From the NCBI RefSeq assembly GCF_018837975.1, contig NZ_JAGSOY010000007.1, positions 62,001-126,000 of the forward strand: a stretch of 64,000 nucleotides of DNA, written 5' to 3'. This DNA comes from Zooshikella harenae. Its GTDB lineage: Bacteria > Pseudomonadota > Gammaproteobacteria > Pseudomonadales > Zooshikellaceae. Made by a program: the position numbers and the translations under genes. The notes under the pieces are model-generated. The model did no database searches, had not been told where the DNA came from, and worked only from the letters and a program-made list of their open reading frames with translations. Below, one piece after another: positions 1 through 64,000 of this stretch; position 1 is the first letter of the stretch; each line of letters begins with the position of its first letter.

Positions 1-1922
1 TCTTCAACACTCATACCTGACTGCTTGGCCTGCTGAGCAGATTGCAGCAACATTTGTTCCAACTGCGGCTCAAGGGTGATCACTGGAATCTTATCGGACG
101 TACCTACAATGCTTTGCACTATAGAGCGAGCTAATGCGGTTCTGACGGAAGCAGTTAAAGTGGCAGGATCTTGACTCTTCGCCCCAACTTCGGCCAGCGC
201 CTCAGCAATGGTTCGGATATCACGAACAGGAATTCGCTCAATAAGTAAGCATTGCAGCACTTTTAACAGCGTACTATGAGATACCTTGCTGGGAAGCTCT
301 TCCGCCAGCTTAGGTGATTGTCGTCCTAACAACTCAAGTAACCTTTGCACTTCATCATGACCAATTAGCTCATGAGCATGCTTAAACAACACCTGATTTA
401 AGTGCGTCGCAACCACCGTCGATGCATCAACCACGGTGTACCCTAATGTCTGAGCCTGGTCTTTTAGTCCTGGTTCAATCCATACCGCATCAAGACCAAA
501 TGCTGGATCTTTGGCAGCAATCCCCTCTAGAGAGCCAAATACCTGGCCAGGATTAATGGCCAATTCTCGCTCGGGATGCACTTCTGCTTCACTGATGGTC
601 ACCCCCATCAACGTAATCCGATACACATTGGGTAACAAATCAAGGTTATCGCGGATATGGACTGAAGGCAGGAGAAAGCCCAGCTCCTGTGAAAGCTTTT
701 TACGAACCCCTTTGATTCGACTGAGTAACTCTCCTCCCTGGGCTTTATCAACCAATGGTATTAAACGATAGCCTACTTCCAATCCCACCATATCTACAGG
801 TGTTACATCATCCCAACCCAGCTCCTTGGTTTCAACAGATGATGGGGAGGGCTGAGCCGTTGCCCCCGTAGGCACAATTTGTCCACCTGCTGCAGGCTGT
901 AGTCCTGTACCGGGTTCAGCGACTGGCGTCGTGCTAGTTTTTTGACGATGAATCCACCAGGCACCCAACGCAGCAATCCCCCCTAACCCTAAAAATGCAA
1001 CATGAGGCATACCAGGGATTGCTCCCATCACCATTAATATTGTCGCAGCGACGCCAATGGCTTTAGGTGAAGAGAACATTTGCTGACGAACCTGATGGCC
1101 CATATCCTTTGCGTCAGAAACTCGTGTCACCATAATCGCCGCAGCAGTGGAAAGGAGTAAGGAAGGGATTTGCGCAACCAATCCATCACCAATGGTTAAT
1201 AGTGAGTAATTCTGTAAAGCGGTTTGGAATGGTAACTGATGCTGGGCCATCCCAATGGATAAGCCACCAATAATGTTGATAGCTAAAATCAGTAGCCCTG
1301 CAACTGCATCCCCTCGAACAAACTTACTGGCACCATCCATGGAACCGTAAAAATCAGCCTCCTGGCTTACTTCTGTCCGTCTGGCTCGTGCCTGGTCCTG
1401 ATTGATCAAACCTGCATTTAAGTCAGCATCAATCGCCATCTGTTTACCTGGCATCGCATCCAAAGTAAATCGGGCCGATACCTCAGAAATACGACCTGCA
1501 CCTTTAGTCACCACAACAAAATTAATAATAATGAGGATGACAAAAACCACCAAGCCCACCACATAGTTTCCGCCAATCACAACTTCACCAAAAGCCTCGA
1601 TGACTTTTCCTGCTGCATCTCCTCCAGTGTGGCCTCGTAGTAACACCACTCGCGTTGAAGCAACATTCAACGCTAAACGTAACAACGTTGCTACCAGCAA
1701 AATGGTGGGAAACACTGCAAAGTCCAGTGGTCGCATGCTATAAACGCATACCAGCAAGACAACCAGTGCCAGAGTGATGTTGAAGGTAAATAACACGTCT
1801 AACAAGAACGGGGGAACAGGTAATGTCATCATGGCTAAGATTGCCATTAACAGAACCGGAACCCCTAAGTTACCCTGACTAAGGCCTTTCAGTGTCCTCA
1901 CTACCATCATACCATCTGCCAC
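1..1922 (-). CDS. flhA: FlhA, flagellar export gate protein (3' end cut by window edge)
   Basis: Inner-membrane core subunit of the flagellar type III export gate; its cytoplasmic domain docks chaperone-substrate complexes. About 640 N-terminal residues lie in the window, of roughly 700 expected. The eight-helix membrane domain is visible, with the conserved loop region (GGNYVVGLVVFVI, VTKGAGRISEVSARF, DALPGKQ-like AMPGKQMAIDADLNAG), then a linker near residues 335-365 and most of the cytoplasmic domain. The start I chose is GTG at 1922, because AAGGAG sits 8 nt upstream; an ATG pair five codons further in (1905-1910) is the alternative. It is the last gene seen in the fliL-to-flhA operon, separated from flhB by 187 nt in which I see nothing clear. 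Confidence 0.95.
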   Translation of the reverse strand, partial: MADGMMVVRTLKGLSQGNLGVPVLLMAILAMMTLPVPPFLLDVLFTFNITLALVVLLVCVYSMRPLDFAVFPTILLVATLLRLALNVASTRVVLLRGHTGGDAAGKVIEAFGEVVIGGNYVVGLVVFVILIIINFVVVTKGAGRISEVSARFTLDAMPGKQMAIDADLNAGLINQDQARARRTEVSQEADFYGSMDGASKFVRGDAVAGLLILAINIIGGLSIGMAQHQLPFQTALQNYSLLTIGDGLVAQIPSLLLSTAAAIMVTRVSDAKDMGHQVRQQMFSSPKAIGVAATILMVMGAIPGMPHVAFLGLGGIAALGAWWIHRQKTSTTPVAEPGTGLQPAAGGQIVPTGATAQPSPSSVETKELGWDDVTPVDMVGLEVGYRLIPLVDKAQGGELLSRIKGVRKKLSQELGFLLPSVHIRDNLDLLPNVYRITLMGVTISEAEVHPERELAINPGQVFGSLEGIAAKDPAFGLDAVWIEPGLKDQAQTLGYTVVDASTVVATHLNQVLFKHAHELIGHDEVQRLLELLGRQSPKLAEELPSKVSHSTLLKVLQCLLIERIPVRDIRTIAEALAEVGAKSQDPATLTASVRTALARSIVQSIVGTSDKIPVITLEPQLEQMLLQSAQQAKQSGMSVE

Positions 1923-2109
1923 TAAGCCTTCTCCTTGTAGTAAAGGATTGTTGCTAATCAACGTCCGCCCGATCAGCTTTGTATTGGCTGTGCAAAAACC
2001 TTTCCCATCCATATCACTATCGGATGAAAGCCTTCAGCTTTACGTCTTAAGCGCTTACTCAGGTTGGAAAATAGCCCTATCTACACACGACAAAACAGCT
2101 CACTGCCAT

Positions 2110-3243
2110 TTAATTGTCGTGACGAAATTCTTCAGGAATGGGATAGTCTTTAGGCGGACGAGGTTTCTTACCATAGCGCTGCTGCTTAAGCTGGTACACA
2201 TAGGCTAAAATCTGTGCAACAGCGATATACAAGCCACTGGGTATTTGTTGATTTAGCTCCGTACTATGATAAATCGCCCGACTAAGTGGTGGCGCTTCTA
2301 AGATCGTTACATTCGATGCCACCGCAATTTCCCTGATTTTTAATGCAATAAAATCAACGCCTTTAGCAATAACATAAGGGGCATCTGCTTTATCAGGGTT
2401 ATATTTTATTGCCACAGAGTAATGCTCAGGGTTAGTGATCACCACATCAGCTTTTGGCACTTCAGACATCATTCGACGTTCAGCCATTTCCCGCTGTAAC
2501 TGACGGATACGGCTTTTAACTTCAGGTTTACCTTCAGTATCTTTGAATTCATCCCGAAGCTCTTGCTTCGTCATTTTTAACTTTTGACGGGTATCCCAAA
2601 TCTGAAATGGGACATCAATGGCGGTAATCAGCAATAAACTGATACTCAACACAATAGCCGCCCAACCGATAAGCCATAAACTAGAAATAATCGCATTGTC
2701 GACAGAGGCACGTCCTAAATGCAAAATCTGGTTCTGTTCCCACAGTAATACTCCTATCGCAAAACAGGCTACCACCACCACTTTGGCAATCGCCTTTAAC
2801 AGTTCCACTAAGGACTTGGCTGAAAACATACGTTTCAAACCCGCCAATGGACTGATACGGTTCAATTTGGGTTGTATTAATTTACCACTGAAAACCCATC
2901 CTCCCAGTAAAATAGGCGCCAGAATACCTGCCAACATCAAGGATAAAATTAATGGGAAAATAGAAATGATTGCATCATTCAGCGAAGCACCCAGAAACTG
3001 CAACATCGTCGCCGTATCAAATATTTTTTCCCGCTCTACATCTAAGTTCAGCCGCATAATCACGATTAAATGACGCGCCAAAAATCCAGCAGACAATACC
3101 AAACTAACCGAAGCGATAAGTAAAATCGCCATGGTGGTTAATTCTTTTGAACGAGGAACCTGACCTTCTTTCTTTGCATCTTGCAAACGTTTCTGGGTAG
3201 GTTCTTCGGTTTTTTCCTGACTTGTATCTTTTTCCTCAGCCAT
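2110..3243 (-). CDS. flhB: FlhB, export apparatus substrate-specificity switch protein
   Basis: Inner-membrane protein that switches flagellar export from rod/hook to filament substrates after autocleavage and interaction with FliK. At 377 aa it has family length: a charged N-terminus, four membrane helices within roughly residues 30-215, and a soluble C-terminal domain. The autocleavage motif reads NPEH at residues 271-274, where the commonest form is NPTH. The Asn-Pro scissile pair and the His are kept, so cleavage is expected. It follows fliR by 34 nt in the same operon. The C-terminal tail is short, basic and proline-rich (KKPRPPKDYP). Confidence 0.96.
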   Translation of the reverse strand: MAEEKDTSQEKTEEPTQKRLQDAKKEGQVPRSKELTTMAILLIASVSLVLSAGFLARHLIVIMRLNLDVEREKIFDTATMLQFLGASLNDAIISIFPLILSLMLAGILAPILLGGWVFSGKLIQPKLNRISPLAGLKRMFSAKSLVELLKAIAKVVVVACFAIGVLLWEQNQILHLGRASVDNAIISSLWLIGWAAIVLSISLLLITAIDVPFQIWDTRQKLKMTKQELRDEFKDTEGKPEVKSRIRQLQREMAERRMMSEVPKADVVITNPEHYSVAIKYNPDKADAPYVIAKGVDFIALKIREIAVASNVTILEAPPLSRAIYHSTELNQQIPSGLYIAVAQILAYVYQLKQQRYGKKPRPPKDYPIPEEFRHDN

Positions 3244-3277
3244 AGGTTATTCCGGGCACACCTCAGAATACATTATG

Positions 3278-4057
3278 CTACTGGGCCACTAAGTCCCTTA
3301 AAAAAAGTAACGCTTGTTCACTGAAAGCTAAATATTGATCTAAAAACCCTGTAACGGTTACCCAAACAATAAACAGGCCAAACATTAATGCCATTGGAAA
3401 CCCCAATGAAAAAATATTTAACTGTGGTGCTGCTTTCGTCATTACGCCAAATGTTAAATTAACAATCAATAACGCCGTCACGCCAGGGATAGCAATCAGC
3501 AATGCACTGGAAAATATCCAACTAAACCAAAGCACTAAACGCTCAGCACTCCCTGCAGGCAACAGATACCCCTCACTAACTGGCATGGTATGGAAACTTT
3601 CAACCAATACCTCTATCACAACAAGGTGACCATTAACCGCCAAAAATAATAATGTTGTCATAATCAAATAAAACTGACCTAATACCGTGACGGTTACGCC
3701 ATTGGCTGGATCATTCATAGACGCAAAACCAAGTCCCATTTGCATGGCAATCATTTGACCCGCCATCGCAAATAAATGAAAAAAAACCTGTAATGCAAAC
3801 CCCATTAATGTACCAATCAATACCTGCTGTAAATTAATCAACCAGGCGTTCAGAGAAAAAGGATCTACTTTAGGCATCGCTGGTAACACGGGCATTAGCA
3901 TCAGGGTAACGGCTAATGCCAGTGCTAAACGAACGCGCGCTGGAACCATTTGTGCGCCAAAGATAGGCATCACCATAAATAATGAGCTGACACGAAATAG
4001 CGGCCATAGAAAGGGGGTAATCCAGGTACCAACATCCTCAGCAGGCACTTGAAACAT
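3278..4057 (-). CDS. fliR: FliR, export gate protein
   Basis: Integral membrane subunit of the FliPQR export-gate complex at the base of the flagellum. It is about 259 aa and almost entirely hydrophobic with about six membrane segments. Conserved FliR-like stretches are visible (PARVRLALALAVTLM, QMGLGFASMNDPANG). A longer reading frame begins at a TTG inside fliQ (4069). I prefer the ATG at 4057, which places the gene 4 nt after the fliQ stop and suggests translational coupling. It lies between fliQ and flhB in the standard order. Confidence 0.95.
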   Translation of the reverse strand: MFQVPAEDVGTWITPFLWPLFRVSSLFMVMPIFGAQMVPARVRLALALAVTLMLMPVLPAMPKVDPFSLNAWLINLQQVLIGTLMGFALQVFFHLFAMAGQMIAMQMGLGFASMNDPANGVTVTVLGQFYLIMTTLLFLAVNGHLVVIEVLVESFHTMPVSEGYLLPAGSAERLVLWFSWIFSSALLIAIPGVTALLIVNLTFGVMTKAAPQLNIFSLGFPMALMFGLFIVWVTVTGFLDQYLAFSEQALLFLRDLVAQ

Positions 4058-4061
4058 GGTC

Positions 4062-4331
4062 TTAACCAATCAATCCGGGAATATTCAGAATAAGCTTATT
4101 AAAAAAATCCATTAACTGCCCTAACAACCAGGGCCCAGTCACCATTATTGTTAACAATGTGACTAATAGCCGGGGTAAAAAACTTAACGTTTGCTCGTTA
4201 ATTTGCGTGGCCGCCTGTAATGTACTGACAATCAAGCCGATGATTAAACTAGGTGTTACAATGACAGCAACCATTTGCACAATGAGAAACAAAGCATCCC
4301 GGAAAATATCAATCACAACTTCAGGTGTCAT
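4062..4331 (-). CDS. fliQ: FliQ, export gate protein
   Basis: Small (89 aa) two-helix membrane subunit of the flagellar type III export gate, with the usual length. The characteristic N-terminus (MTPEVVIDIFRDAL) and the segment STLQAATQINEQTLSFLP between the two helices are clear family features. It lies 33 nt after fliP and directly before fliR, in the canonical fliP-Q-R order. Confidence 0.97.
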   Translation of the reverse strand: MTPEVVIDIFRDALFLIVQMVAVIVTPSLIIGLIVSTLQAATQINEQTLSFLPRLLVTLLTIMVTGPWLLGQLMDFFNKLILNIPGLIG

Positions 4332-4364
4332 TTTTATTCCTCTTCAAGCCTTGTTCATCAAAGA

Positions 4365-5141
4365 CTACGTGACGCCAAAACTTGTCGCTAATGTCCCAAC
4401 AATCATGGCCCAACCATCAACCATCACAAACAACATGATTTTAAAAGGTAATGAAACAATTAATGGTGATAACATCATCATCCCCATGGCCATTAATACA
4501 CTCGCCACCACTAAATCAATAATCAAAAAAGGAATAAATAATAAAAAACCTATTTGAAAGGCCGTTTTTAATTCACTGGTGACAAAGGCAGGAATCAATA
4601 TATTTAATGGAACATCATCTACTGACTGTAAATCACCCACGTCAGCAATACGCACAAATAAATTCAGATCTGTTTCTCGAGTTTGCGCTAGCATAAATTC
4701 TCGAAAGGGACCCGCAGCAATTTTCAACGCTTCCTGAACTGGGACTTTCTCTGCCATGTATGGCTGAATGGCTTGTTCATTTACCTTATTTAACACTGGA
4801 GACATAATAAAAAATGTCAAAAATAACGCCATTCCCAATAAAATTTGATTTGAGGGTGTTTGTTGCAGCCCCATCGCTTGTCGTAAAATTGAAAAAACAA
4901 TAATTATTCGTGCGAAGGATGTCATCATAATCACAATGGCCGGCAAAAAGGACAGTAATGTCATTAATGCCAACACTTGAATTGTGACAGAATACTCTTG
5001 CCCTTTAGGGGTATCAGTGACTGTTAAGATTGGAATTGTTGTAGCGGGTGCCGCATTAACACATGGTACAACCACTAACAACAACATCATTATCAGTGCA
5101 TTGTAAGGTATTTGACTCAATATACGGCTCAGTGGACTCAT
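4365..5141 (-). CDS. fliP: FliP, export gate protein
   Basis: Core membrane subunit of the FliPQR export gate; five copies form the pore entrance. The 258 aa product has an N-terminal signal-like segment ending near CVNAAPA (about residue 31) and four membrane helices. The conserved FliP blocks include [32 protein letters not shown] and [12 protein letters not shown]. It sits 111 nt after fliO in the operon. Confidence 0.97.
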
Positions 5142-5252
5142 GTGTCCTCTTTGCTTAATAAATGCTAATTTTTTAATTTAAAACGTAGTCATCTGCTATA
5201 CCAGAAAAGACGGATATATAAATTTATCAGTATTTTTTTAGGCGTTATTAAC

Positions 5253-5654
5253 TCAAGGTCGTTGTTTAATCATTTCCATTAAACGCTTCGAAAAATCATT
5301 ACTGACTTCATTTTTACTGGTGATAACAGGCTGGTCAAATACATGAATCGTATTCATACCTGCTGGCGAAATACCCAATAAAATTTGCTTCTCACCTATT
5401 TGCACTAAAACCAGCCGCTCCTTGCTACCTACTGGCATAACAGCAAGGTTTTTTATGGCAGGGCTTGCCATAGGTTTTATTGCACCACTACGTTTAACAA
5501 TCCAGGCAGCTGCAAATATCACAAATAAAACCACCGCTAGCGCCAGCACAACTTGAATCAACATCCCCCATGTTGTAGGCGGTGTTGTTGGTGCCGCCCA
5601 AATGTTTGATGAATAAATACAACATACTAAGTAAAAAAAACAACGACGACTCAT
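5253..5654 (-). CDS. fliO: FliO, export apparatus assembly protein
   Basis: Bitopic membrane protein that helps FliP oligomers assemble. The 133 aa product has a possible signal sequence at residues 1-20, one strong membrane helix (about residues 31-52, VVLALAVVLFVIFAAAW), and a small cytoplasmic domain with the FliO-type pattern VGSKERLVLVQIGEKQILLG. Position between fliN and fliP supports the call. The family is poorly conserved, so identification rests on both pattern and position. Confidence 0.92.
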   Translation of the reverse strand: MSRRCFFYLVCCIYSSNIWAAPTTPPTTWGMLIQVVLALAVVLFVIFAAAWIVKRSGAIKPMASPAIKNLAVMPVGSKERLVLVQIGEKQILLGISPAGMNTIHVFDQPVITSKNEVSNDFSKRLMEMIKQRP

Positions 5655-5727
5655 GTTCAGTATTCTCTTAGTTTAACGAATAGAATCGGTTATACCTAAA
5701 CGTCAAGTGTAGTGCGCTTAATTAAAA

Positions 5728-6333
5728 CTATCGTAATTTTTTAATCCTCTCTGTTGGACTAATGACATCCGTTAAACGTATACCAAACTTCTCATTGACA
5801 ACCACTACTTCTCCATGTGCAATTAGTGTTCCATTCACTTTCACATCCAGTGGTTCCCCTGCTAATCGATCCAGTTCAATGACCGAGCCCTGATTTAACT
5901 GCAGCAAATTACGAATAGTAATATCTGTCCCCCCCACTTCCATGCTAATCGTGACGGGTATGTCCAAGATAACATCTAAATTAGGGCCTTCCTCTAGACT
6001 GCGAATTTCAGTGGGTTCAGTAATATCTTCCAGCTCGTCCATATCCATGGGCGATGCTGTTGTTTGAAATAATTCATCAATATCTTCCTGACCACTTTTA
6101 TCTTCTGATTCTGATTCAGCTAAAGCCGCAGCCCATTCATCTGCCAGTGCTTGTTCATCACTGGCCCCATTTTCTTCACCACTTCCCTCTTCGTCAGAAG
6201 CTTCTTCATCAGCTACAGGGGGTTCTTCTGACTTATCAGTATCCTGCGCTTCAGAAGACTCTTGCTCTGCCTCGCCAGTATTTTCTACGTCAGTTTCAGG
6301 CTGTTCTTCTGTATTATCAGGATCATCTGCCAT
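5728..6333 (-). CDS. fliN: FliN, flagellar motor switch protein with long acidic N-terminus
   Basis: C-ring switch component that works with FliM and FliG to set rotation direction. The C-terminal 80 or so residues are a typical SpoA/FliN domain (LDVILDIPVTISMEVG, LLQLNQGSVIELDRLAGE, HGEVVVVNEKFGIRL). The product is 201 aa, against roughly 140-160 in most relatives. The first 115 residues or so are very rich in Glu, Asp and Ser and look disordered. A 182 nt gap separates it from fliM, which is wide for this pair. I see no frameshift, so the extension appears genuine. Confidence 0.95.
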   Translation of the reverse strand: MADDPDNTEEQPETDVENTGEAEQESSEAQDTDKSEEPPVADEEASDEEGSGEENGASDEQALADEWAAALAESESEDKSGQEDIDELFQTTASPMDMDELEDITEPTEIRSLEEGPNLDVILDIPVTISMEVGGTDITIRNLLQLNQGSVIELDRLAGEPLDVKVNGTLIAHGEVVVVNEKFGIRLTDVISPTERIKKLR

Positions 6334-6515
6334 TATTTAACTCCTGTAAGTCAACTGCAGTGCAGTCATGCAACCTTGTTTTATTATTGACGAAGTCACT
6401 CGTTTTTATTTTAGTTTCCTTAGCTATTGGACAAAGCATTGGCCCGCCTCCCCCATTTAGCTGTAAGTTATCACTTTCAAGCCTGCCGCTGGTTGATTAA
6501 GTCAAATGAGTTCAA

Positions 6516-7484
6516 CTAATACTTTGGTCGTTCAATCAAACTTAATACTTGCATCGCCAGCTTTTCTTTCGTGACCCCCAGTCGTGTTTTAAATACTGGG
6601 ATATCATTTGCTGATAGAACATAACTGTCGGGCATTTCAAAGGGAATAATATCGCCCTCCTCCAGTTCAAGAATATCGCGTAAACGCATTTCGGTTTTAA
6701 CAATATTAGAGTTTACTTTAACGTTAACTCCCAGTATTTCTTCCCTTAACGCTTTCACCCAGCGCTCATCTCGATCATCCACATCACTTTGCACTCCCGC
6801 ATCTAATAACTCTCTGATGGGTTCAATCATTGAGTATGGCAGTGTGACATGCATATCCCCGCCGCCACCATCTAATTCAATATGAAACGTGCTCACCACA
6901 ATGACTTCTGAGGGACTCACAATATTCGCCAATGCGGGATTAACTTCAGAATTTATATACTCAAATTCAACTTTCATCACAGGTCCCCAAGCTTCCTTCA
7001 AATCCACAAAAACCTGCCGAAGTACCATTTGCACAACACGATTTTCAGTAGGTGTAAACTCACGCCCTTCAATCTTGGCATGTAATCCTTCCCCACCAAA
7101 AAAATTATCCACGAGCTTGAAAACCAGTTTGGCATCCAAAATAAATAACGCCGTCCCTCGTAGCGGTTTCATTTTGACTAGATTTAAACTAGTGGGCACA
7201 TAAAGCGTATGAACATATTCACCAAACTTCATCACTTGAACACCGCCTACAGCAACATCAGCACTGCGACGTAGCATATTGAACATACTGATACGCGTGT
7301 AACGGGCAAAACGTTCATTAATCATTTCTAAGGTCGGCATCCTCCCACGGACAATCCGATCCTGGCTGGTCAAGTCATAAGATTTAATACCATCAGGCGC
7401 CTCATCCGTTTCGGTATCGATGTCACCATCATCCACACCATGAAGGAGCGCATCAATTTCGTCTTGTGAGAGTAGGTCTTGCAC
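6516..7484 (-). CDS. fliM: FliM, flagellar motor switch protein
   Basis: C-ring protein that binds phospho-CheY. The extreme N-terminus carries the CheY-binding peptide (LSQDEIDALLHG, residues 5-16), followed by the middle CheC-like domain (with MPTLEMINERFAR) and the C-terminal SpoA domain. It is 322 aa, the usual length. The start is GTG at 7484, preceded by GAGG about 9 nt upstream; an in-frame stop three codons upstream leaves no earlier start. It lies 24 nt after fliL. Confidence 0.97.
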   Translation of the reverse strand: MQDLLSQDEIDALLHGVDDGDIDTETDEAPDGIKSYDLTSQDRIVRGRMPTLEMINERFARYTRISMFNMLRRSADVAVGGVQVMKFGEYVHTLYVPTSLNLVKMKPLRGTALFILDAKLVFKLVDNFFGGEGLHAKIEGREFTPTENRVVQMVLRQVFVDLKEAWGPVMKVEFEYINSEVNPALANIVSPSEVIVVSTFHIELDGGGGDMHVTLPYSMIEPIRELLDAGVQSDVDDRDERWVKALREEILGVNVKVNSNIVKTEMRLRDILELEEGDIIPFEMPDSYVLSANDIPVFKTRLGVTKEKLAMQVLSLIERPKY

Positions 7485-7508
7485 GGTTCAGCCCTCGTAT
7501 AACACTTA

Positions 7509-8036
7509 CTACTGCATGACAAAACCAGTGAATAGCACCGTTTCAATACCAGGCTTACCAATTTCCTGCTGTAACACCTGTTGTATTGATTCCGTTGCTT
7601 TCTGCTTTAACATTTCCTTGCCTTCAGACGTTTGTAATGTCTGAAAATCCTCACTGGCAATCAACAACACCAAATTATTTCTAATCAGAGGCTCATGTTG
7701 TTTGACTGCAGCCATTGCCTCAGGGTCCCTACCCATCACTGTTATTGACAGTTGAGCATATCGTTGTCGACCACCTACCTGAAAATCAACCGTAAATGGC
7801 GGCTCCATAGCAAAATAAATTGCTGGGGGCTTGGTCGCTTTTTGCGATTCTGCTGATGAATCACCTTCACCTGCTGTTTCGCCACTCCCCATCAACATAT
7901 ATAGGGTGATTCCAGCCGCACCACCCAACACGACTAACACCACAACAATAAAAATAATTAACTTCTTTTTTTTCCCTCCAGAAGCTTCACTATCAACTTC
8001 AGCTTCTGGACTTTCTGTCTCATCCTGATCTGCCAT
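7509..8036 (-). CDS. fliL: FliL, basal-body/stator-associated membrane protein
   Basis: Single-pass inner-membrane protein that surrounds and supports the stator. It is 175 aa: a short acidic cytoplasmic N-terminus, a lysine cluster followed by one membrane helix (about residues 24-50, LIIFIVVVLVVLGGAAGI), a low-complexity linker, and the periplasmic stomatin-like FliL domain (FTVDFQVGGRQRYAQLSITV). It is the first gene of the operon reading towards flhA. A strong sigma54-type promoter lies about 280 nt upstream. Its usual neighbour fliK is 28 kb away. Confidence 0.96.
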   Translation of the reverse strand: MADQDETESPEAEVDSEASGGKKKKLIIFIVVVLVVLGGAAGITLYMLMGSGETAGEGDSSAESQKATKPPAIYFAMEPPFTVDFQVGGRQRYAQLSITVMGRDPEAMAAVKQHEPLIRNNLVLLIASEDFQTLQTSEGKEMLKQKATESIQQVLQQEIGKPGIETVLFTGFVMQ

Positions 8037-8314
8037 TTTTACGTCATTCCCTTATCGGCTCACAAATAATGACTGTTTTCTTACCATCAATAAACATATA
8101 CCCATAACGAAGGGTTTTTAGGGGCGGCCGTCAAGTGATGAAGCCCCAGAAGCTTATATTAATAAGTGACTAGGGTGAAGAACGCTGACAACAAACCCTA
8201 AAAATGATTCGTGAAGGGTATAGCTACAAGTAACCAACACACTTTACCCAATAGACGCTCTATAAGTTTCCACTGCAAAATCTTACTTAACAGATTCCCA
8301 GGAATGAATTTAGC

Positions 8315-8330
8315 GGCAAAAAAAGTGCCA
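8315..8330 (-). promoter_or_regulatory. sigma54 (-24/-12) promoter for fliL operon
   Basis: Read on the minus strand the site is TGGCACTTTTTTTGCC. It has GG and GC separated by exactly 10 nt, a perfect TGGCAC at -24 and TTGC at -12. It points at fliL, giving a leader of about 270 nt. FleQ-dependent sigma54 control of fliL-type operons is established in Pseudomonas; assignment here is by motif. Confidence 0.8.
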
Positions 8331-8388
8331 GCCGTTTTAAAGAACGCTCTCACTAACACAAGCATCTTTTTAAGCATAGCACGCACTG

Positions 8389-8408
8389 ACTGTCAGAGAT
8401 TTGACAGT
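8389..8408. repeat. 7 bp perfect inverted repeat, possible operator
   Basis: ACTGTCA and TGACAGT are separated by 6 nt. It lies about 60 nt upstream of the fliL sigma54 site (minus-strand sense) and about 270 nt upstream of the hsp20-like gene. No T tract follows directly, so a regulator site is more likely than a terminator. Confidence 0.35.
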
Positions 8409-8675
8409 TCCACTGTTTTTTTCTTTGCAAAGTCAATTTGTTAGCTATGCGACTAACACAACTCACATTAACAAAAATGTGTTATCCCCCTTTCACTGGG
8501 AAGTAATCATGATTTCATTAATTATTAATCAATTCCTTCAATAATTTACTTATATGCACTTGTTGTAGACTTGTGAAGAAGAGAACAATATGCTTCTCTC
8601 TCCTCTATCCGCTAGGCTTTCTTTTCCGAAAAAGCAAACAGTATATGTCATTGAAATGAATAAAAGGGGTCTATC

Positions 8676-9275
8676 ATGAATTTACAAAAACTTAATCCTT
8701 GGAACTGGTTCAAGCATGAAGAATCCCAAAAGACTAATGAGCATGTAATGCCTGTAACACGAGAGGCAGAGTCAAAAGATATGCCTGTCTCTTCGAACAA
8801 TTATAAACACTACCCTATATTCCAACTCCACCGCGAAATTGAGCGCCTTTTTGATGAAGCGTTCCGTGGTTTTAACTTACCAAACCTTGACCCATCCCAT
8901 TTTTCTACTAATTCAAACAGTGGGCTAAACCCCGAATCATTTCGACCTAGTTTAAATGTCTCAAGCGATGATAATGGTTACCAAATAACACTTGAGGCTC
9001 CAGGCCTTACAGAAAAAGATATTGATATAGAAATAAAGCGCGATATCATGACTATTCAAGGCAGCAAACAAGAAGAAAAAGAAAATAAAGATCGGCATTT
9101 TTATCGTATTGAACGACACTACGGTACATTTCAACGGGTTTTATCCTTACCCGAAGATGCCAATACTGATGCTATTCAGGCAGAAATGAAGAATGGTGTA
9201 CTCAAAATTACCATTCCACGTCAAGAATCTGAGATCACTAATAAACGTAAAATCACTATACAATCTAACCGGTAA
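8676..9275 (+). CDS. Hsp20/alpha-crystallin family small heat-shock protein
   Basis: Probable ATP-independent cytoplasmic holdase chaperone that binds unfolding proteins. The 199 aa product has a variable N-terminal arm (including FQLHREIERLFDEAFRGF at about residues 50-67) and an alpha-crystallin domain from about residue 88. Typical stretches are YQITLEAPGLTEKDIDIEI, the YGTFQRVLSLPEDA block and the motif AEMKNGVLKITIP. The start ATG is preceded by AGGGG 7 nt upstream. It stands alone, with no chaperone neighbour, and is the first gene of the accessory block next to fliL. Confidence 0.93.
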   Translation: MNLQKLNPWNWFKHEESQKTNEHVMPVTREAESKDMPVSSNNYKHYPIFQLHREIERLFDEAFRGFNLPNLDPSHFSTNSNSGLNPESFRPSLNVSSDDNGYQITLEAPGLTEKDIDIEIKRDIMTIQGSKQEEKENKDRHFYRIERHYGTFQRVLSLPEDANTDAIQAEMKNGVLKITIPRQESEITNKRKITIQSNR

Positions 9276-9548
9276 TTAACTACGCTGTTATAAGTACACA
9301 TGACTCTTTTTGTTTAAGGGGGGATTACCTTCAAAGTATTGGGTAAACTCCCCTCCTCTAACTCATAATAAGGGCACCTCTATAAGGACTACATGAAGGC
9401 TAAACAGCTACTGCATATTTAGCAATAGCAGCCTCAAGTATGTATTAATACTAGCAGGGCCATAAGCACTGCGCAGACGTATGTTATCAAAGAAAAAGTG
9501 TATTTTTAGAGGTATCTATAAGAGGTATTTCCATAAAAAGCATTAAAT

Positions 9549-10328
9549 ATGATTGGATTATTACATATGAGTACTTACTTAACAGGATTGATTGTTCTTT
9601 TTCTTACACTGACACTTCATGCCAGCGAGCTATTGGTCGTCACTGAGGAATGGCCACCCTATAACTATAAAGAAAATAACTTAGTCACCGGCTATTCAAC
9701 AGAGATTGTTCAAAAAGTACTTAAAAAAGCAAATATTAATTACACAATTCGTCTTTACCCTTGGGCCAGAGCTTATGATCTTGCACTCAAAAAAGAAAAT
9801 ATACTGATTTACACCATTGTCCGAACACCAGAACGTGAAGCGTTATTTCAATGGCTAGGACCGATTTTACCTGGCAAAAAGTTTTATCTTTATAAATTAA
9901 AAAGTAGAAAAGACATTAGTCTTACGACGATAGATGATGCTAAAAATTTTAAAACGGCAATTATGCGTGATGATGTAACTCATCAATTTCTGAATGCTAG
10001 AGGTTTTATCGATGAGAAACACCTTGACTTATCAGTATCGGAGGAAATCAATATTAAAAAGCTATTTAATAACCGAGCAGACCTCATTATTGGCAACGTA
10101 GAGAGCCTACCACTCAGAATAAAAAATTTACAGTTTGACTTTTCAAAAGTAGAACCTGCAATTTTTATGTTTGAACACGGCTATTACATGGCCCTCAGCG
10201 CTCAATCTGATGAGCAGTTATTTAATCGACTGAATACAGCCATGAAACAGGTTTTTACACCTGAATATCAGAAATCACTAGCGCTTAAATATAAAGTTAA
10301 ATTACTTTTCCCCTCAAGTGATGAATAG
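9549..10328 (+). CDS. Periplasmic solute-binding-like protein (SBP_bac_3 type)
   Basis: A 259 aa secreted protein with an N-terminal signal peptide (cleavage near LHAS, about residue 26). The fold pattern is that of amino-acid-type binding proteins: LLVVTEEWPPYNYKENN, STEIVQKVLKKANI, RTPEREALFQW, NNRADLIIGNVESLP. No permease or ATPase gene is adjacent, so it may serve sensing or a distant transporter rather than a local ABC system. An ATG six codons in is an alternative start; neither has a strong ribosome-binding site. The ligand cannot be told from sequence. Confidence 0.8.
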   Translation: MIGLLHMSTYLTGLIVLFLTLTLHASELLVVTEEWPPYNYKENNLVTGYSTEIVQKVLKKANINYTIRLYPWARAYDLALKKENILIYTIVRTPEREALFQWLGPILPGKKFYLYKLKSRKDISLTTIDDAKNFKTAIMRDDVTHQFLNARGFIDEKHLDLSVSEEINIKKLFNNRADLIIGNVESLPLRIKNLQFDFSKVEPAIFMFEHGYYMALSAQSDEQLFNRLNTAMKQVFTPEYQKSLALKYKVKLLFPSSDE

Positions 10329-10974
10329 ATATCGTGCAAATGCCGTTCATGAATTTATTTGTTCCTCCCACAACAGAAGACCATCCTTAATCTCTACTAC
10401 ACACGGTGCTCTCAGCACTTGTTTCACAAACAAATTCAACCACTGCATACCCATTATTGCTATACCTCAATCATGATTAAATGAATCCTTTTGGTATTTC
10501 GATGCACACCAGAGGCAAACAAAGGCTGGATAACGCACGTCGAACTGTTTGCCGCAAGGGATGCGGCAAACAAGATCAACATCAAAAAAGATGTCAGTAA
10601 TAGATCGTAATCATTACCTCCTCATTTCACTACTTAAGACTACTCTATCAACCAAACCTAAATTCTATATATATCCTTCGCTATTACTATCTATAATGAA
10701 AATCATCTCCAACACAATTTAAGGTCAAAATCAAATTCAGTTATTTTAGAGAGAACTAGAAGCATGTTGTTTAACACGGATGTTACATTATCAAGTATTG
10801 TTCATTCTTCAGCTAAAAAATTTAACAGTGGATCTAAAGCACTAAAACATCAGTGTGTTACAACATTTGAATAAAAACGTTAAAAACACATTACAGGTAG
10901 AAAATATATGGTATTAGCCAAATGAAGAATTTTCTATATCTTGTAAATAACTTTTATAAGCACACCCACTAATT
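10329..10974. other. Intergenic region, mostly featureless
   Basis: This 646 nt AT-rich stretch contains one perfect hairpin (10547-10571). I see no coding signal, RNA gene or clear promoter. The hybrid-kinase promoter presumably lies in its last 200 nt, but no consensus boxes stand out. Confidence 0.4.
10547..10571. repeat. Perfect 9 bp hairpin
   Basis: GTTTGCCGC and GCGGCAAAC are separated by AAGGGAT. There is no T tract on either side, so it is not a standard intrinsic terminator. It could be an extragenic palindrome or a processing site. Confidence 0.4.
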
Positions 10975-13900
10975 ATGAGCAATATAACTAATTTTATAAA
11001 GAAAAACTATATTATTGCATTAATCACACTCTTTATTATCATAATCAGTTTACTTGCTGGTATTTCATCCTTCAAAGAGGCAAAGCGTGTTTACCATGAT
11101 TATGATGTTTTACTTCAGAGTCAAGCTGAAATAGCCGAAACCAAGTTTATCAATACGGTTAATCGGTTAAAAAGTGACCTTTCATTCTTTGCTTCAGTCC
11201 CCCCCATTCAAGGTATTATTCGCGCTAGTCATAATAATGACCAAGATCCACAGGAAAACAGCACCACAGCATTATGGGTTAAACGTTTAAATATTATTTT
11301 TCAAGGTTATATTAAATCTCATCCAAATATCACTCAAGTTCGATATATAGAATTTGCAAACCAAGGACTAGAGCTCGTTCGAATAGACCAATGGGCAAAC
11401 AGCATTGAGGTTATCTCAAAAGATAAATTAATTCCCACTAGACATAAAACCTTCTTTAAAGAGACAATAAAGCTTAAACAAGGAAAGTTCTTTGTCTCAG
11501 ACATTACGCAAACAAAAGTAAATGCTAGCACTGAACCGTCAACTATTCCCACATTCATTGTAAGTACGCCAGTCTATGATAACAATGACAATCTGTTTGG
11601 TTTACTTGCAATCACTTATAATGCAAATAATTTATTTAAAAATCTCAAAAAAACACGGTTAAATTTCTACCAACTTTACCTAATTAAAGAGTCTGGAGAA
11701 TATCTCATTAACCCAGAGCTCATCCTACATTCTACTGATAATTTAGCAAAAAAAACCAATTGGAACGAAGATTTTAAAGTAGTTTCAAAAACAAATATTT
11801 TAGAAAAAGATCTATCTGAAGTAAAAAAATATAATCAACAACACTTCCTGGTTAAGGATAAAAGTATCTCTTTATACGAAGAAACCAGCAATCAACTTTT
11901 CTTAAAGCTCATTTTCCCAAAAGCAATTATAACAAGTATTATCGTCAAAGATTTTTTAAATAGTATATTTACTATGCTAGTTGTTACAATCACACTATGC
12001 GGGCTCTTTTATTTATATCGTTTTGCCGTTCATGAACGCCAACGCGTTAAAGTTGAACAAGCTCGCCTAGCCGCAATTGTAGAAAGCAGTGAAGACGCAA
12101 TCATTAGCTGTACACTTGATGGCACCGTAACTAACTGGAACAATAGCGCAGCCACAATGTTTAAAATACCTTCGAATGTGGCTATTGGTCAGCATATCAA
12201 TGATCTTATCGTGCCCAACACAAGACAACATGAAGAAACGCATATTCTTAACCAAATATCCCAAGGAAACTCAATTTCACAGTTTAATACTCAAAGACTC
12301 TGTAAAGATGGAAATTTGCTGGATGTATCGGTATCTGTGTCTCCCGTAAAAAATCAAAAAAACGAGATTATTGGTGTAGCAAAGATTGTTAGAGATATTA
12401 GCCAACAAGTAGCAACTGAAAATAAAATTCGTACACTTAACGCATCACTAGAAAAACAGGTAGCAGAGCGAACAGCTGAAATAAGGCACTATCTAAATTT
12501 ACAATCAGCCATTTTAAAACAAGCTCCCGTAGCGATTATAATCACTAACCCCAAAGGGGTAATAACCCTTTTTAATCCTGCAGCAGAAAAAATGCTTGGT
12601 TACCATCCTGATGAGATCATCAACAAATGTACACCATTAAAGTTTATACAAATGTCAGACATTGCCCAAGTGGCTCAGTCTCTATCCAAGCAGCTTAATA
12701 AAGCAGTGGGTATTTCATTCGAAACGCTTGTTTTAGAGGCAAAGTATTCTCTTCATCATAATGAGTGGCATTATATCAATAAATATCAATCACCTTTCCC
12801 TGTTTATCAAGAAATAACTCCACTCCTTGATACCTCTTCAAATACTACTGGCTACTTATTTATTGCATCGGATATGACCCAGCAAGTAGCCAATCGAAAA
12901 AAGCTAGAATCCATACGAGATCAGTTGGTTAAAGCATCAGAAGTTGCTCAACTAGGTATTTGGACATGGAATATAGAAACAAACGAATTAGATTGGAACC
13001 CTTTGATGTTTAAGATGTACGGTATATCTCCTCCAGCATCTGGTAGCAAATTACATTTAAAAACCTGGTTGAAATTTCTCCATCCTGATGACAAAGAAAA
13101 TGCATATTCTAACGTTTTAAATACACTTAAAGAAAATGAAGCATTTGAGTTTTTTTTTCGAATTATACGTCAGGATGGCTCTATAAGACATATCAAATCT
13201 AGCGCAACCATTGAGAGAGACGATGTTTATAAAGTAAAAACAGTCCTTGGTATCAACCTGGATATCACAGAACAACTGGAAAAAGAGTTACAACTTCGCG
13301 AAGCAAAAGCAAATGCTGAAAAAGCCAATATTGCCAAATCTGAGTTTGTAGCCAATATGAGCCATGAAATTCGTACACCCATGAATGCTATTTTAGGCAT
13401 GATAGAACTATTAAAACTTACCCAGCTCAGCCATAAACAACTTGACTATGTTAAAAGAACAGAGTCTGCTGCCAATGTACTATTAGGTATCTTAAATGAC
13501 ATCTTAGATTTTTCCAAAATTGAGGCAAGAAAACTCTCTTTAGATCTTCAACCTTGCAACTTAGAGCATTTACTCAATAATATAGGGACTATAGCTTCTA
13601 TAAATATCAGAGATAAAAATGTAGAAATATTATTTGATATCGAACCCGATATCCCCATGGTCATATTAGCCGATGAACTACGTTTACAACAAGTGCTTAT
13701 AAACCTAATTTCTAACGCTATTAAGTTCACACATCAAGGTGAAGTCATTATTAGTATCAAGCGCTCATCGAGTGATTATGGACAATTACTATTCAGTGTT
13801 ATTGACTCAGGTATTGGCATTCCTTTAGATAAACTTGAGACAATTTTTGAAGATTTTTGTCAAGCTGAAACGTCTACCACAAGAAGATTTGGCGGTACCG

Positions 13901-14910
13901 GATTAGGTCTAGCAATTTGTAAACGCTTGATCCATTTAATGGGAGGAATACTATCAGTCGAAAGTGAAATCGACAAAGGTAGCAAATTCAGTTTTACTAT
14001 TCCATACCCACTAGACGATTCTCACTCATTCATGTCAGTCAAAGAATTCTATAAAAAAAGCCATACACTTCAAAACATTAAAATATTAATTGCTTCAAAC
14101 AATAGTCAGGCAATTTGCTTCCTTAAAAAGGCTGCAGATATACTAAATTGGAAAACAGGATCCGCTAACACTATAGACCAACTCATGGCAAAACTACAGT
14201 CCAGAGGTGACGAATATAAATGCTTACTTATCGATACAAGTTTGTTTGAAACGTATAAGATTGATGCTATCTCATCTTTACAAGAGTCATTATTACCTAA
14301 AAATATACCTATTGTCATGATGATGACATCATATCAGGCGCAACATTTTACTCAGAAACTAGAAAATATTGCTATAATTAATAAACCAGTAACGCCTTCA
14401 TCTTTACTTAGTACCGTATCTCATGCTGTTAAACCAGATAAACCTCAGTTATCACCTATAAAAGCTGAAAAAAATGAATCTTTGAGAGGTTTATCAATTT
14501 TACTCGTGGAAGATAACCCTACTAACCAACTCGTTGCCAAAAAACTGCTAACATCAGCCGGTGCGAATGTCACCGTTGCGTCAGATGGTATAATTGCAGT
14601 TAATACCTTGGAAAATAACAAACTACCATTTGATGTAGTACTCATGGATATTCAAATGCCAAATATGGATGGTTATACCGCAACAAATATCATCCGTACA
14701 AAACTACAACAATGCAAGACGTTACCCATTATCGCAATGACTGCCAATGCAATGGAAACTGACAAGAAAAAAGCTCTGAATGCGGGCATGAATAATCATA
14801 TAGGAAAACCATTCAAGTTAAAGCAAGTCATTACAGTCATACTTCACGAAGTACAAAAATGCCAAAATAATAAAAGCACAACTCACAACTCGCTTGCCTA
14901 TACTACTTAA
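10975..14910 (+). CDS. Large hybrid sensor histidine kinase (Cache-PAS-PAS-PAS-HisKA-HATPase-REC-REC)
   Basis: A 1311 aa inner-membrane signalling kinase. Two membrane helices (about residues 13-33 and 330-350) bracket a periplasmic Cache-like sensor. Three PAS-type domains follow (about 360-480, 510-635, 650-775). The HisKA box is FVANMSHEIRTPMNAIL with His797, and the ATPase has DSGIGIP and GGTGLGLAICKRL. The first receiver-like domain (about 1030-1150) lacks the N-terminal acidic pair (it reads IASNNS). The second (from about 1175) is intact, with LLVEDNP and phospho-acceptor Asp1225 in LMDIQMP. No separate Hpt domain is seen. It has no cognate response-regulator neighbour, so its output is unknown. 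The organisation resembles BarA/ArcB-like phosphorelay kinases. Confidence 0.92.
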   Translation: MSNITNFIKKNYIIALITLFIIIISLLAGISSFKEAKRVYHDYDVLLQSQAEIAETKFINTVNRLKSDLSFFASVPPIQGIIRASHNNDQDPQENSTTALWVKRLNIIFQGYIKSHPNITQVRYIEFANQGLELVRIDQWANSIEVISKDKLIPTRHKTFFKETIKLKQGKFFVSDITQTKVNASTEPSTIPTFIVSTPVYDNNDNLFGLLAITYNANNLFKNLKKTRLNFYQLYLIKESGEYLINPELILHSTDNLAKKTNWNEDFKVVSKTNILEKDLSEVKKYNQQHFLVKDKSISLYEETSNQLFLKLIFPKAIITSIIVKDFLNSIFTMLVVTITLCGLFYLYRFAVHERQRVKVEQARLAAIVESSEDAIISCTLDGTVTNWNNSAATMFKIPSNVAIGQHINDLIVPNTRQHEETHILNQISQGNSISQFNTQRLCKDGNLLDVSVSVSPVKNQKNEIIGVAKIVRDISQQVATENKIRTLNASLEKQVAERTAEIRHYLNLQSAILKQAPVAIIITNPKGVITLFNPAAEKMLGYHPDEIINKCTPLKFIQMSDIAQVAQSLSKQLNKAVGISFETLVLEAKYSLHHNEWHYINKYQSPFPVYQEITPLLDTSSNTTGYLFIASDMTQQVANRKKLESIRDQLVKASEVAQLGIWTWNIETNELDWNPLMFKMYGISPPASGSKLHLKTWLKFLHPDDKENAYSNVLNTLKENEAFEFFFRIIRQDGSIRHIKSSATIERDDVYKVKTVLGINLDITEQLEKELQLREAKANAEKANIAKSEFVANMSHEIRTPMNAILGMIELLKLTQLSHKQLDYVKRTESAANVLLGILNDILDFSKIEARKLSLDLQPCNLEHLLNNIGTIASINIRDKNVEILFDIEPDIPMVILADELRLQQVLINLISNAIKFTHQGEVIISIKRSSSDYGQLLFSVIDSGIGIPLDKLETIFEDFCQAETSTTRRFGGTGLGLAICKRLIHLMGGILSVESEIDKGSKFSFTIPYPLDDSHSFMSVKEFYKKSHTLQNIKILIASNNSQAICFLKKAADILNWKTGSANTIDQLMAKLQSRGDEYKCLLIDTSLFETYKIDAISSLQESLLPKNIPIVMMMTSYQAQHFTQKLENIAIINKPVTPSSLLSTVSHAVKPDKPQLSPIKAEKNESLRGLSILLVEDNPTNQLVAKKLLTSAGANVTVASDGIIAVNTLENNKLPFDVVLMDIQMPNMDGYTATNIIRTKLQQCKTLPIIAMTANAMETDKKKALNAGMNNHIGKPFKLKQVITVILHEVQKCQNNKSTTHNSLAYTT

Positions 14911-14979
14911 TAAACATGCAGTAGCTGTTTAGCGCTCATGTCATCCTTAATGGTGTACATTAATCGAAATTTTTTGGCC

Positions 14980-15987
14980 TTATAAGTTATAAAGTGTTAC
15001 CCCTTTTCGCCCTGAACCACCTGCTGGTGCAGCAAAAATTTGTTCCATTTTTCGGGTGTTAATATTAATTTTCTGAAAGCCATTTTTAGAAATCAAAATC
15101 CAATCATTATGAATTCCTAAAATAGGGGCATCACTCAGAGATGTAAAGTGTTGTTTAGTTTTAAGATCAAACAAATCATAGCCAAATGCAAGGTAACGAC
15201 CATCATTCGATACACTGTTTAAATGCAATAATGATTGCGGTAAGTAGTCAAATCCTCCGGATTTTACTTTATTGAACTGTAAATCATAAATAGTGTATTT
15301 TCCTTTTTTAATAGCAAAAAACTGCTTACCTTCATTGATTAAATATAACCCTGCATTTTCCTGATGATTGATCGAAGACAACTGGCCTGTTTGTAATGAA
15401 AATACTTTTGTTTCATAGGCTCTATTGATAATAACCCGCTGGCTATCAGGGTACCAGGTAAAACGTGCTGAAGCGACGCCTTCGTCAATGACTTTACGTT
15501 CCCTTGTCACTAAGTCTAACAACACAATTCGTTTTTTATCACTGATGAACGTATAAATAATATAACGATTATCCGGTGAGCGTACTGGTTTAGACGATAT
15601 CACAACGGAGTGGCGGTAATCACCATACAACTCCTTCGTAGTAGCCACACGTCGTAAATCCGAACCATCCAACTTAATTGACCAAAGCGTTAACTGTCGC
15701 CGATTTTTGGCTTGTGGAGGAATCCATAAGAATTGGATACGCGGTTGGTCATAACTTGCTATGTTATTTAGAGTCTCCAAGGCTATTTGTTGGAAACGTG
15801 TATCATCACCACTGGCAGATTCATTAACCTGCTCAGGTGATAATTTCTTTTCTATCGTTTCAATTTTTTTTTCAGTACTTGCCGTAGTTGACTCATCATG
15901 TTGGGTATTGTCACAAGCACTCATAAATAAACAACACCATACTATTATGGAGTGCTTAACCCACAACAACCCGCTTGGTATTCGCAT
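14980..15987 (-). CDS. Lipoprotein with TolB-like beta-propeller repeats
   Basis: A 335 aa predicted lipoprotein: hydrophobic N-terminus with lipobox LFMSAC, lipidated Cys25. A low-complexity linker (about 26-60) precedes repeated blades of WD40/TolB-propeller type, such as LWSIKLDGSDLRRV, KPVRSPDNRYIIYTF and RFTWYPDSQRVII. Such domains read as protein-protein interaction modules in the periplasm. It converges with the hybrid kinase upstream and is divergent from the binding-protein-like gene at 16093. Function is not known. Confidence 0.75.
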   Translation of the reverse strand: MRIPSGLLWVKHSIIVWCCLFMSACDNTQHDESTTASTEKKIETIEKKLSPEQVNESASGDDTRFQQIALETLNNIASYDQPRIQFLWIPPQAKNRRQLTLWSIKLDGSDLRRVATTKELYGDYRHSVVISSKPVRSPDNRYIIYTFISDKKRIVLLDLVTRERKVIDEGVASARFTWYPDSQRVIINRAYETKVFSLQTGQLSSINHQENAGLYLINEGKQFFAIKKGKYTIYDLQFNKVKSGGFDYLPQSLLHLNSVSNDGRYLAFGYDLFDLKTKQHFTSLSDAPILGIHNDWILISKNGFQKININTRKMEQIFAAPAGGSGRKGVTLYNL

Positions 15988-16092
15988 TAGGTACTCTTTA
16001 CCCGATCAACTATGCTTACTAGCATTATAGAAAATCAAGACGCTGAATTGTTTCGATTAACCAAGTTCATCTTCTTTTCAAGGAAGAATGGT

Positions 16093-16983
16093 ATGTCAAA
16101 AACGCTCTTATCAATACTAGTCGCTATGCTATTTTCCATGGCCAGTATGGCAAATGATATGGTCATTCATCCCCGCTCTCAATCTCACAAAGATACCCGC
16201 TATTTAGACCTCATTGCACTGCTGCGTAAGGCCATGGACGAAACCACCAAAACCTTTGGGGAATATACGTTGCACGCCGCAAAGAAGCTTGTTTCTGAAG
16301 CCAAGTCTATTGAAGAACTTGCCGCAGGCACCAACTTATTCACCGTCATATGGACATCAACTTCAGAAGAGAAAGAAAGTAAATTGATTCCTATCAGAAT
16401 CCCCTTACGCAAAGGAATTCTCGGTTACCGACTTATTCTAGTTACCGAAAACACCCAAGAAAAACTGCTTGATGTAAAATCTTTAGATGAGCTTCGGGCA
16501 TTTACTGTTGGACAAGTTAAAGGCTGGGGGGATGTAGCTATTTTTAAACATAATCAATTTACCATTGCCACAAGTTCAACCTATGAGTCTTTATTTGAAC
16601 TACTCGCGACGGATAAAGTCGCCTTATTTCCACGAGGAATGAATGAAGTATTTAATGAGTATCGCGCTCATAAAGGTCGCTTCCCCCGAATTAAAATTGA
16701 AGAAAAATTACTGCTTTATTACCCCTGGCCCTATTATTTCTTCGTCGCCAGAGATAATGAACGACTTGCGAAAAGAATAACCAAAGGCTTAGAAAAAATG
16801 ATCAAAGATGGCAGCTTTGATGCCATCTTTAATAAGTTTCATAAAAAAGCGATCGAACAAGCTCGTCTTAATGATCGACAGCTTTTTATTCTTGAAAACC
16901 CACTCCTGCCTGCAAGAACACCTCTGCAAAGAGAAGAGTTATGGTTAAAGCTAGCCGTTTCTCCAGATGGTACGCCGCAGTAA
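16093..16983 (+). CDS. Periplasmic binding-protein-like, secreted
   Basis: About 296 aa. I place the start at the ATG at 16093, because AAGGA lies a few nucleotides upstream and a clean signal peptide follows (MSKTLLSILVAMLFSMASMA). A frame extending upstream to 16012 has no ribosome-binding site. Features resemble periplasmic solute-binding proteins of the family-3 superfamily: RIPLRKGILGYRLILV, a segment around LDELRAFTVGQVKGWGD, and LFPRGMNEVFNEY. Proteins of this kind are often annotated as transporter substrate-binding domain proteins. No transporter genes are adjacent. The divergent TolB-like lipoprotein could be a partner, but this is only positional. Confidence 0.72.
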   Translation: MSKTLLSILVAMLFSMASMANDMVIHPRSQSHKDTRYLDLIALLRKAMDETTKTFGEYTLHAAKKLVSEAKSIEELAAGTNLFTVIWTSTSEEKESKLIPIRIPLRKGILGYRLILVTENTQEKLLDVKSLDELRAFTVGQVKGWGDVAIFKHNQFTIATSSTYESLFELLATDKVALFPRGMNEVFNEYRAHKGRFPRIKIEEKLLLYYPWPYYFFVARDNERLAKRITKGLEKMIKDGSFDAIFNKFHKKAIEQARLNDRQLFILENPLLPARTPLQREELWLKLAVSPDGTPQ

Positions 16984-17007
16984 AGTAATTGAAAACAAGC
17001 TGACTAT

Positions 17008-18294
17008 TTAAGGTGCACGCTTACCTGATCGATCTCTTTTAACAATACGCACATGAAGTCCAGAAATAGCATCAGGCAAATGCGTGGTCATCACATAATC
17101 GCCAGCGTGCAATGCGTCGCTGCGAATAAGTACCCTGGACTTCCCTTCAACTGACTTATTTCTACCCAATAGCTTAACGGCAACGCCTTGTAATATCCCT
17201 TCCTTTACACGATATACCATATCATCATTATAAATAGCTTGTGGCGGCAGAGCCGTCACGCCATCCTGCGGGGGCAAATGAATTGTCAACTGTATAGGTC
17301 GACCAATCGCAAGATTTAACGAAGTGCTTTCAATGTTAAAAAAAGCATCCAGCCCGCCACGCCCTTGTCTTACAGCATGTGCTAGTCGCATCAAAGTAAT
17401 AGGTAATAACTGATTATCCAGAGCCAGCTCACCTGTAATCGCGTATTTCTGATCCATCGCCTGTTGAATATCAGCAAGGTAACGAGAAGGTATTTGCGCC
17501 CGCACTTCTATGGTTTCTGCATCGTAAAGCGTTACCAGCGGTTTTCCTGTTATTACCCGGGCGCCTGGGGCGGTATGCAAAGAAATAATCTTAGCTGGGT
17601 AAGGTGAGCGTACAATTGACCGTTCAATATCCAACTCCACTTGCATTCGCAGGGCTTGCGCACGTTGCAATTGAGCATTTAGCTGTGAAAGGCGATGCGG
17701 GTGGTCAGCAATTTGATAATGTATGTTAGTAACATTTAAAGCCTGCTGTGAAAACTGCCGACGCGCTTCATCTAGCTGCGTCTCTGAAGCCGCATTTCTA
17801 CCCCGCAATGACTGCTGTCGGGCAACACCTCGTTCAGCAATGGCTAACAACATTTGCTCGTCTTTTAATCGCTGTTGATCCACTTGGTAACGCAGCCTTT
17901 CTGCTTCAATACGTGCTTCAATATCAGTGATCTCTGCTAACCGTTGCTTTAAAAGCAGTTGCAGGTCGCGATCATCTAACTGCACCAACATATCACCCTG
18001 ATTAACACTATCACCTTCACGTACCTGCGTCGTTTTCACAAATGCGGTCACAGGTGCAGTCAGTTCTGCTTCATAAGGAGACTCCAGCACCCCATAAAGC
18101 TCAATGACCGGAGACAACGCTTGTTTTTGTACCTGTTGTACCTCAACTTGCGTGATAACAGGTAGCTGCTCACGATGCTCAGGCGTTTTAGCTGTCCACT
18201 TTAAAACAGCAATGACCCCTACCGTCAGCCCCACAAGCAAGCTAAAAATAACGAATCGTTTCACAATGTTGTTATGTGTTTTGTTTTCATCCAT
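17008..18294 (-). CDS. HlyD/RND-type periplasmic adaptor (membrane fusion) protein
   Basis: A 428 aa adaptor anchored by one N-terminal helix (about residues 12-32). It has a lipoyl/biotinyl-like half motif (VREGDSVNQGDMLVQLDD), a long alpha-helical hairpin (about 110-225), then the second lipoyl half and beta-barrel regions (SPYPAKIISLHTAPGARVITG; PITLMRLAHAVRQGRGG). Adaptors of this class bridge an inner-membrane pump and an outer-membrane channel. No RND, MFS or ABC pump gene is adjacent on either side, so it is an orphan here and would have to work with a pump encoded elsewhere. Confidence 0.85.
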   Translation of the reverse strand: MDENKTHNNIVKRFVIFSLLVGLTVGVIAVLKWTAKTPEHREQLPVITQVEVQQVQKQALSPVIELYGVLESPYEAELTAPVTAFVKTTQVREGDSVNQGDMLVQLDDRDLQLLLKQRLAEITDIEARIEAERLRYQVDQQRLKDEQMLLAIAERGVARQQSLRGRNAASETQLDEARRQFSQQALNVTNIHYQIADHPHRLSQLNAQLQRAQALRMQVELDIERSIVRSPYPAKIISLHTAPGARVITGKPLVTLYDAETIEVRAQIPSRYLADIQQAMDQKYAITGELALDNQLLPITLMRLAHAVRQGRGGLDAFFNIESTSLNLAIGRPIQLTIHLPPQDGVTALPPQAIYNDDMVYRVKEGILQGVAVKLLGRNKSVEGKSRVLIRSDALHAGDYVMTTHLPDAISGLHVRIVKRDRSGKRAP

Positions 18295-18531
18295 GCAGCA
18301 GGCATCATGCTTTAAGTCTTATTGATCACTTTTACAAGCATAGCTGAATGCCTCTCTCGCACAGCAACCAAGCTTTGAGTCTATCGGTCCTCTCAATATT
18401 ATAGTTTTATACTATAGCTTCGTTTAAACAAATTAATTTAATTAATTTATTCAATCACTTCATACTACAACCAACACATAAACGACAGGCAACGACCTTT
18501 AATTATCCCGCTTTGAAACAAAGGAAAAACA

Positions 18532-19266
18532 ATGCTGAAAAATCAAGAAGGCTTAACAATCCCTAATATTAACATTCAAGCTAGAGTCAATAATGATTGG
18601 CAAACTCTAACTACAAATGACTTATTTCAAAACAAACGCGTTATCGTATTTGGTTTACCAGGTGCCTTCACCCCTACCTGCTCATCCAGTCATTTACCGC
18701 GTTATGATGAGCTGGCACCTGTATTCTTTGCGAATGGTATTGACGACATTTTGTGTGTATCTGTAAATGATACGTTTGTAATGAATGCCTGGCAGCAGGA
18801 TCAAAAATTACAACATGTCAAAATGCTACCTGATGGCAATGCTGCTTTGACAGAAGCAGTTGGAATGTTAGTGGATAAAACTGATCTAGGGTTTGGTAAG
18901 CGTAGCTGGCGTTATGCAATGGTGGTAAATGATGGCGTAATAGAAAAAATGTTTATTGAGCCAGAAAAACCAGGTGACCCCTTTGAAGTATCCGATGCAG
19001 ATACCATGCTGAGTTATGTTTGTCCTCAAGCACAAGAGCCTGCGTATTATACCCTTTTCACCAAGGCAGGCTGTCCACACTGTGCTCGCGCCAAAGCGAT
19101 GCTTAACGAACATGATTTAGCCTATGAAGAAATTATTGTTCAACAAGAGGTAAGCCAACGCGGTCTCAGTGCCGTCACAGGTAAAAACACCGTACCTCAA
19201 GTCTTTCTTAAAGGTCAACATATTGGTGGTGCAGATCAGTTAGCTGAGTTCCTGGCAGAAGCTTAA
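18532..19266 (+). CDS. Hybrid peroxiredoxin 5-glutaredoxin peroxidase
   Basis: Cytoplasmic thiol peroxidase in which an N-terminal Prx5-type domain (residues 1-165) is fused to a C-terminal glutaredoxin (about 172-244). The peroxidatic Cys50 lies in GAFTPTCSSSHLP. The glutaredoxin active site is CPHC at 181-184, followed by the cis-Pro motif NTVPQVFLKGQHIGG. The family (Haemophilus PGdx, Chromatium GarA) reduces peroxides using glutathione or glutathione amide. AAAGGA precedes the start. The next gene, 117 nt downstream, encodes a flavoprotein disulfide reductase, a pairing also seen for GarA/GarB. A hairpin at 19301-19321 lies between them. Confidence 0.95.
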   Translation: MLKNQEGLTIPNINIQARVNNDWQTLTTNDLFQNKRVIVFGLPGAFTPTCSSSHLPRYDELAPVFFANGIDDILCVSVNDTFVMNAWQQDQKLQHVKMLPDGNAALTEAVGMLVDKTDLGFGKRSWRYAMVVNDGVIEKMFIEPEKPGDPFEVSDADTMLSYVCPQAQEPAYYTLFTKAGCPHCARAKAMLNEHDLAYEEIIVQQEVSQRGLSAVTGKNTVPQVFLKGQHIGGADQLAEFLAEA

Positions 19267-19300
19267 TCATCATCGCCAACAATTAATGCACTTTACAACA

Positions 19301-19321
19301 CTGCCTGAGTCTTTCAGGCAG
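19301..19321 (+). repeat. Perfect 8 bp hairpin between peroxidase and reductase genes
   Basis: CTGCCTGA and TCAGGCAG flank a 5 nt loop. No U tract follows, so full termination is unlikely. It may act as an mRNA-stability or partial-attenuation element that sets different levels for the two genes. Confidence 0.4.
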
Positions 19322-19382
19322 CTTGCTGACACAGTAATACCCTTAACTGACGTGTATACATCATATCAAGAGTAAAACCACC

Positions 19383-20837
19383 ATGAGTAATGAATTATCA
19401 GTAGATGTTGCCATTATCGGATCAGGAACAGCAGGTCTTGGAGCATATCGTGCCGCAAAAGCGCACACTGACAGTGTTGTTCTCATTGAGTCTGGTGCTT
19501 ATGGTACAACCTGTGCTCGCGTAGGATGTATGCCAAGCAAATTATTGATTGCTGCCGCTGAGGCCGTTCACCATGCAAAACATACCGATCAGTTTGGTGT
19601 TTATACTCAAGGTCCTGTGGAAATAAATGGCCAGGAAGTGATGGCAAGGGTTAAGCGGGAGCGAGATCGCTTTGTCGGTTTTGTACTGGAGTCTGTAGAG
19701 GCAATTCCTGATACAGATAAGCTGAAAGGCCATGCCCAATTTATCGACAAGCAAACACTCCTAGTTGACGACCAAACGAAAATTTCTGCCAAGCGTATTG
19801 TTATCGCAACAGGCTCTCGCCCCACCTACCCTGCAAGCTTTGCAAAATTAGGTGAACGCCTAATTATTAATGATGACTTATTTGCCTGGGATGATTTACC
19901 CTCCTCCGTTGCAGTATTTGGTACTGGGGTGATTGGTTTAGAGCTTGGTCAGGCACTACACCGCTTAGGTCTTACTGTTCGCGTATTTGGCTTAGGTGGT
20001 GCTATTGGCCCACTCACTGATCCAGAGTTATTGTCGCAAGCTAACCAACTTATGGCTGAAGAATTAGCGATTGATGCTGATGCCCGCGTAACCAATATGG
20101 AGCGCTCTAATGATCAAGTTGTCATCTCTTTCAAAGATGCACAAGGTCATGATCATACAGAATGTTTTGACTATGTGCTTGCAGCCACAGGCCGTCGCCC
20201 TAATGTTGATCATATTGGGCTGGAAAATACAGGTGTTAAGCTGAATGAACAAGGTGTCCCAGTCTTTGACCGATTCACCTTACAGTGTGGGGATCAACCC
20301 ATCTTTATTGCGGGTGATGCCAATAATGATATTCCACTGCTCCATGAGGCTGCAGATGAAGGACGAATAGCCGGCGATAATGCAGGTCGTTACCCGGATA
20401 TCCGAGCAGGTCAACGTAGAGCAAGCATTGGCGTGGTATTTTCTGATCCACAAATTGCAGTGGTAGGTAAATCTTTTCATCAATTACAACAATCTCATGG
20501 CCAATGTGGGTGCTTCGCGACAGGTAAAGTTTCTTTTGCCGACCAAGGTCGTAGCCGTGTAATGGGCTTAAACAAAGGTAGTCTGCATGTTTATGGGGAA
20601 AATGGTACAGGCATCTTACTGGGAGCAGAAATGATCGGCCCACGCGCTGAACACCTTGCCCACTTACTCGCCTGGGCCATTCAACAACGCTTAACTGTAG
20701 CACAAATACTTGAAATGCCTTTTTATCATCCCGTTATTGAAGAAGGTGTTCGAACCGCATTGCGTGACCTGAATAGTAAGCTGCACCTGGGTCCGGCAAT
20801 GATCGAGCATTGCCTAGATTGTGGGCCAGGTGCATAA
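19383..20837 (+). CDS. Dihydrolipoamide dehydrogenase/glutathione-reductase family flavoprotein
   Basis: FAD-dependent pyridine-nucleotide disulfide oxidoreductase, 484 aa. FAD-binding GSGTAGLGAYRA is at residues 13-24. The redox disulfide is Cys44/Cys49 in GTTCARVGCMPSK, the NAD(P) Rossmann motif is GTGVIGLELGQAL, and the second FAD motif is FIAGDANND. The catalytic His-Glu lies in FYHPVIEEG. Such proteins are usually annotated dihydrolipoyl dehydrogenase. No 2-oxoacid dehydrogenase genes are near, whereas a Prx-glutaredoxin hybrid lies immediately upstream, so a role recycling a low-molecular-weight thiol is plausible (inference). The C-terminus carries an extra CLDC pair (Cys477/Cys480). 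Confidence 0.88.
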   Translation: MSNELSVDVAIIGSGTAGLGAYRAAKAHTDSVVLIESGAYGTTCARVGCMPSKLLIAAAEAVHHAKHTDQFGVYTQGPVEINGQEVMARVKRERDRFVGFVLESVEAIPDTDKLKGHAQFIDKQTLLVDDQTKISAKRIVIATGSRPTYPASFAKLGERLIINDDLFAWDDLPSSVAVFGTGVIGLELGQALHRLGLTVRVFGLGGAIGPLTDPELLSQANQLMAEELAIDADARVTNMERSNDQVVISFKDAQGHDHTECFDYVLAATGRRPNVDHIGLENTGVKLNEQGVPVFDRFTLQCGDQPIFIAGDANNDIPLLHEAADEGRIAGDNAGRYPDIRAGQRRASIGVVFSDPQIAVVGKSFHQLQQSHGQCGCFATGKVSFADQGRSRVMGLNKGSLHVYGENGTGILLGAEMIGPRAEHLAHLLAWAIQQRLTVAQILEMPFYHPVIEEGVRTALRDLNSKLHLGPAMIEHCLDCGPGA

Positions 20838-20966
20838 ACAGGTAACAAACTGTTTGATATAACAACCTATAAAATGGATCTGTAGCGTTTTGCAGGTCCA
20901 CACACCCAAATGATCTACAATAAAGTTATGAACTAACGTTTAAACGTATTCTTTAGGTAATAAAAC

Positions 20967-21407
20967 ATGGCTAAAACCGCACAGAGTACAGCAACAAAGC
21001 AACTACCTATTTTAGTCAAAGATTATATGACGCAGTACCACTTACCCTTCACCTGTGGCACACCTCTAAAGGTCGTACTCGATCGTTTGATGCGAGATCA
21101 TCTCAGCGGGCTACCCGTTATTAATGAAAATAAGGAGGTGATTGGGTTTGTCTCAGAACAAGACTGCATCAAGCAGGTACTACAATCTTCTTACTTCTGT
21201 GATCAAAATGCGATTGTCAATGATGTCATGCGTACGGATGTACTTACCGTTTCACCCAATCAAGATATTATTAATCTAGCCCAGCAAATGATAGACCATA
21301 AACCCAAGGTCTATCCTGTTGTTGAAAATAATCGATTAGTAGGATTAATCACCCGGACTGATATTCTAAGAGCGCTAGCAGAAAACATGACTAGCTGTGT
21401 CTTTTAA
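20967..21407 (+). CDS. CBS-pair domain protein
   Basis: A 146 aa cytoplasmic protein made almost entirely of two CBS domains, which form a Bateman module that usually senses adenosine nucleotides. Domain 1 spans about residues 18-75 (VKDYMTQ, HLSGLPVINENKEVIGFVSE) and domain 2 about 85-140 (VNDVMRTDVLTVSPNQDI, VVENNRLVGLITRTDILRAL). It carries no effector domain, so it must act on a partner. It follows the reductase by 129 nt and may or may not share its transcript. Confidence 0.9.
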   Translation: MAKTAQSTATKQLPILVKDYMTQYHLPFTCGTPLKVVLDRLMRDHLSGLPVINENKEVIGFVSEQDCIKQVLQSSYFCDQNAIVNDVMRTDVLTVSPNQDIINLAQQMIDHKPKVYPVVENNRLVGLITRTDILRALAENMTSCVF

Positions 21408-21793
21408 AACCATTTTTAGGGCGTCTACACCATGGATTGCCCTCTCTCATCTTCACTTGTTTTTTACATCCATTCGTTTTCTCGCCTCCTTTACATAGAC
21501 GTCGCCTTAATAAGACAACCTTTATCACAGAGAAGTTATACGACAAGTTCATTGTGTTTAGTTGATGTTTAAAAGGGTTACAGTTACAATTTGGCCAATT
21601 CTATGTATACCACTTCGAAATGGGTATATAAACCCTATCTTTGAGTTATTGCTTTCATTCAGCACGCATTCTCATAAGGAGGGGTTAAACAATTAGTATG
21701 ATTCATCGAGCAATGGATAGCATTTTTTTCCTTAATTGTTTATTCACTTAAAGGAGTATAAGCGTTACCGTTGCTTAAACGGAAGAGAAAAAA
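21408..21793. other. Intergenic region before the three-gene signalling module
   Basis: A 386 nt region that must contain the promoter of the module at 21794. I see AT-rich stretches and an AAGGAGGGG run (about 21677-21685) near a 17-codon frame at 21698-21751. The spacing to its ATG is too long for a good ribosome-binding site. No sigma54 or sigma28 consensus was found. Confidence 0.35.
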
Positions 21794-22675
21794 ATGGTTT
21801 TGTTTAGAATTAGCCGACTAGTGCTTGCACAACATGTTTCTCTTATAGTATGTAGCCTATCTGTTATCCTATTATTCATCCAAACATCATCACCCGAAAT
21901 ACTAATAACCTTACCTATCATTATTATCGCACAGGTACTGGGTATAGTTGACCAAATGCGTTCTCATTACTATCAACGCTCACCACTCAAAAATACTACA
22001 AAAGCATCTCCAACTGCACTGAAATTATTTTCATTTAACAAACTATGTCAGTTTTTTTCAAAAAAAACCTCTGACCAGACAGCGTTTGATAATTTAACTA
22101 TGGCTATTTTTTCCTTAAGTAAAAATAAAACATTAACGCCATTAAATAGGTATGCCAGTTTTCTGTTTAAACATTTCAATTTAGTTAATCAACAGGATTC
22201 AATTGCCCAAGCAGTAAACTCAATAAAACCAGGTGAAAATACGTTATTATCTATACCCACTTGTCAAACCACATTACCCATCCTTACCACGCTAATACCA
22301 CCACCTTCCGTGCACATAGATTCTTCACCAGCAACTGAGCACAAGGTCATATCAATCGTCCCTATTCCAGCTCAGTTAAAAAAAGTACAGCAAGATACGT
22401 CGTTACAACTGCTTCGTTTTATCAAACATGAACTCATCAACATCACAACACCAATAAGTTCGCTGAGCGAAGTACTTGTGATACTTATTCACAAATTACC
22501 TACAACCCCTAAACCAATAACAGATGACGTTACATTACAGAACACCTCCACTTTACAAGACATACTTCTTGCTGCTGATACTATCCAAAAAAGCACAACT
22601 CAACTAAAAACATTTACCAAGAACCTTAATAGCCAGGATTTTTTAGACAAATTTATGAGTACGACAAAACAATAA
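21794..22675 (+). CDS. Membrane protein ending in a histidine-kinase DHp-like domain without ATPase
   Basis: A 293 aa protein not assigned to a named family. Two membrane helices lie at about residues 8-28 and 32-52, with a cytoplasmic remainder. The last 90 residues resemble the dimerisation/phosphotransfer (DHp) domain of NtrY-like kinases. The H-box-like stretch KHELINITTPISSLSEV (His212) matches the HEIMNSLTPI style motif, and a second helix (LQDILLAADTIQKSTTQLKTF) follows. The protein then stops, with no HATPase domain in this or other frames downstream. It is followed after 14 nt by a binding-protein-like gene and then a hybrid kinase, suggesting an operon. A histidine-phosphotransfer or scaffold role is inference. 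Confidence 0.65.
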   Translation: MVLFRISRLVLAQHVSLIVCSLSVILLFIQTSSPEILITLPIIIIAQVLGIVDQMRSHYYQRSPLKNTTKASPTALKLFSFNKLCQFFSKKTSDQTAFDNLTMAIFSLSKNKTLTPLNRYASFLFKHFNLVNQQDSIAQAVNSIKPGENTLLSIPTCQTTLPILTTLIPPPSVHIDSSPATEHKVISIVPIPAQLKKVQQDTSLQLLRFIKHELINITTPISSLSEVLVILIHKLPTTPKPITDDVTLQNTSTLQDILLAADTIQKSTTQLKTFTKNLNSQDFLDKFMSTTKQ

Positions 22676-22689
22676 TAAGGATAAAAATA

Positions 22690-23910
22690 ATGAAAGCATT
22701 AACCCCCTTGGTAAGACCCTTAGCAAAAATATATAAACAAACATTACTTCCTGGTTTATCAAATCACTTTACAAGAATACTTAGTTTTTTTTCTTGGCCT
22801 ACATTCATAGTGTTATTTTCAACTATATTAATTATCCCAGAATCAATTGCTATTACAGATCCCACATCAACAACTGAAACATCACACTTATCACCAAAAA
22901 AACTATGTTTGACAGGCACTTCAGTAAAAACCAGTCCAGCTTATGGTGAAGCATTTATAAATGGCATCAAACTAGGACTTGCTGCAGAAGAAGAAAACCA
23001 TACAACGACCGAAGTCCATTTTTTCTCACCCTCTCCACTAGGCAGCATTAAAGCTGTAGAAAAGATGATTACCGCAGGTTGTGATGGAATTATTGGTTTT
23101 GACAGTGCAAATGATATAATCCCTGTTAGGGATTTATTCAACAAGCATAAAACTCCACTTATTTCACTTTACACTCCCATCACGACAGAAATAAACAGAC
23201 CCTATATTTATTCAATGCAACGGCCAATTGAGGACAACGTTAAGCATATTCTTAACAGCGTCTTTACCAAACAAAAATTTAAAAATATATTACTTATCAC
23301 TTCAATTGATAAGTCCAGAATGAGAGATTACCAAAAAGCTTTTACTCAAGCGCTAAAGGCAAGAAATCAACCTTTTACCGATACTAACATTACTGAAATT
23401 AACCCGACGATTGAAAACATTATCCCATTTTTTGAAAAAGACAATAAACCTGATTTGGTTGTTTTACTTACCAGATCCAGCTTATCTGCTAAAATTGTTA
23501 ACTATATTCAACAAAACACTCAAAAACACAACACAACCTTTATTGGTACTGTCAGTTGGGGATCAAGTAAATTTCAACCCTTCTTTGATCGTCTCAAAGA
23601 AAAAGAGATAACCGCATACTTCACTCGTCAAAATACGTTCTTCGACCCAGATCCAGACTTTCAAGCCATAATAGAACAGTATCGTTCAACATATCATAAA
23701 GAACCAATGGTCATTTCTCTTTTAGCCTACGACGCCGCACGTATTTTTAATCGTTATTTTGCTCAAGCTAGTCATCCTCAACGAAATCCCTTTGCAGGAA
23801 TTAACTATCATGGGGTAACAGGAGTTGAGTTCAACGCTAATGGCAACATAGCTTATCACAAATTATTTACGATGAAAGTGACGCCAGATGGGTACAGGCT
23901 CAGTGAGTAG
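22690..23910 (+). CDS. Membrane-anchored ABC-type branched-chain amino-acid-like binding protein
   Basis: A 406 aa protein of the type-1 periplasmic-binding (leucine-binding, Peripla_BP_6) superfamily. An N-terminal hydrophobic segment (about residues 33-55) serves as signal or anchor. Then come GEAFINGIKLGLAAEEEN, VEKMITAGCDGIIGF, TPLISLYTPIT, KPDLVVLLTRSSL and the C-terminal YDAARIFNRYF block. No permease or ATPase genes are near. It sits between the DHp-like protein and a hybrid kinase and overlaps the latter by 23 nt, so a ligand-sensing role for the kinase is likely (inference). AAGGA precedes the start. Confidence 0.82.
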   Translation: MKALTPLVRPLAKIYKQTLLPGLSNHFTRILSFFSWPTFIVLFSTILIIPESIAITDPTSTTETSHLSPKKLCLTGTSVKTSPAYGEAFINGIKLGLAAEEENHTTTEVHFFSPSPLGSIKAVEKMITAGCDGIIGFDSANDIIPVRDLFNKHKTPLISLYTPITTEINRPYIYSMQRPIEDNVKHILNSVFTKQKFKNILLITSIDKSRMRDYQKAFTQALKARNQPFTDTNITEINPTIENIIPFFEKDNKPDLVVLLTRSSLSAKIVNYIQQNTQKHNTTFIGTVSWGSSKFQPFFDRLKEKEITAYFTRQNTFFDPDPDFQAIIEQYRSTYHKEPMVISLLAYDAARIFNRYFAQASHPQRNPFAGINYHGVTGVEFNANGNIAYHKLFTMKVTPDGYRLSE

Positions 23911-26302
23911 TTATCCTCAAAAAAAATCTATCGTCTGGATCAGTGTTGTTTTCTTTCTGTCATTAATTATTATTCAAACAACACTGATTACCTTTGCTAT
24001 TATCATTGGACTAAAACTGCAAAAACAGGAAGTGATTAACCGTGCAGCCAGTTTTGTCAACTTCATTGACAATAACACAAAAGAAGAAATTATCCTTCAA
24101 GTTATCTCTAATAATTATCAGGCGCTTGAATTTATTAAGTTTAATATTCTTGCTCACTCAAACTTAACGGGTTTAGCCATTGGCAATAAAAAAGTTATTG
24201 AAAACTGGTTAATTGACAGAGCCCAATGTCACATAATTCCCTATCAATCTACCACTTGCCATAATGAAAAAACAAATACTTTTATTGGTATTAACCCCAT
24301 CATATATAACAATAAAACAGTCGTTTATGTCGCTAAAGAAATTGCATTACCTTTGGAGATTGGCTCAAACAGTGTTTTTTGGCTCTGCATTACGATTATC
24401 ATTACTTTCTTAGTTAATATTAATGGCATTCTGTTTTTTTACAAAAAATATGTTATTCATGACATCAATAAGCTAGTCAATACTTTTGATGGTTTACATA
24501 TCAAAAAGACAACGACATTTAATGTACTTGAATATAATATTGTTTACGACAAACTTCTTGAATTTCAAACTAATTTAAACAAAGCTAATAAAAAAATTGC
24601 CAAAGCAAGAAGTTATCATACCATGGTGCAAACCACTCAGATGTTAGCTCATGATGTCCGTAAACCTTTTACTCTACTCAATACTGTTATAGAACTCATT
24701 TCCAGCATTGATAATATTTATGAAATTAAATCCATTTTAAAAAAGAGTATCACCCCTATACATGCAGCCCTTGACAACGTCAATAGCATGATTCAAGACA
24801 TTATGGAAATTGGCAACCCCCAACCACCCCTTGTTCAGAAAAAAACCGACTTAAAGAAAATATTACACCAGGCACTCATAGAGCAATTTCGATATAATGA
24901 TAACCTAACCATAGATCTTACCTATAACCTGCAACATTCCCACAAGCTGAATATAGATCCAAACCGTATTATTCGAGTACTCAGCAATATCATTTCCAAC
25001 GCAATTGAACATATGGGAGGGACAGGTAATATATGGTTTTTATCTAAAGAAATCGATAATAACTGGATGGAAATTGCTATTGGCAACAGTAATAGTTATG
25101 TTCCTAGAGAGTTTTTCTCAAAAATATTTGACCCATTTTTCTCACTCAATAAAAATAATGGCACTGGCTTAGGCTTAGCCATTACCAAAAAAATTGTGGA
25201 AGCCCATGGAGGTCAAATCAGTGTCACGTCGACCAAAGAAGCTGGCACCGAATTTAGCTTTACCCTACCGATAACGGATGAACTTTCTGTACAAACAATG
25301 GAAAGTCTTCTTTGCTCAAGCCAAGAGTACTATACCCAATATGCTATTAAAGCCGCGGAAAATCACTCAAATCCGCAACTTACACAACACGATGAAAATA
25401 AAATTGAAAAAGAATTATATGAGAAATTAAACCAACGCCAATTACACATCGTTATTATTGATGATGAACCTGTTTACCGGGATTACATTAAAGAATATAT
25501 CAGTACGTCTAACTATCTTAACCAACATATCACCATTGATGTGTTTGACACTACAGAACAAGCCCTTCGCCATAATTCAGTGCTTCGTCAAAGTGACATC
25601 ATTATTCTGGATATCGATTTTGGCAACAATTACATGAGCGGCTTAACGGCAGCCCCCATCATAAAAGCCCATTATCCATCAACCATACTGTGTATTCATT
25701 CAAATCGCTATGCACTTGAGTTACAAAGAAAAATTTCAGAAACAGGCGCCGACTTATCTATCCCTAAACCAATGACACGTACACATCTACTCAAACTTCT
25801 TGATAGTATTTGTCAAGCAACGTCCGTAAACACAACGTCAGCCCCCCTCCAGAAACCTGCTACTTACCCAGAACTTACTACAATCCAAAACGCCAAAGAA
25901 CAAATCACTGATCAATTATCACAAACCATACCATTCTATTTTCAACCCGATTTTGTACAAATTGAGGATGACTCATTAATTCGAACCTGCTGGGAAATTA
26001 ATGCCAGTCAATATAACCTCAAAGGTGTCGCTTATGCCTCTTACCAACAACTGCTAACCACATTACCAAACATTCCACCAGACACACCTGTTTTTATTGA
26101 CGTACATTTATTGGATAGTGAAAAAGATGGCTTGCAAATTGCTCAAGAGCTTCATGAACGGGGATTTACTGATTTATATTTATCGACAGGAAACAGTGAA
26201 CACGAGTTAGCCCCTCCTGCTTGGATAAAACGTATTATTGGTAAAGACTTTCCTATTACATATCTACGCTATGGACAAAAAAATACAACACAAACTAGCT
26301 AA
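23888..26302 (+). CDS. Hybrid sensor histidine kinase with two receiver domains
   Basis: An 804 aa inner-membrane kinase. Two membrane helices (about residues 13-37 and 160-182) flank a small periplasmic region. The DHp box is MLAHDVRKPFTLL with His255. The ATPase retains NIISNAIEHM and NGTGLGLAITKKIVEAHGG. Receiver 1 (about 520-640) has VIIDDEP, Asp575 in ILDID and Lys in IPKP. Receiver 2 (about 678-795) has QIEDDSLIR, Asp738 in FIDVH, Thr in LSTGN and Lys in IGKDF, so both look phosphorylatable. There is no Hpt domain or DNA-binding output. The start overlaps the preceding binding-protein gene, implying co-translation; a GTG at 23903 is an alternative start. Confidence 0.88.
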   Translation: MGTGSVSSYPQKKSIVWISVVFFLSLIIIQTTLITFAIIIGLKLQKQEVINRAASFVNFIDNNTKEEIILQVISNNYQALEFIKFNILAHSNLTGLAIGNKKVIENWLIDRAQCHIIPYQSTTCHNEKTNTFIGINPIIYNNKTVVYVAKEIALPLEIGSNSVFWLCITIIITFLVNINGILFFYKKYVIHDINKLVNTFDGLHIKKTTTFNVLEYNIVYDKLLEFQTNLNKANKKIAKARSYHTMVQTTQMLAHDVRKPFTLLNTVIELISSIDNIYEIKSILKKSITPIHAALDNVNSMIQDIMEIGNPQPPLVQKKTDLKKILHQALIEQFRYNDNLTIDLTYNLQHSHKLNIDPNRIIRVLSNIISNAIEHMGGTGNIWFLSKEIDNNWMEIAIGNSNSYVPREFFSKIFDPFFSLNKNNGTGLGLAITKKIVEAHGGQISVTSTKEAGTEFSFTLPITDELSVQTMESLLCSSQEYYTQYAIKAAENHSNPQLTQHDENKIEKELYEKLNQRQLHIVIIDDEPVYRDYIKEYISTSNYLNQHITIDVFDTTEQALRHNSVLRQSDIIILDIDFGNNYMSGLTAAPIIKAHYPSTILCIHSNRYALELQRKISETGADLSIPKPMTRTHLLKLLDSICQATSVNTTSAPLQKPATYPELTTIQNAKEQITDQLSQTIPFYFQPDFVQIEDDSLIRTCWEINASQYNLKGVAYASYQQLLTTLPNIPPDTPVFIDVHLLDSEKDGLQIAQELHERGFTDLYLSTGNSEHELAPPAWIKRIIGKDFPITYLRYGQKNTTQTS

Positions 26303-26591
26303 TCAGCAAGTAAATCGACAGTGCTGAACAACCACTAATAATAATACCCCATACGGCGAGTGACTTCTTGTTTTGGTGCCTTGTTAAACCAATGATCCCT
26401 AAGACCAACGCAACTAAATTAAGCATTATACAAACAAGTACGACCATTCCCAGATAGTTTGCTTCGCGTAAATCAGACCCCAAATCTGTACTTGATGCCC
26501 CCATCCAACCAAGAAAAAACACGCCACTCGCAATCACTAAAATTGCGAGTGAAAAAGATAATATCCCATATACTGATTGTTTAGTGACCAT
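26295..26591 (-). CDS. Small three-helix membrane protein of unknown function
   Basis: A 98 aa protein, mostly hydrophobic, with three predicted membrane helices (about residues 7-27, 44-66, 75-96) and a short basic loop (TRHQNKKS). I choose ATG at 26591 over a TTG three codons earlier, which lies only 2 nt from the AAGG sequence. Its 3' end overlaps the end of the converging hybrid kinase by 8 nt. I do not recognise the family; DUF4190-like small membrane proteins look similar in layout, but this is weak. Confidence 0.6.
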   Translation of the reverse strand: MVTKQSVYGILSFSLAILVIASGVFFLGWMGASSTDLGSDLREANYLGMVVLVCIMLNLVALVLGIIGLTRHQNKKSLAVWGIIISGCSALSIYLLIS

Positions 26592-26772
26592 TACGATCAA
26601 TGCCTTAGTTTAATTTAAATTCCCACATATCCTGAAAGTTATACCTTATCACAAAGCACCCACTCTATTTATTTACTTGCTCATGAATGGGTACTTTATA
26701 TCTGCTAGAAAATTTATACCTTCTGGAAAATGTCACAAAGCTATTATGATAGCCTTTCTATACAGAGGTATT

Positions 26773-28614
26773 TTAAACCATATCGGGATAAGGATTTTCT
26801 AAGTTTAAGTTTACTGCTTTTTCATAACCAGGAACACTGACCGCAGAGGACGTATAACCAAGCTCATTAGCATCAATGACGCCATCACCAAAACGATAAA
26901 TCGGTGAGCGCTGACCTGCAATACACTCTTCATCATAGTCTGAAACGGCTGCTTGGATATGCTCATTACGCTGCCAATAAGCAGTCATCGCAGCCTGTCC
27001 ATGCTTCTTTTCTAGCATGTGGGTTGCCACATGGGGAGCTAATACGGCTGCTGATGCATTATTACCACCAAAACCTTTGGCATTGATAAAAGCAATATCC
27101 AGTTCATTCGCAGGCACTTGTAAATGATCCAATAATACTTGCAGATTATCTTGATAAACATCATCAGCCACTTCATTAATTGTGGTAATACCAGGAATGA
27201 CACCTTCAGCCCAAACACCAAGTGCCACAGCCAGTTGATCGCCAGCCGCCACACCAAGAGAGTGCCCAACATACGACTTAATGGCAGTGACAGGCCAATG
27301 TGAAATACCAAATGTTTTCGCGGTTTCGCTCAGAATATGAGATTCGGTGACTCGGTTTTGTGGTGTTCCTGTACCATGCGCTAACACATAACTTTTTGGT
27401 AGAGCAGACTCGCCCAAAATTGAACGCGCACACGCAACGGCTTTTGCCATTGTTAAATAGTTACCTGCACCAGGCCCAGAAATTGACTTTTTATAACCAT
27501 CAGCATTCACAAAAATATCACCAATAGCACCGTAAATAGTTGCCCCTAACGCCAATGCTAACTCATCATCACATAACACAAAAAACTGTGCTGATTCTGC
27601 CAAAGTAAAACCACAGTTATTACCAAAAGGACGACAAGCACGGCGATGGTTAACAAGCGTACTTGGCGTAAGTCCATCCAGCTGAGTTAAGCCTTGATCC
27701 GTTGCCAAAGCCCCCATGGTCGAATAACCATCAAATATTTCTGGTAGTAATGGTGCTTCACTGTTCCCCACAATGACTAACCGATGCTTGCCACTACGAA
27801 TCGCATCAATACCCTGGCTCAGGTTATACAACAAAGTGGCACAAGCCCCCATATTTGTACCAGTTCCTCCTAAGCTTCCCACCACATAGGCATTAATAAA
27901 ATCGGCAGGCATTTCCGCAAACCCTAATGGACAATGCTTTGAGGTCACTCGTTTACCCAGTAACCGGGCCTGCATCATCCCGCCATTGCCATTGTAATCC
28001 AACTGGCTCATGCTACTGCCTGCAAACACACCGAGTTGGTCAGGCGCTAAAAAGCGACCGATACTAGCCCAGTCAAATCCTAAAGACTGAATAGCATCCG
28101 AAGCACCATAAATAGCAAGCTGCAAACCTCGAGGATGGTTACGGGATGGGTATAATTCCGCTGGATTAAACCCCATCGGCAGCTGCCCAGCACTATTGAC
28201 AATTGCCTGACGAAAAGCGGGTTGTAGTAGTGTTTCAGCTGACATTAGTTCCACATGGCTAATGCCATCTTCTTCTTTAAGCAGTCGCCAGTGTGCAGGT
28301 AATGGACTAGGCAACTGACGTGTTTTAACCTGTATGACACTACCAGCCGCCAAGCCTAATTTTTGATGGTGCAATAACGCACTAGGGTCAAATAAATTTG
28401 ATTCCAGTTTACGTATTAAAGTATGAGACTCAATAAACTGCCGATCTATCGCTTCAGCAGGTAAATTCATCAGCTGTGCGAGACTTAATAGCGTCTTTCG
28501 TTGTTCATCAGCAGGCAGAGCATCCAGAACCAAACGACGATAACCATGATGCATGGATGTACGGCCAGCAGGATTAATCCCTCCCATGCCAATAATCACT
28601 GGAAGTCTGGACAA
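26773..28614 (-). CDS. fabY: FabY-type beta-ketoacyl-ACP synthase
   Basis: Condensing enzyme of fatty-acid synthesis. The length (613 aa) and N-terminal sequence SRLPVIIGMGGINPAGRTS match the FabY class, which in Pseudomonas aeruginosa initiates fatty-acid synthesis by condensing acetyl-CoA with malonyl-ACP in place of FabH. The thiolase-fold Cys-His-His triad is present: Cys258 in GACATLLYN, His in VLAHGTGTP and His in SYVGHSLGVAAGDQ. The start is TTG at 28614, with AAGGAG 6 nt upstream, and conservation extends to that residue. It is monocistronic and divergent from a GlxA/AraC regulator across a 194 nt shared upstream region. Confidence 0.87.
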   Translation of the reverse strand: MSRLPVIIGMGGINPAGRTSMHHGYRRLVLDALPADEQRKTLLSLAQLMNLPAEAIDRQFIESHTLIRKLESNLFDPSALLHHQKLGLAAGSVIQVKTRQLPSPLPAHWRLLKEEDGISHVELMSAETLLQPAFRQAIVNSAGQLPMGFNPAELYPSRNHPRGLQLAIYGASDAIQSLGFDWASIGRFLAPDQLGVFAGSSMSQLDYNGNGGMMQARLLGKRVTSKHCPLGFAEMPADFINAYVVGSLGGTGTNMGACATLLYNLSQGIDAIRSGKHRLVIVGNSEAPLLPEIFDGYSTMGALATDQGLTQLDGLTPSTLVNHRRACRPFGNNCGFTLAESAQFFVLCDDELALALGATIYGAIGDIFVNADGYKKSISGPGAGNYLTMAKAVACARSILGESALPKSYVLAHGTGTPQNRVTESHILSETAKTFGISHWPVTAIKSYVGHSLGVAAGDQLAVALGVWAEGVIPGITTINEVADDVYQDNLQVLLDHLQVPANELDIAFINAKGFGGNNASAAVLAPHVATHMLEKKHGQAAMTAYWQRNEHIQAAVSDYDEECIAGQRSPIYRFGDGVIDANELGYTSSAVSVPGYEKAVNLNLENPYPDMV

Positions 28615-28808
28615 AGCACTCTCCTTAAATCAACAGCTCATCACTAAATACAAACTCAATGTAATACTTAATCTAAGTGTAAAAGCAGTTACTTAAAGCG
28701 ATCTGGATTTTTTAGCCAAATTATCGGACTATATCGCCAACTGCCTAGAATGTTTTATAATGCTTAACACCTGTCACCCATAGCATGACTCAACATCACG
28801 GTTAACCA

Positions 28809-29837
28809 ATGCCAACTCATATAACAGTATTAGCACTTCCTCATATGCTGGGTACGAGTATTACGCTACCTATGGAAATTCTCCATGCCGCTAATGCTAA
28901 TCTTATCGCCAGCCATAAACGACAGAATCGATTTGAGGTCACCTTGGCTGGCCAGACAATTACACCAGTTACCATTACTGGTGGCTTAACGATTACGCCT
29001 CAAACCAGTATTGAGCATATCGAACAAACAGACTGCATCGTTATTCCTGGTCTTTGGAGAAACCCCCAACGGAGTCTACGACAGCTGCAAGCACTGACTC
29101 AGTGGTTGAAGAAACAGTATCAACAAGGCGCTACGCTCTGCGCGGCAGGCACTGGAGTCTCACTTATTGCTGAAGCGGGATTACTTGATAATAAACCAGC
29201 CACTACTCACTGGTTTTACTTTGACAACTTTCAAAAACACTACCCTAGAGTCCAATTACAACAACATCACCTCATAACCCAAGCGGGTCGAATATATTGT
29301 GCGGGTAGTGTTAACTCTATGGCTGATTTGATGATTCATTTTGTGGGTGTTATCTGTGGACACTCAATTGCCACTCGGGTTGAGCAGCAGTTTTCCCAAG
29401 AAATTCGACGTTCTTTTGAGTCCATTCATTACTCATTTACTGATAACCGAAACTATGCTGATGAAACAGTACTGCAGGCACAGTTATGGTTGCAGCAAAA
29501 TTATCAGCTTGAAGTGGAATGGTCAGCTCTTGCCAGCCAACTGCAAGTCAGCCTGCGCACCTTTAACCGACGCTTTCGACAAGCAACCAATCAACCCCCC
29601 ACAGCCTACCTTCGAAAACTCCGCTTATCTGCTGCAAAAGAATTACTTCAGCAATCCAACGTATCTATTGCTGAAATCAGTGACTTGGTAGGATTTAAAG
29701 ATGAAAGTTATTTTGCCCGCTGCTTTAAACAGCAATATTTATTAAGTCCATCAGACTTTAGACGATCAGTACGGGGTAAACTTTTTTCACTGTCAACCAT
29801 TACAGATGCTGCGTCATCTCCAGGTACTGGATCGTAA
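28809..29837 (+). CDS. GlxA-family AraC-type transcriptional regulator
   Basis: A 342 aa regulator with an N-terminal DJ-1/PfpI-like (class I amidotransferase-like) ligand domain (about residues 1-190, with [10 protein letters not shown] and [19 protein letters not shown]). Two C-terminal AraC-type helix-turn-helix motifs follow (about 225-325; [20 protein letters not shown] and [20 protein letters not shown]). It is divergent from fabY and may control it from the shared 194 nt region, though that is only positional. Its 3' end overlaps yidD on the other strand by about 130 nt. Confidence 0.9.
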
Positions 29838-30028
29838 CCACCAGGATGCCATGGATGACAACAGAGTAAGCGACGCACAGTCAACCAAAGACCATAACTA
29901 ACGCCATGTTGTTGTAATGCCTGTTCAGCGTAGTGCGAACAACTTGGGTAAAACCGACAGTTATTGCCTAGCAGTGGGCTGATGAGCCAACGATAGATTT
30001 TTAGCAAACGGAGTAAAAGACGCTTCAT
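29708..30028 (-). CDS. yidD: YidD, membrane protein insertion efficiency factor
   Basis: Small membrane-associated protein that assists YidC/Sec insertion. The family signature is clear: [55 protein letters not shown]. The start I use is ATG at 30028, with AGGA close upstream, giving 106 aa; a longer frame to 30097 lacks family similarity. The normal rpmH-rnpA-yidC context is absent, so the gene is relocated here. The tail after the conserved GGYDPVP is longer than usual and overlaps the regulator gene on the opposite strand. Confidence 0.93.
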
Positions 30029-30116
30029 CAGTCCTGGCCTTGTTTTACATAGCAATATGCAGCCAGTATAACGCAAACCTATAAGCGAACCCAGCACAGG
30101 GCTTTATCAGGTGTTA

Positions 30117-30944
30117 TTAACGCTGATGAAGGGGTTGAAGATATTGCCAAAGCTTTTCCTTGGAGGCAGCACTAAACGTATGGAGATATAGCTTACTGCC
30201 AGGCCCACTCGCAACAATTTGTTCTGCTTCTTTTAAATCAAACGCTCCCTGAAACTTGGCTTTCAAAACCATGCCTCTGTTTTTTGTGGATAGCCAATAA
30301 GGTAACGTATGCTTCGGGGAGTCAGAAGCAATTTTCATTGCCTCACTATGGGCTTTAGTTGGCGTCTCATCCTGGGTATACCCTATTATTTTTTCATTAC
30401 CATCAATGGCTGTTTTCAAAGTAAGAGCAACCACATCAGCACTCGCAAACTGCAAATTCAAATCGACTTGTTGCTGATTAATTGCGCTAAAAACCAAACT
30501 ATAATCGTAATACTGACCATTAGGGCAAAATACCTTACCCATCACTTGCAGTTTTTTTGGCCTTCGAGCAAATCCATAAATGAGTTGTTGCTGGCATGCC
30601 TGTGCTATAAGAGGTAGCTGATTTTCTTGAAGCATCTTAGGTATAGCTTTCAGTGTCACAAACCCCAGCCCGGGTTGGTTTTGCCACAATATTGTCTTTT
30701 GCTCAGGATCAACCACAGAAAGTACACCACCTTTCTTGGTATTCCACTCTACCTCAAAATCACCTAACGGAAACTGCTGAGCGGCAAACAACACAGGAGA
30801 ATAATGTAGTTGTCGTTGTTTAAATAACTGCTCTGCTGTTTTTGCTTGATACCAAAGACTACCTGCAGCCAACATACCCAATACGCTAATGAGTAAAACA
30901 GCACCACACACAATAGGTTGGTTATACCAAACACGACTCAACAT
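30117..30944 (-). CDS. Membrane-anchored protein resembling a GH31 N-terminal beta-sandwich only
   Basis: A 275 aa protein with one N-terminal membrane helix (about residues 10-30) and the rest probably periplasmic. I do not assign a function. The C-terminal part shows the order of features typical of the N-terminal domain of family-31 glycosidases: TLPYWLSTKNRGMVL (compare the IPFY-ISSRGYG pattern), FDL, GPGSKLYLHTFSAASKEKLWQYLQPL. The protein then stops where the catalytic barrel would begin. It overlaps the thioesterase gene by 7 nt, so the two are probably co-expressed. This is pattern resemblance and needs a profile search. Confidence 0.5.
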   Translation of the reverse strand: MLSRVWYNQPIVCGAVLLISVLGMLAAGSLWYQAKTAEQLFKQRQLHYSPVLFAAQQFPLGDFEVEWNTKKGGVLSVVDPEQKTILWQNQPGLGFVTLKAIPKMLQENQLPLIAQACQQQLIYGFARRPKKLQVMGKVFCPNGQYYDYSLVFSAINQQQVDLNLQFASADVVALTLKTAIDGNEKIIGYTQDETPTKAHSEAMKIASDSPKHTLPYWLSTKNRGMVLKAKFQGAFDLKEAEQIVASGPGSKLYLHTFSAASKEKLWQYLQPLHQR

Positions 30945-31384
30945 GTATCACCTGTGAGCCGCTGATAAGTTGCTAGTAATCCTGCAGGAAAGCGACGTGG
31001 TTTACCTTGTGGGGTAACACAGTTATAGGTACTGACGGCACGTAGTAATGTTTGCTTATCCTTGGTTCTCACCAGTTGAAATGTACGTTGTAATGCCCAA
31101 CGCTCATCACACCGGGTAATCCAGGTTGCTAACTGCAAATGATCCCCAAGATAAGCAGGTAGCAAATAGTCCAGGCAGTGCTGCCTGACGACTAATGCAC
31201 ATTGCCACTGCTGATAATCATGAAGGCTGATCCCTTCTGCAGCAATTTGACGCCATGCGACTTCCTGTAACCAGTTTACATATACAGCATTATTGACATG
31301 TCCATAGTGATCAATGGCATCAGCTTGCACTAAAATTGACATGACAAAAGGTTTGGGAAAATCCCAAGTTTCAGTCTCACCCAT
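30938..31384 (-). CDS. Acyl-CoA thioesterase of the 4HBT hot-dog family
   Basis: A 148 aa single hot-dog domain protein. The active-site region QADAIDHYGHVNNAVYVNWLQE (about residues 17-38) carries the D-x-x-G-H-V-N-N pattern of the YbgC/FadM-like thioesterases, followed by VVRQHCLDYLLPAYLGDHLQLATW. It presumably hydrolyses acyl-CoA thioesters; the substrate is not predictable. Its ends overlap both neighbours (8 and 7 nt), so it lies in a tight three-gene operon with the racemase-like gene upstream and the GH31-like gene downstream. Confidence 0.88.
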   Translation of the reverse strand: MGETETWDFPKPFVMSILVQADAIDHYGHVNNAVYVNWLQEVAWRQIAAEGISLHDYQQWQCALVVRQHCLDYLLPAYLGDHLQLATWITRCDERWALQRTFQLVRTKDKQTLLRAVSTYNCVTPQGKPRRFPAGLLATYQRLTGDTC

Positions 31385-32660
31385 GGCTCACTTCGCTAAT
31401 ACTTCGTGATAATACAGGCCATTTTTCTACAATTTGTCCCCGCCTGACAATCAGCAAGTCCTCAAATTCCAACATTACTGCTTCACTTTGTTGTGGCCGA
31501 AAAAAAACAAAGTCATCCATCGTCAATGCAGTACGAGTAGAACTGGTCAGAATTTCCTGATTTGAGCTTCGTCCATAGAGACGGTTTAGACTCAACCCAC
31601 CTGGCGCTTCAGGGATAGCTTTCCAATACCCTCCATAGATAAATAGCGCTTGTCGCCAGTTAGGATTCCACCAACCAATGGCCTTTGAAATCACCTCTAA
31701 AAAGGGTAGCTCAAACCGGTTCAGTTTTTTTAATACTGGTGTTGCAATGAAGTAAGCTGCACGGTGGCCACGTAACCAGTGTCGTTCAAAACTCTTAGGC
31801 ATAAGCAATGCAGAGCCTACACTAATATCATTAAATAACGACATATGTTGGTAAAACATATAAGTTTGACTACCCGCCCCATTTAACGTTAATTGATCAT
31901 GCCATAAGTCTGGAAACTGCTGTTGTATAAAGCTTACTAATTGAGTGAAACGCCTGGCGACTTCATCCCGAGCTCGAAATAGCTGTTGTTGTTTACGCCA
32001 AGGTAATGTAGGTAATTTGGCAATATGGGCTTCATATCCCATTAAACCACTAAATTGAAGATAACGTGGATGATCTGCAATTAGCCCCAATAATACCGAA
32101 AGTTCATCCGCAGAGCTGACTCCACCACGGTGCAAACCAATATCCACTTCCACATTTATGTTCAACTTAATGTGTTGTTGCCGTGCAAAACGCAGGTATT
32201 GCCTTAGCCGCTCTGGACTATCGATCAACCATTGAATATGACTCAACCGCTGTTTTTGCTCATCATCACATGTGTGCCAAAATCTGGCGACAGCAGCAAT
32301 GGGTAATGGTTTACCCAATAAGAAATCAACATCATGATAATATCGATGCAAAAATGATAAAAAAGGTCGATGAAAAACCATCAGCCGTCGGCTACCAGTA
32401 CGTTCCATCAAATAATTAATGAGTGGTAAACATGGCATTGACTTTACGACTAAACGTAATTTAGTTTTACCATGAAGCCGTTGTTGAACAGCCTCAAGAT
32501 TATTATCTACCGTATCTAAGTCTACCAACTGAGAAGGTTGTCCTCCGGCTTTTTTTTGAAGCTGCTGGTTTAATAAAGAAAAATAATGATTATAGGGTTT
32601 ACCCCTATCTTTGGGACGAAGCAAAAATGACAAAATAATTAACAGTACAATCCATTCCAT
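31377..32660 (-). CDS. PLP-dependent alanine-racemase/DSD1-like enzyme
   Basis: A 427 aa protein of the fold-type III PLP enzymes (alanine racemase N-terminal barrel; D-threonine aldolase or D-serine dehydratase-like). The probable PLP lysine lies in LRLVVKSMPCLPLI (about residue 73). Barrel strands are visible as NINVEVDIGLHRGGV, FSGLMGYEAHI and LTLNGAGSQTY. A hydrophobic N-terminus (about residues 2-14) may tether it to the membrane. It is the first gene of the operon with the thioesterase and the GH31-like protein. The substrate is unknown. Confidence 0.82.
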   Translation of the reverse strand: MEWIVLLIILSFLLRPKDRGKPYNHYFSLLNQQLQKKAGGQPSQLVDLDTVDNNLEAVQQRLHGKTKLRLVVKSMPCLPLINYLMERTGSRRLMVFHRPFLSFLHRYYHDVDFLLGKPLPIAAVARFWHTCDDEQKQRLSHIQWLIDSPERLRQYLRFARQQHIKLNINVEVDIGLHRGGVSSADELSVLLGLIADHPRYLQFSGLMGYEAHIAKLPTLPWRKQQQLFRARDEVARRFTQLVSFIQQQFPDLWHDQLTLNGAGSQTYMFYQHMSLFNDISVGSALLMPKSFERHWLRGHRAAYFIATPVLKKLNRFELPFLEVISKAIGWWNPNWRQALFIYGGYWKAIPEAPGGLSLNRLYGRSSNQEILTSSTRTALTMDDFVFFRPQQSEAVMLEFEDLLIVRRGQIVEKWPVLSRSISEVSHG

Positions 32661-33235
32661 GGGCTGTTCCTCAGACTAATAAAAACGCAAACTAAATGAG
32701 GGTATACATAATAATAAATGCTTAGCTGCACCCACTTTAGTGGGCAAATGATGTGTTGAGTATCATCCATGATATAATCAACTCAAAAAATTGGCTTCAG
32801 AATACGCGAGTTCCCGCTTAATTCAACTAATAAAATCACCTCCTGAAGTACGCACAAGCTAAAACCAAACAGCTTGTCATAAGTCACTTCTGTATTAGCA
32901 CCCTGCAAATAATTCGGCCCTTTTCTGTTTCGCCTGCAACTTTCTCCCTCCCCACAAACAAGTCCTGTTGTATTTTTAAAATTAACAAGTAATAGATAAA
33001 GAAAAGAAAGTGTCAAAAGCGCTTCAGAAAATGGTTGGTTTAATACACAAAAAGCGCTGGCAAAATGCGCAGCGCTTTTTGTAATGCTTTTATCAAGCAA
33101 CTTATAGTCTTAGTGTTACTCAATCTTAGTTTTACTTTCTTATTTCAGGTTTGCTGTTTCATTTCAGTACTACTGACAAAGCCGACTGTAGTACTCAGAC
33201 AACCCCATAAAAGGGTACTTGCCTAAAATAAGTGT
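32661..33235. other. Intergenic region with several small palindromes
   Basis: This 575 nt stretch separates the racemase-like operon from phosphofructokinase 1. It contains a 6 bp hairpin CCCACT-TT-AGTGGG (32731-32744), a nested dyad TATCAT-CC-ATGATA (32761-32774) inside flanking GTTGA/TCAAC arms (32755-32782), and the terminator at 33049-33080. A 105-codon minus-strand frame at 32783-33100 overlaps the terminator and has no family features, so I do not call it. Confidence 0.45.
33049..33080 (-). terminator. Intrinsic terminator downstream of phosphofructokinase 1
   Basis: An 11 bp perfect stem (AAAAAGCGCTG with its complement) around a 10 nt loop, with T runs at both ends, so it can work in either direction. 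It lies about 155 nt after the pfk stop on the minus strand. Confidence 0.8.
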
Positions 33236-34342
33236 TTATTGATCACCAAAACTAGTTCCAACCAAGCGAGCAGTTTCTACCCAAGCATGATCAACAGGAA
33301 CACGGTTTGTGGTATTTGCTACTTCTTCAATAGCCACAGGTACAATTTCTTGGCCTTTAACTGCAACCATATTGCCGAACTTTTCTTCATGAATCATTCT
33401 GGCACACGCAGTACCTAAACGGGTTGCTAATAAACGGTCAAATGATGATGGTGTACCACCACGCTGTAAATGGCCTAAGATCGTTAAACGGGATTCTTGG
33501 CCAGTAACTTCCTCAATTTCTTGAGTCAGTTTGACACTATGTCCAACACGCGCGCCTTCTAAGCGACGAATTTTTTCTTCAAGCTGATCCCGCTCTTGCT
33601 CACCTTCTGTTGCTGCCAGCTGTTTTTTGAGTTCTGCTACCACCTTAGCATCTTCTTTAGTAATCGCACCTTCCGCAACGGCTACGATACTAAAACGCTT
33701 ACCTGCGCGTGCACGACGCTTGATAGCTGCAGAAATCATATCCACATCGTAGGGGATTTCTGGCAGAAGAATAACATCAGCACCACCAGCAATACCTGCC
33801 CCCAATGTTAACCAGCCAGCAGAGTTACCCATTATTTCTACAACCATAACGCGGTGGTGACTGGTTGCTGTAGAGTGCAGACGATCGATTGCTTCAGTTG
33901 CAATACCCAAGGCTGTATTAAAACCAAATGTTACGTCTGTACATGCAATGTCATTGTCGATCGTTTTAGGCATGGTTACCACATTCAACCCTGCCTCTTT
34001 TAAACGCATTGCATTTTTATGAGTACCATCACCACCCAAGCATACTAATGCATCAAGGTGATGGCGATTATAGGTAGCAACAATTTCATCGGTCATTTCT
34101 CTGGTACGAGCTGGTGTATCACGACTGGTACCTAAGATAGTTCCACCATCAACCAAAATGCCTGAAAGTGTTTTTCTGTTTAACTCTAAAGTCCGGTCTT
34201 GTGCCATACCACGAAAACCGTCCAGGAAACCGACAAATTGCATGTCATATTGATTTTGGCCCGCCCGAACCAAACCACGAATAGCCGCATTTAATCCAGG
34301 ACAGTCACCGCCACTGGTGAGAACGCCAATAAATTTAGACAT
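33236..34342 (-). CDS. pfkA: 6-phosphofructokinase, paralogue 1
   Basis: Glycolytic kinase that phosphorylates fructose 6-phosphate, 368 aa. Signatures seen: [13 protein letters not shown] at the N-terminus, the nucleotide loop LGGDGT (Asp105), the catalytic PKTIDND, and the substrate-binding [21 protein letters not shown]. The combination GGDG plus PKTIDND (Gly at the E. coli position 104, Lys at 124) is that of the ATP-using group with a PPi-enzyme-like lysine, so phosphoryl-donor choice should be tested. I use ATG at 34342, because GGAGG lies 10 nt upstream and the sequence then matches paralogue 2; a GTG at 34363 is the upstream alternative. A coiled-coil insertion occurs at about residues 215-250. 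Confidence 0.93.
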   Translation of the reverse strand: MSKFIGVLTSGGDCPGLNAAIRGLVRAGQNQYDMQFVGFLDGFRGMAQDRTLELNRKTLSGILVDGGTILGTSRDTPARTREMTDEIVATYNRHHLDALVCLGGDGTHKNAMRLKEAGLNVVTMPKTIDNDIACTDVTFGFNTALGIATEAIDRLHSTATSHHRVMVVEIMGNSAGWLTLGAGIAGGADVILLPEIPYDVDMISAAIKRRARAGKRFSIVAVAEGAITKEDAKVVAELKKQLAATEGEQERDQLEEKIRRLEGARVGHSVKLTQEIEEVTGQESRLTILGHLQRGGTPSSFDRLLATRLGTACARMIHEEKFGNMVAVKGQEIVPVAIEEVANTTNRVPVDHAWVETARLVGTSFGDQ

Positions 34343-34724
34343 ACGTAAAGGACCTCCAAACACTTATATAACTAATACTTATGAAACGGTAGTCTGATTG
34401 ACATGAAAGAACTTGGTAGTCGTTTTAATGATAATTGTCTTTTTTGCATCAGACGAAAAAAATTTCTAACGGACTCTAAGGAACAATGGTTCTAGTTTTC
34501 GATACGTATGTGGCTGATTTCTGTCGATAGCTGCAATTATATCTATCGCATCGTGAGCGACAACTTTAAAACCCATTAATACTGAGCTAAAGCAACTTAT
34601 TGCACGTCAGAAAAATATTTTTATCCATTGTTAACCCTCAAAATAAAGGAAAATACAACAGTTGGATAACATTAAATAGATAATATTACATAGTGTATTT
34701 TTCATTAACAAAACGTATCAAGCG
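34343..34724. other. Spacer between the two phosphofructokinase genes
   Basis: This 382 nt AT-rich region contains the ribosome-binding site and presumably the promoter of paralogue 1. I see no terminator after paralogue 2, no open frame with family features, and no clear consensus promoter. Confidence 0.35.
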
Positions 34725-35846
34725 TTAAACCCCTAAGCAAATTCCTATCTCTTTTGCAGTTTGTACCCAAGGATGGTTTTCTGGCACTCGTTTCTTTTGC
34801 AAAACAACCTCTTCAAGAGGTACAGGAATTAATGACTGTCCATTAATGGCGACCATCACTCCAAATTGGTTTTGGTGAATTAATTGAGCAGCGGTTGCTC
34901 CCAAATGTGTTGCCAATAGGCGATCACCTGCAGAAGGAGTACCTCCCCGTTGCAAATGGCCTAATATTGTTAATCTCGACTCTTGCCCAGTGAGTTTTTC
35001 AACTTGTTCAGTTAACCACACACTATGATCAGCATGTTGATTTGCAATCGCTTTTATTTGCTGCTTTAACTCTTTTCGTTTTGCTTTATCCTGTGTAGCA
35101 CTTCGCTGTTGCTCTAATGCTGTTAGACGCTGAGCTTCTTCAACCGTTAAAGCGCCTTCTGCATAAGCTATGATACTAAATCGCTTGTTAGAACGAACAC
35201 GGTGCTTAATGGCTTCAGCTACGGTTTCCAGTCGATAAGGTAACTCAGGCAATAAGATAACATCAGCCCCTCCCGCAATACCGGCACCTAATGCCAGCCA
35301 CCCAGCATTATGCCCCATGATTTCCACCACAATGACTCGGTGATGACTTGTAGCTGTCGTGTGTAAACGGTCAATAGCCTGAGTTGCAATACCTAATGCG
35401 GTATCGAAGCCAAAGGTCACATCCGTTATGGCAACATCATTATCAATGGTTTTGGGCAATGTAATGACATTAAGTCCTGCCTGTTTTAAACGCAGTGCAT
35501 TTTTTTGAGTTCCTCCCCCCCCAATACAAACTAACCCATCTAAATGATTACGATGGTAGTTTTGGACGATGGTCTCCGTCATATCAATCACTTTGTTACC
35601 AATAGGCATCTTGTGTGGTTTATCGCGGCTTGTACCTAAAATCGTGCCACCATCAGTCAAAATCCCAGAGAGGACGTTGTCATTAAGTTCCATCGATCGA
35701 TCAAGAGCAATTCCACGAAAACCATCTTTAAATCCAATAAACTCCATGCCATAGCCATACTGGCCAGCCTTTACCACTCCACGAATTGCAGCATTTAGAC
35801 CAGGACAATCTCCACCACTTGTTAAAATGCCAATGTGTTTGGTCAT
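34725..35846 (-). CDS. 6-phosphofructokinase paralogue 2 with altered GGDGT motif
   Basis: A 373 aa close paralogue of the downstream enzyme, similar along the whole length ([42 protein letters not shown]). The key difference is in the nucleotide/Mg site: the expected GGDGT reads GGGGT, with Gly at residue 111 where Asp is expected (E. coli Asp103, a Mg-ATP ligand). The codons form a run of eight G on the coding strand (35515-35522). The frame stays open, so the gene is not a simple pseudogene. Either it is catalytically weak and possibly regulatory, or the tract is variable or misread. Confidence 0.88.
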
Positions 35847-36232
35847 TTACAGCCCCTGCGTTTGCGTGTTGTCTATACCCTTTATTATGGATATACCTGA
35901 AACTGAAAAAACAATTACTGATAATTAAAGTACAAAGTTAAGCTTTTGCTGGTGAAAAAAACAAAAAACCATGTTCAACAAGCATTGAACATGGTTTAAC
36001 ACTACCTATCGTATAAAAAGCACTAAGGTGATGACAAGCTGGTCATGCACCAGATAACTGAATTATTACTCATTCCTTTACAACTAGTCGATACTGAAAG
36101 CAACATTTCCAGTTTCCACTAAATAACTACTAGGTACTTTTGATTTGGAAAAAACATATAATGTTGTATTTAAGAAAACAAAGAACAAATATACTGTACG
36201 CTTTTCTTCTGCACTTTCTTCAGACATGACTG
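35847..36232. other. Boundary between the accessory block and the fliK end of the flagellar operon
   Basis: A 386 nt region. It holds the strong fliK-operon terminator at 35966-35997 and, closer to 35847, the presumed promoter for phosphofructokinase 2. No mobile-element remnants or direct repeats are visible. Confidence 0.45.
35966..35997 (-). terminator. Intrinsic terminator after fliK
   Basis: A perfect 13 bp stem (AAACCATGTTCAA with its complement) around a 6 nt loop, followed on the minus strand by a T-rich run. It lies about 235 nt after the fliK stop and closes the fliE-to-fliK transcript. This explains why fliL needs its own promoter. Confidence 0.88.
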
Positions 36233-37588
36233 TTAAGCATAAAAATCCACACCACCTACTCTGCCACCAATAATGGGCTGAACAACCGCCTGCACTTCCA
36301 TGCCGTCTTCTGCTGTAGACGAGTGATTCCAGTCAGCCTCTACATCACGACCATTCCTGCCCATTGCCCCTTGATGTTCCTGTCGATCCTGCCCAGATAC
36401 ATCGACATTAACATCCGTAAATCCTTGTTGTATAAGTTGCTCACGAAGACGTGCAATTTGCTGCTCAATGGCATCTCTGACAGGAGCATGATGACTGGTA
36501 AAACTAATATTAGCCTGATCATGATGAATATTCACTTTGACCTCAACAGGGCCCAGGTCTGGAGGGTCCAACTGCAAATGCGCAAGTTGTACACCTTGCC
36601 CCGTCAGCCAACTTACTTGCTCCCGAAACGCTTGCCCCCACTCAGGTGCTCTTAATGAAGGCGAGACCAGCGTACTAAGCAGCATATCTTGGTTAGTCGT
36701 ATTAGCATGGGGTGTTGTTGTCACCAAGCTTCCAGCTCTATCAGCTGAAGAAGCTACTGTATTTTGATTCACGACTTGCAGACTTGGATCTACATTCGTT
36801 GCACTTAAGCCACTTACATCAACATGTTTAGGCATTACTCCAGTCGATAGTCCTTGAAGTAGCTGTGAAAAATCAGTTGATGAGCTATTCCCCCCTCGAT
36901 TAAACATTGCCTGCTGTAACGGAGAAAGTGAATGCTTCGCTAAACCATCATCGTTGTTTTGCTGACCCTGATTGTCTAATAACTGCTTTAAACTGATTGC
37001 TTCACCATTACCTTGTCCAGAAGCCAGAGAAAAACTTCCACTATTCATATTTTCTCTTAGCTGCATAAGCAGTTGTTTATCCTCAGACATCATCGATGTC
37101 AGCTGGACAGTGGGTATAGCCTGAGCATTATGTTGCAGTAGTTGATCAAGGCCAGTTGTTACCTGGCCAGATTGGGACAGGCGCAGATAGTTTGTTTGAG
37201 CTGAGGGTAATTGAGCTGAAGGCAGTATAGTCGGGCTTTGATTAGCACTGGCAGCCTGTTGCCGGCCGGCAGTCCATTGCATAGTAATAGGCATGAACAA
37301 TAAGGAAGAATCAACAACATCATTGGTCGCATCGCTTTCTATATCCAGATGATTTTGCTCCGTTACTTTTGCCTCTTTTTCCTGAGTCTCAAGCGCTTTA
37401 TGTAACGTTTTTTCATCTGAACTGCCTTGTGTGGTTTTGCCTTTATCGTGCAAAACCTGCTTAAACTCACTCTGGTCTGACGCGGCTGGACTGGAACTTT
37501 CTTGAACGTTCTGACGCACTCGTGAAGCTTTATCCTGAGATTTAGAGTGCCCCAGCTCAAAAATACCCATTTGCTCACTCATAGCCAT
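36233..37588 (-). CDS. fliK: FliK, hook-length control protein
   Basis: Secreted molecular ruler that signals FlhB to switch export specificity. The 451 aa product has a long polar, Gln/Ser-rich N-terminal region and the conserved C-terminal Flg_hook domain (about residues 320-415). Landmarks are LQLDPPDLGPVEVKVNI and ANISFTSHHAPVRDAIEQQ. Three Met codons at the start (residues 1, 3, 7) leave the exact start open. It is the last gene of the fliE...fliK transcript; in related genomes fliL follows directly, here it is 28 kb away. Confidence 0.94.
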   Translation of the reverse strand: MAMSEQMGIFELGHSKSQDKASRVRQNVQESSSPAASDQSEFKQVLHDKGKTTQGSSDEKTLHKALETQEKEAKVTEQNHLDIESDATNDVVDSSLLFMPITMQWTAGRQQAASANQSPTILPSAQLPSAQTNYLRLSQSGQVTTGLDQLLQHNAQAIPTVQLTSMMSEDKQLLMQLRENMNSGSFSLASGQGNGEAISLKQLLDNQGQQNNDDGLAKHSLSPLQQAMFNRGGNSSSTDFSQLLQGLSTGVMPKHVDVSGLSATNVDPSLQVVNQNTVASSADRAGSLVTTTPHANTTNQDMLLSTLVSPSLRAPEWGQAFREQVSWLTGQGVQLAHLQLDPPDLGPVEVKVNIHHDQANISFTSHHAPVRDAIEQQIARLREQLIQQGFTDVNVDVSGQDRQEHQGAMGRNGRDVEADWNHSSTAEDGMEVQAVVQPIIGGRVGGVDFYA

Positions 37589-37661
37589 TTCTCAACCCAA
37601 GTTAATGTAGGGATCCTGACTGCATTCACTAAAAAGTGAGCAAACTTTATGCCCAACCAAA

Positions 37662-38000
37662 TTAATCTGTGAGGGTTTCTTTTAGCAACCTTGATACAAT
37701 TTTAAACTCTTGCTGTAGCCCTGCAATTAATGACGAAATGGGTTCAAGTTGCTGTTCTCTTGCGAGGTTTTCAATTTCCCTTGCTTGTTGTGCAAGAGGG
37801 GTAATAAACATATTTAAACAACTTCCTTTGAGGCTGTGAGCCAGCTCCCTCATTTGTTCCGCATTGTGCTCTAAAAGCGCCTTATCCATTGCGGCAATCC
37901 GTTGTTCACTATCACGAATAAAGGTTTCCACCAGCTGATTATATTCATCCTCCATAACTTCTTGTAGTTCCTGCAACGCAGCTAAATCAATATGTTCCAT
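37662..38000 (-). CDS. Hpt domain protein (HptB-like)
   Basis: A 112 aa single-domain histidine phosphotransfer protein. The phospho-acceptor is His55 in ELAHSLKGSCLNM. It probably passes phosphate to the response regulator/phosphatase encoded just upstream. In Pseudomonas, HptB, HsbR and HsbA form a partner-switching pathway that couples sensor kinases to flagellar gene expression and biofilm. The same three types of protein are adjacent here within the flagellar operon, between fliJ and fliK. Confidence 0.9.
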   Translation of the reverse strand: MEHIDLAALQELQEVMEDEYNQLVETFIRDSEQRIAAMDKALLEHNAEQMRELAHSLKGSCLNMFITPLAQQAREIENLAREQQLEPISSLIAGLQQEFKIVSRLLKETLTD

Positions 38001-38023
38001 AGTGTTTCCTTACATCATATGCA

Positions 38024-39754
38024 TCAGTGATGCTCCTTACGAGCACTATCCAGCTCATTATTCCAACCATATTCAATAGTGACTTGGTTACCCACGTTGG
38101 AATAGTCTATCCGCCGACAAAAAGAACGTAGTAAATTTACTCCGCGACCATGGTAATTAGTATCTTGAGTGATACGGTTCAACATCTTCTGGTAGTCAAA
38201 CCCTGGCCCACTATCAGCAACAGTAATAATCAATACCCCCCCTTGCTGCTCAATCTTATGTTCCAGCCAAAAGCGAATAAAACCATTGTCTAATTGCTGA
38301 AGTCGACGCTCACGCTCCGCATAATATTGTGTAAAACCATGGAGTGAGGCTTTTAATGAAGAGTCCATACCCAAAACACCATGCTCTAAAGCATTGGAAT
38401 ACAGTTCAGCTAAAATGGTATACAACCGGCCACTGTGTAAATTCACTCCAGGAACTTGCATTAAGCAGTGCAAAATTAATGGTATTGGGTTATAGCTTTG
38501 TAGCGTCTCAGGACGAAACTCAAAAGAGGCCGACCAATTTCGTGCTCCACGTATGGTGCTGGGCTCTACTGGTACTGGCTTATCACTAAAACTCTCCCGA
38601 GGCACCATGCTGATCTCGATCATAGATAGATCATCTGTCGGCTCCCCAATAAAACTAAAAACAGCCTCTTTAATTTCATTAAAAAGCTGATCAGAGTCTT
38701 CGTTATTAGCAAATACTGCTTTTAGACGCTCCTCACCAAAAAAATGTTTCTGGTCATCTTGTGCTTCAATAACACCATCGGACCAAAGATAAAGCCGATC
38801 ACCGTACTCAACCTCAATAATTTCATAGCCTGTATCAAACTTATCTGGAGACAAAATACCTAACGGTAACCATTTTGAAGAAAGGACATCAAGTGTTTTG
38901 GATTTAGCTCGGTATAGATAACAGTCTGGAAGCCCTCCAATCCAAACCTTCATGACTTTACTATCAAAGTCCACATCCACCATGCCACCACAGCAAAAAC
39001 CACTGACAGGCAACACCTGTTTCATTTTACTGTTCACCTCACTAAGAATCTCTGGCATAGAAAAGCCTTTTGCTACCATATGGTAAAAAATTTCAGCCAG
39101 AGGCATAGCGCCAATCGCTGCAGGTAAACCATGTCCGGCAAAGTCCCCAATGAATACCAACATTCCACCAGAGGGTTTACGTGCAGCAATTAATACATCG
39201 CCATTAAACATGGCATAAGGTGACTGTAAATGCTGTAAGTTATGAGCATTCAAGCAACCAGAGTGAGCGACTTTATCAAAAATCTCCTTAGCAAAAGCCT
39301 GCTCCTGAAGTAGTCGCTTATTGTGACCAGCAATCTTATCCCGCTGAACTTGCAACGTATGATGCATCATCCGCATTCGGTTAAATGCATTGATTTTGGC
39401 CTGCAAAATCAATGGGCTGTAGGGCTTTGATAAAAAATCATCCCCCCCTGCATCTAAGCATTCCGCAAGAGACTGAGCATCTTTTAACGAAGTAAGAAAA
39501 ATGACAGGAACCAACTCTTCACCTGCCAGCTGCTTAATTTGCCGAGCAGCCTCATAGCCACTCATTACTGGCATTAAGACATCAAGTAAAACCAGCTGGG
39601 GGCGCTCAAGGAGAAATAGCTCAACGGCCTGTTGGCCATCTTCTGCCGTTACTACGCGATGACCCTGCTTTTGAACCAATGTCCGCAAGATCATCCGATC
39701 GGTTTCAGAATCATCCGCAACCAAAATTTTGAGAGAACGCTCAGCCAGCTCCAT
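38024..39754 (-). CDS. Response regulator with PP2C phosphatase and anti-sigma kinase-like domain (HsbR-like)
   Basis: A 576 aa three-part protein. The receiver is at residues 8-125 (VADDSETDR; Asp58 in LLDVLMP; Lys in LSKPY). A PP2C/SpoIIE-type phosphatase spans about 175-390 (FIGDFAGHGLPAAIGAMPL, LYLWSDGVIEAQD, PTDDLSMIEI). A C-terminal GHKL/HATPase domain resembles anti-sigma kinases (about 430-570; ELYSNALEHGVLG, ADSGPGFDYQKM). By analogy with HsbR it would phosphorylate or dephosphorylate the adjacent STAS protein depending on Hpt input. It lies 23 nt before hpt and 19 nt after the STAS gene. Confidence 0.9.
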   Translation of the reverse strand: MELAERSLKILVADDSETDRMILRTLVQKQGHRVVTAEDGQQAVELFLLERPQLVLLDVLMPVMSGYEAARQIKQLAGEELVPVIFLTSLKDAQSLAECLDAGGDDFLSKPYSPLILQAKINAFNRMRMMHHTLQVQRDKIAGHNKRLLQEQAFAKEIFDKVAHSGCLNAHNLQHLQSPYAMFNGDVLIAARKPSGGMLVFIGDFAGHGLPAAIGAMPLAEIFYHMVAKGFSMPEILSEVNSKMKQVLPVSGFCCGGMVDVDFDSKVMKVWIGGLPDCYLYRAKSKTLDVLSSKWLPLGILSPDKFDTGYEIIEVEYGDRLYLWSDGVIEAQDDQKHFFGEERLKAVFANNEDSDQLFNEIKEAVFSFIGEPTDDLSMIEISMVPRESFSDKPVPVEPSTIRGARNWSASFEFRPETLQSYNPIPLILHCLMQVPGVNLHSGRLYTILAELYSNALEHGVLGMDSSLKASLHGFTQYYAERERRLQQLDNGFIRFWLEHKIEQQGGVLIITVADSGPGFDYQKMLNRITQDTNYHGRGVNLLRSFCRRIDYSNVGNQVTIEYGWNNELDSARKEHH

Positions 39755-39773
39755 GATGTATCACATTATTTAG

Positions 39774-40079
39774 TTACTGAATGGAGAAAAGCTGTTCGAA
39801 GTTCGAGATGAGCAAGATTTTTTTTACGTCCGGTTTACAGTTAACAATTTGAATATTAGCTGTATCACCTCCTGCATGATCGCGTAACAAGAGCAGCATG
39901 CCTAAGGCAGAACTATCAAGGTAAGTTGTTTCATTAAGATCAATAGTGTACTGATTTGGCAACTTATCCGTACGTTCGTATGCATCTCTAAAAGATTGAT
40001 GCTCACTAAAGTCAAACCGTCCCTGAATGCGAATGGTGAGCTCAGATCCATCCTCGGATTGTATGGCAGTTACGGCCAT
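39774..40079 (-). CDS. STAS-domain anti-sigma factor antagonist (HsbA-like)
   Basis: A 101 aa STAS protein. The conserved phosphorylatable Ser (Ser56) lies in TTYLDSSALGMLLLL. I place the start at ATG 40079, with AAGGGGG 5 nt upstream; a TTG at 40118 has no support. Partner proteins of this kind bind an anti-sigma factor (FlgM in the Pseudomonas HsbA pathway) when unphosphorylated. The neighbouring phosphatase/kinase probably sets its state. Confidence 0.9.
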   Translation of the reverse strand: MAVTAIQSEDGSELTIRIQGRFDFSEHQSFRDAYERTDKLPNQYTIDLNETTYLDSSALGMLLLLRDHAGGDTANIQIVNCKPDVKKILLISNFEQLFSIQ

Positions 40080-40167
40080 GAATTCCCCCTTGCTCCTTTC
40101 CCAACCGATGGCTAACAAAATGCTTTCAATAAAGCATAGCCTTTAATTATTAAAAGCACAGGTGCAG

Positions 40168-40623
40168 CTACGGTCCTTGCTTGCCACGAATAAACTGCTG
40201 AGTGTTTACTTCATCTGCGTCCTGCTGCTCTTGCTTTTCTTCCTGCCGTTGTTCTTCTTGACGATAACGATCCAGCAACTGTTGCATTGTTTGTGCATGC
40301 TGATGAGCATCAACCCACACATCCCGCAACGTTTTACAGTGTTTATTAATATTATCTACCTGCTCTTGCTGCTGGTGTACAGCCTGCGTTAGCTGAGCAA
40401 GAAACTGACTCATCTGCTGCAAACGACGGACAGTCACTGGACGACCAGCCACTGGCTTGGCATTTTCCTGATACTCAGTTTCATAATTCAACAGCTGTTC
40501 AAGCTTCTTTTGCTCATACAACAGTTGTTCTTGCAAGCGGCCAAACTGTTTAGCGGCTTGAGCCTCTTTGACCTCTGCGACACGAAGCACCGTCGACAGA
40601 CGGTCCGAGCGTTTCGTTTCCAT
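40168..40623 (-). CDS. fliJ: FliJ, export chaperone-like coiled-coil protein
   Basis: A 151 aa, highly charged, Gln-rich coiled coil, which sits in the FliI ATPase hexamer and helps couple export to the proton motive force. The sequence has almost continuous heptads with no other domain, typical of FliJ. It lies 94 nt after fliI, before the STAS gene. Similarity is mainly in composition and position, as is usual for this family. Confidence 0.9.
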   Translation of the reverse strand: METKRSDRLSTVLRVAEVKEAQAAKQFGRLQEQLLYEQKKLEQLLNYETEYQENAKPVAGRPVTVRRLQQMSQFLAQLTQAVHQQQEQVDNINKHCKTLRDVWVDAHQHAQTMQQLLDRYRQEEQRQEEKQEQQDADEVNTQQFIRGKQGP

Positions 40624-40717
40624 GACATAACCCTTAAAGCAAATGATTTACTTCGGGTGAGCCGCGAGACAAATGACTATAGCAATCGACCATTACAATC
40701 AGATCATCATCTATAGA

Positions 40718-42064
40718 CTAAAGTTGACGCTCTGCCATTAAGGCTTGTAAACGTTCAACACTTTTGGCCAGAGACTCACTTTCACGCAACCCTTGCTGTA
40801 AAAACTGCATCATTGCTGGGTTCAATCGAATAGCCTCATCCGTGGCCGGATCACTACCTTGTTGATAAGCACCAATTGAAATTAAATCACGATTTTTTTG
40901 ATAAACCGAATAGATTTTTTTAAACTGCTGGGCCATTTCAATGTGATTTTCATCAACTATTTGCGGCATCGCTCGACTAATCGATGCTTCAATATCAATG
41001 GCTGGATAATGCCCAGACTCAGCTAATTTACGAGACAGCACCACATGCCCATCGAGAATGGCCCGAGAAGCATCTGCGATAGGTTCCTGCTGATCATCCC
41101 CTTCCGTTAGCACGGTATAAAAGGCAGTAATTGAGCCTTGTCCACTTTCATCTGTTCCAGCACGCTCTACGAGCTGAGGAATTTTGGCAAATACCGAGGG
41201 AGGATACCCTTTAGTGGCAGGGGGTTCGCCAATCGCCAAGGCAATCTCCCGCTGAGCCTGAGCATAACGGGTTAATGAATCCATTAATAACAACACACGC
41301 TTACCCTGGTCGCGAAAGTACTCAGCAATACGTGTACATACTATGGCAGCCCGTAGTCGAAGCACAGGAGAGTCATCAGCCGGCGCCGCAACGACAACTG
41401 AACGCTTTAGGCCTTCCTCTCCCAATGTCTGCTCAATAAACTCTTTGACCTCACGCCCCCGCTCTCCCACTAACCCTACTACGGTAATATCAGCACTGGT
41501 AAAGCGTGTCATCATACCCAACAGTACACTTTTACCAACACCACTCCCTGCAAACAGCCCCAATCGCTGACCATTACCCACAGATAACAATGCATTGATG
41601 GCTCTGATGCCAACATCCAGCGGTTCTTTTATAGGAAAGCGCTGCAGCGGATTAATAGGGTGCCCTGTTAATCCCACATAATCATCAGGCTTTAACGGAC
41701 CTTTACCATCAAGTGGTTTACCTAACCCATTTAATACCCGGCCCAATAAGTTAAATCCTACAGGTATAAGACTTTCACCTTCTAACGGTAAGACACGTGC
41801 ACCTGGGTGAATACTTTGCGTAGCCATCAGCGGCATGAGGTATATTTTTTCTTCATCAAACCCCATCACTTCCGCTTCAATTTTTTGCAAATTGTCCAAA
41901 ATGACCTGACAGCGCTGCCCCAATGCCATTCGACAACCCACAGCCTCCAAGGTTAAACCTATCACCCGTGTCAACCGTCCCTCCACTTGCATAGTAGGAC
42001 AGCTATTTAACGCCGATTGATAAGGCTCTAAGCGCTCAGTCAGTGCCAGACGTTTGAGACTCAT
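40718..42064 (-). CDS. fliI: FliI, flagellar export ATPase
   Basis: F1-beta-like ATPase of the flagellar type III export machine, 448 aa. The Walker A motif [16 protein letters not shown], Walker B-like [13 protein letters not shown] and the signature [12 protein letters not shown] are all present, and the N-terminal FliH-binding region is intact. The start overlaps the fliH 3' end by 29 nt, indicating translational coupling; no strong ribosome-binding site is visible. Confidence 0.97.
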
Positions 42065-43181
42065 TTGGCTTGCCCTTGCTATCTGAGGATGTTAAAGGTT
42101 TTGTTTTTTCCACAGAGTTAGATACCTTTACTGATGATGGATCTGGAGATTCTTGATGTTGCATCTGCTCAAGACTGACCGCATGCACATGCAAATGCTG
42201 CTCAGCTATGGCATCCACATAATGAGCCAGGCGTGAAGCGACGCTTGCGTCAACAATGCTATGATTGGTCTCAACACAACAACCACCAGGTAACAATTGC
42301 TCATCGGGTAATAGTTGCCATGTCGCCTGAAGTTGCTGCTGAAGATCACGGATATACCCTAAATCCTGGGGATGTAAGTACACGCGAATAGCTTGCCCTC
42401 CTGCAGGTAGCATGCGCATCGCCTCTTTTACCAATGTAGTAATTTGGCTTGAGTCAGCATGAAGCTCACGATGAATGACATTACGTGCAATCTGAGTAAC
42501 CATATCAACCAGTACCTTGGTTAATTGTTCATCCTGCTCAGACAAGGGCTGAAATAATCCATCTAATACTGAAGCCAGCTGTTGCTGAACCTGTTGTAAT
42601 TCACCTTGAATAGCTTGCCGTCCCGCTTGTTGACCTTCTTGAACGCCCTTTTGATAACCTTCTTCATAACCTTGCTTTTGCCCCTCGCCTAAGCCACTGG
42701 TTTTGCCTTCCTGCTGACCTAAAGCAAAACCATCCTGATAACCTTTATCACGCGCTTTATCCAGTGCCTCCAGCAATGCTTCGACGGTTAAAGCCGAGTG
42801 CTCGCTTCCAGTGGTTGTGGGCGGATAATGAGTCACCGCTGAAGGTATCGCTTCACTCGCATCCTTGGCTTTATTCTCCACCCTATTTTTAGACTTTGCT
42901 TTTTGCTCATGGCTAGGTTGTATCTTTGGCTTTATAGCTTGGGAATCGACTTTAGGTGGTGGACTATCCGCTGTAGCTGAGTGTGCGGTTTTTTCTGGTT
43001 TAACGGCTGAACGAGGCACATAATGCACTGACTCTTTAGGGATGTAATACTGCCCTTTTGGATCATTTTTAGCTTGGCTACGAACGAGATGTTTGGCACC
43101 TGCAAAATTAGGTAGTCCTAGTTTCTGAAAAGCTTTTGCGGCTTCGCCACGTATAATGGTACTTTCTTGCGATTTTGGCAT
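42036..43181 (-). CDS. fliH: FliH, negative regulator of the export ATPase
   Basis: Peripheral stator-like protein that binds FliI and links it to FliN. At 381 aa it is longer than enteric FliH (about 235). A 140-residue, Lys/Ser/Pro-rich N-terminal region comes first. Next is the glycine-repeat segment (about residues 148-195; [26 protein letters not shown]), whose GxxxG spacing is typical of FliH. The C-terminal V-ATPase E-like domain follows ([30 protein letters not shown]). It sits 17 nt after fliG. Confidence 0.95.
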
Positions 43182-43198
43182 ATGTCAAAACCTTTCCC

Positions 43199-44260
43199 CT
43201 AAACCATTTCCTCACCACCTTTACCCAAAGCTATCTCGCCAGCTTCGGCCATCCGCCGTGCAATAGTCAGAATCTCTTTTTGAGCCGTTTCAACTTCACT
43301 AATGCGGACTGGTCCTTTTGCTTCTAAATCATCCCTAAGCAGTTCAGCAGCACGTTTTGACATATTTTTAAAGATTTTCTCTTTAACGGTTTCATCAGCA
43401 CCTTTAAGTGCAATAATCAAAACATCTGAAGAAACTTCTCTAAGTAATGACTGAATACCGCGATCATCCACATCTGCCAAATTATCAAAGACAAACATCA
43501 AATCTTCGATTTGAGTCCCCAGGTCATCATCAACCTGTTTGATTGACTCCATAAGCGGCGCTTCAATGGAACCTTCTACATAGTTCATGATATCTGCAAC
43601 GCGCTTCACCCCACCCATAGAGGTCGTTTTGGTCGTACCACTGCCAGAAAACTGGCGTTCTAAAATATCATTCAACTCTTGTAACGCTGCAGGCTGGACA
43701 GTTGTTAACCCTGCAACCCGTAACATAATGTCTAACCGTACTTTTGGAGCAAAATAACTGAGAATTTCTGCTGATTGGTCTGGGTCCAAATAAGCAACAA
43801 CAATTGCCTGTATCTGTGGATGCTCATAACGAATCACATCAGCTACACCTCTTGGTTCCATCCATTTCAACGTATCCAATCCGGTTGTATTGCCCCCTAG
43901 TAAAATACGATCAATTAAGCCACTGGCTTTGTCTTCACCTAAGGCTTGGGTCAACATCTTGCGAATATAACCATCAGCACCTACGCCTAAGCCGGTCTCG
44001 TTTCGCACAATCTCAATAAAGAACTTCAGTACTGATGTCACTTGGTTGCGATTAACATTATCCATTGAGGCCATTGCAGCACCCACCCGCTGTACTTCTT
44101 TTGGCCCCATATGGCGCAAGACTTCTGCCGCTTCAGATTCACCAAGACTTAACAAAAAAATAGCAGCACGCTGTACTCCAGACATTCTGGAGGCTAGCGC
44201 CGTTTCTTCAGTAACTCCCGCACTCTGGGTTGGTGCCGGACTTGCTTGTGCCTCAGCCAT
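43199..44260 (-). CDS. fliG: FliG, flagellar motor switch protein
   Basis: C-ring protein that contacts the stator to generate torque. The 353 aa product is slightly longer than usual owing to a polar N-terminus (about 25 residues). Conserved segments seen: RAAIFLLSLGESEAAEVLRH, EHPQIQAIVVAYLDPDQSAE and, in the C-terminal torque helix, DDRGIQSLLREVSSDVLIIALKG. The Arg and Asp residues of the stator interface are present. The start overlaps fliF by 8 nt. Confidence 0.97.
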   Translation of the reverse strand: MAEAQASPAPTQSAGVTEETALASRMSGVQRAAIFLLSLGESEAAEVLRHMGPKEVQRVGAAMASMDNVNRNQVTSVLKFFIEIVRNETGLGVGADGYIRKMLTQALGEDKASGLIDRILLGGNTTGLDTLKWMEPRGVADVIRYEHPQIQAIVVAYLDPDQSAEILSYFAPKVRLDIMLRVAGLTTVQPAALQELNDILERQFSGSGTTKTTSMGGVKRVADIMNYVEGSIEAPLMESIKQVDDDLGTQIEDLMFVFDNLADVDDRGIQSLLREVSSDVLIIALKGADETVKEKIFKNMSKRAAELLRDDLEAKGPVRISEVETAQKEILTIARRMAEAGEIALGKGGEEMV

Positions 44261-46004
44261 CTTCGGTTACCCACTGTTTAATGACTTGCGCGACCCGACC
44301 AGGGTCCTCAGCAACCAAGCCTTTGACGGCATTAAGCTGCTGCTCATAACCCTCATGGGGACCAGGAAGTAGCATGCTTCCTCCTCCTGATAAACTCACT
44401 TGATCCTGTGCCATGTCTGTGTCAGAAAACTCACCAAAAGCATCTCCTTCAGGTCCACCCAGTACGGCTAACTCATCCTCTTTTTCTTTTTTCTTACCAA
44501 ATAAACTCAGTACCATAGGTCTGACGACTCCAAACAGCAGCACGATTATAAATATGCCTGCCAGTACCTGTTTGACCACCTCCCAAAACCAGGGTTCTGT
44601 CCAAAAATTAACTGGGGGAATCACCTCCTCAGGAGAAGGCACAAAAGAAGCGTTAACCACATTAACACTATCACCCCGTGTCACATCAAACCCCACAGCA
44701 TCTTTTACCAGCTGAGAAAAGCGATCAAGGTCGGCCTGATTCCAGGGGGAATAAGTCACTTCACCAGAGTCAGGATTAACCGTTGCCCGATCATTTACGA
44801 CAACAGCAACCGTCAATCGTCTGATCTGTCCTTGCTGAAACCGGGTATAACTTACCGTTTTATCCAGCTCATAATTTCTGGTCTTTTTCGAGCGAGAGTT
44901 AACGGCTTTAGAAGCAGAGGTATTTTCTGCAGTGGTCACCGCCGCAGTCTGATTTTCGGTACCAACCTGCTCAGGAACAGTGACCTCACCTGGCGGTTGA
45001 TTTGATAATGCCCCAGGTACACCACTTGCCGTGCTTTTTGCACCTTGAGTCTCATCTAATAACTGTTCACTGCGAATAGCTGGCGCATCTGGATTAAATT
45101 GCTCTACAGCTTGCTCAATATTATTAAAATCAATATCGGTTGATACTTCAGCTTGGTAATTATTTTTACCTAAAATGGGTTCTAAAATATTGTGCACACG
45201 TTGTGTTAGCTTATCTTCAACACGCACGGTATAAGCCAGTTGCTGATTGGCTATTTTTAACTCCGTATCATCCTTGCTTTCCTCTACAGATAATAGCGTG
45301 CCATTTTGATCCACCACCGTCACATCAGCCGCCGCCATATCAGCCACACTGGATGCCACTAAGTTGCGAATAGCACTTACCTGGTCATGCTTTAACTCAC
45401 GCATAGGCTGTAAGTCAATAAATACAGAGGCACTGGGTTTGCGGCGATCACGAACAAATACCGTCCGCCGAGGAATTGCCAAATGAACACGTGCCGATTT
45501 TACGGCGCGCATACTCGCAACCGTTCGAGCAAGTTCACCTTCCAGTCCCCGGCGGTATCGCGCATTTTCCAAAAACTGACTGGTGCCTAGCTCCTGCTCT
45601 TTATCCAGCACTTCCAAGCCAACGGTACTATCACTTTTAATACCCGCTGCTGCCAGCTTGAGCCGTGCCTCAGCAACATATTCTGCAGGGACTAAAATAG
45701 CGCCACTTTTTGGCTCAACCTTATAGCGAATATCACTGGTTTCCAGCACATTCAGCACTTGAGCTGCATCATAGCCTTCCAGAGAACCATAAATTGGCTG
45801 AAAGTCAGGCTCCTGTGACCATAAAACAATGCCAAAGCCAATAGCCACACTGGCTGCCAGTCCGACTAAAAAGAGTACTTGCCGAGAAATTGACAAGTCA
45901 TTGAGCACATCAAAGAATGGGTTGCTACTTCGAGCCATAGGTACAGCCGCTGCACCTTCAGCTTTTGCGCCTGGGCTACCAGGTTCAGTTATCGGATCAG
46001 CCAT
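44253..46004 (-). CDS. fliF: FliF, MS-ring protein
   Basis: Membrane protein forming the MS ring. It is 583 aa with two membrane helices (about residues 36-58 and 463-485). The ring-building domains show YRVEP-like YKVEPKSGAILVPAEYVAEARL, the GSGLTV-like region, and RAVKSARVHLAIPRRTVF. The C-terminal FliG-binding tail is present (VKGLVAEDPGRVAQVIKQWV). It lies 38 nt after fliE and overlaps fliG. Confidence 0.97.
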   Translation of the reverse strand: MADPITEPGSPGAKAEGAAAVPMARSSNPFFDVLNDLSISRQVLFLVGLAASVAIGFGIVLWSQEPDFQPIYGSLEGYDAAQVLNVLETSDIRYKVEPKSGAILVPAEYVAEARLKLAAAGIKSDSTVGLEVLDKEQELGTSQFLENARYRRGLEGELARTVASMRAVKSARVHLAIPRRTVFVRDRRKPSASVFIDLQPMRELKHDQVSAIRNLVASSVADMAAADVTVVDQNGTLLSVEESKDDTELKIANQQLAYTVRVEDKLTQRVHNILEPILGKNNYQAEVSTDIDFNNIEQAVEQFNPDAPAIRSEQLLDETQGAKSTASGVPGALSNQPPGEVTVPEQVGTENQTAAVTTAENTSASKAVNSRSKKTRNYELDKTVSYTRFQQGQIRRLTVAVVVNDRATVNPDSGEVTYSPWNQADLDRFSQLVKDAVGFDVTRGDSVNVVNASFVPSPEEVIPPVNFWTEPWFWEVVKQVLAGIFIIVLLFGVVRPMVLSLFGKKKEKEDELAVLGGPEGDAFGEFSDTDMAQDQVSLSGGGSMLLPGPHEGYEQQLNAVKGLVAEDPGRVAQVIKQWVTEDG

Positions 46005-46042
46005 TGTATGCCTACTCCTGTCTTCCTAAACTCATGCATAAC

Positions 46043-46396
46043 CTAAACTGGCATTTTCATAATTTCTTCGTAGGCCTGTACTAATTTATTACGCACCTCA
46101 ACCATTGCGTCAAAAGCCACACTGGCTTTTTGGCCTGCAACCATGACATCAGATAAGCTAACCTCTGGATCACTAAACTGGTAACGAGTCTTTAAATCAC
46201 TTGATTCCTGTTGTAATTCATTCACAGAATTGATCGCTTGTTTAAATAGTGTGGCAAAATGAGGTGTTTCTTTTCGCTCAACGCTTAATTCCTTTTCTGC
46301 TGGAAGCACTTGGTCTGCCGCAGGCTTGATTTGACTCTCCAGTTGCATTGCTCGCAAATCAAGCATCATCCGATTGAGTGTGACATTATTATTCAT
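46043..46396 (-). CDS. fliE: FliE, rod/MS-ring junction protein
   Basis: Small exported protein joining the MS ring to the rod, needed to open the export pathway. The 117 aa product has the family C-terminal block (VSLSDVMVAGQKASVAFDAMVEVRNKLVQAYEEIMKMP). It begins 20 nt after the fleR stop. In Pseudomonas fliE has its own sigma54 promoter; I could not find a convincing one in the 20 nt gap or the end of fleR. Confidence 0.97.
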   Translation of the reverse strand: MNNNVTLNRMMLDLRAMQLESQIKPAADQVLPAEKELSVERKETPHFATLFKQAINSVNELQQESSDLKTRYQFSDPEVSLSDVMVAGQKASVAFDAMVEVRNKLVQAYEEIMKMPV

Positions 46397-46416
46397 CAGT
46401 CCCGCCTCGTAGTTCG

Positions 46417-47934
46417 CTAAGCAATCATCGTTTCAATATCAATACCTTGCTCTCGCATTTTGGCGAGCTTATAACGCAACGTTCTTGGGCTGATACCAAG
46501 CTTTAGCGCTGTTTCTCTGCGGCGTCCCCCTTCAGTACGGAGCGCATCAATAATCAACTCATATTCACGCTGTTTTAGGTCCTCACCTAATGGGCCTGAT
46601 TCTATTGCACGATCAAAACTACTCTCCATCGCTGAACCTGAACCATGAGTGTCCTCACCAGCTAACATCCCCTCCTCTATTTCATTTGAGGTCAGTTCTT
46701 TAGCCATCATGGGCTGTGCATTATTGTCAGTGGGTGCTGATGTATTAATCACTCTTTCTTTTAGTACAGGTGCCATTGTCTGTAACACCGGTTGTCCCAC
46801 TGTACTGGTCGTAGTTAAACATAAGTCAGCTGGGCGGATAAGATTGCCTTGCTGTAAAATCAATGCACGTTGAATGGCATTATCAAGCTCTCTGACGTTA
46901 CCAGGCCATGTGTATTGCAATAATGTTTTTTTAGCTTCATTACTGAGCTTAACAATAGGATGCTTTAACTTTCGACAGTGGACGACTAAAAGACGCTCAG
47001 CAAGGGGCACAATATCTCTTGGGCGGGTTCGTAACGGCTGCCACATCAGCGGAAAAACACACAGTCGGTAATATAAATCTTCCCTAAACTCACCACGCTG
47101 CACATAACTCAGCATTTCACGGTTTGTTGTTGCAATGATCCTCACATCCAAGCGAATGGTCTTACGACCACCAACCCGTTCTACTTCTCGCTCCTGAAGC
47201 ACACGCAATAATTTAGCCTGTAATCCTAATGGCATTTCTGTAATTTCATCGAGCAACAGCGTTCCGTTGTTTGCCAGCTCAAACTTTCCAGGTGAGCTAC
47301 TGTATGCCCCAGTAAAGGCACCTTTTTCATGACCGAATAAAGTAGCCTCTAGCATGTTTTCTGGAATGGCTGCACAGTTGATGGCTACAAAAGGCTGCTC
47401 ATTTCTTGGCGAGTGTCGATGTATGTACTGTGCGAGTACTTCCTTCCCCGTACCACTCTCACCCGTAATTAATACCGTAGAATCTGTAGCAGCTACTTTT
47501 CTGGCTAACAACAGTAGTTGACGGCTACTTTCCTCTTCAGCAACAGGCTCATCACAACTTTTTTTCGGAGTGCCCTGTAATACCCGCCGAATTTCAGCCA
47601 GTAACGCATCAGGTTCAAACGGCTTAACCAGATAGTCTACTGCACCTTGCTTCATTGCTTCGACCGCTTGACTTACTGAGCCATAAGCAGTCATCAGCAA
47701 TACAGGAAGCTGAGGTACATGCTGGCGAACCCACTGCAACAACTGATAGCCATCCACCTTTGGCATATTGACATCAGATACCACCATATCGATGGATTTA
47801 TTTTGCAGTAACTGGATGGCTTGTTGCCCATCTTCTGCCAGTAAGTAATTAAAATCTGTCAGCGCCAAGGTATCCGCTAACGCTTCTCGTAAATCAGGAT
47901 CATCTTCTACGATCAATATGGTTATCTTGGCCAT
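46417..47934 (-). CDS. fleR: FleR, sigma54-dependent flagellar response regulator
   Basis: NtrC-type activator of the basal-body and hook genes, 505 aa. The receiver has Asp54 in MVVSDVNMPKVDG. The AAA+ domain carries [15 protein letters not shown], the sigma54-contact GAFTGA loop ([14 protein letters not shown]) and LLDEITEMP. A linker of about 80 residues precedes the Fis-type helix-turn-helix (GRRRETALKLGISPRTLRYKL). It overlaps fleS by 13 nt, forming the fleSR two-component pair. Confidence 0.96.
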   Translation of the reverse strand: MAKITILIVEDDPDLREALADTLALTDFNYLLAEDGQQAIQLLQNKSIDMVVSDVNMPKVDGYQLLQWVRQHVPQLPVLLMTAYGSVSQAVEAMKQGAVDYLVKPFEPDALLAEIRRVLQGTPKKSCDEPVAEEESSRQLLLLARKVAATDSTVLITGESGTGKEVLAQYIHRHSPRNEQPFVAINCAAIPENMLEATLFGHEKGAFTGAYSSSPGKFELANNGTLLLDEITEMPLGLQAKLLRVLQEREVERVGGRKTIRLDVRIIATTNREMLSYVQRGEFREDLYYRLCVFPLMWQPLRTRPRDIVPLAERLLVVHCRKLKHPIVKLSNEAKKTLLQYTWPGNVRELDNAIQRALILQQGNLIRPADLCLTTTSTVGQPVLQTMAPVLKERVINTSAPTDNNAQPMMAKELTSNEIEEGMLAGEDTHGSGSAMESSFDRAIESGPLGEDLKQREYELIIDALRTEGGRRRETALKLGISPRTLRYKLAKMREQGIDIETMIA

Positions 47935-49250
47935 GATGGATCCTCTTCAGAAACGGCAGATATATTTAGGGGCAGGAGGATTTGGCACACAGTGCCTTGC
48001 CCTTCTCGGCTGTGAATCGCAAACTCACCTTGATGCGCTTTAGTTACTGCTTGCACAACAGCAATTCCTAGCCCCGTACCATGGGGTTTAGTGGTAAAAA
48101 AAGGTTCCTGCGTTTGTGCCAAGCTTTTGGCACTCATGCCTGGCCCGTTATCCACCACTGATAGCCGTAAGTAATGTTGATAAAGACTACAGGAAATCAC
48201 CAAGGTAAGACCTGGTTTACCCGCCTCTAAGGCATTGTTAACCAAGTTCATCAGCGCACCGATTAATGCATCCTTGTTACAACGAATAAAGTAAGGCTGC
48301 TCCAACTGATAACGCCAACGCAGGTTAACCTGACCAGCTTTAACCTGGCCAATACCCATCGCGCTTACTACTGTCTGCTGAAGCTCCTGCCACAAAGCCT
48401 TAACCGTTATATTGTCAGCTAATACCAATTCCCCTTTAGCAAAGACCAGCATGTCACTCACTTGGCGCTCAAGGTGCGTTAGCCTGGACATCAACTTATT
48501 CGCAAAAGCACTGCTCTTATCTCTGGGAAGTGACGGATTTTGTAAATGGCCGGCATAAAGCATAGCGGTAGAAAGAGGTGTGCGAATCTGGTGAGCGAGT
48601 GACGCCACCATTTTGCCTAAGGCTGACAACCGCTCATGGTGACTTAACTGTTGTTGTAAACATCGGGTTTCAGTTAAATCAGTGAGAAGAATGAGCTGCC
48701 CAGGTTCTAACTCCAGTGACCGAGTAGCAATACTGACCCGCTTACCATTTTTTAGTGAAATCTCATGCCCATCATCTTCTCTTGGTGCAAAACAGCGATT
48801 AATCACTGCTAGCCAGCGCTCACCTAAAAGCGGTTCATCTAAAAGCTCAATGGCTGCAGGATTGCACTGTTGAATGACCCCATGCCCATCCAGCACAACG
48901 ACGCCACCAGGTAGCAGGTTTAATAAATGCTCCAGACGGTTCGCTAGCCGCTCTTTTTCAGCCAGCTCCTGCAAACGCTGTTCACCAACATCTGCCAGCT
49001 CGCTTTTCAATGCCTGTACCCTGCCAGCTAATTGACGGTAAGACTCTGAAAGCTGCTCAGACATTTGGTTAAACAATGAAAATGCTTTCTCCAGCCCTGT
49101 TCGATCATCCACGGATGACTGCACATCCTGCAGGGCTGCTGCAAATGCACTGGGTTCTGCCTTGGCAACCTCTGCCATTGATGAGATAGCCCCAGTGGAA
49201 ACGGCTTTATAGTTTGAAGTTTGACGTTGCCTTTCGACTCTGCCCGTCAT
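47922..49250 (-). CDS. fleS: FleS, flagellar sensor histidine kinase
   Basis: Cytoplasmic kinase that phosphorylates FleR, 442 aa with no membrane helix. An N-terminal coiled coil (about 60-115) is followed by a PAS domain (about 120-215, VVLDGHGVIQQCNPAAIEL). The HisKA box is MVASLAHQIRTPLSTAML, and the ATPase domain has LMNLVNNALEAG, VDNGPGMS and GTGLGIAVVQAVTKAHQG. A sigma54-type promoter lies about 115 nt upstream (49365-49380), consistent with FleQ control. Confidence 0.95.
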   Translation of the reverse strand: MTGRVERQRQTSNYKAVSTGAISSMAEVAKAEPSAFAAALQDVQSSVDDRTGLEKAFSLFNQMSEQLSESYRQLAGRVQALKSELADVGEQRLQELAEKERLANRLEHLLNLLPGGVVVLDGHGVIQQCNPAAIELLDEPLLGERWLAVINRCFAPREDDGHEISLKNGKRVSIATRSLELEPGQLILLTDLTETRCLQQQLSHHERLSALGKMVASLAHQIRTPLSTAMLYAGHLQNPSLPRDKSSAFANKLMSRLTHLERQVSDMLVFAKGELVLADNITVKALWQELQQTVVSAMGIGQVKAGQVNLRWRYQLEQPYFIRCNKDALIGALMNLVNNALEAGKPGLTLVISCSLYQHYLRLSVVDNGPGMSAKSLAQTQEPFFTTKPHGTGLGIAVVQAVTKAHQGEFAIHSREGQGTVCQILLPLNISAVSEEDPSWPR

Positions 49251-49364
49251 AGGCTCGACTCCTTGCCAGGCACTTAACTAGCGCCTTTGTTCACATGTAC
49301 TCAATAGCTTTCTTAATAAGCCACGACTACAGCAATGTGATCTAGTTAAACTTTTTAAAGATAA

Positions 49365-49380
49365 AGCAAGGTCCAGGCCA
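49365..49380 (-). promoter_or_regulatory. sigma54 promoter for fleSR
   Basis: On the minus strand the site reads TGGCCTGGACCTTGCT: GG and GC separated by 10 nt, with one mismatch to TGGCAYRNNNNTTGCW. It points at fleS, with an expected leader near 105 nt. Confidence 0.8.
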
Positions 49381-49461
49381 AACCTAAATAGTCAGACAAT
49401 TCAATAGGTTAGAAACTTGATTAAGGAGAGCGTCAATTTACAGACTTTGGAGGGTTACAAG

Positions 49462-50928
49462 TTAACTATTTGCGGAAAATGATTCTTTGCGGTTAAGGCC
49501 ATACTTTCGCATTTTCTCAACCAACGTAGTTCGGCGAATATGAAGTCGCTCTGCGGCTCTAGCGACAATCCCATGGCTATCATCAAGGGCTTGTTTGATA
49601 AGCGAACATTCCAGGTTGCTGAGGTAATCTTTTAAATCCAACCCATTAACAGGTAAGAGTGCTGGTGAGTCAACTCCCACCAAACCACTAGAGGTAATGT
49701 TTGTTTCTGGAAACATGGCTGCAATATCAGCATTGCTTTCATCTTGAGGCGCAAGATGCCGAAATTTTTTCGGTAGTTCCTGCACGCCAATAACACCATA
49801 AGGATACATAATGGCTAAACGTTCCACTAAGTTTGCCAACTCCCGGATATTCCCGTGCCAATCGTGACGGCACAACGACATAATGGCTGCCGAATTAAAA
49901 CGAATTGACCCTCGTTTTTCATTTTCCATCCGCGAAATCAATTCATTCAATAATAATGGAATATCTTCAACTCGCTCGCGAAGTGGGGGCATTTCAATAG
50001 GAAAAACATTAAGCCGGTAATACAGATCCTCTCGGAATGTTCCCTCTTGAATCATATCTTCCAGGAGCTTATGAGTAGCCGCAATTATTCTGACATCAGC
50101 TTGAATAGCCTTAGTGCTACCCACTCGGTCGAACACTTTTTCTTGCAGAACCCGTAATAACTTCACCTGCATTTGTAAAGGCATATCGCCAATTTCATCC
50201 AAAAAGAGTGTACCGCCCTGGGCTAACTCAAACCGACCAATACGTGTTGAAATCGCTCCCGTGAATGCTCCCTTTTCATGACCAAATAACTCACTCTCCA
50301 GCAACTCACTGGGAATCGCACCACAGTTCACAGGCACAAACGGCCCAGTCCGGCGGTGAGAGTTATAATGCAGGTTTCGGGCAACCACTTCCTTACCCGT
50401 GCCAGACTCTCCGGTAATCAGTACACTGACATCTTTATCAGCCACCTGGGCCATCATTTCCCGCACTTTCTGTACCTGACGACTGGTACCTACCAAGCTC
50501 CGAAATAACTGAAGCTCTCGCTGCTGTCCACGACCTCGACTCTTATTGAAATGCTCACGAAAAACCTGCGCTCGATGTAAAGAATCAAGCAGCTTGTTAT
50601 AGGTGGGGGGAAAGTCAACATTGGCAATCACTTGCTGGCGATGATCAATATTCATATCCTCAGGCAGTACCTGGTCACCAATCAGTAATACGGGTACAGA
50701 AGGCTCCCAGTCATGTATCTGCTGGATGATTGTTGTAAGCGGCAGGCTAATCTGCCCCAGAAAAATAGCTGCAATATCTTTGACCGCATCAATATCAACA
50801 ACCGCTTGTTGCCATTGATTATCCTCAAGTAACAGGATTTCCTCCCCCAAAAACTCGAGAATAATCTTCAGATCATCACGACGATGCGGCTCACTATCAA
50901 CTAGCAGTATCTTTGCTTCTTGCCACAT
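49462..50928 (-). CDS. fleQ: FleQ, master sigma54-dependent flagellar regulator
   Basis: Top-level activator of the flagellar hierarchy; in Pseudomonas it is also a c-di-GMP receptor and is restrained by FleN. The 488 aa product has a degenerate N-terminal receiver (FleQ domain, about 5-125) and an AAA+ domain from about 148 ([43 protein letters not shown]). The Fis-type HTH is at the end ([24 protein letters not shown]). It lies 212 nt upstream of fleS; no clear promoter was found upstream of it. Confidence 0.96.
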
Positions 50929-51303
50929 GGGCGTTGCTCTCTACACACACGCTAAAAAATGAGTATTTAAGACGATACCTACGGGGCATATTGCTACAAC
51001 AACTCAATGACCCAAATAAGCAATAAGACAGTTTTCGGACAGATTGCTAACAAAACGGTTGTTGTCTTGAAAAAACGCTGGTTTTTTGACTCAGTATGTG
51101 TGAGTAAAGACAATAAAAAAGCGTCGGTCAAATGACCTGGTGAGTAAAAAGTAAGGTAAGTAACTTAGCCTCAGACAGGAAGTCAGTATTCAATAATCTA
51201 TACATACTTTCTCACTAACGGCTAATAAAGGACATTAAAGAAGTACCACAGCAGGACTGTTATAACCATATATTCATAGTAACTAAATTATTGCTATGGA
51301 AAG
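50929..51303. other. Intergenic region upstream of fleQ
   Basis: A 375 nt region. It contains an A/T hairpin AAAAAAC-GCTG-GTTTTTT (51070-51087) and a short dyad GGTCA-AA-TGACC followed on the minus strand by GACGC and six T (about 51115-51137). Either could end the fliD-S-T transcript, but both stems are weak. No sigma54 or sigma28 site for fleQ is apparent. Confidence 0.4.
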
Positions 51304-51612
51304 TTATTGCATTTGCTGGTAAACAGCAACGCCTTGCTTGTGTCGCTGTAAACGATGAATTTCAGCACTTAATGATTGTTTATGTGCAGCACAAGCATCA
51401 ATGACATGTTGGTATGTGCTTAATAGCTTACCCATAGCCACTAATAAATCAGCGGGAGCTCCCTGCTGCATTGCAGCACCAACAATATTGCGGCAACGTC
51501 CATCTAAGTCAGTCACACTCGACCAGTCTTGGTTTAGTAAAGCATGTTGCAAGTCACTTTGTAGCTGCTCTAATTGCGCAACTGTCGTGCTACCTCGATC
51601 AGAGCCTGTCAT
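51304..51612 (-). CDS. fliT: FliT-like flagellar chaperone
   Basis: A 102 aa helical protein directly after fliS, in the place of the FliD chaperone FliT (FliS-prime in Pseudomonas). The product is mainly amphipathic helices, with no distinctive motif, which is normal for this weakly conserved family. I use ATG at 51612, which has AAGGTGG 6 nt upstream; the ATG two codons earlier would abut that sequence. Confidence 0.75.
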   Translation of the reverse strand: MTGSDRGSTTVAQLEQLQSDLQHALLNQDWSSVTDLDGRCRNIVGAAMQQGAPADLLVAMGKLLSTYQHVIDACAAHKQSLSAEIHRLQRHKQGVAVYQQMQ

Positions 51613-51700
51613 AACCATCCACCTTAACCACGTGCATTATTCAGTATCAGACTTTTTAATTAATCAGTTAAACAACGGTATCAATCGAAACGCTATGAGG

Positions 51701-52096
51701 TTAAGATTTCATGACTTCAGAGCGAATCTCATCCCAGCCATCCTTGACCGTTTTTACAAGCTTGATGACCTCATCGACTTTATCTGCATCATTGTCTGCA
51801 TTGGCATTAAATAACTGCAATTCCATATACTGATATAAATTGTCCAAATTAGCAGCCAACTCTCCACCCTGGTCGTGGTCTAAAAAAGAGCGCAAACCTT
51901 CCAGAATTTCTATCGACTTATTAATGAAGACATTTTTTGCTTCAAAATCTTGACGCAAAATAAAGCCACGGGCAGTTGCCAACCGCTCAATTAACCCGTC
52001 ATATAACATCTGGATTAGCTTATGAGGATCGGCATCAATTACCCCTGTCTCTCGATTTACTGACTGATATTGCTGAAGTTGATTCATTGCATTCAT
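51701..52096 (-). CDS. fliS: FliS, flagellin export chaperone
   Basis: Cytoplasmic chaperone that keeps flagellin unfolded for export, 131 aa. Family features: YQSVNRETGVIDADPHKLIQMLYDGLIERL, FINKSIEILEGLRSFLDHDQGGELAANLDNLYQYM. It follows fliD by 85 nt and precedes fliT. AGGA lies 7-8 nt before the start. Confidence 0.97.
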   Translation of the reverse strand: MNAMNQLQQYQSVNRETGVIDADPHKLIQMLYDGLIERLATARGFILRQDFEAKNVFINKSIEILEGLRSFLDHDQGGELAANLDNLYQYMELQLFNANADNDADKVDEVIKLVKTVKDGWDEIRSEVMKS

Positions 52097-52181
52097 CGCT
52101 ACATCCTATGCCTGTTGCTTAACTAGTCGTTTTTGTAAAAGCCACGTGTTAGAAACGCAGCACTTTCATTATTTTTTTATT

Positions 52182-54182
52182 TTAACTTTTCTGGTTAACA
52201 CCATTCAGAGCATCCAGCTGCTGCTTAATATAATCCTGAGTGGACTGCAGTTTTGTCACTAAAATATCTGCGGCGATAAACTGCTTGGTTATCCGATCAC
52301 GAAAGCTTTCCAGGCGTTCATCAAGTTTTACTCGCTCATCACTTATTTGCTGCAACGTTGTATTAAGGCCATCCGTTTTAGTTGATAAGGCTCCATCAAC
52401 AGAGACGAAACTGGTCACCAGACTGACTAACTGCTCAGCAACCCCTTCAATAAATGTGACTGTTCCTCGATCACCAGTACTGCCCCCAGTGATTTGCACC
52501 TTAATACCCGTACTGTCATCATCCGTTGCCGCTTTTAAAGTTTGGCCAACACCTGTTGCCGTTTGACCATTGATGGTTCCAGCAACATCAACACCTGCTG
52601 TACCTGTAGCCACAGAAAGCCCTAAGGTTGCTGCTGAGTTTGTGTCCACTTGAGTAAATTCTATAGTCGAGCTGCTACCATATTTTGTTGAAGTAATTTG
52701 CAATTGGTTACTGCCATCAACACTGACATTGACGGTGGCATTAGCGCCTTTTAAATTACTATCTGCATTAATTTGTGTAGCAATTTCTGTCGTCAATTCA
52801 TCCAGTGTGTAGCTGCCATTGGTAAGGGTTATGTCGGCAGACTCAACACCATTAACCTTAATTTTAAAATTATTATTATCATCATCAATGGTCACGGGTG
52901 CGGCCAGTCCAAGGCTTCCTGTCAGCGCTCCTCGGGTGGCAAGTTGTGTCACATTAATGCTATAGCTACCCGCTTTTGTTAAATCTGTTGAAGAAAGAAA
53001 CTTAACCTGACTATCGGTTGTACGTCCCTGCTCTGCAAAAATCGCCATAATATCATCGCGGGACGAAGCTAACTTTTGTTTAAACGTTGTTGCATCAAAA
53101 ATCAGGGTTCCACTATCAGAGGATGATTCTCCAATACTGGCTTTAGTGGTAATACCAATTTCAGATAGGGTTCTCACCCCCGCACTCTCTAGTCCACTGA
53201 CGATACTACCCAGCAGATTTCGTGTTTGTGACATGATATTACGAAGAGAAGCATCCCCTAACAAACTTCCAGATTGATTTGTGGACGTATCAAAAGCAGT
53301 TACTTCATTAACCAGGGTTTGCAGTTCATTGTACTTATCAACAAAATCCTGAACACGCTCAGTAATGCCACTACTATCAAGCTCAAGCTTCAATGTAGCG
53401 GGTGAGCCAGCATTTTTGCCCGTCAGGTTTAATGTCACCCCTTCAATTGCATCATCAATCACATTGCTGCTACGTGTTAGGGTAATACCATTAATTTTGA
53501 CACTGCTATCCAGTGCCGCGACGGTTTCAGTTAGGTTTTGCGCGCTACCATTGAATGCCAGTTGTGATAAGCCTGAAGTATCTATGTTATTACCATCATC
53601 ATCAGTGACATTCACTTCAACAGCATTATCTAGACCCGTCTCAGTTGCTGCCAGTACCAGTTGATAACCACTACCCGTGTCAATCACACTGGCAGTCACA
53701 CCAAGGTCCGACTCAGCATTAATCGCATCACGCACGCCTTCCAAAGTGTTATTACCGTTATCGATAGTAATAGCTGCAGAAGTGCCTCCAGCGGTAATAT
53801 TCAGTGTACCTGTGCCTAATGTTGTTTCTTTATCAACAAAAACACCTGTGGCAATCGCGTGCGCCTGAGCCAACTCAGTTACTTCAACGCTGTAGGTGCC
53901 CGTTACCGCAGAGGAGTCATCAACCGTCGCTGAAAAATTACTGGCTGTTGATGTCGCTTTCAAAGCACCTAAAGCATCAGGATTACTTAAAACGCGTGCA
54001 GAAAGTCGAAGGTTAATTAATGCACTTTGAATACGGCCAAAGTCAGATAACTGCGTATTTATTTCAGCTTCCCGCTGGTCTAAACGCTTTACAGTAGGTT
54101 CACGTTCAACCTGCACCAACTGGTCAATTAGCTCTGAACTAAATACACCTGAACCAAAACCTACTGAACTAATGCTGGCCAT
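52182..54182 (-). CDS. fliD: FliD, filament cap protein
   Basis: Forms the pentameric cap under which flagellin polymerises. At 666 aa it is larger than many homologues (about 470). Terminal regions are typical: N-terminal SSVGFGSGVFSSELIDQLV and EREPTVKRLDQREAEIN, and a C-terminal helical domain with LDERLESFRDRI. The enlarged middle contains repeated flagellin_IN/FliD-type segments (NTLEGVRDAINAESDLGVTASV; TLDELTTEIATQINADSNLKG). AAAGGA precedes the ATG. A good sigma28-type promoter lies about 105 nt upstream. Confidence 0.95.
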   Translation of the reverse strand: MASISSVGFGSGVFSSELIDQLVQVEREPTVKRLDQREAEINTQLSDFGRIQSALINLRLSARVLSNPDALGALKATSTASNFSATVDDSSAVTGTYSVEVTELAQAHAIATGVFVDKETTLGTGTLNITAGGTSAAITIDNGNNTLEGVRDAINAESDLGVTASVIDTGSGYQLVLAATETGLDNAVEVNVTDDDGNNIDTSGLSQLAFNGSAQNLTETVAALDSSVKINGITLTRSSNVIDDAIEGVTLNLTGKNAGSPATLKLELDSSGITERVQDFVDKYNELQTLVNEVTAFDTSTNQSGSLLGDASLRNIMSQTRNLLGSIVSGLESAGVRTLSEIGITTKASIGESSSDSGTLIFDATTFKQKLASSRDDIMAIFAEQGRTTDSQVKFLSSTDLTKAGSYSINVTQLATRGALTGSLGLAAPVTIDDDNNNFKIKVNGVESADITLTNGSYTLDELTTEIATQINADSNLKGANATVNVSVDGSNQLQITSTKYGSSSTIEFTQVDTNSAATLGLSVATGTAGVDVAGTINGQTATGVGQTLKAATDDDSTGIKVQITGGSTGDRGTVTFIEGVAEQLVSLVTSFVSVDGALSTKTDGLNTTLQQISDERVKLDERLESFRDRITKQFIAADILVTKLQSTQDYIKQQLDALNGVNQKS

Positions 54183-54288
54183 AAGATCATTCCTTTCTGG
54201 AATTGCTGCATCACGCGGCGAATCAAATTGTCGTTACTCATAAATCTTTGTACTCAACACAAAATTGATTATCCTTTCATCAATTATA

Positions 54289-54315
54289 GTAACGGCAAGA
54301 AGCGGCAAATCTTTA
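54289..54315 (-). promoter_or_regulatory. sigma28 (FliA) promoter for fliD
   Basis: On the minus strand: TAAAGATT, 11 nt, GCCGTTAC, matching TAAAGTTT-N11-GCCGATAA at 13 of 16 positions. It gives a leader of about 100 nt to fliD. Confidence 0.75.
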
Positions 54316-54374
54316 CCTGTTTTATCTATTTAACGTAAAACCTTATAAATCCATCTAACATCAAGACTTTAGCC

Positions 54375-54806
54375 TCACACCTTCGTGTTAAATAACTCAA
54401 ATGATGCAGAATCCTTCAAATCTCGTGCCAAACGTAGTGCAACCTCATCAGGAATCTGCCGAACAACCTCATCGGTGCTCCGGTCAATGACTGAAATTAC
54501 GGTTTCACCACTATCTGTATCGAGCTTAAACAGTAAGTCCCGTTGTACTGTCTGTACATAGTCGTTGAGCTGAGCAACTGCTTGCTCAACTTGCTCACGA
54601 AGCGTTTCCTGCTTATCCAACAGCTGCTCTTCCGTGGCTGACTGTGCTTCTTGCACAGACTTTGCTTGTGAGGTGTGACCTGTAGCCGTAGGGGACTGAT
54701 TAACGCTCACTAGCCCTTGCCGATCAGCCTGAGGCAATAGCTTACCTTTATTTGTATCAAGCTCACGTGTGCTAACTATCGACGTTGACACTTTGAGGTC
54801 ATTCAT
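54375..54806 (-). CDS. flaG: FlaG family protein 1
   Basis: A 143 aa protein of the FlaG family, which affects filament length in several polar flagellates. The polar N-terminal half is followed by the conserved C-terminal block (LNDYVQTVQRDLLFKLDTDSGETVISVIDR, RQIPDEVALRLARDLKD). I prefer ATG 54806, with GAGGTG upstream; an ATG at 54818 is possible. It follows flagellin 1, as the second gene of a flagellin-flaG unit that is duplicated at 58457-60981. Confidence 0.92.
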   Translation of the reverse strand: MNDLKVSTSIVSTRELDTNKGKLLPQADRQGLVSVNQSPTATGHTSQAKSVQEAQSATEEQLLDKQETLREQVEQAVAQLNDYVQTVQRDLLFKLDTDSGETVISVIDRSTDEVVRQIPDEVALRLARDLKDSASFELFNTKV

Positions 54807-54843
54807 AGTGCACCTCATTTATCCTTTTTTAACCAACACGTAT

Positions 54844-54867
54844 ACCCAGGCCATTGCTGGCCTGGGT
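54844..54867 (-). repeat. Hairpin between flagellin 1 and flaG 1
   Basis: A perfect 10 bp stem (ACCCAGGCCA with its complement) around a 4 nt loop, immediately after the flagellin stop. No T tract follows directly, so it may lower read-through into flaG or protect the flagellin mRNA 3' end. Confidence 0.5.
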
Positions 54868-54896
54868 CTGGTTCATCCCTATTCTCTGGCGTCCTG

Positions 54897-56924
54897 TTAC
54901 TGCAGGAGAGCCAGAACCTGCTGTGGCCTTGCATTGGCTTGTGCCAAGACTGAAATACCTGCCTGTTGGAGCACCTGAGCTCTACTCAACTCAGCAGTCT
55001 CTGCCGCAAAGTCCGCATCCTGGATACGAGAGTTGGCAGCTGATAAGTTTTCACTGCTCACTGACAGGTTATTAATGGTTGATAGGAAACGGTTTTGGAT
55101 TGCACCCAATTCCGCCTGTTGTTTGGATATTTGCTGTAAGGCATTATCGACAGAGACAAGTGCCTCATTTGCACCTTCAACAGAGGTGATATCAATATCT
55201 CTTACCAGCTGACCGACTTCCTGCCCTCCAAAAGTACCAACTTGGAAGCCTGCAAAGTTAATATTTCCGGTATCTGTTGATAGCTCAAACTGCCCTCCAG
55301 AGATGAGGCCTACAGAGCTTCGCGTAGTGGCAACGGTAAATCCAGCATTGGTTACAGTATTAATTGCACTAACATCAATGTTACGACCATCATCAGCTAA
55401 TAAGCGGAAAGTGCTACCAAATGCTTCTGCTTTAACACCTGTTTGACCTGACTTGGTATTAACAGCGGAGATAATGGTGTTTTGAATATCACTAGTAGTA
55501 TCAGCAGCCCCATAAGATATGGCAATACTGATGCCATTGATGACCACGTTACCACTTTGTGCTGTACCCGTAGTAATTGCCCCACCAGTAACAACCGTTG
55601 TATTAGCAACAGCAGTTACACCAGTTTGATCACTTACTTTATTGATCGCTGCAGCTTTAGATATCGCAGAGCCGTCATTTTGAGTGGTTGATGCTGTATC
55701 AAAGGATGACTGAGAAGGCCCAACCGCAACCCCATTGATAACAAGGTCACCTGTCACTAATGCGTTAGCAGTAACATTATCACCTACAGCTCCGCCGTTG
55801 ACACCACTAAAGGACCCTACTTCAAACCCTGCGTTGTCAATATTTCCTGTAGTGGTATCAAGACTGATGTCACTGCCATCTTGAGAGATCAGTGTATAGG
55901 TACCTATGTATGTAGAGTTTCCTGTTGCCAGCCCAAAGTCTGCTGAGGCATTACCAGATACATCAGCTATATCTACATTTCGTCCATCTTCAGCAGTCAG
56001 TGTAATACCTGTTGTTGCATTGCCATCATAGGATGCAACAACACCAGTTTGGCCTGATTTCTCATTAATTGCTGTAACAACAGCCTGTAAGTTGGCTTCA
56101 GTACTGAGAGCACCGTCAGTCACTAAGTCAATAGTTACCCCATTAACTGTTAACTGACCCGTTTTATCATCAGTATTTGAGTAAGTGTTACCAGCCACAG
56201 CATTAGAGTCAACGCGAGCAATAACACCCGTTTCCTCAGAAACTTTATTAACTGCTGAAGCTTTGGCAATAGCACTACGCTCCTGGAAAGCGGTAGAAGA
56301 TGTATCATCAACACCTGAGGATGCACCAACAGCGATACCATTAATGACTAGGTCACCCGCACTTAGCTGCGCATTCCCAGTCACATTTGAGGAAATGCCT
56401 GCTTCCAGTGCAGAGCCCAAACCATCTGTTGATACTTTAGCAATACTAACGCCAATGGTATCGCCCAAATTAGCGCCTGTTTGGAAGATCGTATTATCAA
56501 ATGAACCATCTAACAGCTTTTTACCATTGAAATTCGTTTTCTCAGCAACATTTTCAATTTCTGAAATCAGTTGCTGTACCTCTGCATTCAGTGCCTCCCG
56601 ATCTATTTCAGTGTTACTACCGTTAGAAGATTGCAATGCCAGGTCACGAATACGTTGTAAGTTTGTGGTAACAGATTTTAAGGCACCTTCAGCGGTTTGC
56701 GCTAAAGAAATACCATCATTTGAGTTACGAATTGCGACATTGGTACCGCGGATTTGTGATTCAAAACGTGTCGAAATCGCCAGGCCAGCAGCATCATCAC
56801 GTGCGCTATTAATACGCAAACCAGATGAGAGCCGCTGTAATGCAGTATCCTGCGCAGACTGTGATCTATCCAGATTACGCTGGGCATTCAGCGAGGCGAT
56901 ATTGGTATTAATTATTTGTGGCAT
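54897..56924 (-). CDS. fliC: Flagellin 1
   Basis: Major filament subunit, 675 aa. The conserved D0/D1 N-terminus (MPQIINTNIASLNAQRNL, LSSGLRINSARDDAAGLAIS) and C-terminus (LSAANSRIQDADFAAETAEL, QQAGISVLAQANARPQQVLALL) are intact. The middle (about residues 185-575) consists of two related units of roughly 190 residues, each with GDLVINGVAVG, an AINKVS-QTGV segment, and a DDGRN-D segment, of flagellin_IN type. A sigma28-type promoter lies about 105 nt upstream (57030-57056) and AGGAG precedes the start. It is followed by flaG 1 and fliD. Confidence 0.96.
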   Translation of the reverse strand: MPQIINTNIASLNAQRNLDRSQSAQDTALQRLSSGLRINSARDDAAGLAISTRFESQIRGTNVAIRNSNDGISLAQTAEGALKSVTTNLQRIRDLALQSSNGSNTEIDREALNAEVQQLISEIENVAEKTNFNGKKLLDGSFDNTIFQTGANLGDTIGVSIAKVSTDGLGSALEAGISSNVTGNAQLSAGDLVINGIAVGASSGVDDTSSTAFQERSAIAKASAVNKVSEETGVIARVDSNAVAGNTYSNTDDKTGQLTVNGVTIDLVTDGALSTEANLQAVVTAINEKSGQTGVVASYDGNATTGITLTAEDGRNVDIADVSGNASADFGLATGNSTYIGTYTLISQDGSDISLDTTTGNIDNAGFEVGSFSGVNGGAVGDNVTANALVTGDLVINGVAVGPSQSSFDTASTTQNDGSAISKAAAINKVSDQTGVTAVANTTVVTGGAITTGTAQSGNVVINGISIAISYGAADTTSDIQNTIISAVNTKSGQTGVKAEAFGSTFRLLADDGRNIDVSAINTVTNAGFTVATTRSSVGLISGGQFELSTDTGNINFAGFQVGTFGGQEVGQLVRDIDITSVEGANEALVSVDNALQQISKQQAELGAIQNRFLSTINNLSVSSENLSAANSRIQDADFAAETAELSRAQVLQQAGISVLAQANARPQQVLALLQ

Positions 56925-57029
56925 GTCTCAAACTCCTGCTCACTACTTCATCCAACAAGCCATCTCATCAGGCCATCCCTTCATCCGAACTTGCGCACCG
57001 AATTCATGGCGATAACCTGTCTATTCCTG

Positions 57030-57056
57030 TTAGCGACATGCCCCAAAAAAACTTTA
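57030..57056 (-). promoter_or_regulatory. sigma28 (FliA) promoter for flagellin 1
   Basis: On the minus strand: TAAAGTTT (perfect), 11 nt, GTCGCTAA (6 of 8). The predicted leader is about 100 nt. Confidence 0.85.
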
Positions 57057-57420
57057 ACTAATTCACAATATTTTTTTCATCAAAGAAACATGCACCTTTA
57101 AGCAATGGTTAAAACAGTGCGAATTCCTAGTTCCCACGCATCAAAACACAGGCACTGTTAGTTTTTTTTACACATCATGATTATCTACCTGTTTGGAATA
57201 AACATACTTTTTTGAAAAACAACAAAATATAAGTGAGACGCAATTTAAATTTTTTGTTTTTCATCATTCCAACCGTGAACAAAAACATGTTTTTTTTCCA
57301 CAAAAGCAAACCAAATCACTGTTTTTATAGAACTTAATCACATTAAGGTTTTTTTACAGCGAGTTTTAAAATAAACACAAAAAATATATAAATAATTGTT
57401 TTTATTAAGTTTTTTATTTT

Positions 57421-57436
57421 TGGCATAACATATGCT
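57421..57436 (+). promoter_or_regulatory. sigma54 promoter for the PEP-CTERM-like gene
   Basis: TGGCATAACATATGCT: GG and GC separated by exactly 10 nt, 15 of 16 positions agreeing with TGGCAYRNNNNTTGCW. Its first seven bases (TGGCATA) are the same as in the sites before flagellins 3 and 4. A dyad ATATGCTT/AAGCATAT (57430-57437 and 57453-57460) overlaps the -12 box and start region. Confidence 0.75.
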
Positions 57437-57523
57437 TATACCTCTCGCTCGCAAGCATATTGTCTTTTGAAGTAACTCACAGACTTTTTATTACACGCCA
57501 TAGGCGTTATAGGGAGATTCTAA

Positions 57524-58300
57524 ATGAATAAATTAGCTGCATTGTTTGCTACAACAGTTGTTGCAGTGTCTTCACAAGTGATGGCTTCACCTTTAGGTGG
57601 TGACCTCACAATTTATGATGGAAATTCTCAAGCTGGATCATACAATGACTGGTATGGCAGCTCTCACGAAGATCAAGAAGTTGAAGTTGGCCAGTCAGGT
57701 ACTCAACTGTTTGATACTGAAGCCGTCATCAAAAGCGATAACTACAATGTTGGGATCGTAAGTGGCTTTGACTTAAAAAACGGTCAGGGTAATTTCGCTT
57801 CAGGTGATATCTTTATCGACCTTGACGGTGATTTCTCTTCTAACACTGGTGCTTATGGTCCAGGCCAGCAAGTAAAAGATACTTTCGGTTATGACTATGT
57901 GCTGGACATCGACTGGAATCAATTAACTTACACTGTCTTCAAGTTAGATGCTGACTCAGAAACATTAACAACGACTTTAAACAACCACCAATTCTCTAAC
58001 CCTTGGGCTTATGCCGGTGGTGGTCAGCAAGTAACAACTGGTTCTTTCACACTTGACCTATTGACTGATGCTCAAACAGGTTATGAAGGTGACGCAGAAA
58101 TCGGTCAAGCATCTCACCACTATGCGAATGGTTTTGACTTAAGCTTCTTGGGTGAAGGTACAGACTTCTGGCTGCATTACACTATGGAATGTGGTAATGA
58201 TTTACTTCACGCTAAAGGCACAGTACCTACTCCTTCAGCTTTAGCATTGATGGGTCTAGGTCTTTTAGGTTTGACTCGCATCCGTCGCAAAAAAGCATAA
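57524..58300 (+). CDS. Secreted PEP-CTERM-like protein
   Basis: A 258 aa exported protein. The N-terminal signal peptide cleaves near QVMASP (about residue 22). The body is acidic, rich in Gly, Asp and Tyr. The C-terminus has the exosortase-type three-part signal: VPTPS (a variant of the VPEP motif), a hydrophobic stretch (ALALMGLGLLGL), and basic RIRRKKA. The pre-tail segment HYTMECGNDLLHAKG is seen in other PEP-CTERM proteins. It is single, on the opposite strand to the flanking flagellin-flaG cassettes, with its own sigma54 promoter and a strong terminator. AGGGAG precedes the start. Role unknown; surface or matrix protein by inference. Confidence 0.8.
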   Translation: MNKLAALFATTVVAVSSQVMASPLGGDLTIYDGNSQAGSYNDWYGSSHEDQEVEVGQSGTQLFDTEAVIKSDNYNVGIVSGFDLKNGQGNFASGDIFIDLDGDFSSNTGAYGPGQQVKDTFGYDYVLDIDWNQLTYTVFKLDADSETLTTTLNNHQFSNPWAYAGGGQQVTTGSFTLDLLTDAQTGYEGDAEIGQASHHYANGFDLSFLGEGTDFWLHYTMECGNDLLHAKGTVPTPSALALMGLGLLGLTRIRRKKA

Positions 58301-58343
58301 GTAAAAATAGAGACAAATAAATCTACTTTGTTTTTGCTTTTTA

Positions 58344-58372
58344 AATAGTCGCCTTTGGGCGGCTATTTTTTT
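58344..58372 (+). terminator. Intrinsic terminator of the PEP-CTERM-like gene
   Basis: A 10 bp stem (AATAGTCGCC with GGCGGCTATT, one G-U pair) with loop TTTG, followed by a run of T. It lies 44 nt after the stop codon. Confidence 0.9.
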
Positions 58373-58456
58373 ATCTTTTTCTCACGTCTAAAAATACTGA
58401 CCATTAACATAAAAGTATAAAAATCTTAATCACAATAAAACATAATTAAACCACTA

Positions 58457-58846
58457 CTAAGCCTGTTGTTTAATTAATATTAAATCCCCATGCTCTTTAA
58501 GATTTTTAGCTAAACGCAATGCAAGTTCCTCAGGGATCTGCCGAATAATTTCTTCAGATTCCCGATCAACCACAGAAATCACCACTCGCCCTGCATCATC
58601 ATCAACTTTAAATAAAATATCTCTTTGCCTAGCAGAAACAAAGTCATTTAACTGCTCAATAGCAGCAGTAACTTGCTGTTCATTGAATGCTTTGGGTTGA
58701 TTAACATTAACCTGCGGCTCTGTATTTTCAACACGCGGCATTTCCCCCTGTTGAACGTTATCTATCGTATTTAACGACGAGTGTTTTTTAGTATCATCAA
58801 CAGTAGGTGCGACCACAGGAGAACCTATTGGTGTTATACCTCCCAT
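58457..58846 (-). CDS. flaG: FlaG family protein 2
   Basis: A 129 aa second FlaG. I start it at ATG 58846, because AGAGGA lies about 8 nt upstream; ATGs at 58864 and 58876 lack one. The conserved C-terminal block (LNDFVSARQRDILFKVDDDAGRVVISVVDR, RQIPEELALRLAKNLKE) closely resembles FlaG 1, while the N-terminal half differs. It follows flagellin 2 by about 107 nt, mirroring the first cassette. Confidence 0.9.
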   Translation of the reverse strand: MGGITPIGSPVVAPTVDDTKKHSSLNTIDNVQQGEMPRVENTEPQVNVNQPKAFNEQQVTAAIEQLNDFVSARQRDILFKVDDDAGRVVISVVDRESEEIIRQIPEELALRLAKNLKEHGDLILIKQQA

Positions 58847-58953
58847 GATAATGTCCTCTTTCATGACCAAACCCAAACCGCTATAGGGTCTGGGCTGGTT
58901 ATTAATACATTATGCTAATTTCTACGTCCCTCTCACAAAGGGAGTCCATTTTA

Positions 58954-60981
58954 CTACTGTAATAACGACAACACTTGCTGGGGTTGAGCATTGGCTTGTG
59001 CCAACACTGAAATACCGGCTTGTTGTAGTACAGTAGCACGACTCATTTCAGCCGTTTCAGCCGCAAAGTCAGCATCCAAAATACGGGAATTTGCTGCTGA
59101 CAGGTTTTCACTATTAACCGATAAGTTACTCACAGTTGATAAAAAGCGGTTTTGCAAGGCACCAAGCGCTGAAATTTGCTCAGAGACTCTACTAATCGCA
59201 TTATCAATGGATATTAACGCATCATTTGCCCCACTCAGGGTAGATATATCTAAATCATCCAATAACTGTCCAGCTTCTTGACCTCCAAAAGTACCTATTT
59301 GGAAACCTGCCCGACTTATCGACCCTGTATTTGAGGTGAGTGTAAACTGCCCTGCCGAAGTAAGAGACACTGAACTATAAGTGGTTGCTACAGAAAAACC
59401 CGCATTTGCCACTGTGTTTATCGCACTGACATCTATATTTCTTCCATCATCGGCGATCAACCGGAAAGTACTGCCGAAAGCTTCTGCTCTAACCCCATTT
59501 TGCCCTGACTTAGAATTAACGGCATTAATAATAGTATTTTGAATATCACTTGCAGAATCATCTGCACCATAAGATATCTGGATATCTACCCCATTAATAA
59601 CCACATTACCACTTTGGGCAGTACCTGTTGTAATTGTTCCACCAGTGACAATTGTGGCATTTGCTTTTGCTGTCACCCCAGACTTTTCGCTCACCGCATT
59701 TATCGCCGCAGCTTTTGCTATAGCACTCGCTGCGTTACCTGTCGTTGATGATGTATCTAATGACGTTAACGAAGCACCTACCGCAACACCGTTAATAACT
59801 AAGTCACCAATTGATAATGCTGTATTCGTAACATTATCACCGACCGAACCACCATTTACACCACTGAATGTGCCTACTTCTAACCCAGCATTATCAATAT
59901 TACCTGTCGTTGAATCGATAGTAATATCTTCACCATCTTGTGAAATTAAAGTAAATGTACCAAAGTAGGTGGTGTTCCCTGTGGCTAAACCAAAGTCAGC
60001 TGAGGCATTACCTGAAACGTCTTGAATATCAACATTTCTGCCATCGTCAGCAACTAGCGTAATCCCTGTGGTTGAATTGCCATCAAAAGACGCTATAACA
60101 CCTGTTTGGCCAGACTTTTCATTAATTGCGGTAACTACCGCCTCTAAATTGGCTTCGGTACTTAATGCGCTATCTGTTACTAAATCAATTGTCACACCAT
60201 TGACGGTAATTTGCCCGGTTTTGTCATCGGTATTGGAGTAAGTACCTCCTGCAATAGTTGCCGCATTAACTTTAGCAATCACGCCCGTTTGTTCTGAAAC
60301 CTTATTAATAGCAGCTGCTTTTGCTATAGCCCCTCGTTCTTGGTAATTAGTGGATGATGTATCATCTGCTCCTGAAGACGCACCGACAGCAATACCATTA
60401 ATAACCAAATCGCCTGCATTTAGCTGGCTATTACCCGTTAGCATTGAAGAAATACCCGCCTCAAGTGAGGTACCTAATGAATCAGTACTGGTCCTAGCAA
60501 TACTTACTGAAATAGTATCTCCCAGATTCGCTCCAGTTTGAAAATATGCGTTTGAGAAAGATCCATCCAACAGGTTTTTACCATTAAAATTGGTTTTATC
60601 CGCCACATTTTGTATTTCTGCAACTAACTGCTGCACCTCTTGGTTTAATGCATCACGGTCAATATCGGTATTACTACCATTAGCTGACTGCAACGCTAGC
60701 TCTCTAACACGTTGTAAATTACTGGCTATAGAATTTAATGCTCCTTCAGCTGTTTGTGCTAAAGAAATACCATTATTTGCATTTTGTATGGCAACTGTCG
60801 TACCTCGAATTTGAGATGTAAAACGAGTAGAAATTGCTAAACCTGCCGCATCATCTTTTGCACTGTTAATTCTTAAACCAGACGACAAACGTAGCATTGC
60901 TTGCTCTTTATCTGATTGAGAAATACCCAAATACCGCTGTGCACTAATAGAAGCAAGGTTAGTATTAATGACCTGAGGCAT
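58954..60981 (-). CDS. fliC: Flagellin 2
   Basis: A 675 aa flagellin of the same length and very similar to flagellin 1 throughout, including the doubled flagellin_IN-rich central region. Termini are intact (MPQVINTNLASISAQRYLG; LSAANSRILDADFAAETAEM; QQAGISVLAQANAQPQQVLSLL). It differs in details such as SISAQRYLGISQSDKEQAML in place of the usual SLNAQRNLDRSQ pattern. AAGGAG lies 8 nt before the ATG. A weaker sigma28-like site lies about 90 nt upstream. It forms a unit with flaG 2. Confidence 0.96.
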   Translation of the reverse strand: MPQVINTNLASISAQRYLGISQSDKEQAMLRLSSGLRINSAKDDAAGLAISTRFTSQIRGTTVAIQNANNGISLAQTAEGALNSIASNLQRVRELALQSANGSNTDIDRDALNQEVQQLVAEIQNVADKTNFNGKNLLDGSFSNAYFQTGANLGDTISVSIARTSTDSLGTSLEAGISSMLTGNSQLNAGDLVINGIAVGASSGADDTSSTNYQERGAIAKAAAINKVSEQTGVIAKVNAATIAGGTYSNTDDKTGQITVNGVTIDLVTDSALSTEANLEAVVTAINEKSGQTGVIASFDGNSTTGITLVADDGRNVDIQDVSGNASADFGLATGNTTYFGTFTLISQDGEDITIDSTTGNIDNAGLEVGTFSGVNGGSVGDNVTNTALSIGDLVINGVAVGASLTSLDTSSTTGNAASAIAKAAAINAVSEKSGVTAKANATIVTGGTITTGTAQSGNVVINGVDIQISYGADDSASDIQNTIINAVNSKSGQNGVRAEAFGSTFRLIADDGRNIDVSAINTVANAGFSVATTYSSVSLTSAGQFTLTSNTGSISRAGFQIGTFGGQEAGQLLDDLDISTLSGANDALISIDNAISRVSEQISALGALQNRFLSTVSNLSVNSENLSAANSRILDADFAAETAEMSRATVLQQAGISVLAQANAQPQQVLSLLQ

Positions 60982-61071
60982 GTGATCGCTCCTTACTTAG
61001 TCAGTTACTCCCTTTACCAACACACCTCAAATACTACTTTTGGGGAGATCTAATGTTCCGTAGTACTTTTA

Positions 61072-61098
61072 ATAACGACCACAAACTGATTTCCTTTA
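61072..61098 (-). promoter_or_regulatory. Possible sigma28 promoter for flagellin 2
   Basis: On the minus strand: TAAAGGAA, 11 nt, GTCGTTAT, matching 10 of 16 consensus positions, with the TAAAG core intact. Spacing to the start codon (about 90 nt) resembles that of flagellin 1. Confidence 0.5.
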
Positions 61099-61278
61099 GT
61101 TTTTTTCCTCACTTTTTTATAAAATAATTTTCTGTCGTATATTAGTCATTCAAGTGTATATTTAATTTCACATAACTTTATCTCTGTCACTTTTTTTCGG
61201 CATTTTTTTGCCGCTATCACTCATCAATAAATACATCAAACTTCGTATTATTTTGAATAATAATAGTTTTTTATTCAA

Positions 61279-61294
61279 TGGCATAAGAGTTGCT
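61279..61294 (+). promoter_or_regulatory. sigma54 promoter for flagellin 3
   Basis: TGGCATAAGAGTTGCT matches TGGCAYRNNNNTTGCW at every defined position, with GG-N10-GC spacing. It lies about 125 nt before the flagellin 3 start. Confidence 0.88.
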
Positions 61295-61347
61295 GTTTAG
61301 CTACTAGTCCAGAAACAGTCTCTATTTTTTAAATTAAGGGATGTCTT

Positions 61348-61373
61348 GAAGGTTAAGGTTGAAGGTTAAGGTT
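61348..61373 (+). repeat. Tandem 13-mer duplication in the flagellin 3 leader
   Basis: GAAGGTTAAGGTT occurs twice without a gap, 45-70 nt before the flagellin 3 start codon. It falls within the expected 5' untranslated region and may affect mRNA structure or simply be a slippage product. Confidence 0.6.
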
Positions 61374-61417
61374 ATAGTGCCTACCACTCAGCACCATCCA
61401 GGCGGGAGACAAGGAAC

Positions 61418-63514
61418 ATGCCACAAGTTATTAATAGCAATATTCCCTCGTTGAATGCTCAACGCAACTTAAATCGATCTCAAAATCAATACGCCGTCGC
61501 CCTACAACGTTTGTCGTCTGGTTTAAGAATTAACAGTGCAAAAGATGATGCTGCAGGCTTAGCTATAGCAACTCGCTTTGATGCGCAAATTACAGGACTT
61601 GGTGTTGCCATTCGTAATGCAGGTGATGGTGTGTCATTAGCCCAAACCGCCGAAGGTGCGCTTGGAGCCATGCAAGACAATTTATTACGTATTCGCGATC
61701 TTGCGTTACAAGCAGCCAATGCTTCCAACAGTGCATTAGACCGTGAGGCTTTAAATGCTGAAGTACAACAATTAAAAGCAGAAGTACAACGCTTATCTGA
61801 ACAAACAAATTTTAATGGCACTAAACTCCTTGATGGCACATTTAAAAGTGTTTCATTTCAAATTGGCGCCAACGAAGGGGAAACTGTTAGCTTTGGTATT
61901 GATGGTGCTCGCGTTGATGAGTTAGGTGCAGCACAAACGGTAGGCGTAAGTGCCAGGGGAACAACCAATGCCATCACGCAAGGTGACTTAATCATCAATG
62001 GCGTGACCATTACCAGCTCAAAAGCCAGTGATGACACAGCATCAATCGCCAATAAAAGTGCCAGTGCCATAGCTAAAGTTTCTGCCATAAATAGCCACTC
62101 TGATGAAACAGGCATCACTGCGGAAGTACTCACAAATACGGTTGCAGGCACCAACCAGACAGTGGCAGATCAGTCAGGTAATATTTTCCTTAATGGTGTG
62201 AGAATTCCTTTAGCAGTGGGTACTAGCTTAGCCTCTGATGCCAATCGTGATGCGGTAGTTGCAGCGATCAATGCCTATTCAGGACAAACGGGCGTCACTG
62301 CAATTAATACCGGAATTGACGCCTCTGGTATTACATTAGAAGCCGAAGATGGCAGAAATATAACGCTTGTCTTTGGTAGAGGGGGTACCGATGATTTAAC
62401 CGCTGCTGCAACAGGGTTACCTACAGGCAACGTCGCCGCAGGTGATCCACCTACTGCGGCAGAAGAACTGAATGGAACAACTGCAGGTGGTTTTACCTTA
62501 ATCAGTCGTGATAACAGTGATATCAAAATAGACCAGGGTCCAGATGGTCAGCTTAATGCGAATGTGGGGTTAGCCGTTGGAACATACAGTGGTAGTCAAG
62601 CATTTGTATCATCCCTAGCAGATTCAGGAAACAGTCTAAATACAGGTGATATTGTCATTAACGGTGTACCTATACCTGCAGGTAATGTATTAGACGATAC
62701 AGCGTCATCAACCAGCAAAACAACCAGTGCCATTACTAAAGCTGCCGCTATCAATAAAGTCAGTGAACAAACCGGAGTAACCGCCAAGGCTAATCCCAAT
62801 TTAGTGAATGGTGCTTCGATGACCCCAGCAGCCCTTACGGGTAATATCACAATAAATGGTGTCACAACAGCAACATTTAGCACATCTGCCGATGCAGAAG
62901 AAAGTCGACTAGCGGTTATTGCTGCTATTAATGCCATTTCTGGTCAAACGGGAGTGACTGCTATTGATACGGGTAGTACAACAGGTGGTGTTCAACTACT
63001 TGCGGAAGATGGCCGTAATATTGACATCAGCTTTTCAACACTCACAAGTGCTGCAACAGGCATAGCCGCTGCTGATACCTACGAATCTTCAATACAAATA
63101 TCATCGGCAGGTTCATTTACCTTAACTTCAAATACAACAAATGGCTTAACCAACCAAGGGCTTACTGCAGGTACATTTGGTGGTGCAGAAACAGGACAGT
63201 TTATTGAAGATGTCGATATTTCAACCGTAGAGGGAGCACTTACGGCTTTAGACGCTATTGATAATGCCCTTCAATCTATTAATTTACAACGCGCTAAACT
63301 AGGTGCTATCCAAAACCGCTTTGAGTCAACTATCGCTAATCAAGCAATTGCTCAGGAAAATTTAAGCTCTGCAAACTCAAGGATAAAAGATGCAGACTTT
63401 GCTCAAGAAACAGCAGAACTCAGCCGAACTACGGTATTACAGCAAGCAGGTATTTCGGTATTAGCCCAAGCCAATGCTCAGCCACAACAAGTGTTAAGTT
63501 TATTACAAAGCTAG
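61418..63514 (+). CDS. fliC: Flagellin 3
   Basis: A 698 aa flagellin on the opposite strand to flagellins 1 and 2. Conserved termini are intact (MPQVINSNIPSLNAQRNLN, LRINSAKDDAAGLAIATRF; LSSANSRIKDADFAQETAEL). The central region again has two repeated flagellin_IN-like units (GDLIINGVTI and GDIVINGVPIP; AINAYSGQTGVTAINTG and AINAISGQTGVTAIDTG), but is more diverged than flagellins 1 and 2 are from each other. It has no following flaG. It has a sigma54 promoter and a terminator at 63544-63585, so it is monocistronic. Confidence 0.96.
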   Translation: MPQVINSNIPSLNAQRNLNRSQNQYAVALQRLSSGLRINSAKDDAAGLAIATRFDAQITGLGVAIRNAGDGVSLAQTAEGALGAMQDNLLRIRDLALQAANASNSALDREALNAEVQQLKAEVQRLSEQTNFNGTKLLDGTFKSVSFQIGANEGETVSFGIDGARVDELGAAQTVGVSARGTTNAITQGDLIINGVTITSSKASDDTASIANKSASAIAKVSAINSHSDETGITAEVLTNTVAGTNQTVADQSGNIFLNGVRIPLAVGTSLASDANRDAVVAAINAYSGQTGVTAINTGIDASGITLEAEDGRNITLVFGRGGTDDLTAAATGLPTGNVAAGDPPTAAEELNGTTAGGFTLISRDNSDIKIDQGPDGQLNANVGLAVGTYSGSQAFVSSLADSGNSLNTGDIVINGVPIPAGNVLDDTASSTSKTTSAITKAAAINKVSEQTGVTAKANPNLVNGASMTPAALTGNITINGVTTATFSTSADAEESRLAVIAAINAISGQTGVTAIDTGSTTGGVQLLAEDGRNIDISFSTLTSAATGIAAADTYESSIQISSAGSFTLTSNTTNGLTNQGLTAGTFGGAETGQFIEDVDISTVEGALTALDAIDNALQSINLQRAKLGAIQNRFESTIANQAIAQENLSSANSRIKDADFAQETAELSRTTVLQQAGISVLAQANAQPQQVLSLLQS

Positions 63515-63543
63515 TGCTGTATTCTTTTATATTGTGATATCTA

Positions 63544-63585
63544 CGCTTGGTGGTTTAACCATAGACGTCTCCAAGCGCTTTTTTC
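63544..63585 (+). terminator. Intrinsic terminator after flagellin 3
   Basis: A stem CGCTTGG/CCAAGCG encloses a 20 nt loop that has its own small hairpin (TGGTTTAACCA), followed by CTTTTTT. It lies 30 nt after the stop codon. Confidence 0.75.
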
Positions 63586-63731
63586 TCAAAAATAACTGAG
63601 CCACTGTTTTATACTGGCCTTTCGTTCATACAGCTCTCTTGATCACAGCAACATACTCCTTTTCGTCGTTATTTCCTAAACAACTTTCACGAAGCCTTTC
63701 TAAGTGAATAGGCAATCATTGTCTATGGCTT

Positions 63732-63773
63732 AACCGGCAATAGTTTGCCTTGTAACGTTTTATCTTGCCGGTT
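63732..63773. repeat. 9 bp inverted repeat before flagellin 4
   Basis: AACCGGCAA and TTGCCGGTT are separated by 24 nt. It lies about 75 nt upstream of the sigma54 site, a position suitable for an activator such as FleQ or FleR, but no known consensus is matched. Confidence 0.35.
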
Positions 63774-63846
63774 TCCTGTCGATTAATGGTTAAGTGGTAT
63801 TTTTATTAAATAATTATGTAATTGTTTTTTCAGTTTTTTTTCACTT

Positions 63847-63862
63847 TGGCATAAGCATTGCC
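63847..63862 (+). promoter_or_regulatory. sigma54 promoter for flagellin 4
   Basis: TGGCATAAGCATTGCC: GG-N10-GC with both boxes intact; only the last base differs from TGGCAYRNNNNTTGCW. It lies about 105 nt before the start codon at 63968. Confidence 0.85.
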
Positions 63863-63967
63863 CCACCATAGGCAACGCAAATTTCAACTTGTTGCCAAGT
63901 TGCCGGCGTAACCCGCACATTTGATACAAGGGAAGCAGACCGGCTGGTATTAAGGTGGAGAAAAGCC

Positions 63968-64000
63968 ATGCCTCAAATAATTAATACCAATATTCCTTCG
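63968..64000 (+). CDS. fliC: Flagellin 4, first 11 codons (cut by window end)
   Basis: The reading frame starting at ATG 63968 gives MPQIINTNIPS, the invariant flagellin N-terminus shared with the other three. Upstream spacing from the sigma54 promoter and a GGTGGAG ribosome-binding site agree with a real fourth flagellin gene that continues beyond the window. Confidence 0.85.
   Translation, partial: MPQIINTNIPS

Follow-up and report, generated by a model that had tools for sequence, protein, structure and literature searches.

Three tightly packed genes of Zooshikella harenae, designated P1, P2 and P3, seem to be genes for sensing something extracellular, and together they are probably a real yet modest variation on known bacterial signalling. 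P1 is a membrane protein that seems, judging from sequence comparison, to have retained the region of a kinase that carries phosphate but not the ATPase domain, P2 is a secreted binding protein, and P3 is a membrane hybrid histidine kinase with two receivers. The best explanation, quite possibly correct and advanced here with some reserve, is a split membrane phosphorelay in which P1 would act as a histidine phosphotransferase, and possibly as a phosphatase, in the manner of PhyT or ChpT. The idea of P1 as a phosphotransfer partner is favoured because its hairpin is strongly constrained and because small DHp partners recur near kinases of the P3 family.

Layout and occurrence of the three genes

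The features discussed below lie in the window, which denotes the whole 64,000-nucleotide stretch of DNA analysed.

21794–22675, + strand: P1 (293 aa), comprising a transmembrane hairpin at about residues 6–55, a variable linker, a middle segment at about 96–194, and a DHp-like hairpin at 195–290 with His212
22376–22498, + strand: helix 1 of the P1 DHp-like hairpin (residues 195–235), with the H-box around His212 (HELIN..TP), based on dN and alignment of the His
22547–22663, + strand: helix 2 of the P1 DHp-like hairpin (residues 252–290), based on dN and on a helix in a low-confidence model
22690–23910, + strand: P2 (406 aa), a secreted type-1 periplasmic-binding protein, based on Peripla_BP_6 and a hydrophobic segment
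23888–26302, + strand: P3 (804 aa), a membrane hybrid histidine kinase with DHp His255, HATPase, REC1 Asp575 and REC2 Asp738
25949–26281, + strand: REC2 of P3 (residues 688–798), a divergent C-terminal receiver, based on an HMM of alignment A3 and a low-confidence model
37662–38000, − strand: a stand-alone Hpt gene (112 aa) outside the operon and 11 kb away, matching PF01627 at 55.6 bits

Re-reading of the open reading frames reproduces the tight spacing reported in an earlier sequence-only reading, with a 14-nt gap between P1 and P2 and a 23-nt overlap between P2 and P3, and all four residues named in that reading (His212 in P1; His255, Asp575 and Asp738 in P3) are found where it placed them. 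The trio is present in identical order in Zooshikella ganghwensis, where P1 terminates at the equivalent place; this is the one locus confirmed in a scan of the species collection with two short patterns outside the H-box, which distant relatives would escape. A looser trio in genome G467 comprises a type-1 binding protein with an ANF_receptor match, a kinase with a P3-type REC2, and a helical protein of 84 aa with a His, whose type is doubtful. The co-occurrence elsewhere on which the earlier interpretation had been staked is thus found in Z. ganghwensis and, in looser form, in G467; taken as a whole, that interpretation receives partial support.

P2 matches Peripla_BP_6 (PF13458) with an E value of 1.3e-10 and 41.9 bits, above the cut-off of 31.7, and its hydrophobic segment 30–57 is taken as the export signal; a PDB sequence search with P2 returned nothing usable. 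No permease or transporter gene was seen by eye among the surrounding open reading frames, so that the description of P2 as a type-1 binding protein without transporter genes stands. P2 may bind a small periplasmic ligand and dock on the extracytoplasmic loop of P3. Pairs of a binding protein and a membrane hybrid kinase, as in P2 and P3, are found in LuxP-LuxQ and TorT-TorS; unlike the trio, these systems are not known to have a separate ATPase-less DHp protein.

The DHp-like hairpin of P1

Comparison of P1 between the two Zooshikella species reveals that helix 1 (dN 0.044) and helix 2 (dN 0.091) of the hairpin are its slowest parts, the other values being 0.207 for the fairly conserved transmembrane region, 0.385 for the middle segment, and 0.628 for the linker; synonymous sites of the hairpin are saturated or nearly so, and dS is saturated for helix 1. 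The H-box His, the acid at +1, and the Asn at +4 are identical across both species, the +1 position being Lys in the sister genus. His212 aligns with the His of intact kinases, and its conservation, on which the earlier interpretation also depended, holds in four of four homologues spanning two genera only.

P1 of both species stops before any ATPase domain, Pfam gives no HATPase_c match in P1, and inspection by eye of the 420 bases that follow, in all three forward frames, showed no trace of one. A related kinase of the sister genus has its ATPase domain and adjoins a sigma-54 response regulator, and no sigma-54-type response regulator was seen by eye beside P1, which might suggest that P1 is a decaying leftover from a former kinase pair whose ATPase domain and regulator have both been lost. 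This account is largely refuted and now very improbable: the two species share the end point of P1 and a nearly invariant hairpin despite the state of the synonymous sites, and decay is rejected because the hairpin helices are the slowest part of the protein, unlike what decay gives.

The same pattern of constraint bears on the alternative that P1 is a pseudokinase regulator, which would bind P3 through the membrane helices or the DHp, shift the balance between kinase and phosphatase, and carry no phosphate. The two transmembrane helices, the sensor-like middle segment, and the fair conservation of the transmembrane region are consistent with such a role, and there is a precedent in RocA, likewise a membrane accessory protein of another kinase (CsrS/CovS), which has been proposed to work through contact with CsrS in the membrane and whose transmembrane domains are reported to suffice; the abstract claims no phosphotransfer (PMC6635533). 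This alternative is considered rather unlikely for P1, where the strongest constraint falls on the phosphoacceptor hairpin (His, +1 acid, +4 Asn) and not on the transmembrane part. The scaffold that heterodimerises with the kinase, the other option of the earlier reading, is kept as a less favoured rival alongside it.

Assignment of the hairpin as a DHp is based on profile-profile comparison together with homology to the intact kinase. Neither Pfam nor NCBIfam gives a DHp match in P1, and an HMM of the DHp domains of the same genome does not recognize it (E 5.7). In profile-profile comparison the match to DHp extends over 26 columns, covering helix 1 only, with a score of 21.1 for two sequences and 25.6 for four, compared with 15.5 for the best non-DHp control segment. 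An Hpt (PF01627) is not found in P1 by Pfam at an E value of 1, and its profile-profile score is 12.8 versus 25.6 for DHp. PDB sequence searches with P1 profiles yielded nothing usable, and AlphaFold2 places two long helices at residues 193–233 and 251–279 in a poor model with a mean pLDDT of 38. The earlier picture of P1 as an ATPase-less membrane protein with two transmembrane helices, whereas its label of an NtrY-type DHp has no counterpart in the Pfam, NCBIfam or DHp HMM results. The middle segment, overlooked in that picture, occupies the position of a PAS domain and aligns with the N-terminal part of the intact sister-genus kinase; PAS models match neither this segment nor the aligned part of that kinase.

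Among 95 related genomes searched with P1, four including its own have a match. Outside the genus the only matches are in G003 (3.2e-8) and G002 (2.6e-5), over query residues 82–228, and both are kinases with an ATPase domain, located 794 and 590 bp, respectively, from a hybrid kinase with a P3-type REC2. Each of these two genomes has a second REC2 copy without such a partner. G004 has no P1 match and a single REC2 kinase, whose REC2 resembles that second copy.

The two-receiver kinase and possible routes of phosphotransfer

P3 has hydrophobic segments at residues 11–45 and 154–186 with an extracytoplasmic loop between them. Pfam identifies HATPase_c (PF02518, E 5e-22) and, for REC1, Response_reg (PF00072, E 3e-14), whereas PF00512 reaches only an E value of 0.0093, under its cut-off; His255 is placed by alignment. 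P3 combines in a single chain the DHp His, the HATPase_c and the one or more receivers that define a hybrid histidine kinase. Pfam gives no match to REC2, which the HMM of alignment A3 identifies with an E value of 1.8e-56, the sequence itself being in the alignment. REC2 apparently lacks alpha-5, because the chain ends soon after the conserved Lys, and the column of the phosphoacceptor Asp is kept in 28 REC2 rows. A fold search with a model of REC1-REC2 (pLDDT 50) returns mostly receivers with an aligned length of about one domain, which may be either of the two.

The G2 box of P3, GTGLGL, is present. Its G1 box is GNSNSYV, not the canonical DxGxG, and is the same in the Z. ganghwensis orthologue; two P3 paralogues have GNNNSYI. 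A coarse pattern test finds DxGxG in the G1 stretch of 16 of 18 REC2 kinases and of 25 of the 26 kinases listed for the same genome. Because the G1 box is non-canonical, the autokinase activity of P3 itself is not certain. One could suppose a split kinase, in which P1 receives its phosphoryl group at His212 in trans from the ATPase domain of P3 and goes on to signal to a different regulator. Hik36, which carries Hpt, and Hik43, which has the CA domain, form a two-protein kinase in Synechocystis, with phosphoacceptor and ATPase in different proteins as would be the case for P1 and P3, but this kinase is of the CheA type with an Hpt domain and, unlike P3, is not a hybrid with two receivers (PMC7656254). 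The supposition appears quite improbable, since the DHp regions of P1 and P3 are dissimilar by eye and P3 owns His255, with the atypical G1 box also counting against it.

Both receivers of P3 have the acidic residues, the phosphoacceptor Asp, the Ser/Thr, and the Lys, so that the earlier description of two intact receivers holds, as does the lack of an Hpt in P3; the genome, on the other hand, has 18 Hpt matches, 17 of them above the cut-off. To call P1 the missing phosphotransfer partner, as the earlier reading suggested, is therefore too strong, although the idea of a partner is itself favoured. The neighbourhood of the stand-alone Hpt gene in the same window, which lies among flagellar genes, we take by eye to be an HptB/HsbR/HsbA-like cluster. 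P3 might signal via such an unlinked Hpt, with P1 as only a phosphatase or bystander sensor, and in Pseudomonas aeruginosa HptB does receive from orphan hybrid kinases (PMC5085249). This route is judged unlikely: the tie of P3 to kinases that feed HptB is a functional analogy only, and the conserved hairpin of P1 would be left unexplained.

In the preferred split phosphorelay, P3 would autophosphorylate His255 and pass the phosphoryl group to Asp575 of REC1, as expected from the kinase family. P1, a membrane-held and ATPase-less relative of kinases, could then exchange phosphoryl groups with the P3 receivers through His212, the simplest route being from REC1 via His212 to REC2, or alternatively to an unlinked regulator. 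A close parallel is PhyT of Sphingomonas melonis, a membrane protein that passes phosphate from receiver to receiver via a conserved His, as proposed for P1; its regulator is PhyR/EcfG, and the abstract mentions neither a two-receiver kinase nor a binding protein (PMC5898713). ChpT of Caulobacter, whose fold is like that of a kinase, works as a phosphotransferase, and the same source mentions Spo0B (PMC3433190); both resemble the proposed P1 in using a DHp hairpin as phosphotransferase without autokinase activity. ChpT keeps an altered ATPase-like domain, whereas P1 has none and instead has a transmembrane hairpin and a middle segment. If P1 does carry phosphate, it would be a kinase-derived phosphotransferase without trace of an ATPase domain, its relatives adjoining related kinases would be intermediates in the conversion, and both how a histidine kinase becomes a phosphotransferase and how an Hpt-less two-receiver kinase relays its signal would become testable.

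Small DHp-type genes near related kinases

Genes with a P3-type REC2 are found in other gammaproteobacterial orders. In 9 of the 28 such genes that were read, a small DHp-type gene lies no more than 1.3 kb away, 4 are doubtful, and 15 have none (a raw count, uncorrected for background frequency), and a separate DHp partner is therefore recurrent but not universal. The second REC2 system of the Z. harenae genome has no DHp protein adjoining it. One of the doubtful cases is the 84-aa gene of G467, counted as such because its single-sequence profile-profile score is closer to Hpt (22.3) than to DHp (13.9). The two genes upstream of the G462 and G463 kinases look by eye like binding proteins but are left out of the argument, the three of them scanned having no Pfam match.

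In the nine neighbours the ATPase domain is intact, unrecognisable or absent. It is conceivable, though somewhat unlikely in this full form, that a gammaproteobacterial family of hybrid kinases with a REC2 ending soon after the Lys uses a separately encoded DHp protein as inter-receiver relay, the partner being an intact kinase, a protein with an unrecognisable ATPase domain, a bare membrane DHp as in Zooshikella, or possibly a mini-DHp of 84–98 aa beside or fused to a regulator; such a series would display the passage from kinase to phosphotransferase. In G462, G463, G185 and two cases of G207, a DHp-type gene of 249–274 aa is located 2–213 bp from the REC2 kinase, with HATPase_c clear in the first three genomes and undetected in both G207 copies. 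A profile of these five neighbours gives 23 PDB matches, all of them labelled as kinases or sensor proteins.

The three-gene locus and its DHp-like protein

The locus lies on contig C345 of a 5.9 Mb genome and comprises three genes:

21794-22675, forward strand: P1, the ATPase-less DHp-like membrane protein (293 aa)
22690-23910, forward strand: P2, the type-1 periplasmic-binding protein
23888-26302, forward strand: P3, the hybrid kinase

ORF coordinates reproduce the compact module described in the sequence-only reading, with a gap of 14 nt between P1 and P2 and an overlap of 23 nt between P2 and P3, and the residues it named (His212 in P1; His255, Asp575 and Asp738 in P3) are at the positions it gave. 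The G+C content of the operon (21794-26302) is 35% versus 42% for the window, and this low value might be compatible with horizontal gain. The expectation that the trio would recur elsewhere is borne out by an identical gene order in Z. ganghwensis (DSM 15267, NZ_AUAF01000023.1), where identity to the window proteins is 61% for P1, 73% for P2, and 83% for P3, the P1-P2 gap calculated from coordinates is 101 nt, and P1 terminates at the equivalent position. Elsewhere in the window, at 18532-19266, a peroxiredoxin-glutaredoxin-like fusion with a dihydrolipoamide dehydrogenase-like gene after it was recognized by eye.

P1 matches are found in four of the 95 genomes searched, and a search of the species collection returns a single locus, that of Z. 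ganghwensis. The two matches outside the genus, covering P1 residues 82-228, are ORFs of 357 and 360 aa in G003 (3.2e-8) and G002 (2.6e-5), members of a sister genus which we take to be Spartinivicinus. The G003 relative matches HATPase_c (E 2e-20) with no match to HisKA or PAS, and is encoded by a gene overlapping a sigma-54 response regulator gene. His212, predicted to be conserved, is indeed kept in all four aligned homologues, along with Leu214, Asn216, Ile217, and Thr219; at the position directly after His212, Zooshikella has Glu and the sister genus has Lys.

Neither Pfam nor NCBIfam indicates a credible domain in P1, and a sequence HMM of 30 DHp domains from the same genome does not find it (E 5.7). 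In profile-profile comparison with these 30 domains, the P1 hairpin scores 21.1 with two sequences and 25.6 with four, over 26 columns in helix 1, versus 10.2 and 12.8, respectively, against 15 Hpt domains. Among 77 control segments, taken from two-sequence ortholog pairs at a few loci, the top four are the DHp of a P3 paralogue, the P3 DHp, an overlapping P3 segment, and P1 (21.7), and the best segment below these scores 15.5. In a Nei-Gojobori comparison of the window with Z. ganghwensis, using segment borders set by us, dN in P1 is 0.044 in DHp helix 1 and 0.091 in helix 2, rising to 0.597 in the loop that joins them; the transmembrane part has 0.207, the middle 0.385, and the linker 0.628, and dS is at least 0.61 in all segments compared. 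The AlphaFold2 model, built on two sequences, has helices spanning 193-233 and 251-279 at a mean pLDDT of 38. Inspection by eye of the three forward frames 3' of P1 revealed no remnant of an ATPase domain.

The hybrid kinase and its C-terminal receiver family

P3 is a hybrid kinase with two transmembrane segments and two receivers, of which Pfam matches the first (REC1) and gives no match for the C-terminal one (REC2). REC2 keeps Asp738 as well as the acidic, Thr, and Lys residues; its model is of low confidence. It terminates shortly after the Lys, and in several relatives (L033, L034, L035, L051, L052) the protein likewise ends within a few residues of it; REC2 therefore seems to lack alpha-5. 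The G1 box of the P3 ATPase domain (residues about 357-463) reads GNSNSYV, identically in Z. ganghwensis, instead of DxGxG, and GNNNSYI in two P3 paralogues. DxGxG is present in 16 of the 18 REC2 kinases with this stretch printed, the exceptions being P3 and its Z. ganghwensis orthologue. Purifying selection acts on this domain (dN 0.08, two species); autokinase activity of P3 is not certain.

A REC2 profile (A3) built from six sequences finds, at 1e-4, 10 of 369 genomes of the class, including the present one, and all five genomes of its family; at 1e-6 it finds 1/3, 1/1, 3/7, 6/11, and 1/3 genomes in five other orders (the genome sets overlap in part). In total 28 REC2 genes were read in context, in the window and 27 stretches (four contigs shorter than 8 kb); they are non-independent, including two Zooshikella, two sister-genus species, G462/G463, and two genes in G207. 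A preceding receiver was recognized in at least 12 of the 28 (window, L013, L014, L015, L034, L035, L036, L042, L051, L052, L055, L058); in L053 REC2 directly follows the ATPase domain, and in L016/L017 it stands alone.

The REC2 kinase at L055 5532-8132 (forward strand) has an N-terminal methyltransferase domain (Pfam E 7e-22), either an odd fusion or a matter of reading frame. Those at L058 7544-18001, L054 9922-15999, and L042 4873-9999 (all reverse strand) are fused to or lie beside very large open frames that by eye look like nonribosomal peptide synthetases. At L039 6746-8446 (reverse strand), near a full hybrid kinase, a membrane protein with zero Pfam matches carries a DHp-like stretch, recognized by eye, with Asn at the His position, followed by REC2.

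Partners near REC2 genes

A small separate DHp-type gene lies within 1.3 kb of the REC2 gene in 9 of the 28 loci:

Window and L013: P1
L014 and L015: intact kinase, 590-794 bp away
L051 and L052: 249 and 274 aa, HATPase_c E 3e-17 and 3e-18
L038: 263 aa, HATPase_c 2e-10
L037 and L041 (the G207 pair): 260 aa, HDLGN box, recognized by alignment with other partners, no HATPase or HisKA match

A kinase-core HMM from the Z. harenae genome independently finds the L014, L015, L038, L051, and L052 partners and misses P1 and the G207 pair. Another six kinases recovered by this HMM are situated at distances of 1.2 to 21.6 kb from REC2 genes and include two paralogue kinases. Four further partners are doubtful: ORFs of 98 aa (L035), 85 aa (L039, with Lys following its His), and 84 aa (L056), and the N-terminus of a regulator in L036, with DHp HMM E-values of 0.033, 0.069, 0.12, and 4.7, respectively. 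These values are near noise, because a regulator without a DHp scored 0.096 in the same list. Each of the 98-aa and 85-aa ORFs overlaps a regulator ORF at its start; these regulators are related, and in their L036 counterpart a helical stretch lies within one chain. Near REC2 genes, a regulator family common to three loci (L035 3288-4277, L036 8590-9816, L039 8918-9919) combines a receiver with a C-terminal domain without assignment, and small proteins resembling HTH regulators lie nearby (by eye; one weak HTH_3 match). No DHp-type partner was seen in the remaining 15 loci; one of these, L111, does have a kinase-regulator pair of ordinary type at a distance of 1.8 kb.

Binding proteins also occur near REC2 kinases. 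In L056 (527-3893, genome G467) a type-1 binding protein (ANF_receptor E 7e-9) ends 12 nt before the REC2 kinase, on which the 84-aa helical His protein converges; this independent lineage is the closest match to the trio outside Zooshikella. A family 5 binding protein (Pfam) adjoins the kinase in L034, another binding protein (Pfam) lies 3 kb from it in L043, and candidates in L040, L051, and L052 were recognized by eye, with no Pfam match to such a family.

Zooshikella has a second, split system (G000:C224 in the genome of the window and G001:C15 in Z. ganghwensis):

L017 9400-14819, reverse strand: family-5 solute-binding protein, one-receiver kinase, separate REC2
L016 4713-9836, forward strand: same composition, other Zooshikella genome

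The solute-binding gene (family 5 by Pfam in G001) precedes that of the REC1-only kinase; REC2 is encoded on its own, as a protein of 191 aa, 2.6-2.9 kb from the kinase gene. No DHp protein was seen beside it among the ORFs listed; that P1 serves both systems in trans is speculation.

Proposed phosphate exchange

The results establish the anatomy, conservation, and neighborhood of the genes. In the most likely scheme, P2 would sense and dock on P3, P3 would autophosphorylate and then phosphorylate REC1, and His212 of P1 would exchange phosphate with the P3 receivers, as relay or phosphatase. Alternatively, P3 may work through a normal Hpt: among the 18 Hpt matches in the genome is a free-standing gene that lies 11 kb downstream, within an HptB-like cluster. 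Literature on ATPase-less or DHp-only kinases yields precedents: PhyT (PMC5898713) and ChpT (PMC3433190) for the mechanism, Hik36/Hik43 (PMC7656254) for splitting kinase parts, and RocA (PMC6635533) for a binding-only role. Among the matches listed from open-licence full text, no account of the combination was found. Every component of the trio has a known relative; what appears new is the combination, together with graded ATPase-domain loss beside one kinase family, and the function is proposed from sequence.

At 37662-40118 (reverse strand), amid flagellar genes, the window encodes three proteins consecutively: a stand-alone Hpt, a protein resembling a receiver-phosphatase-ATPase, and one resembling STAS proteins. 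By eye, the cluster resembles HptB-HsbR-HsbA of Pseudomonas.
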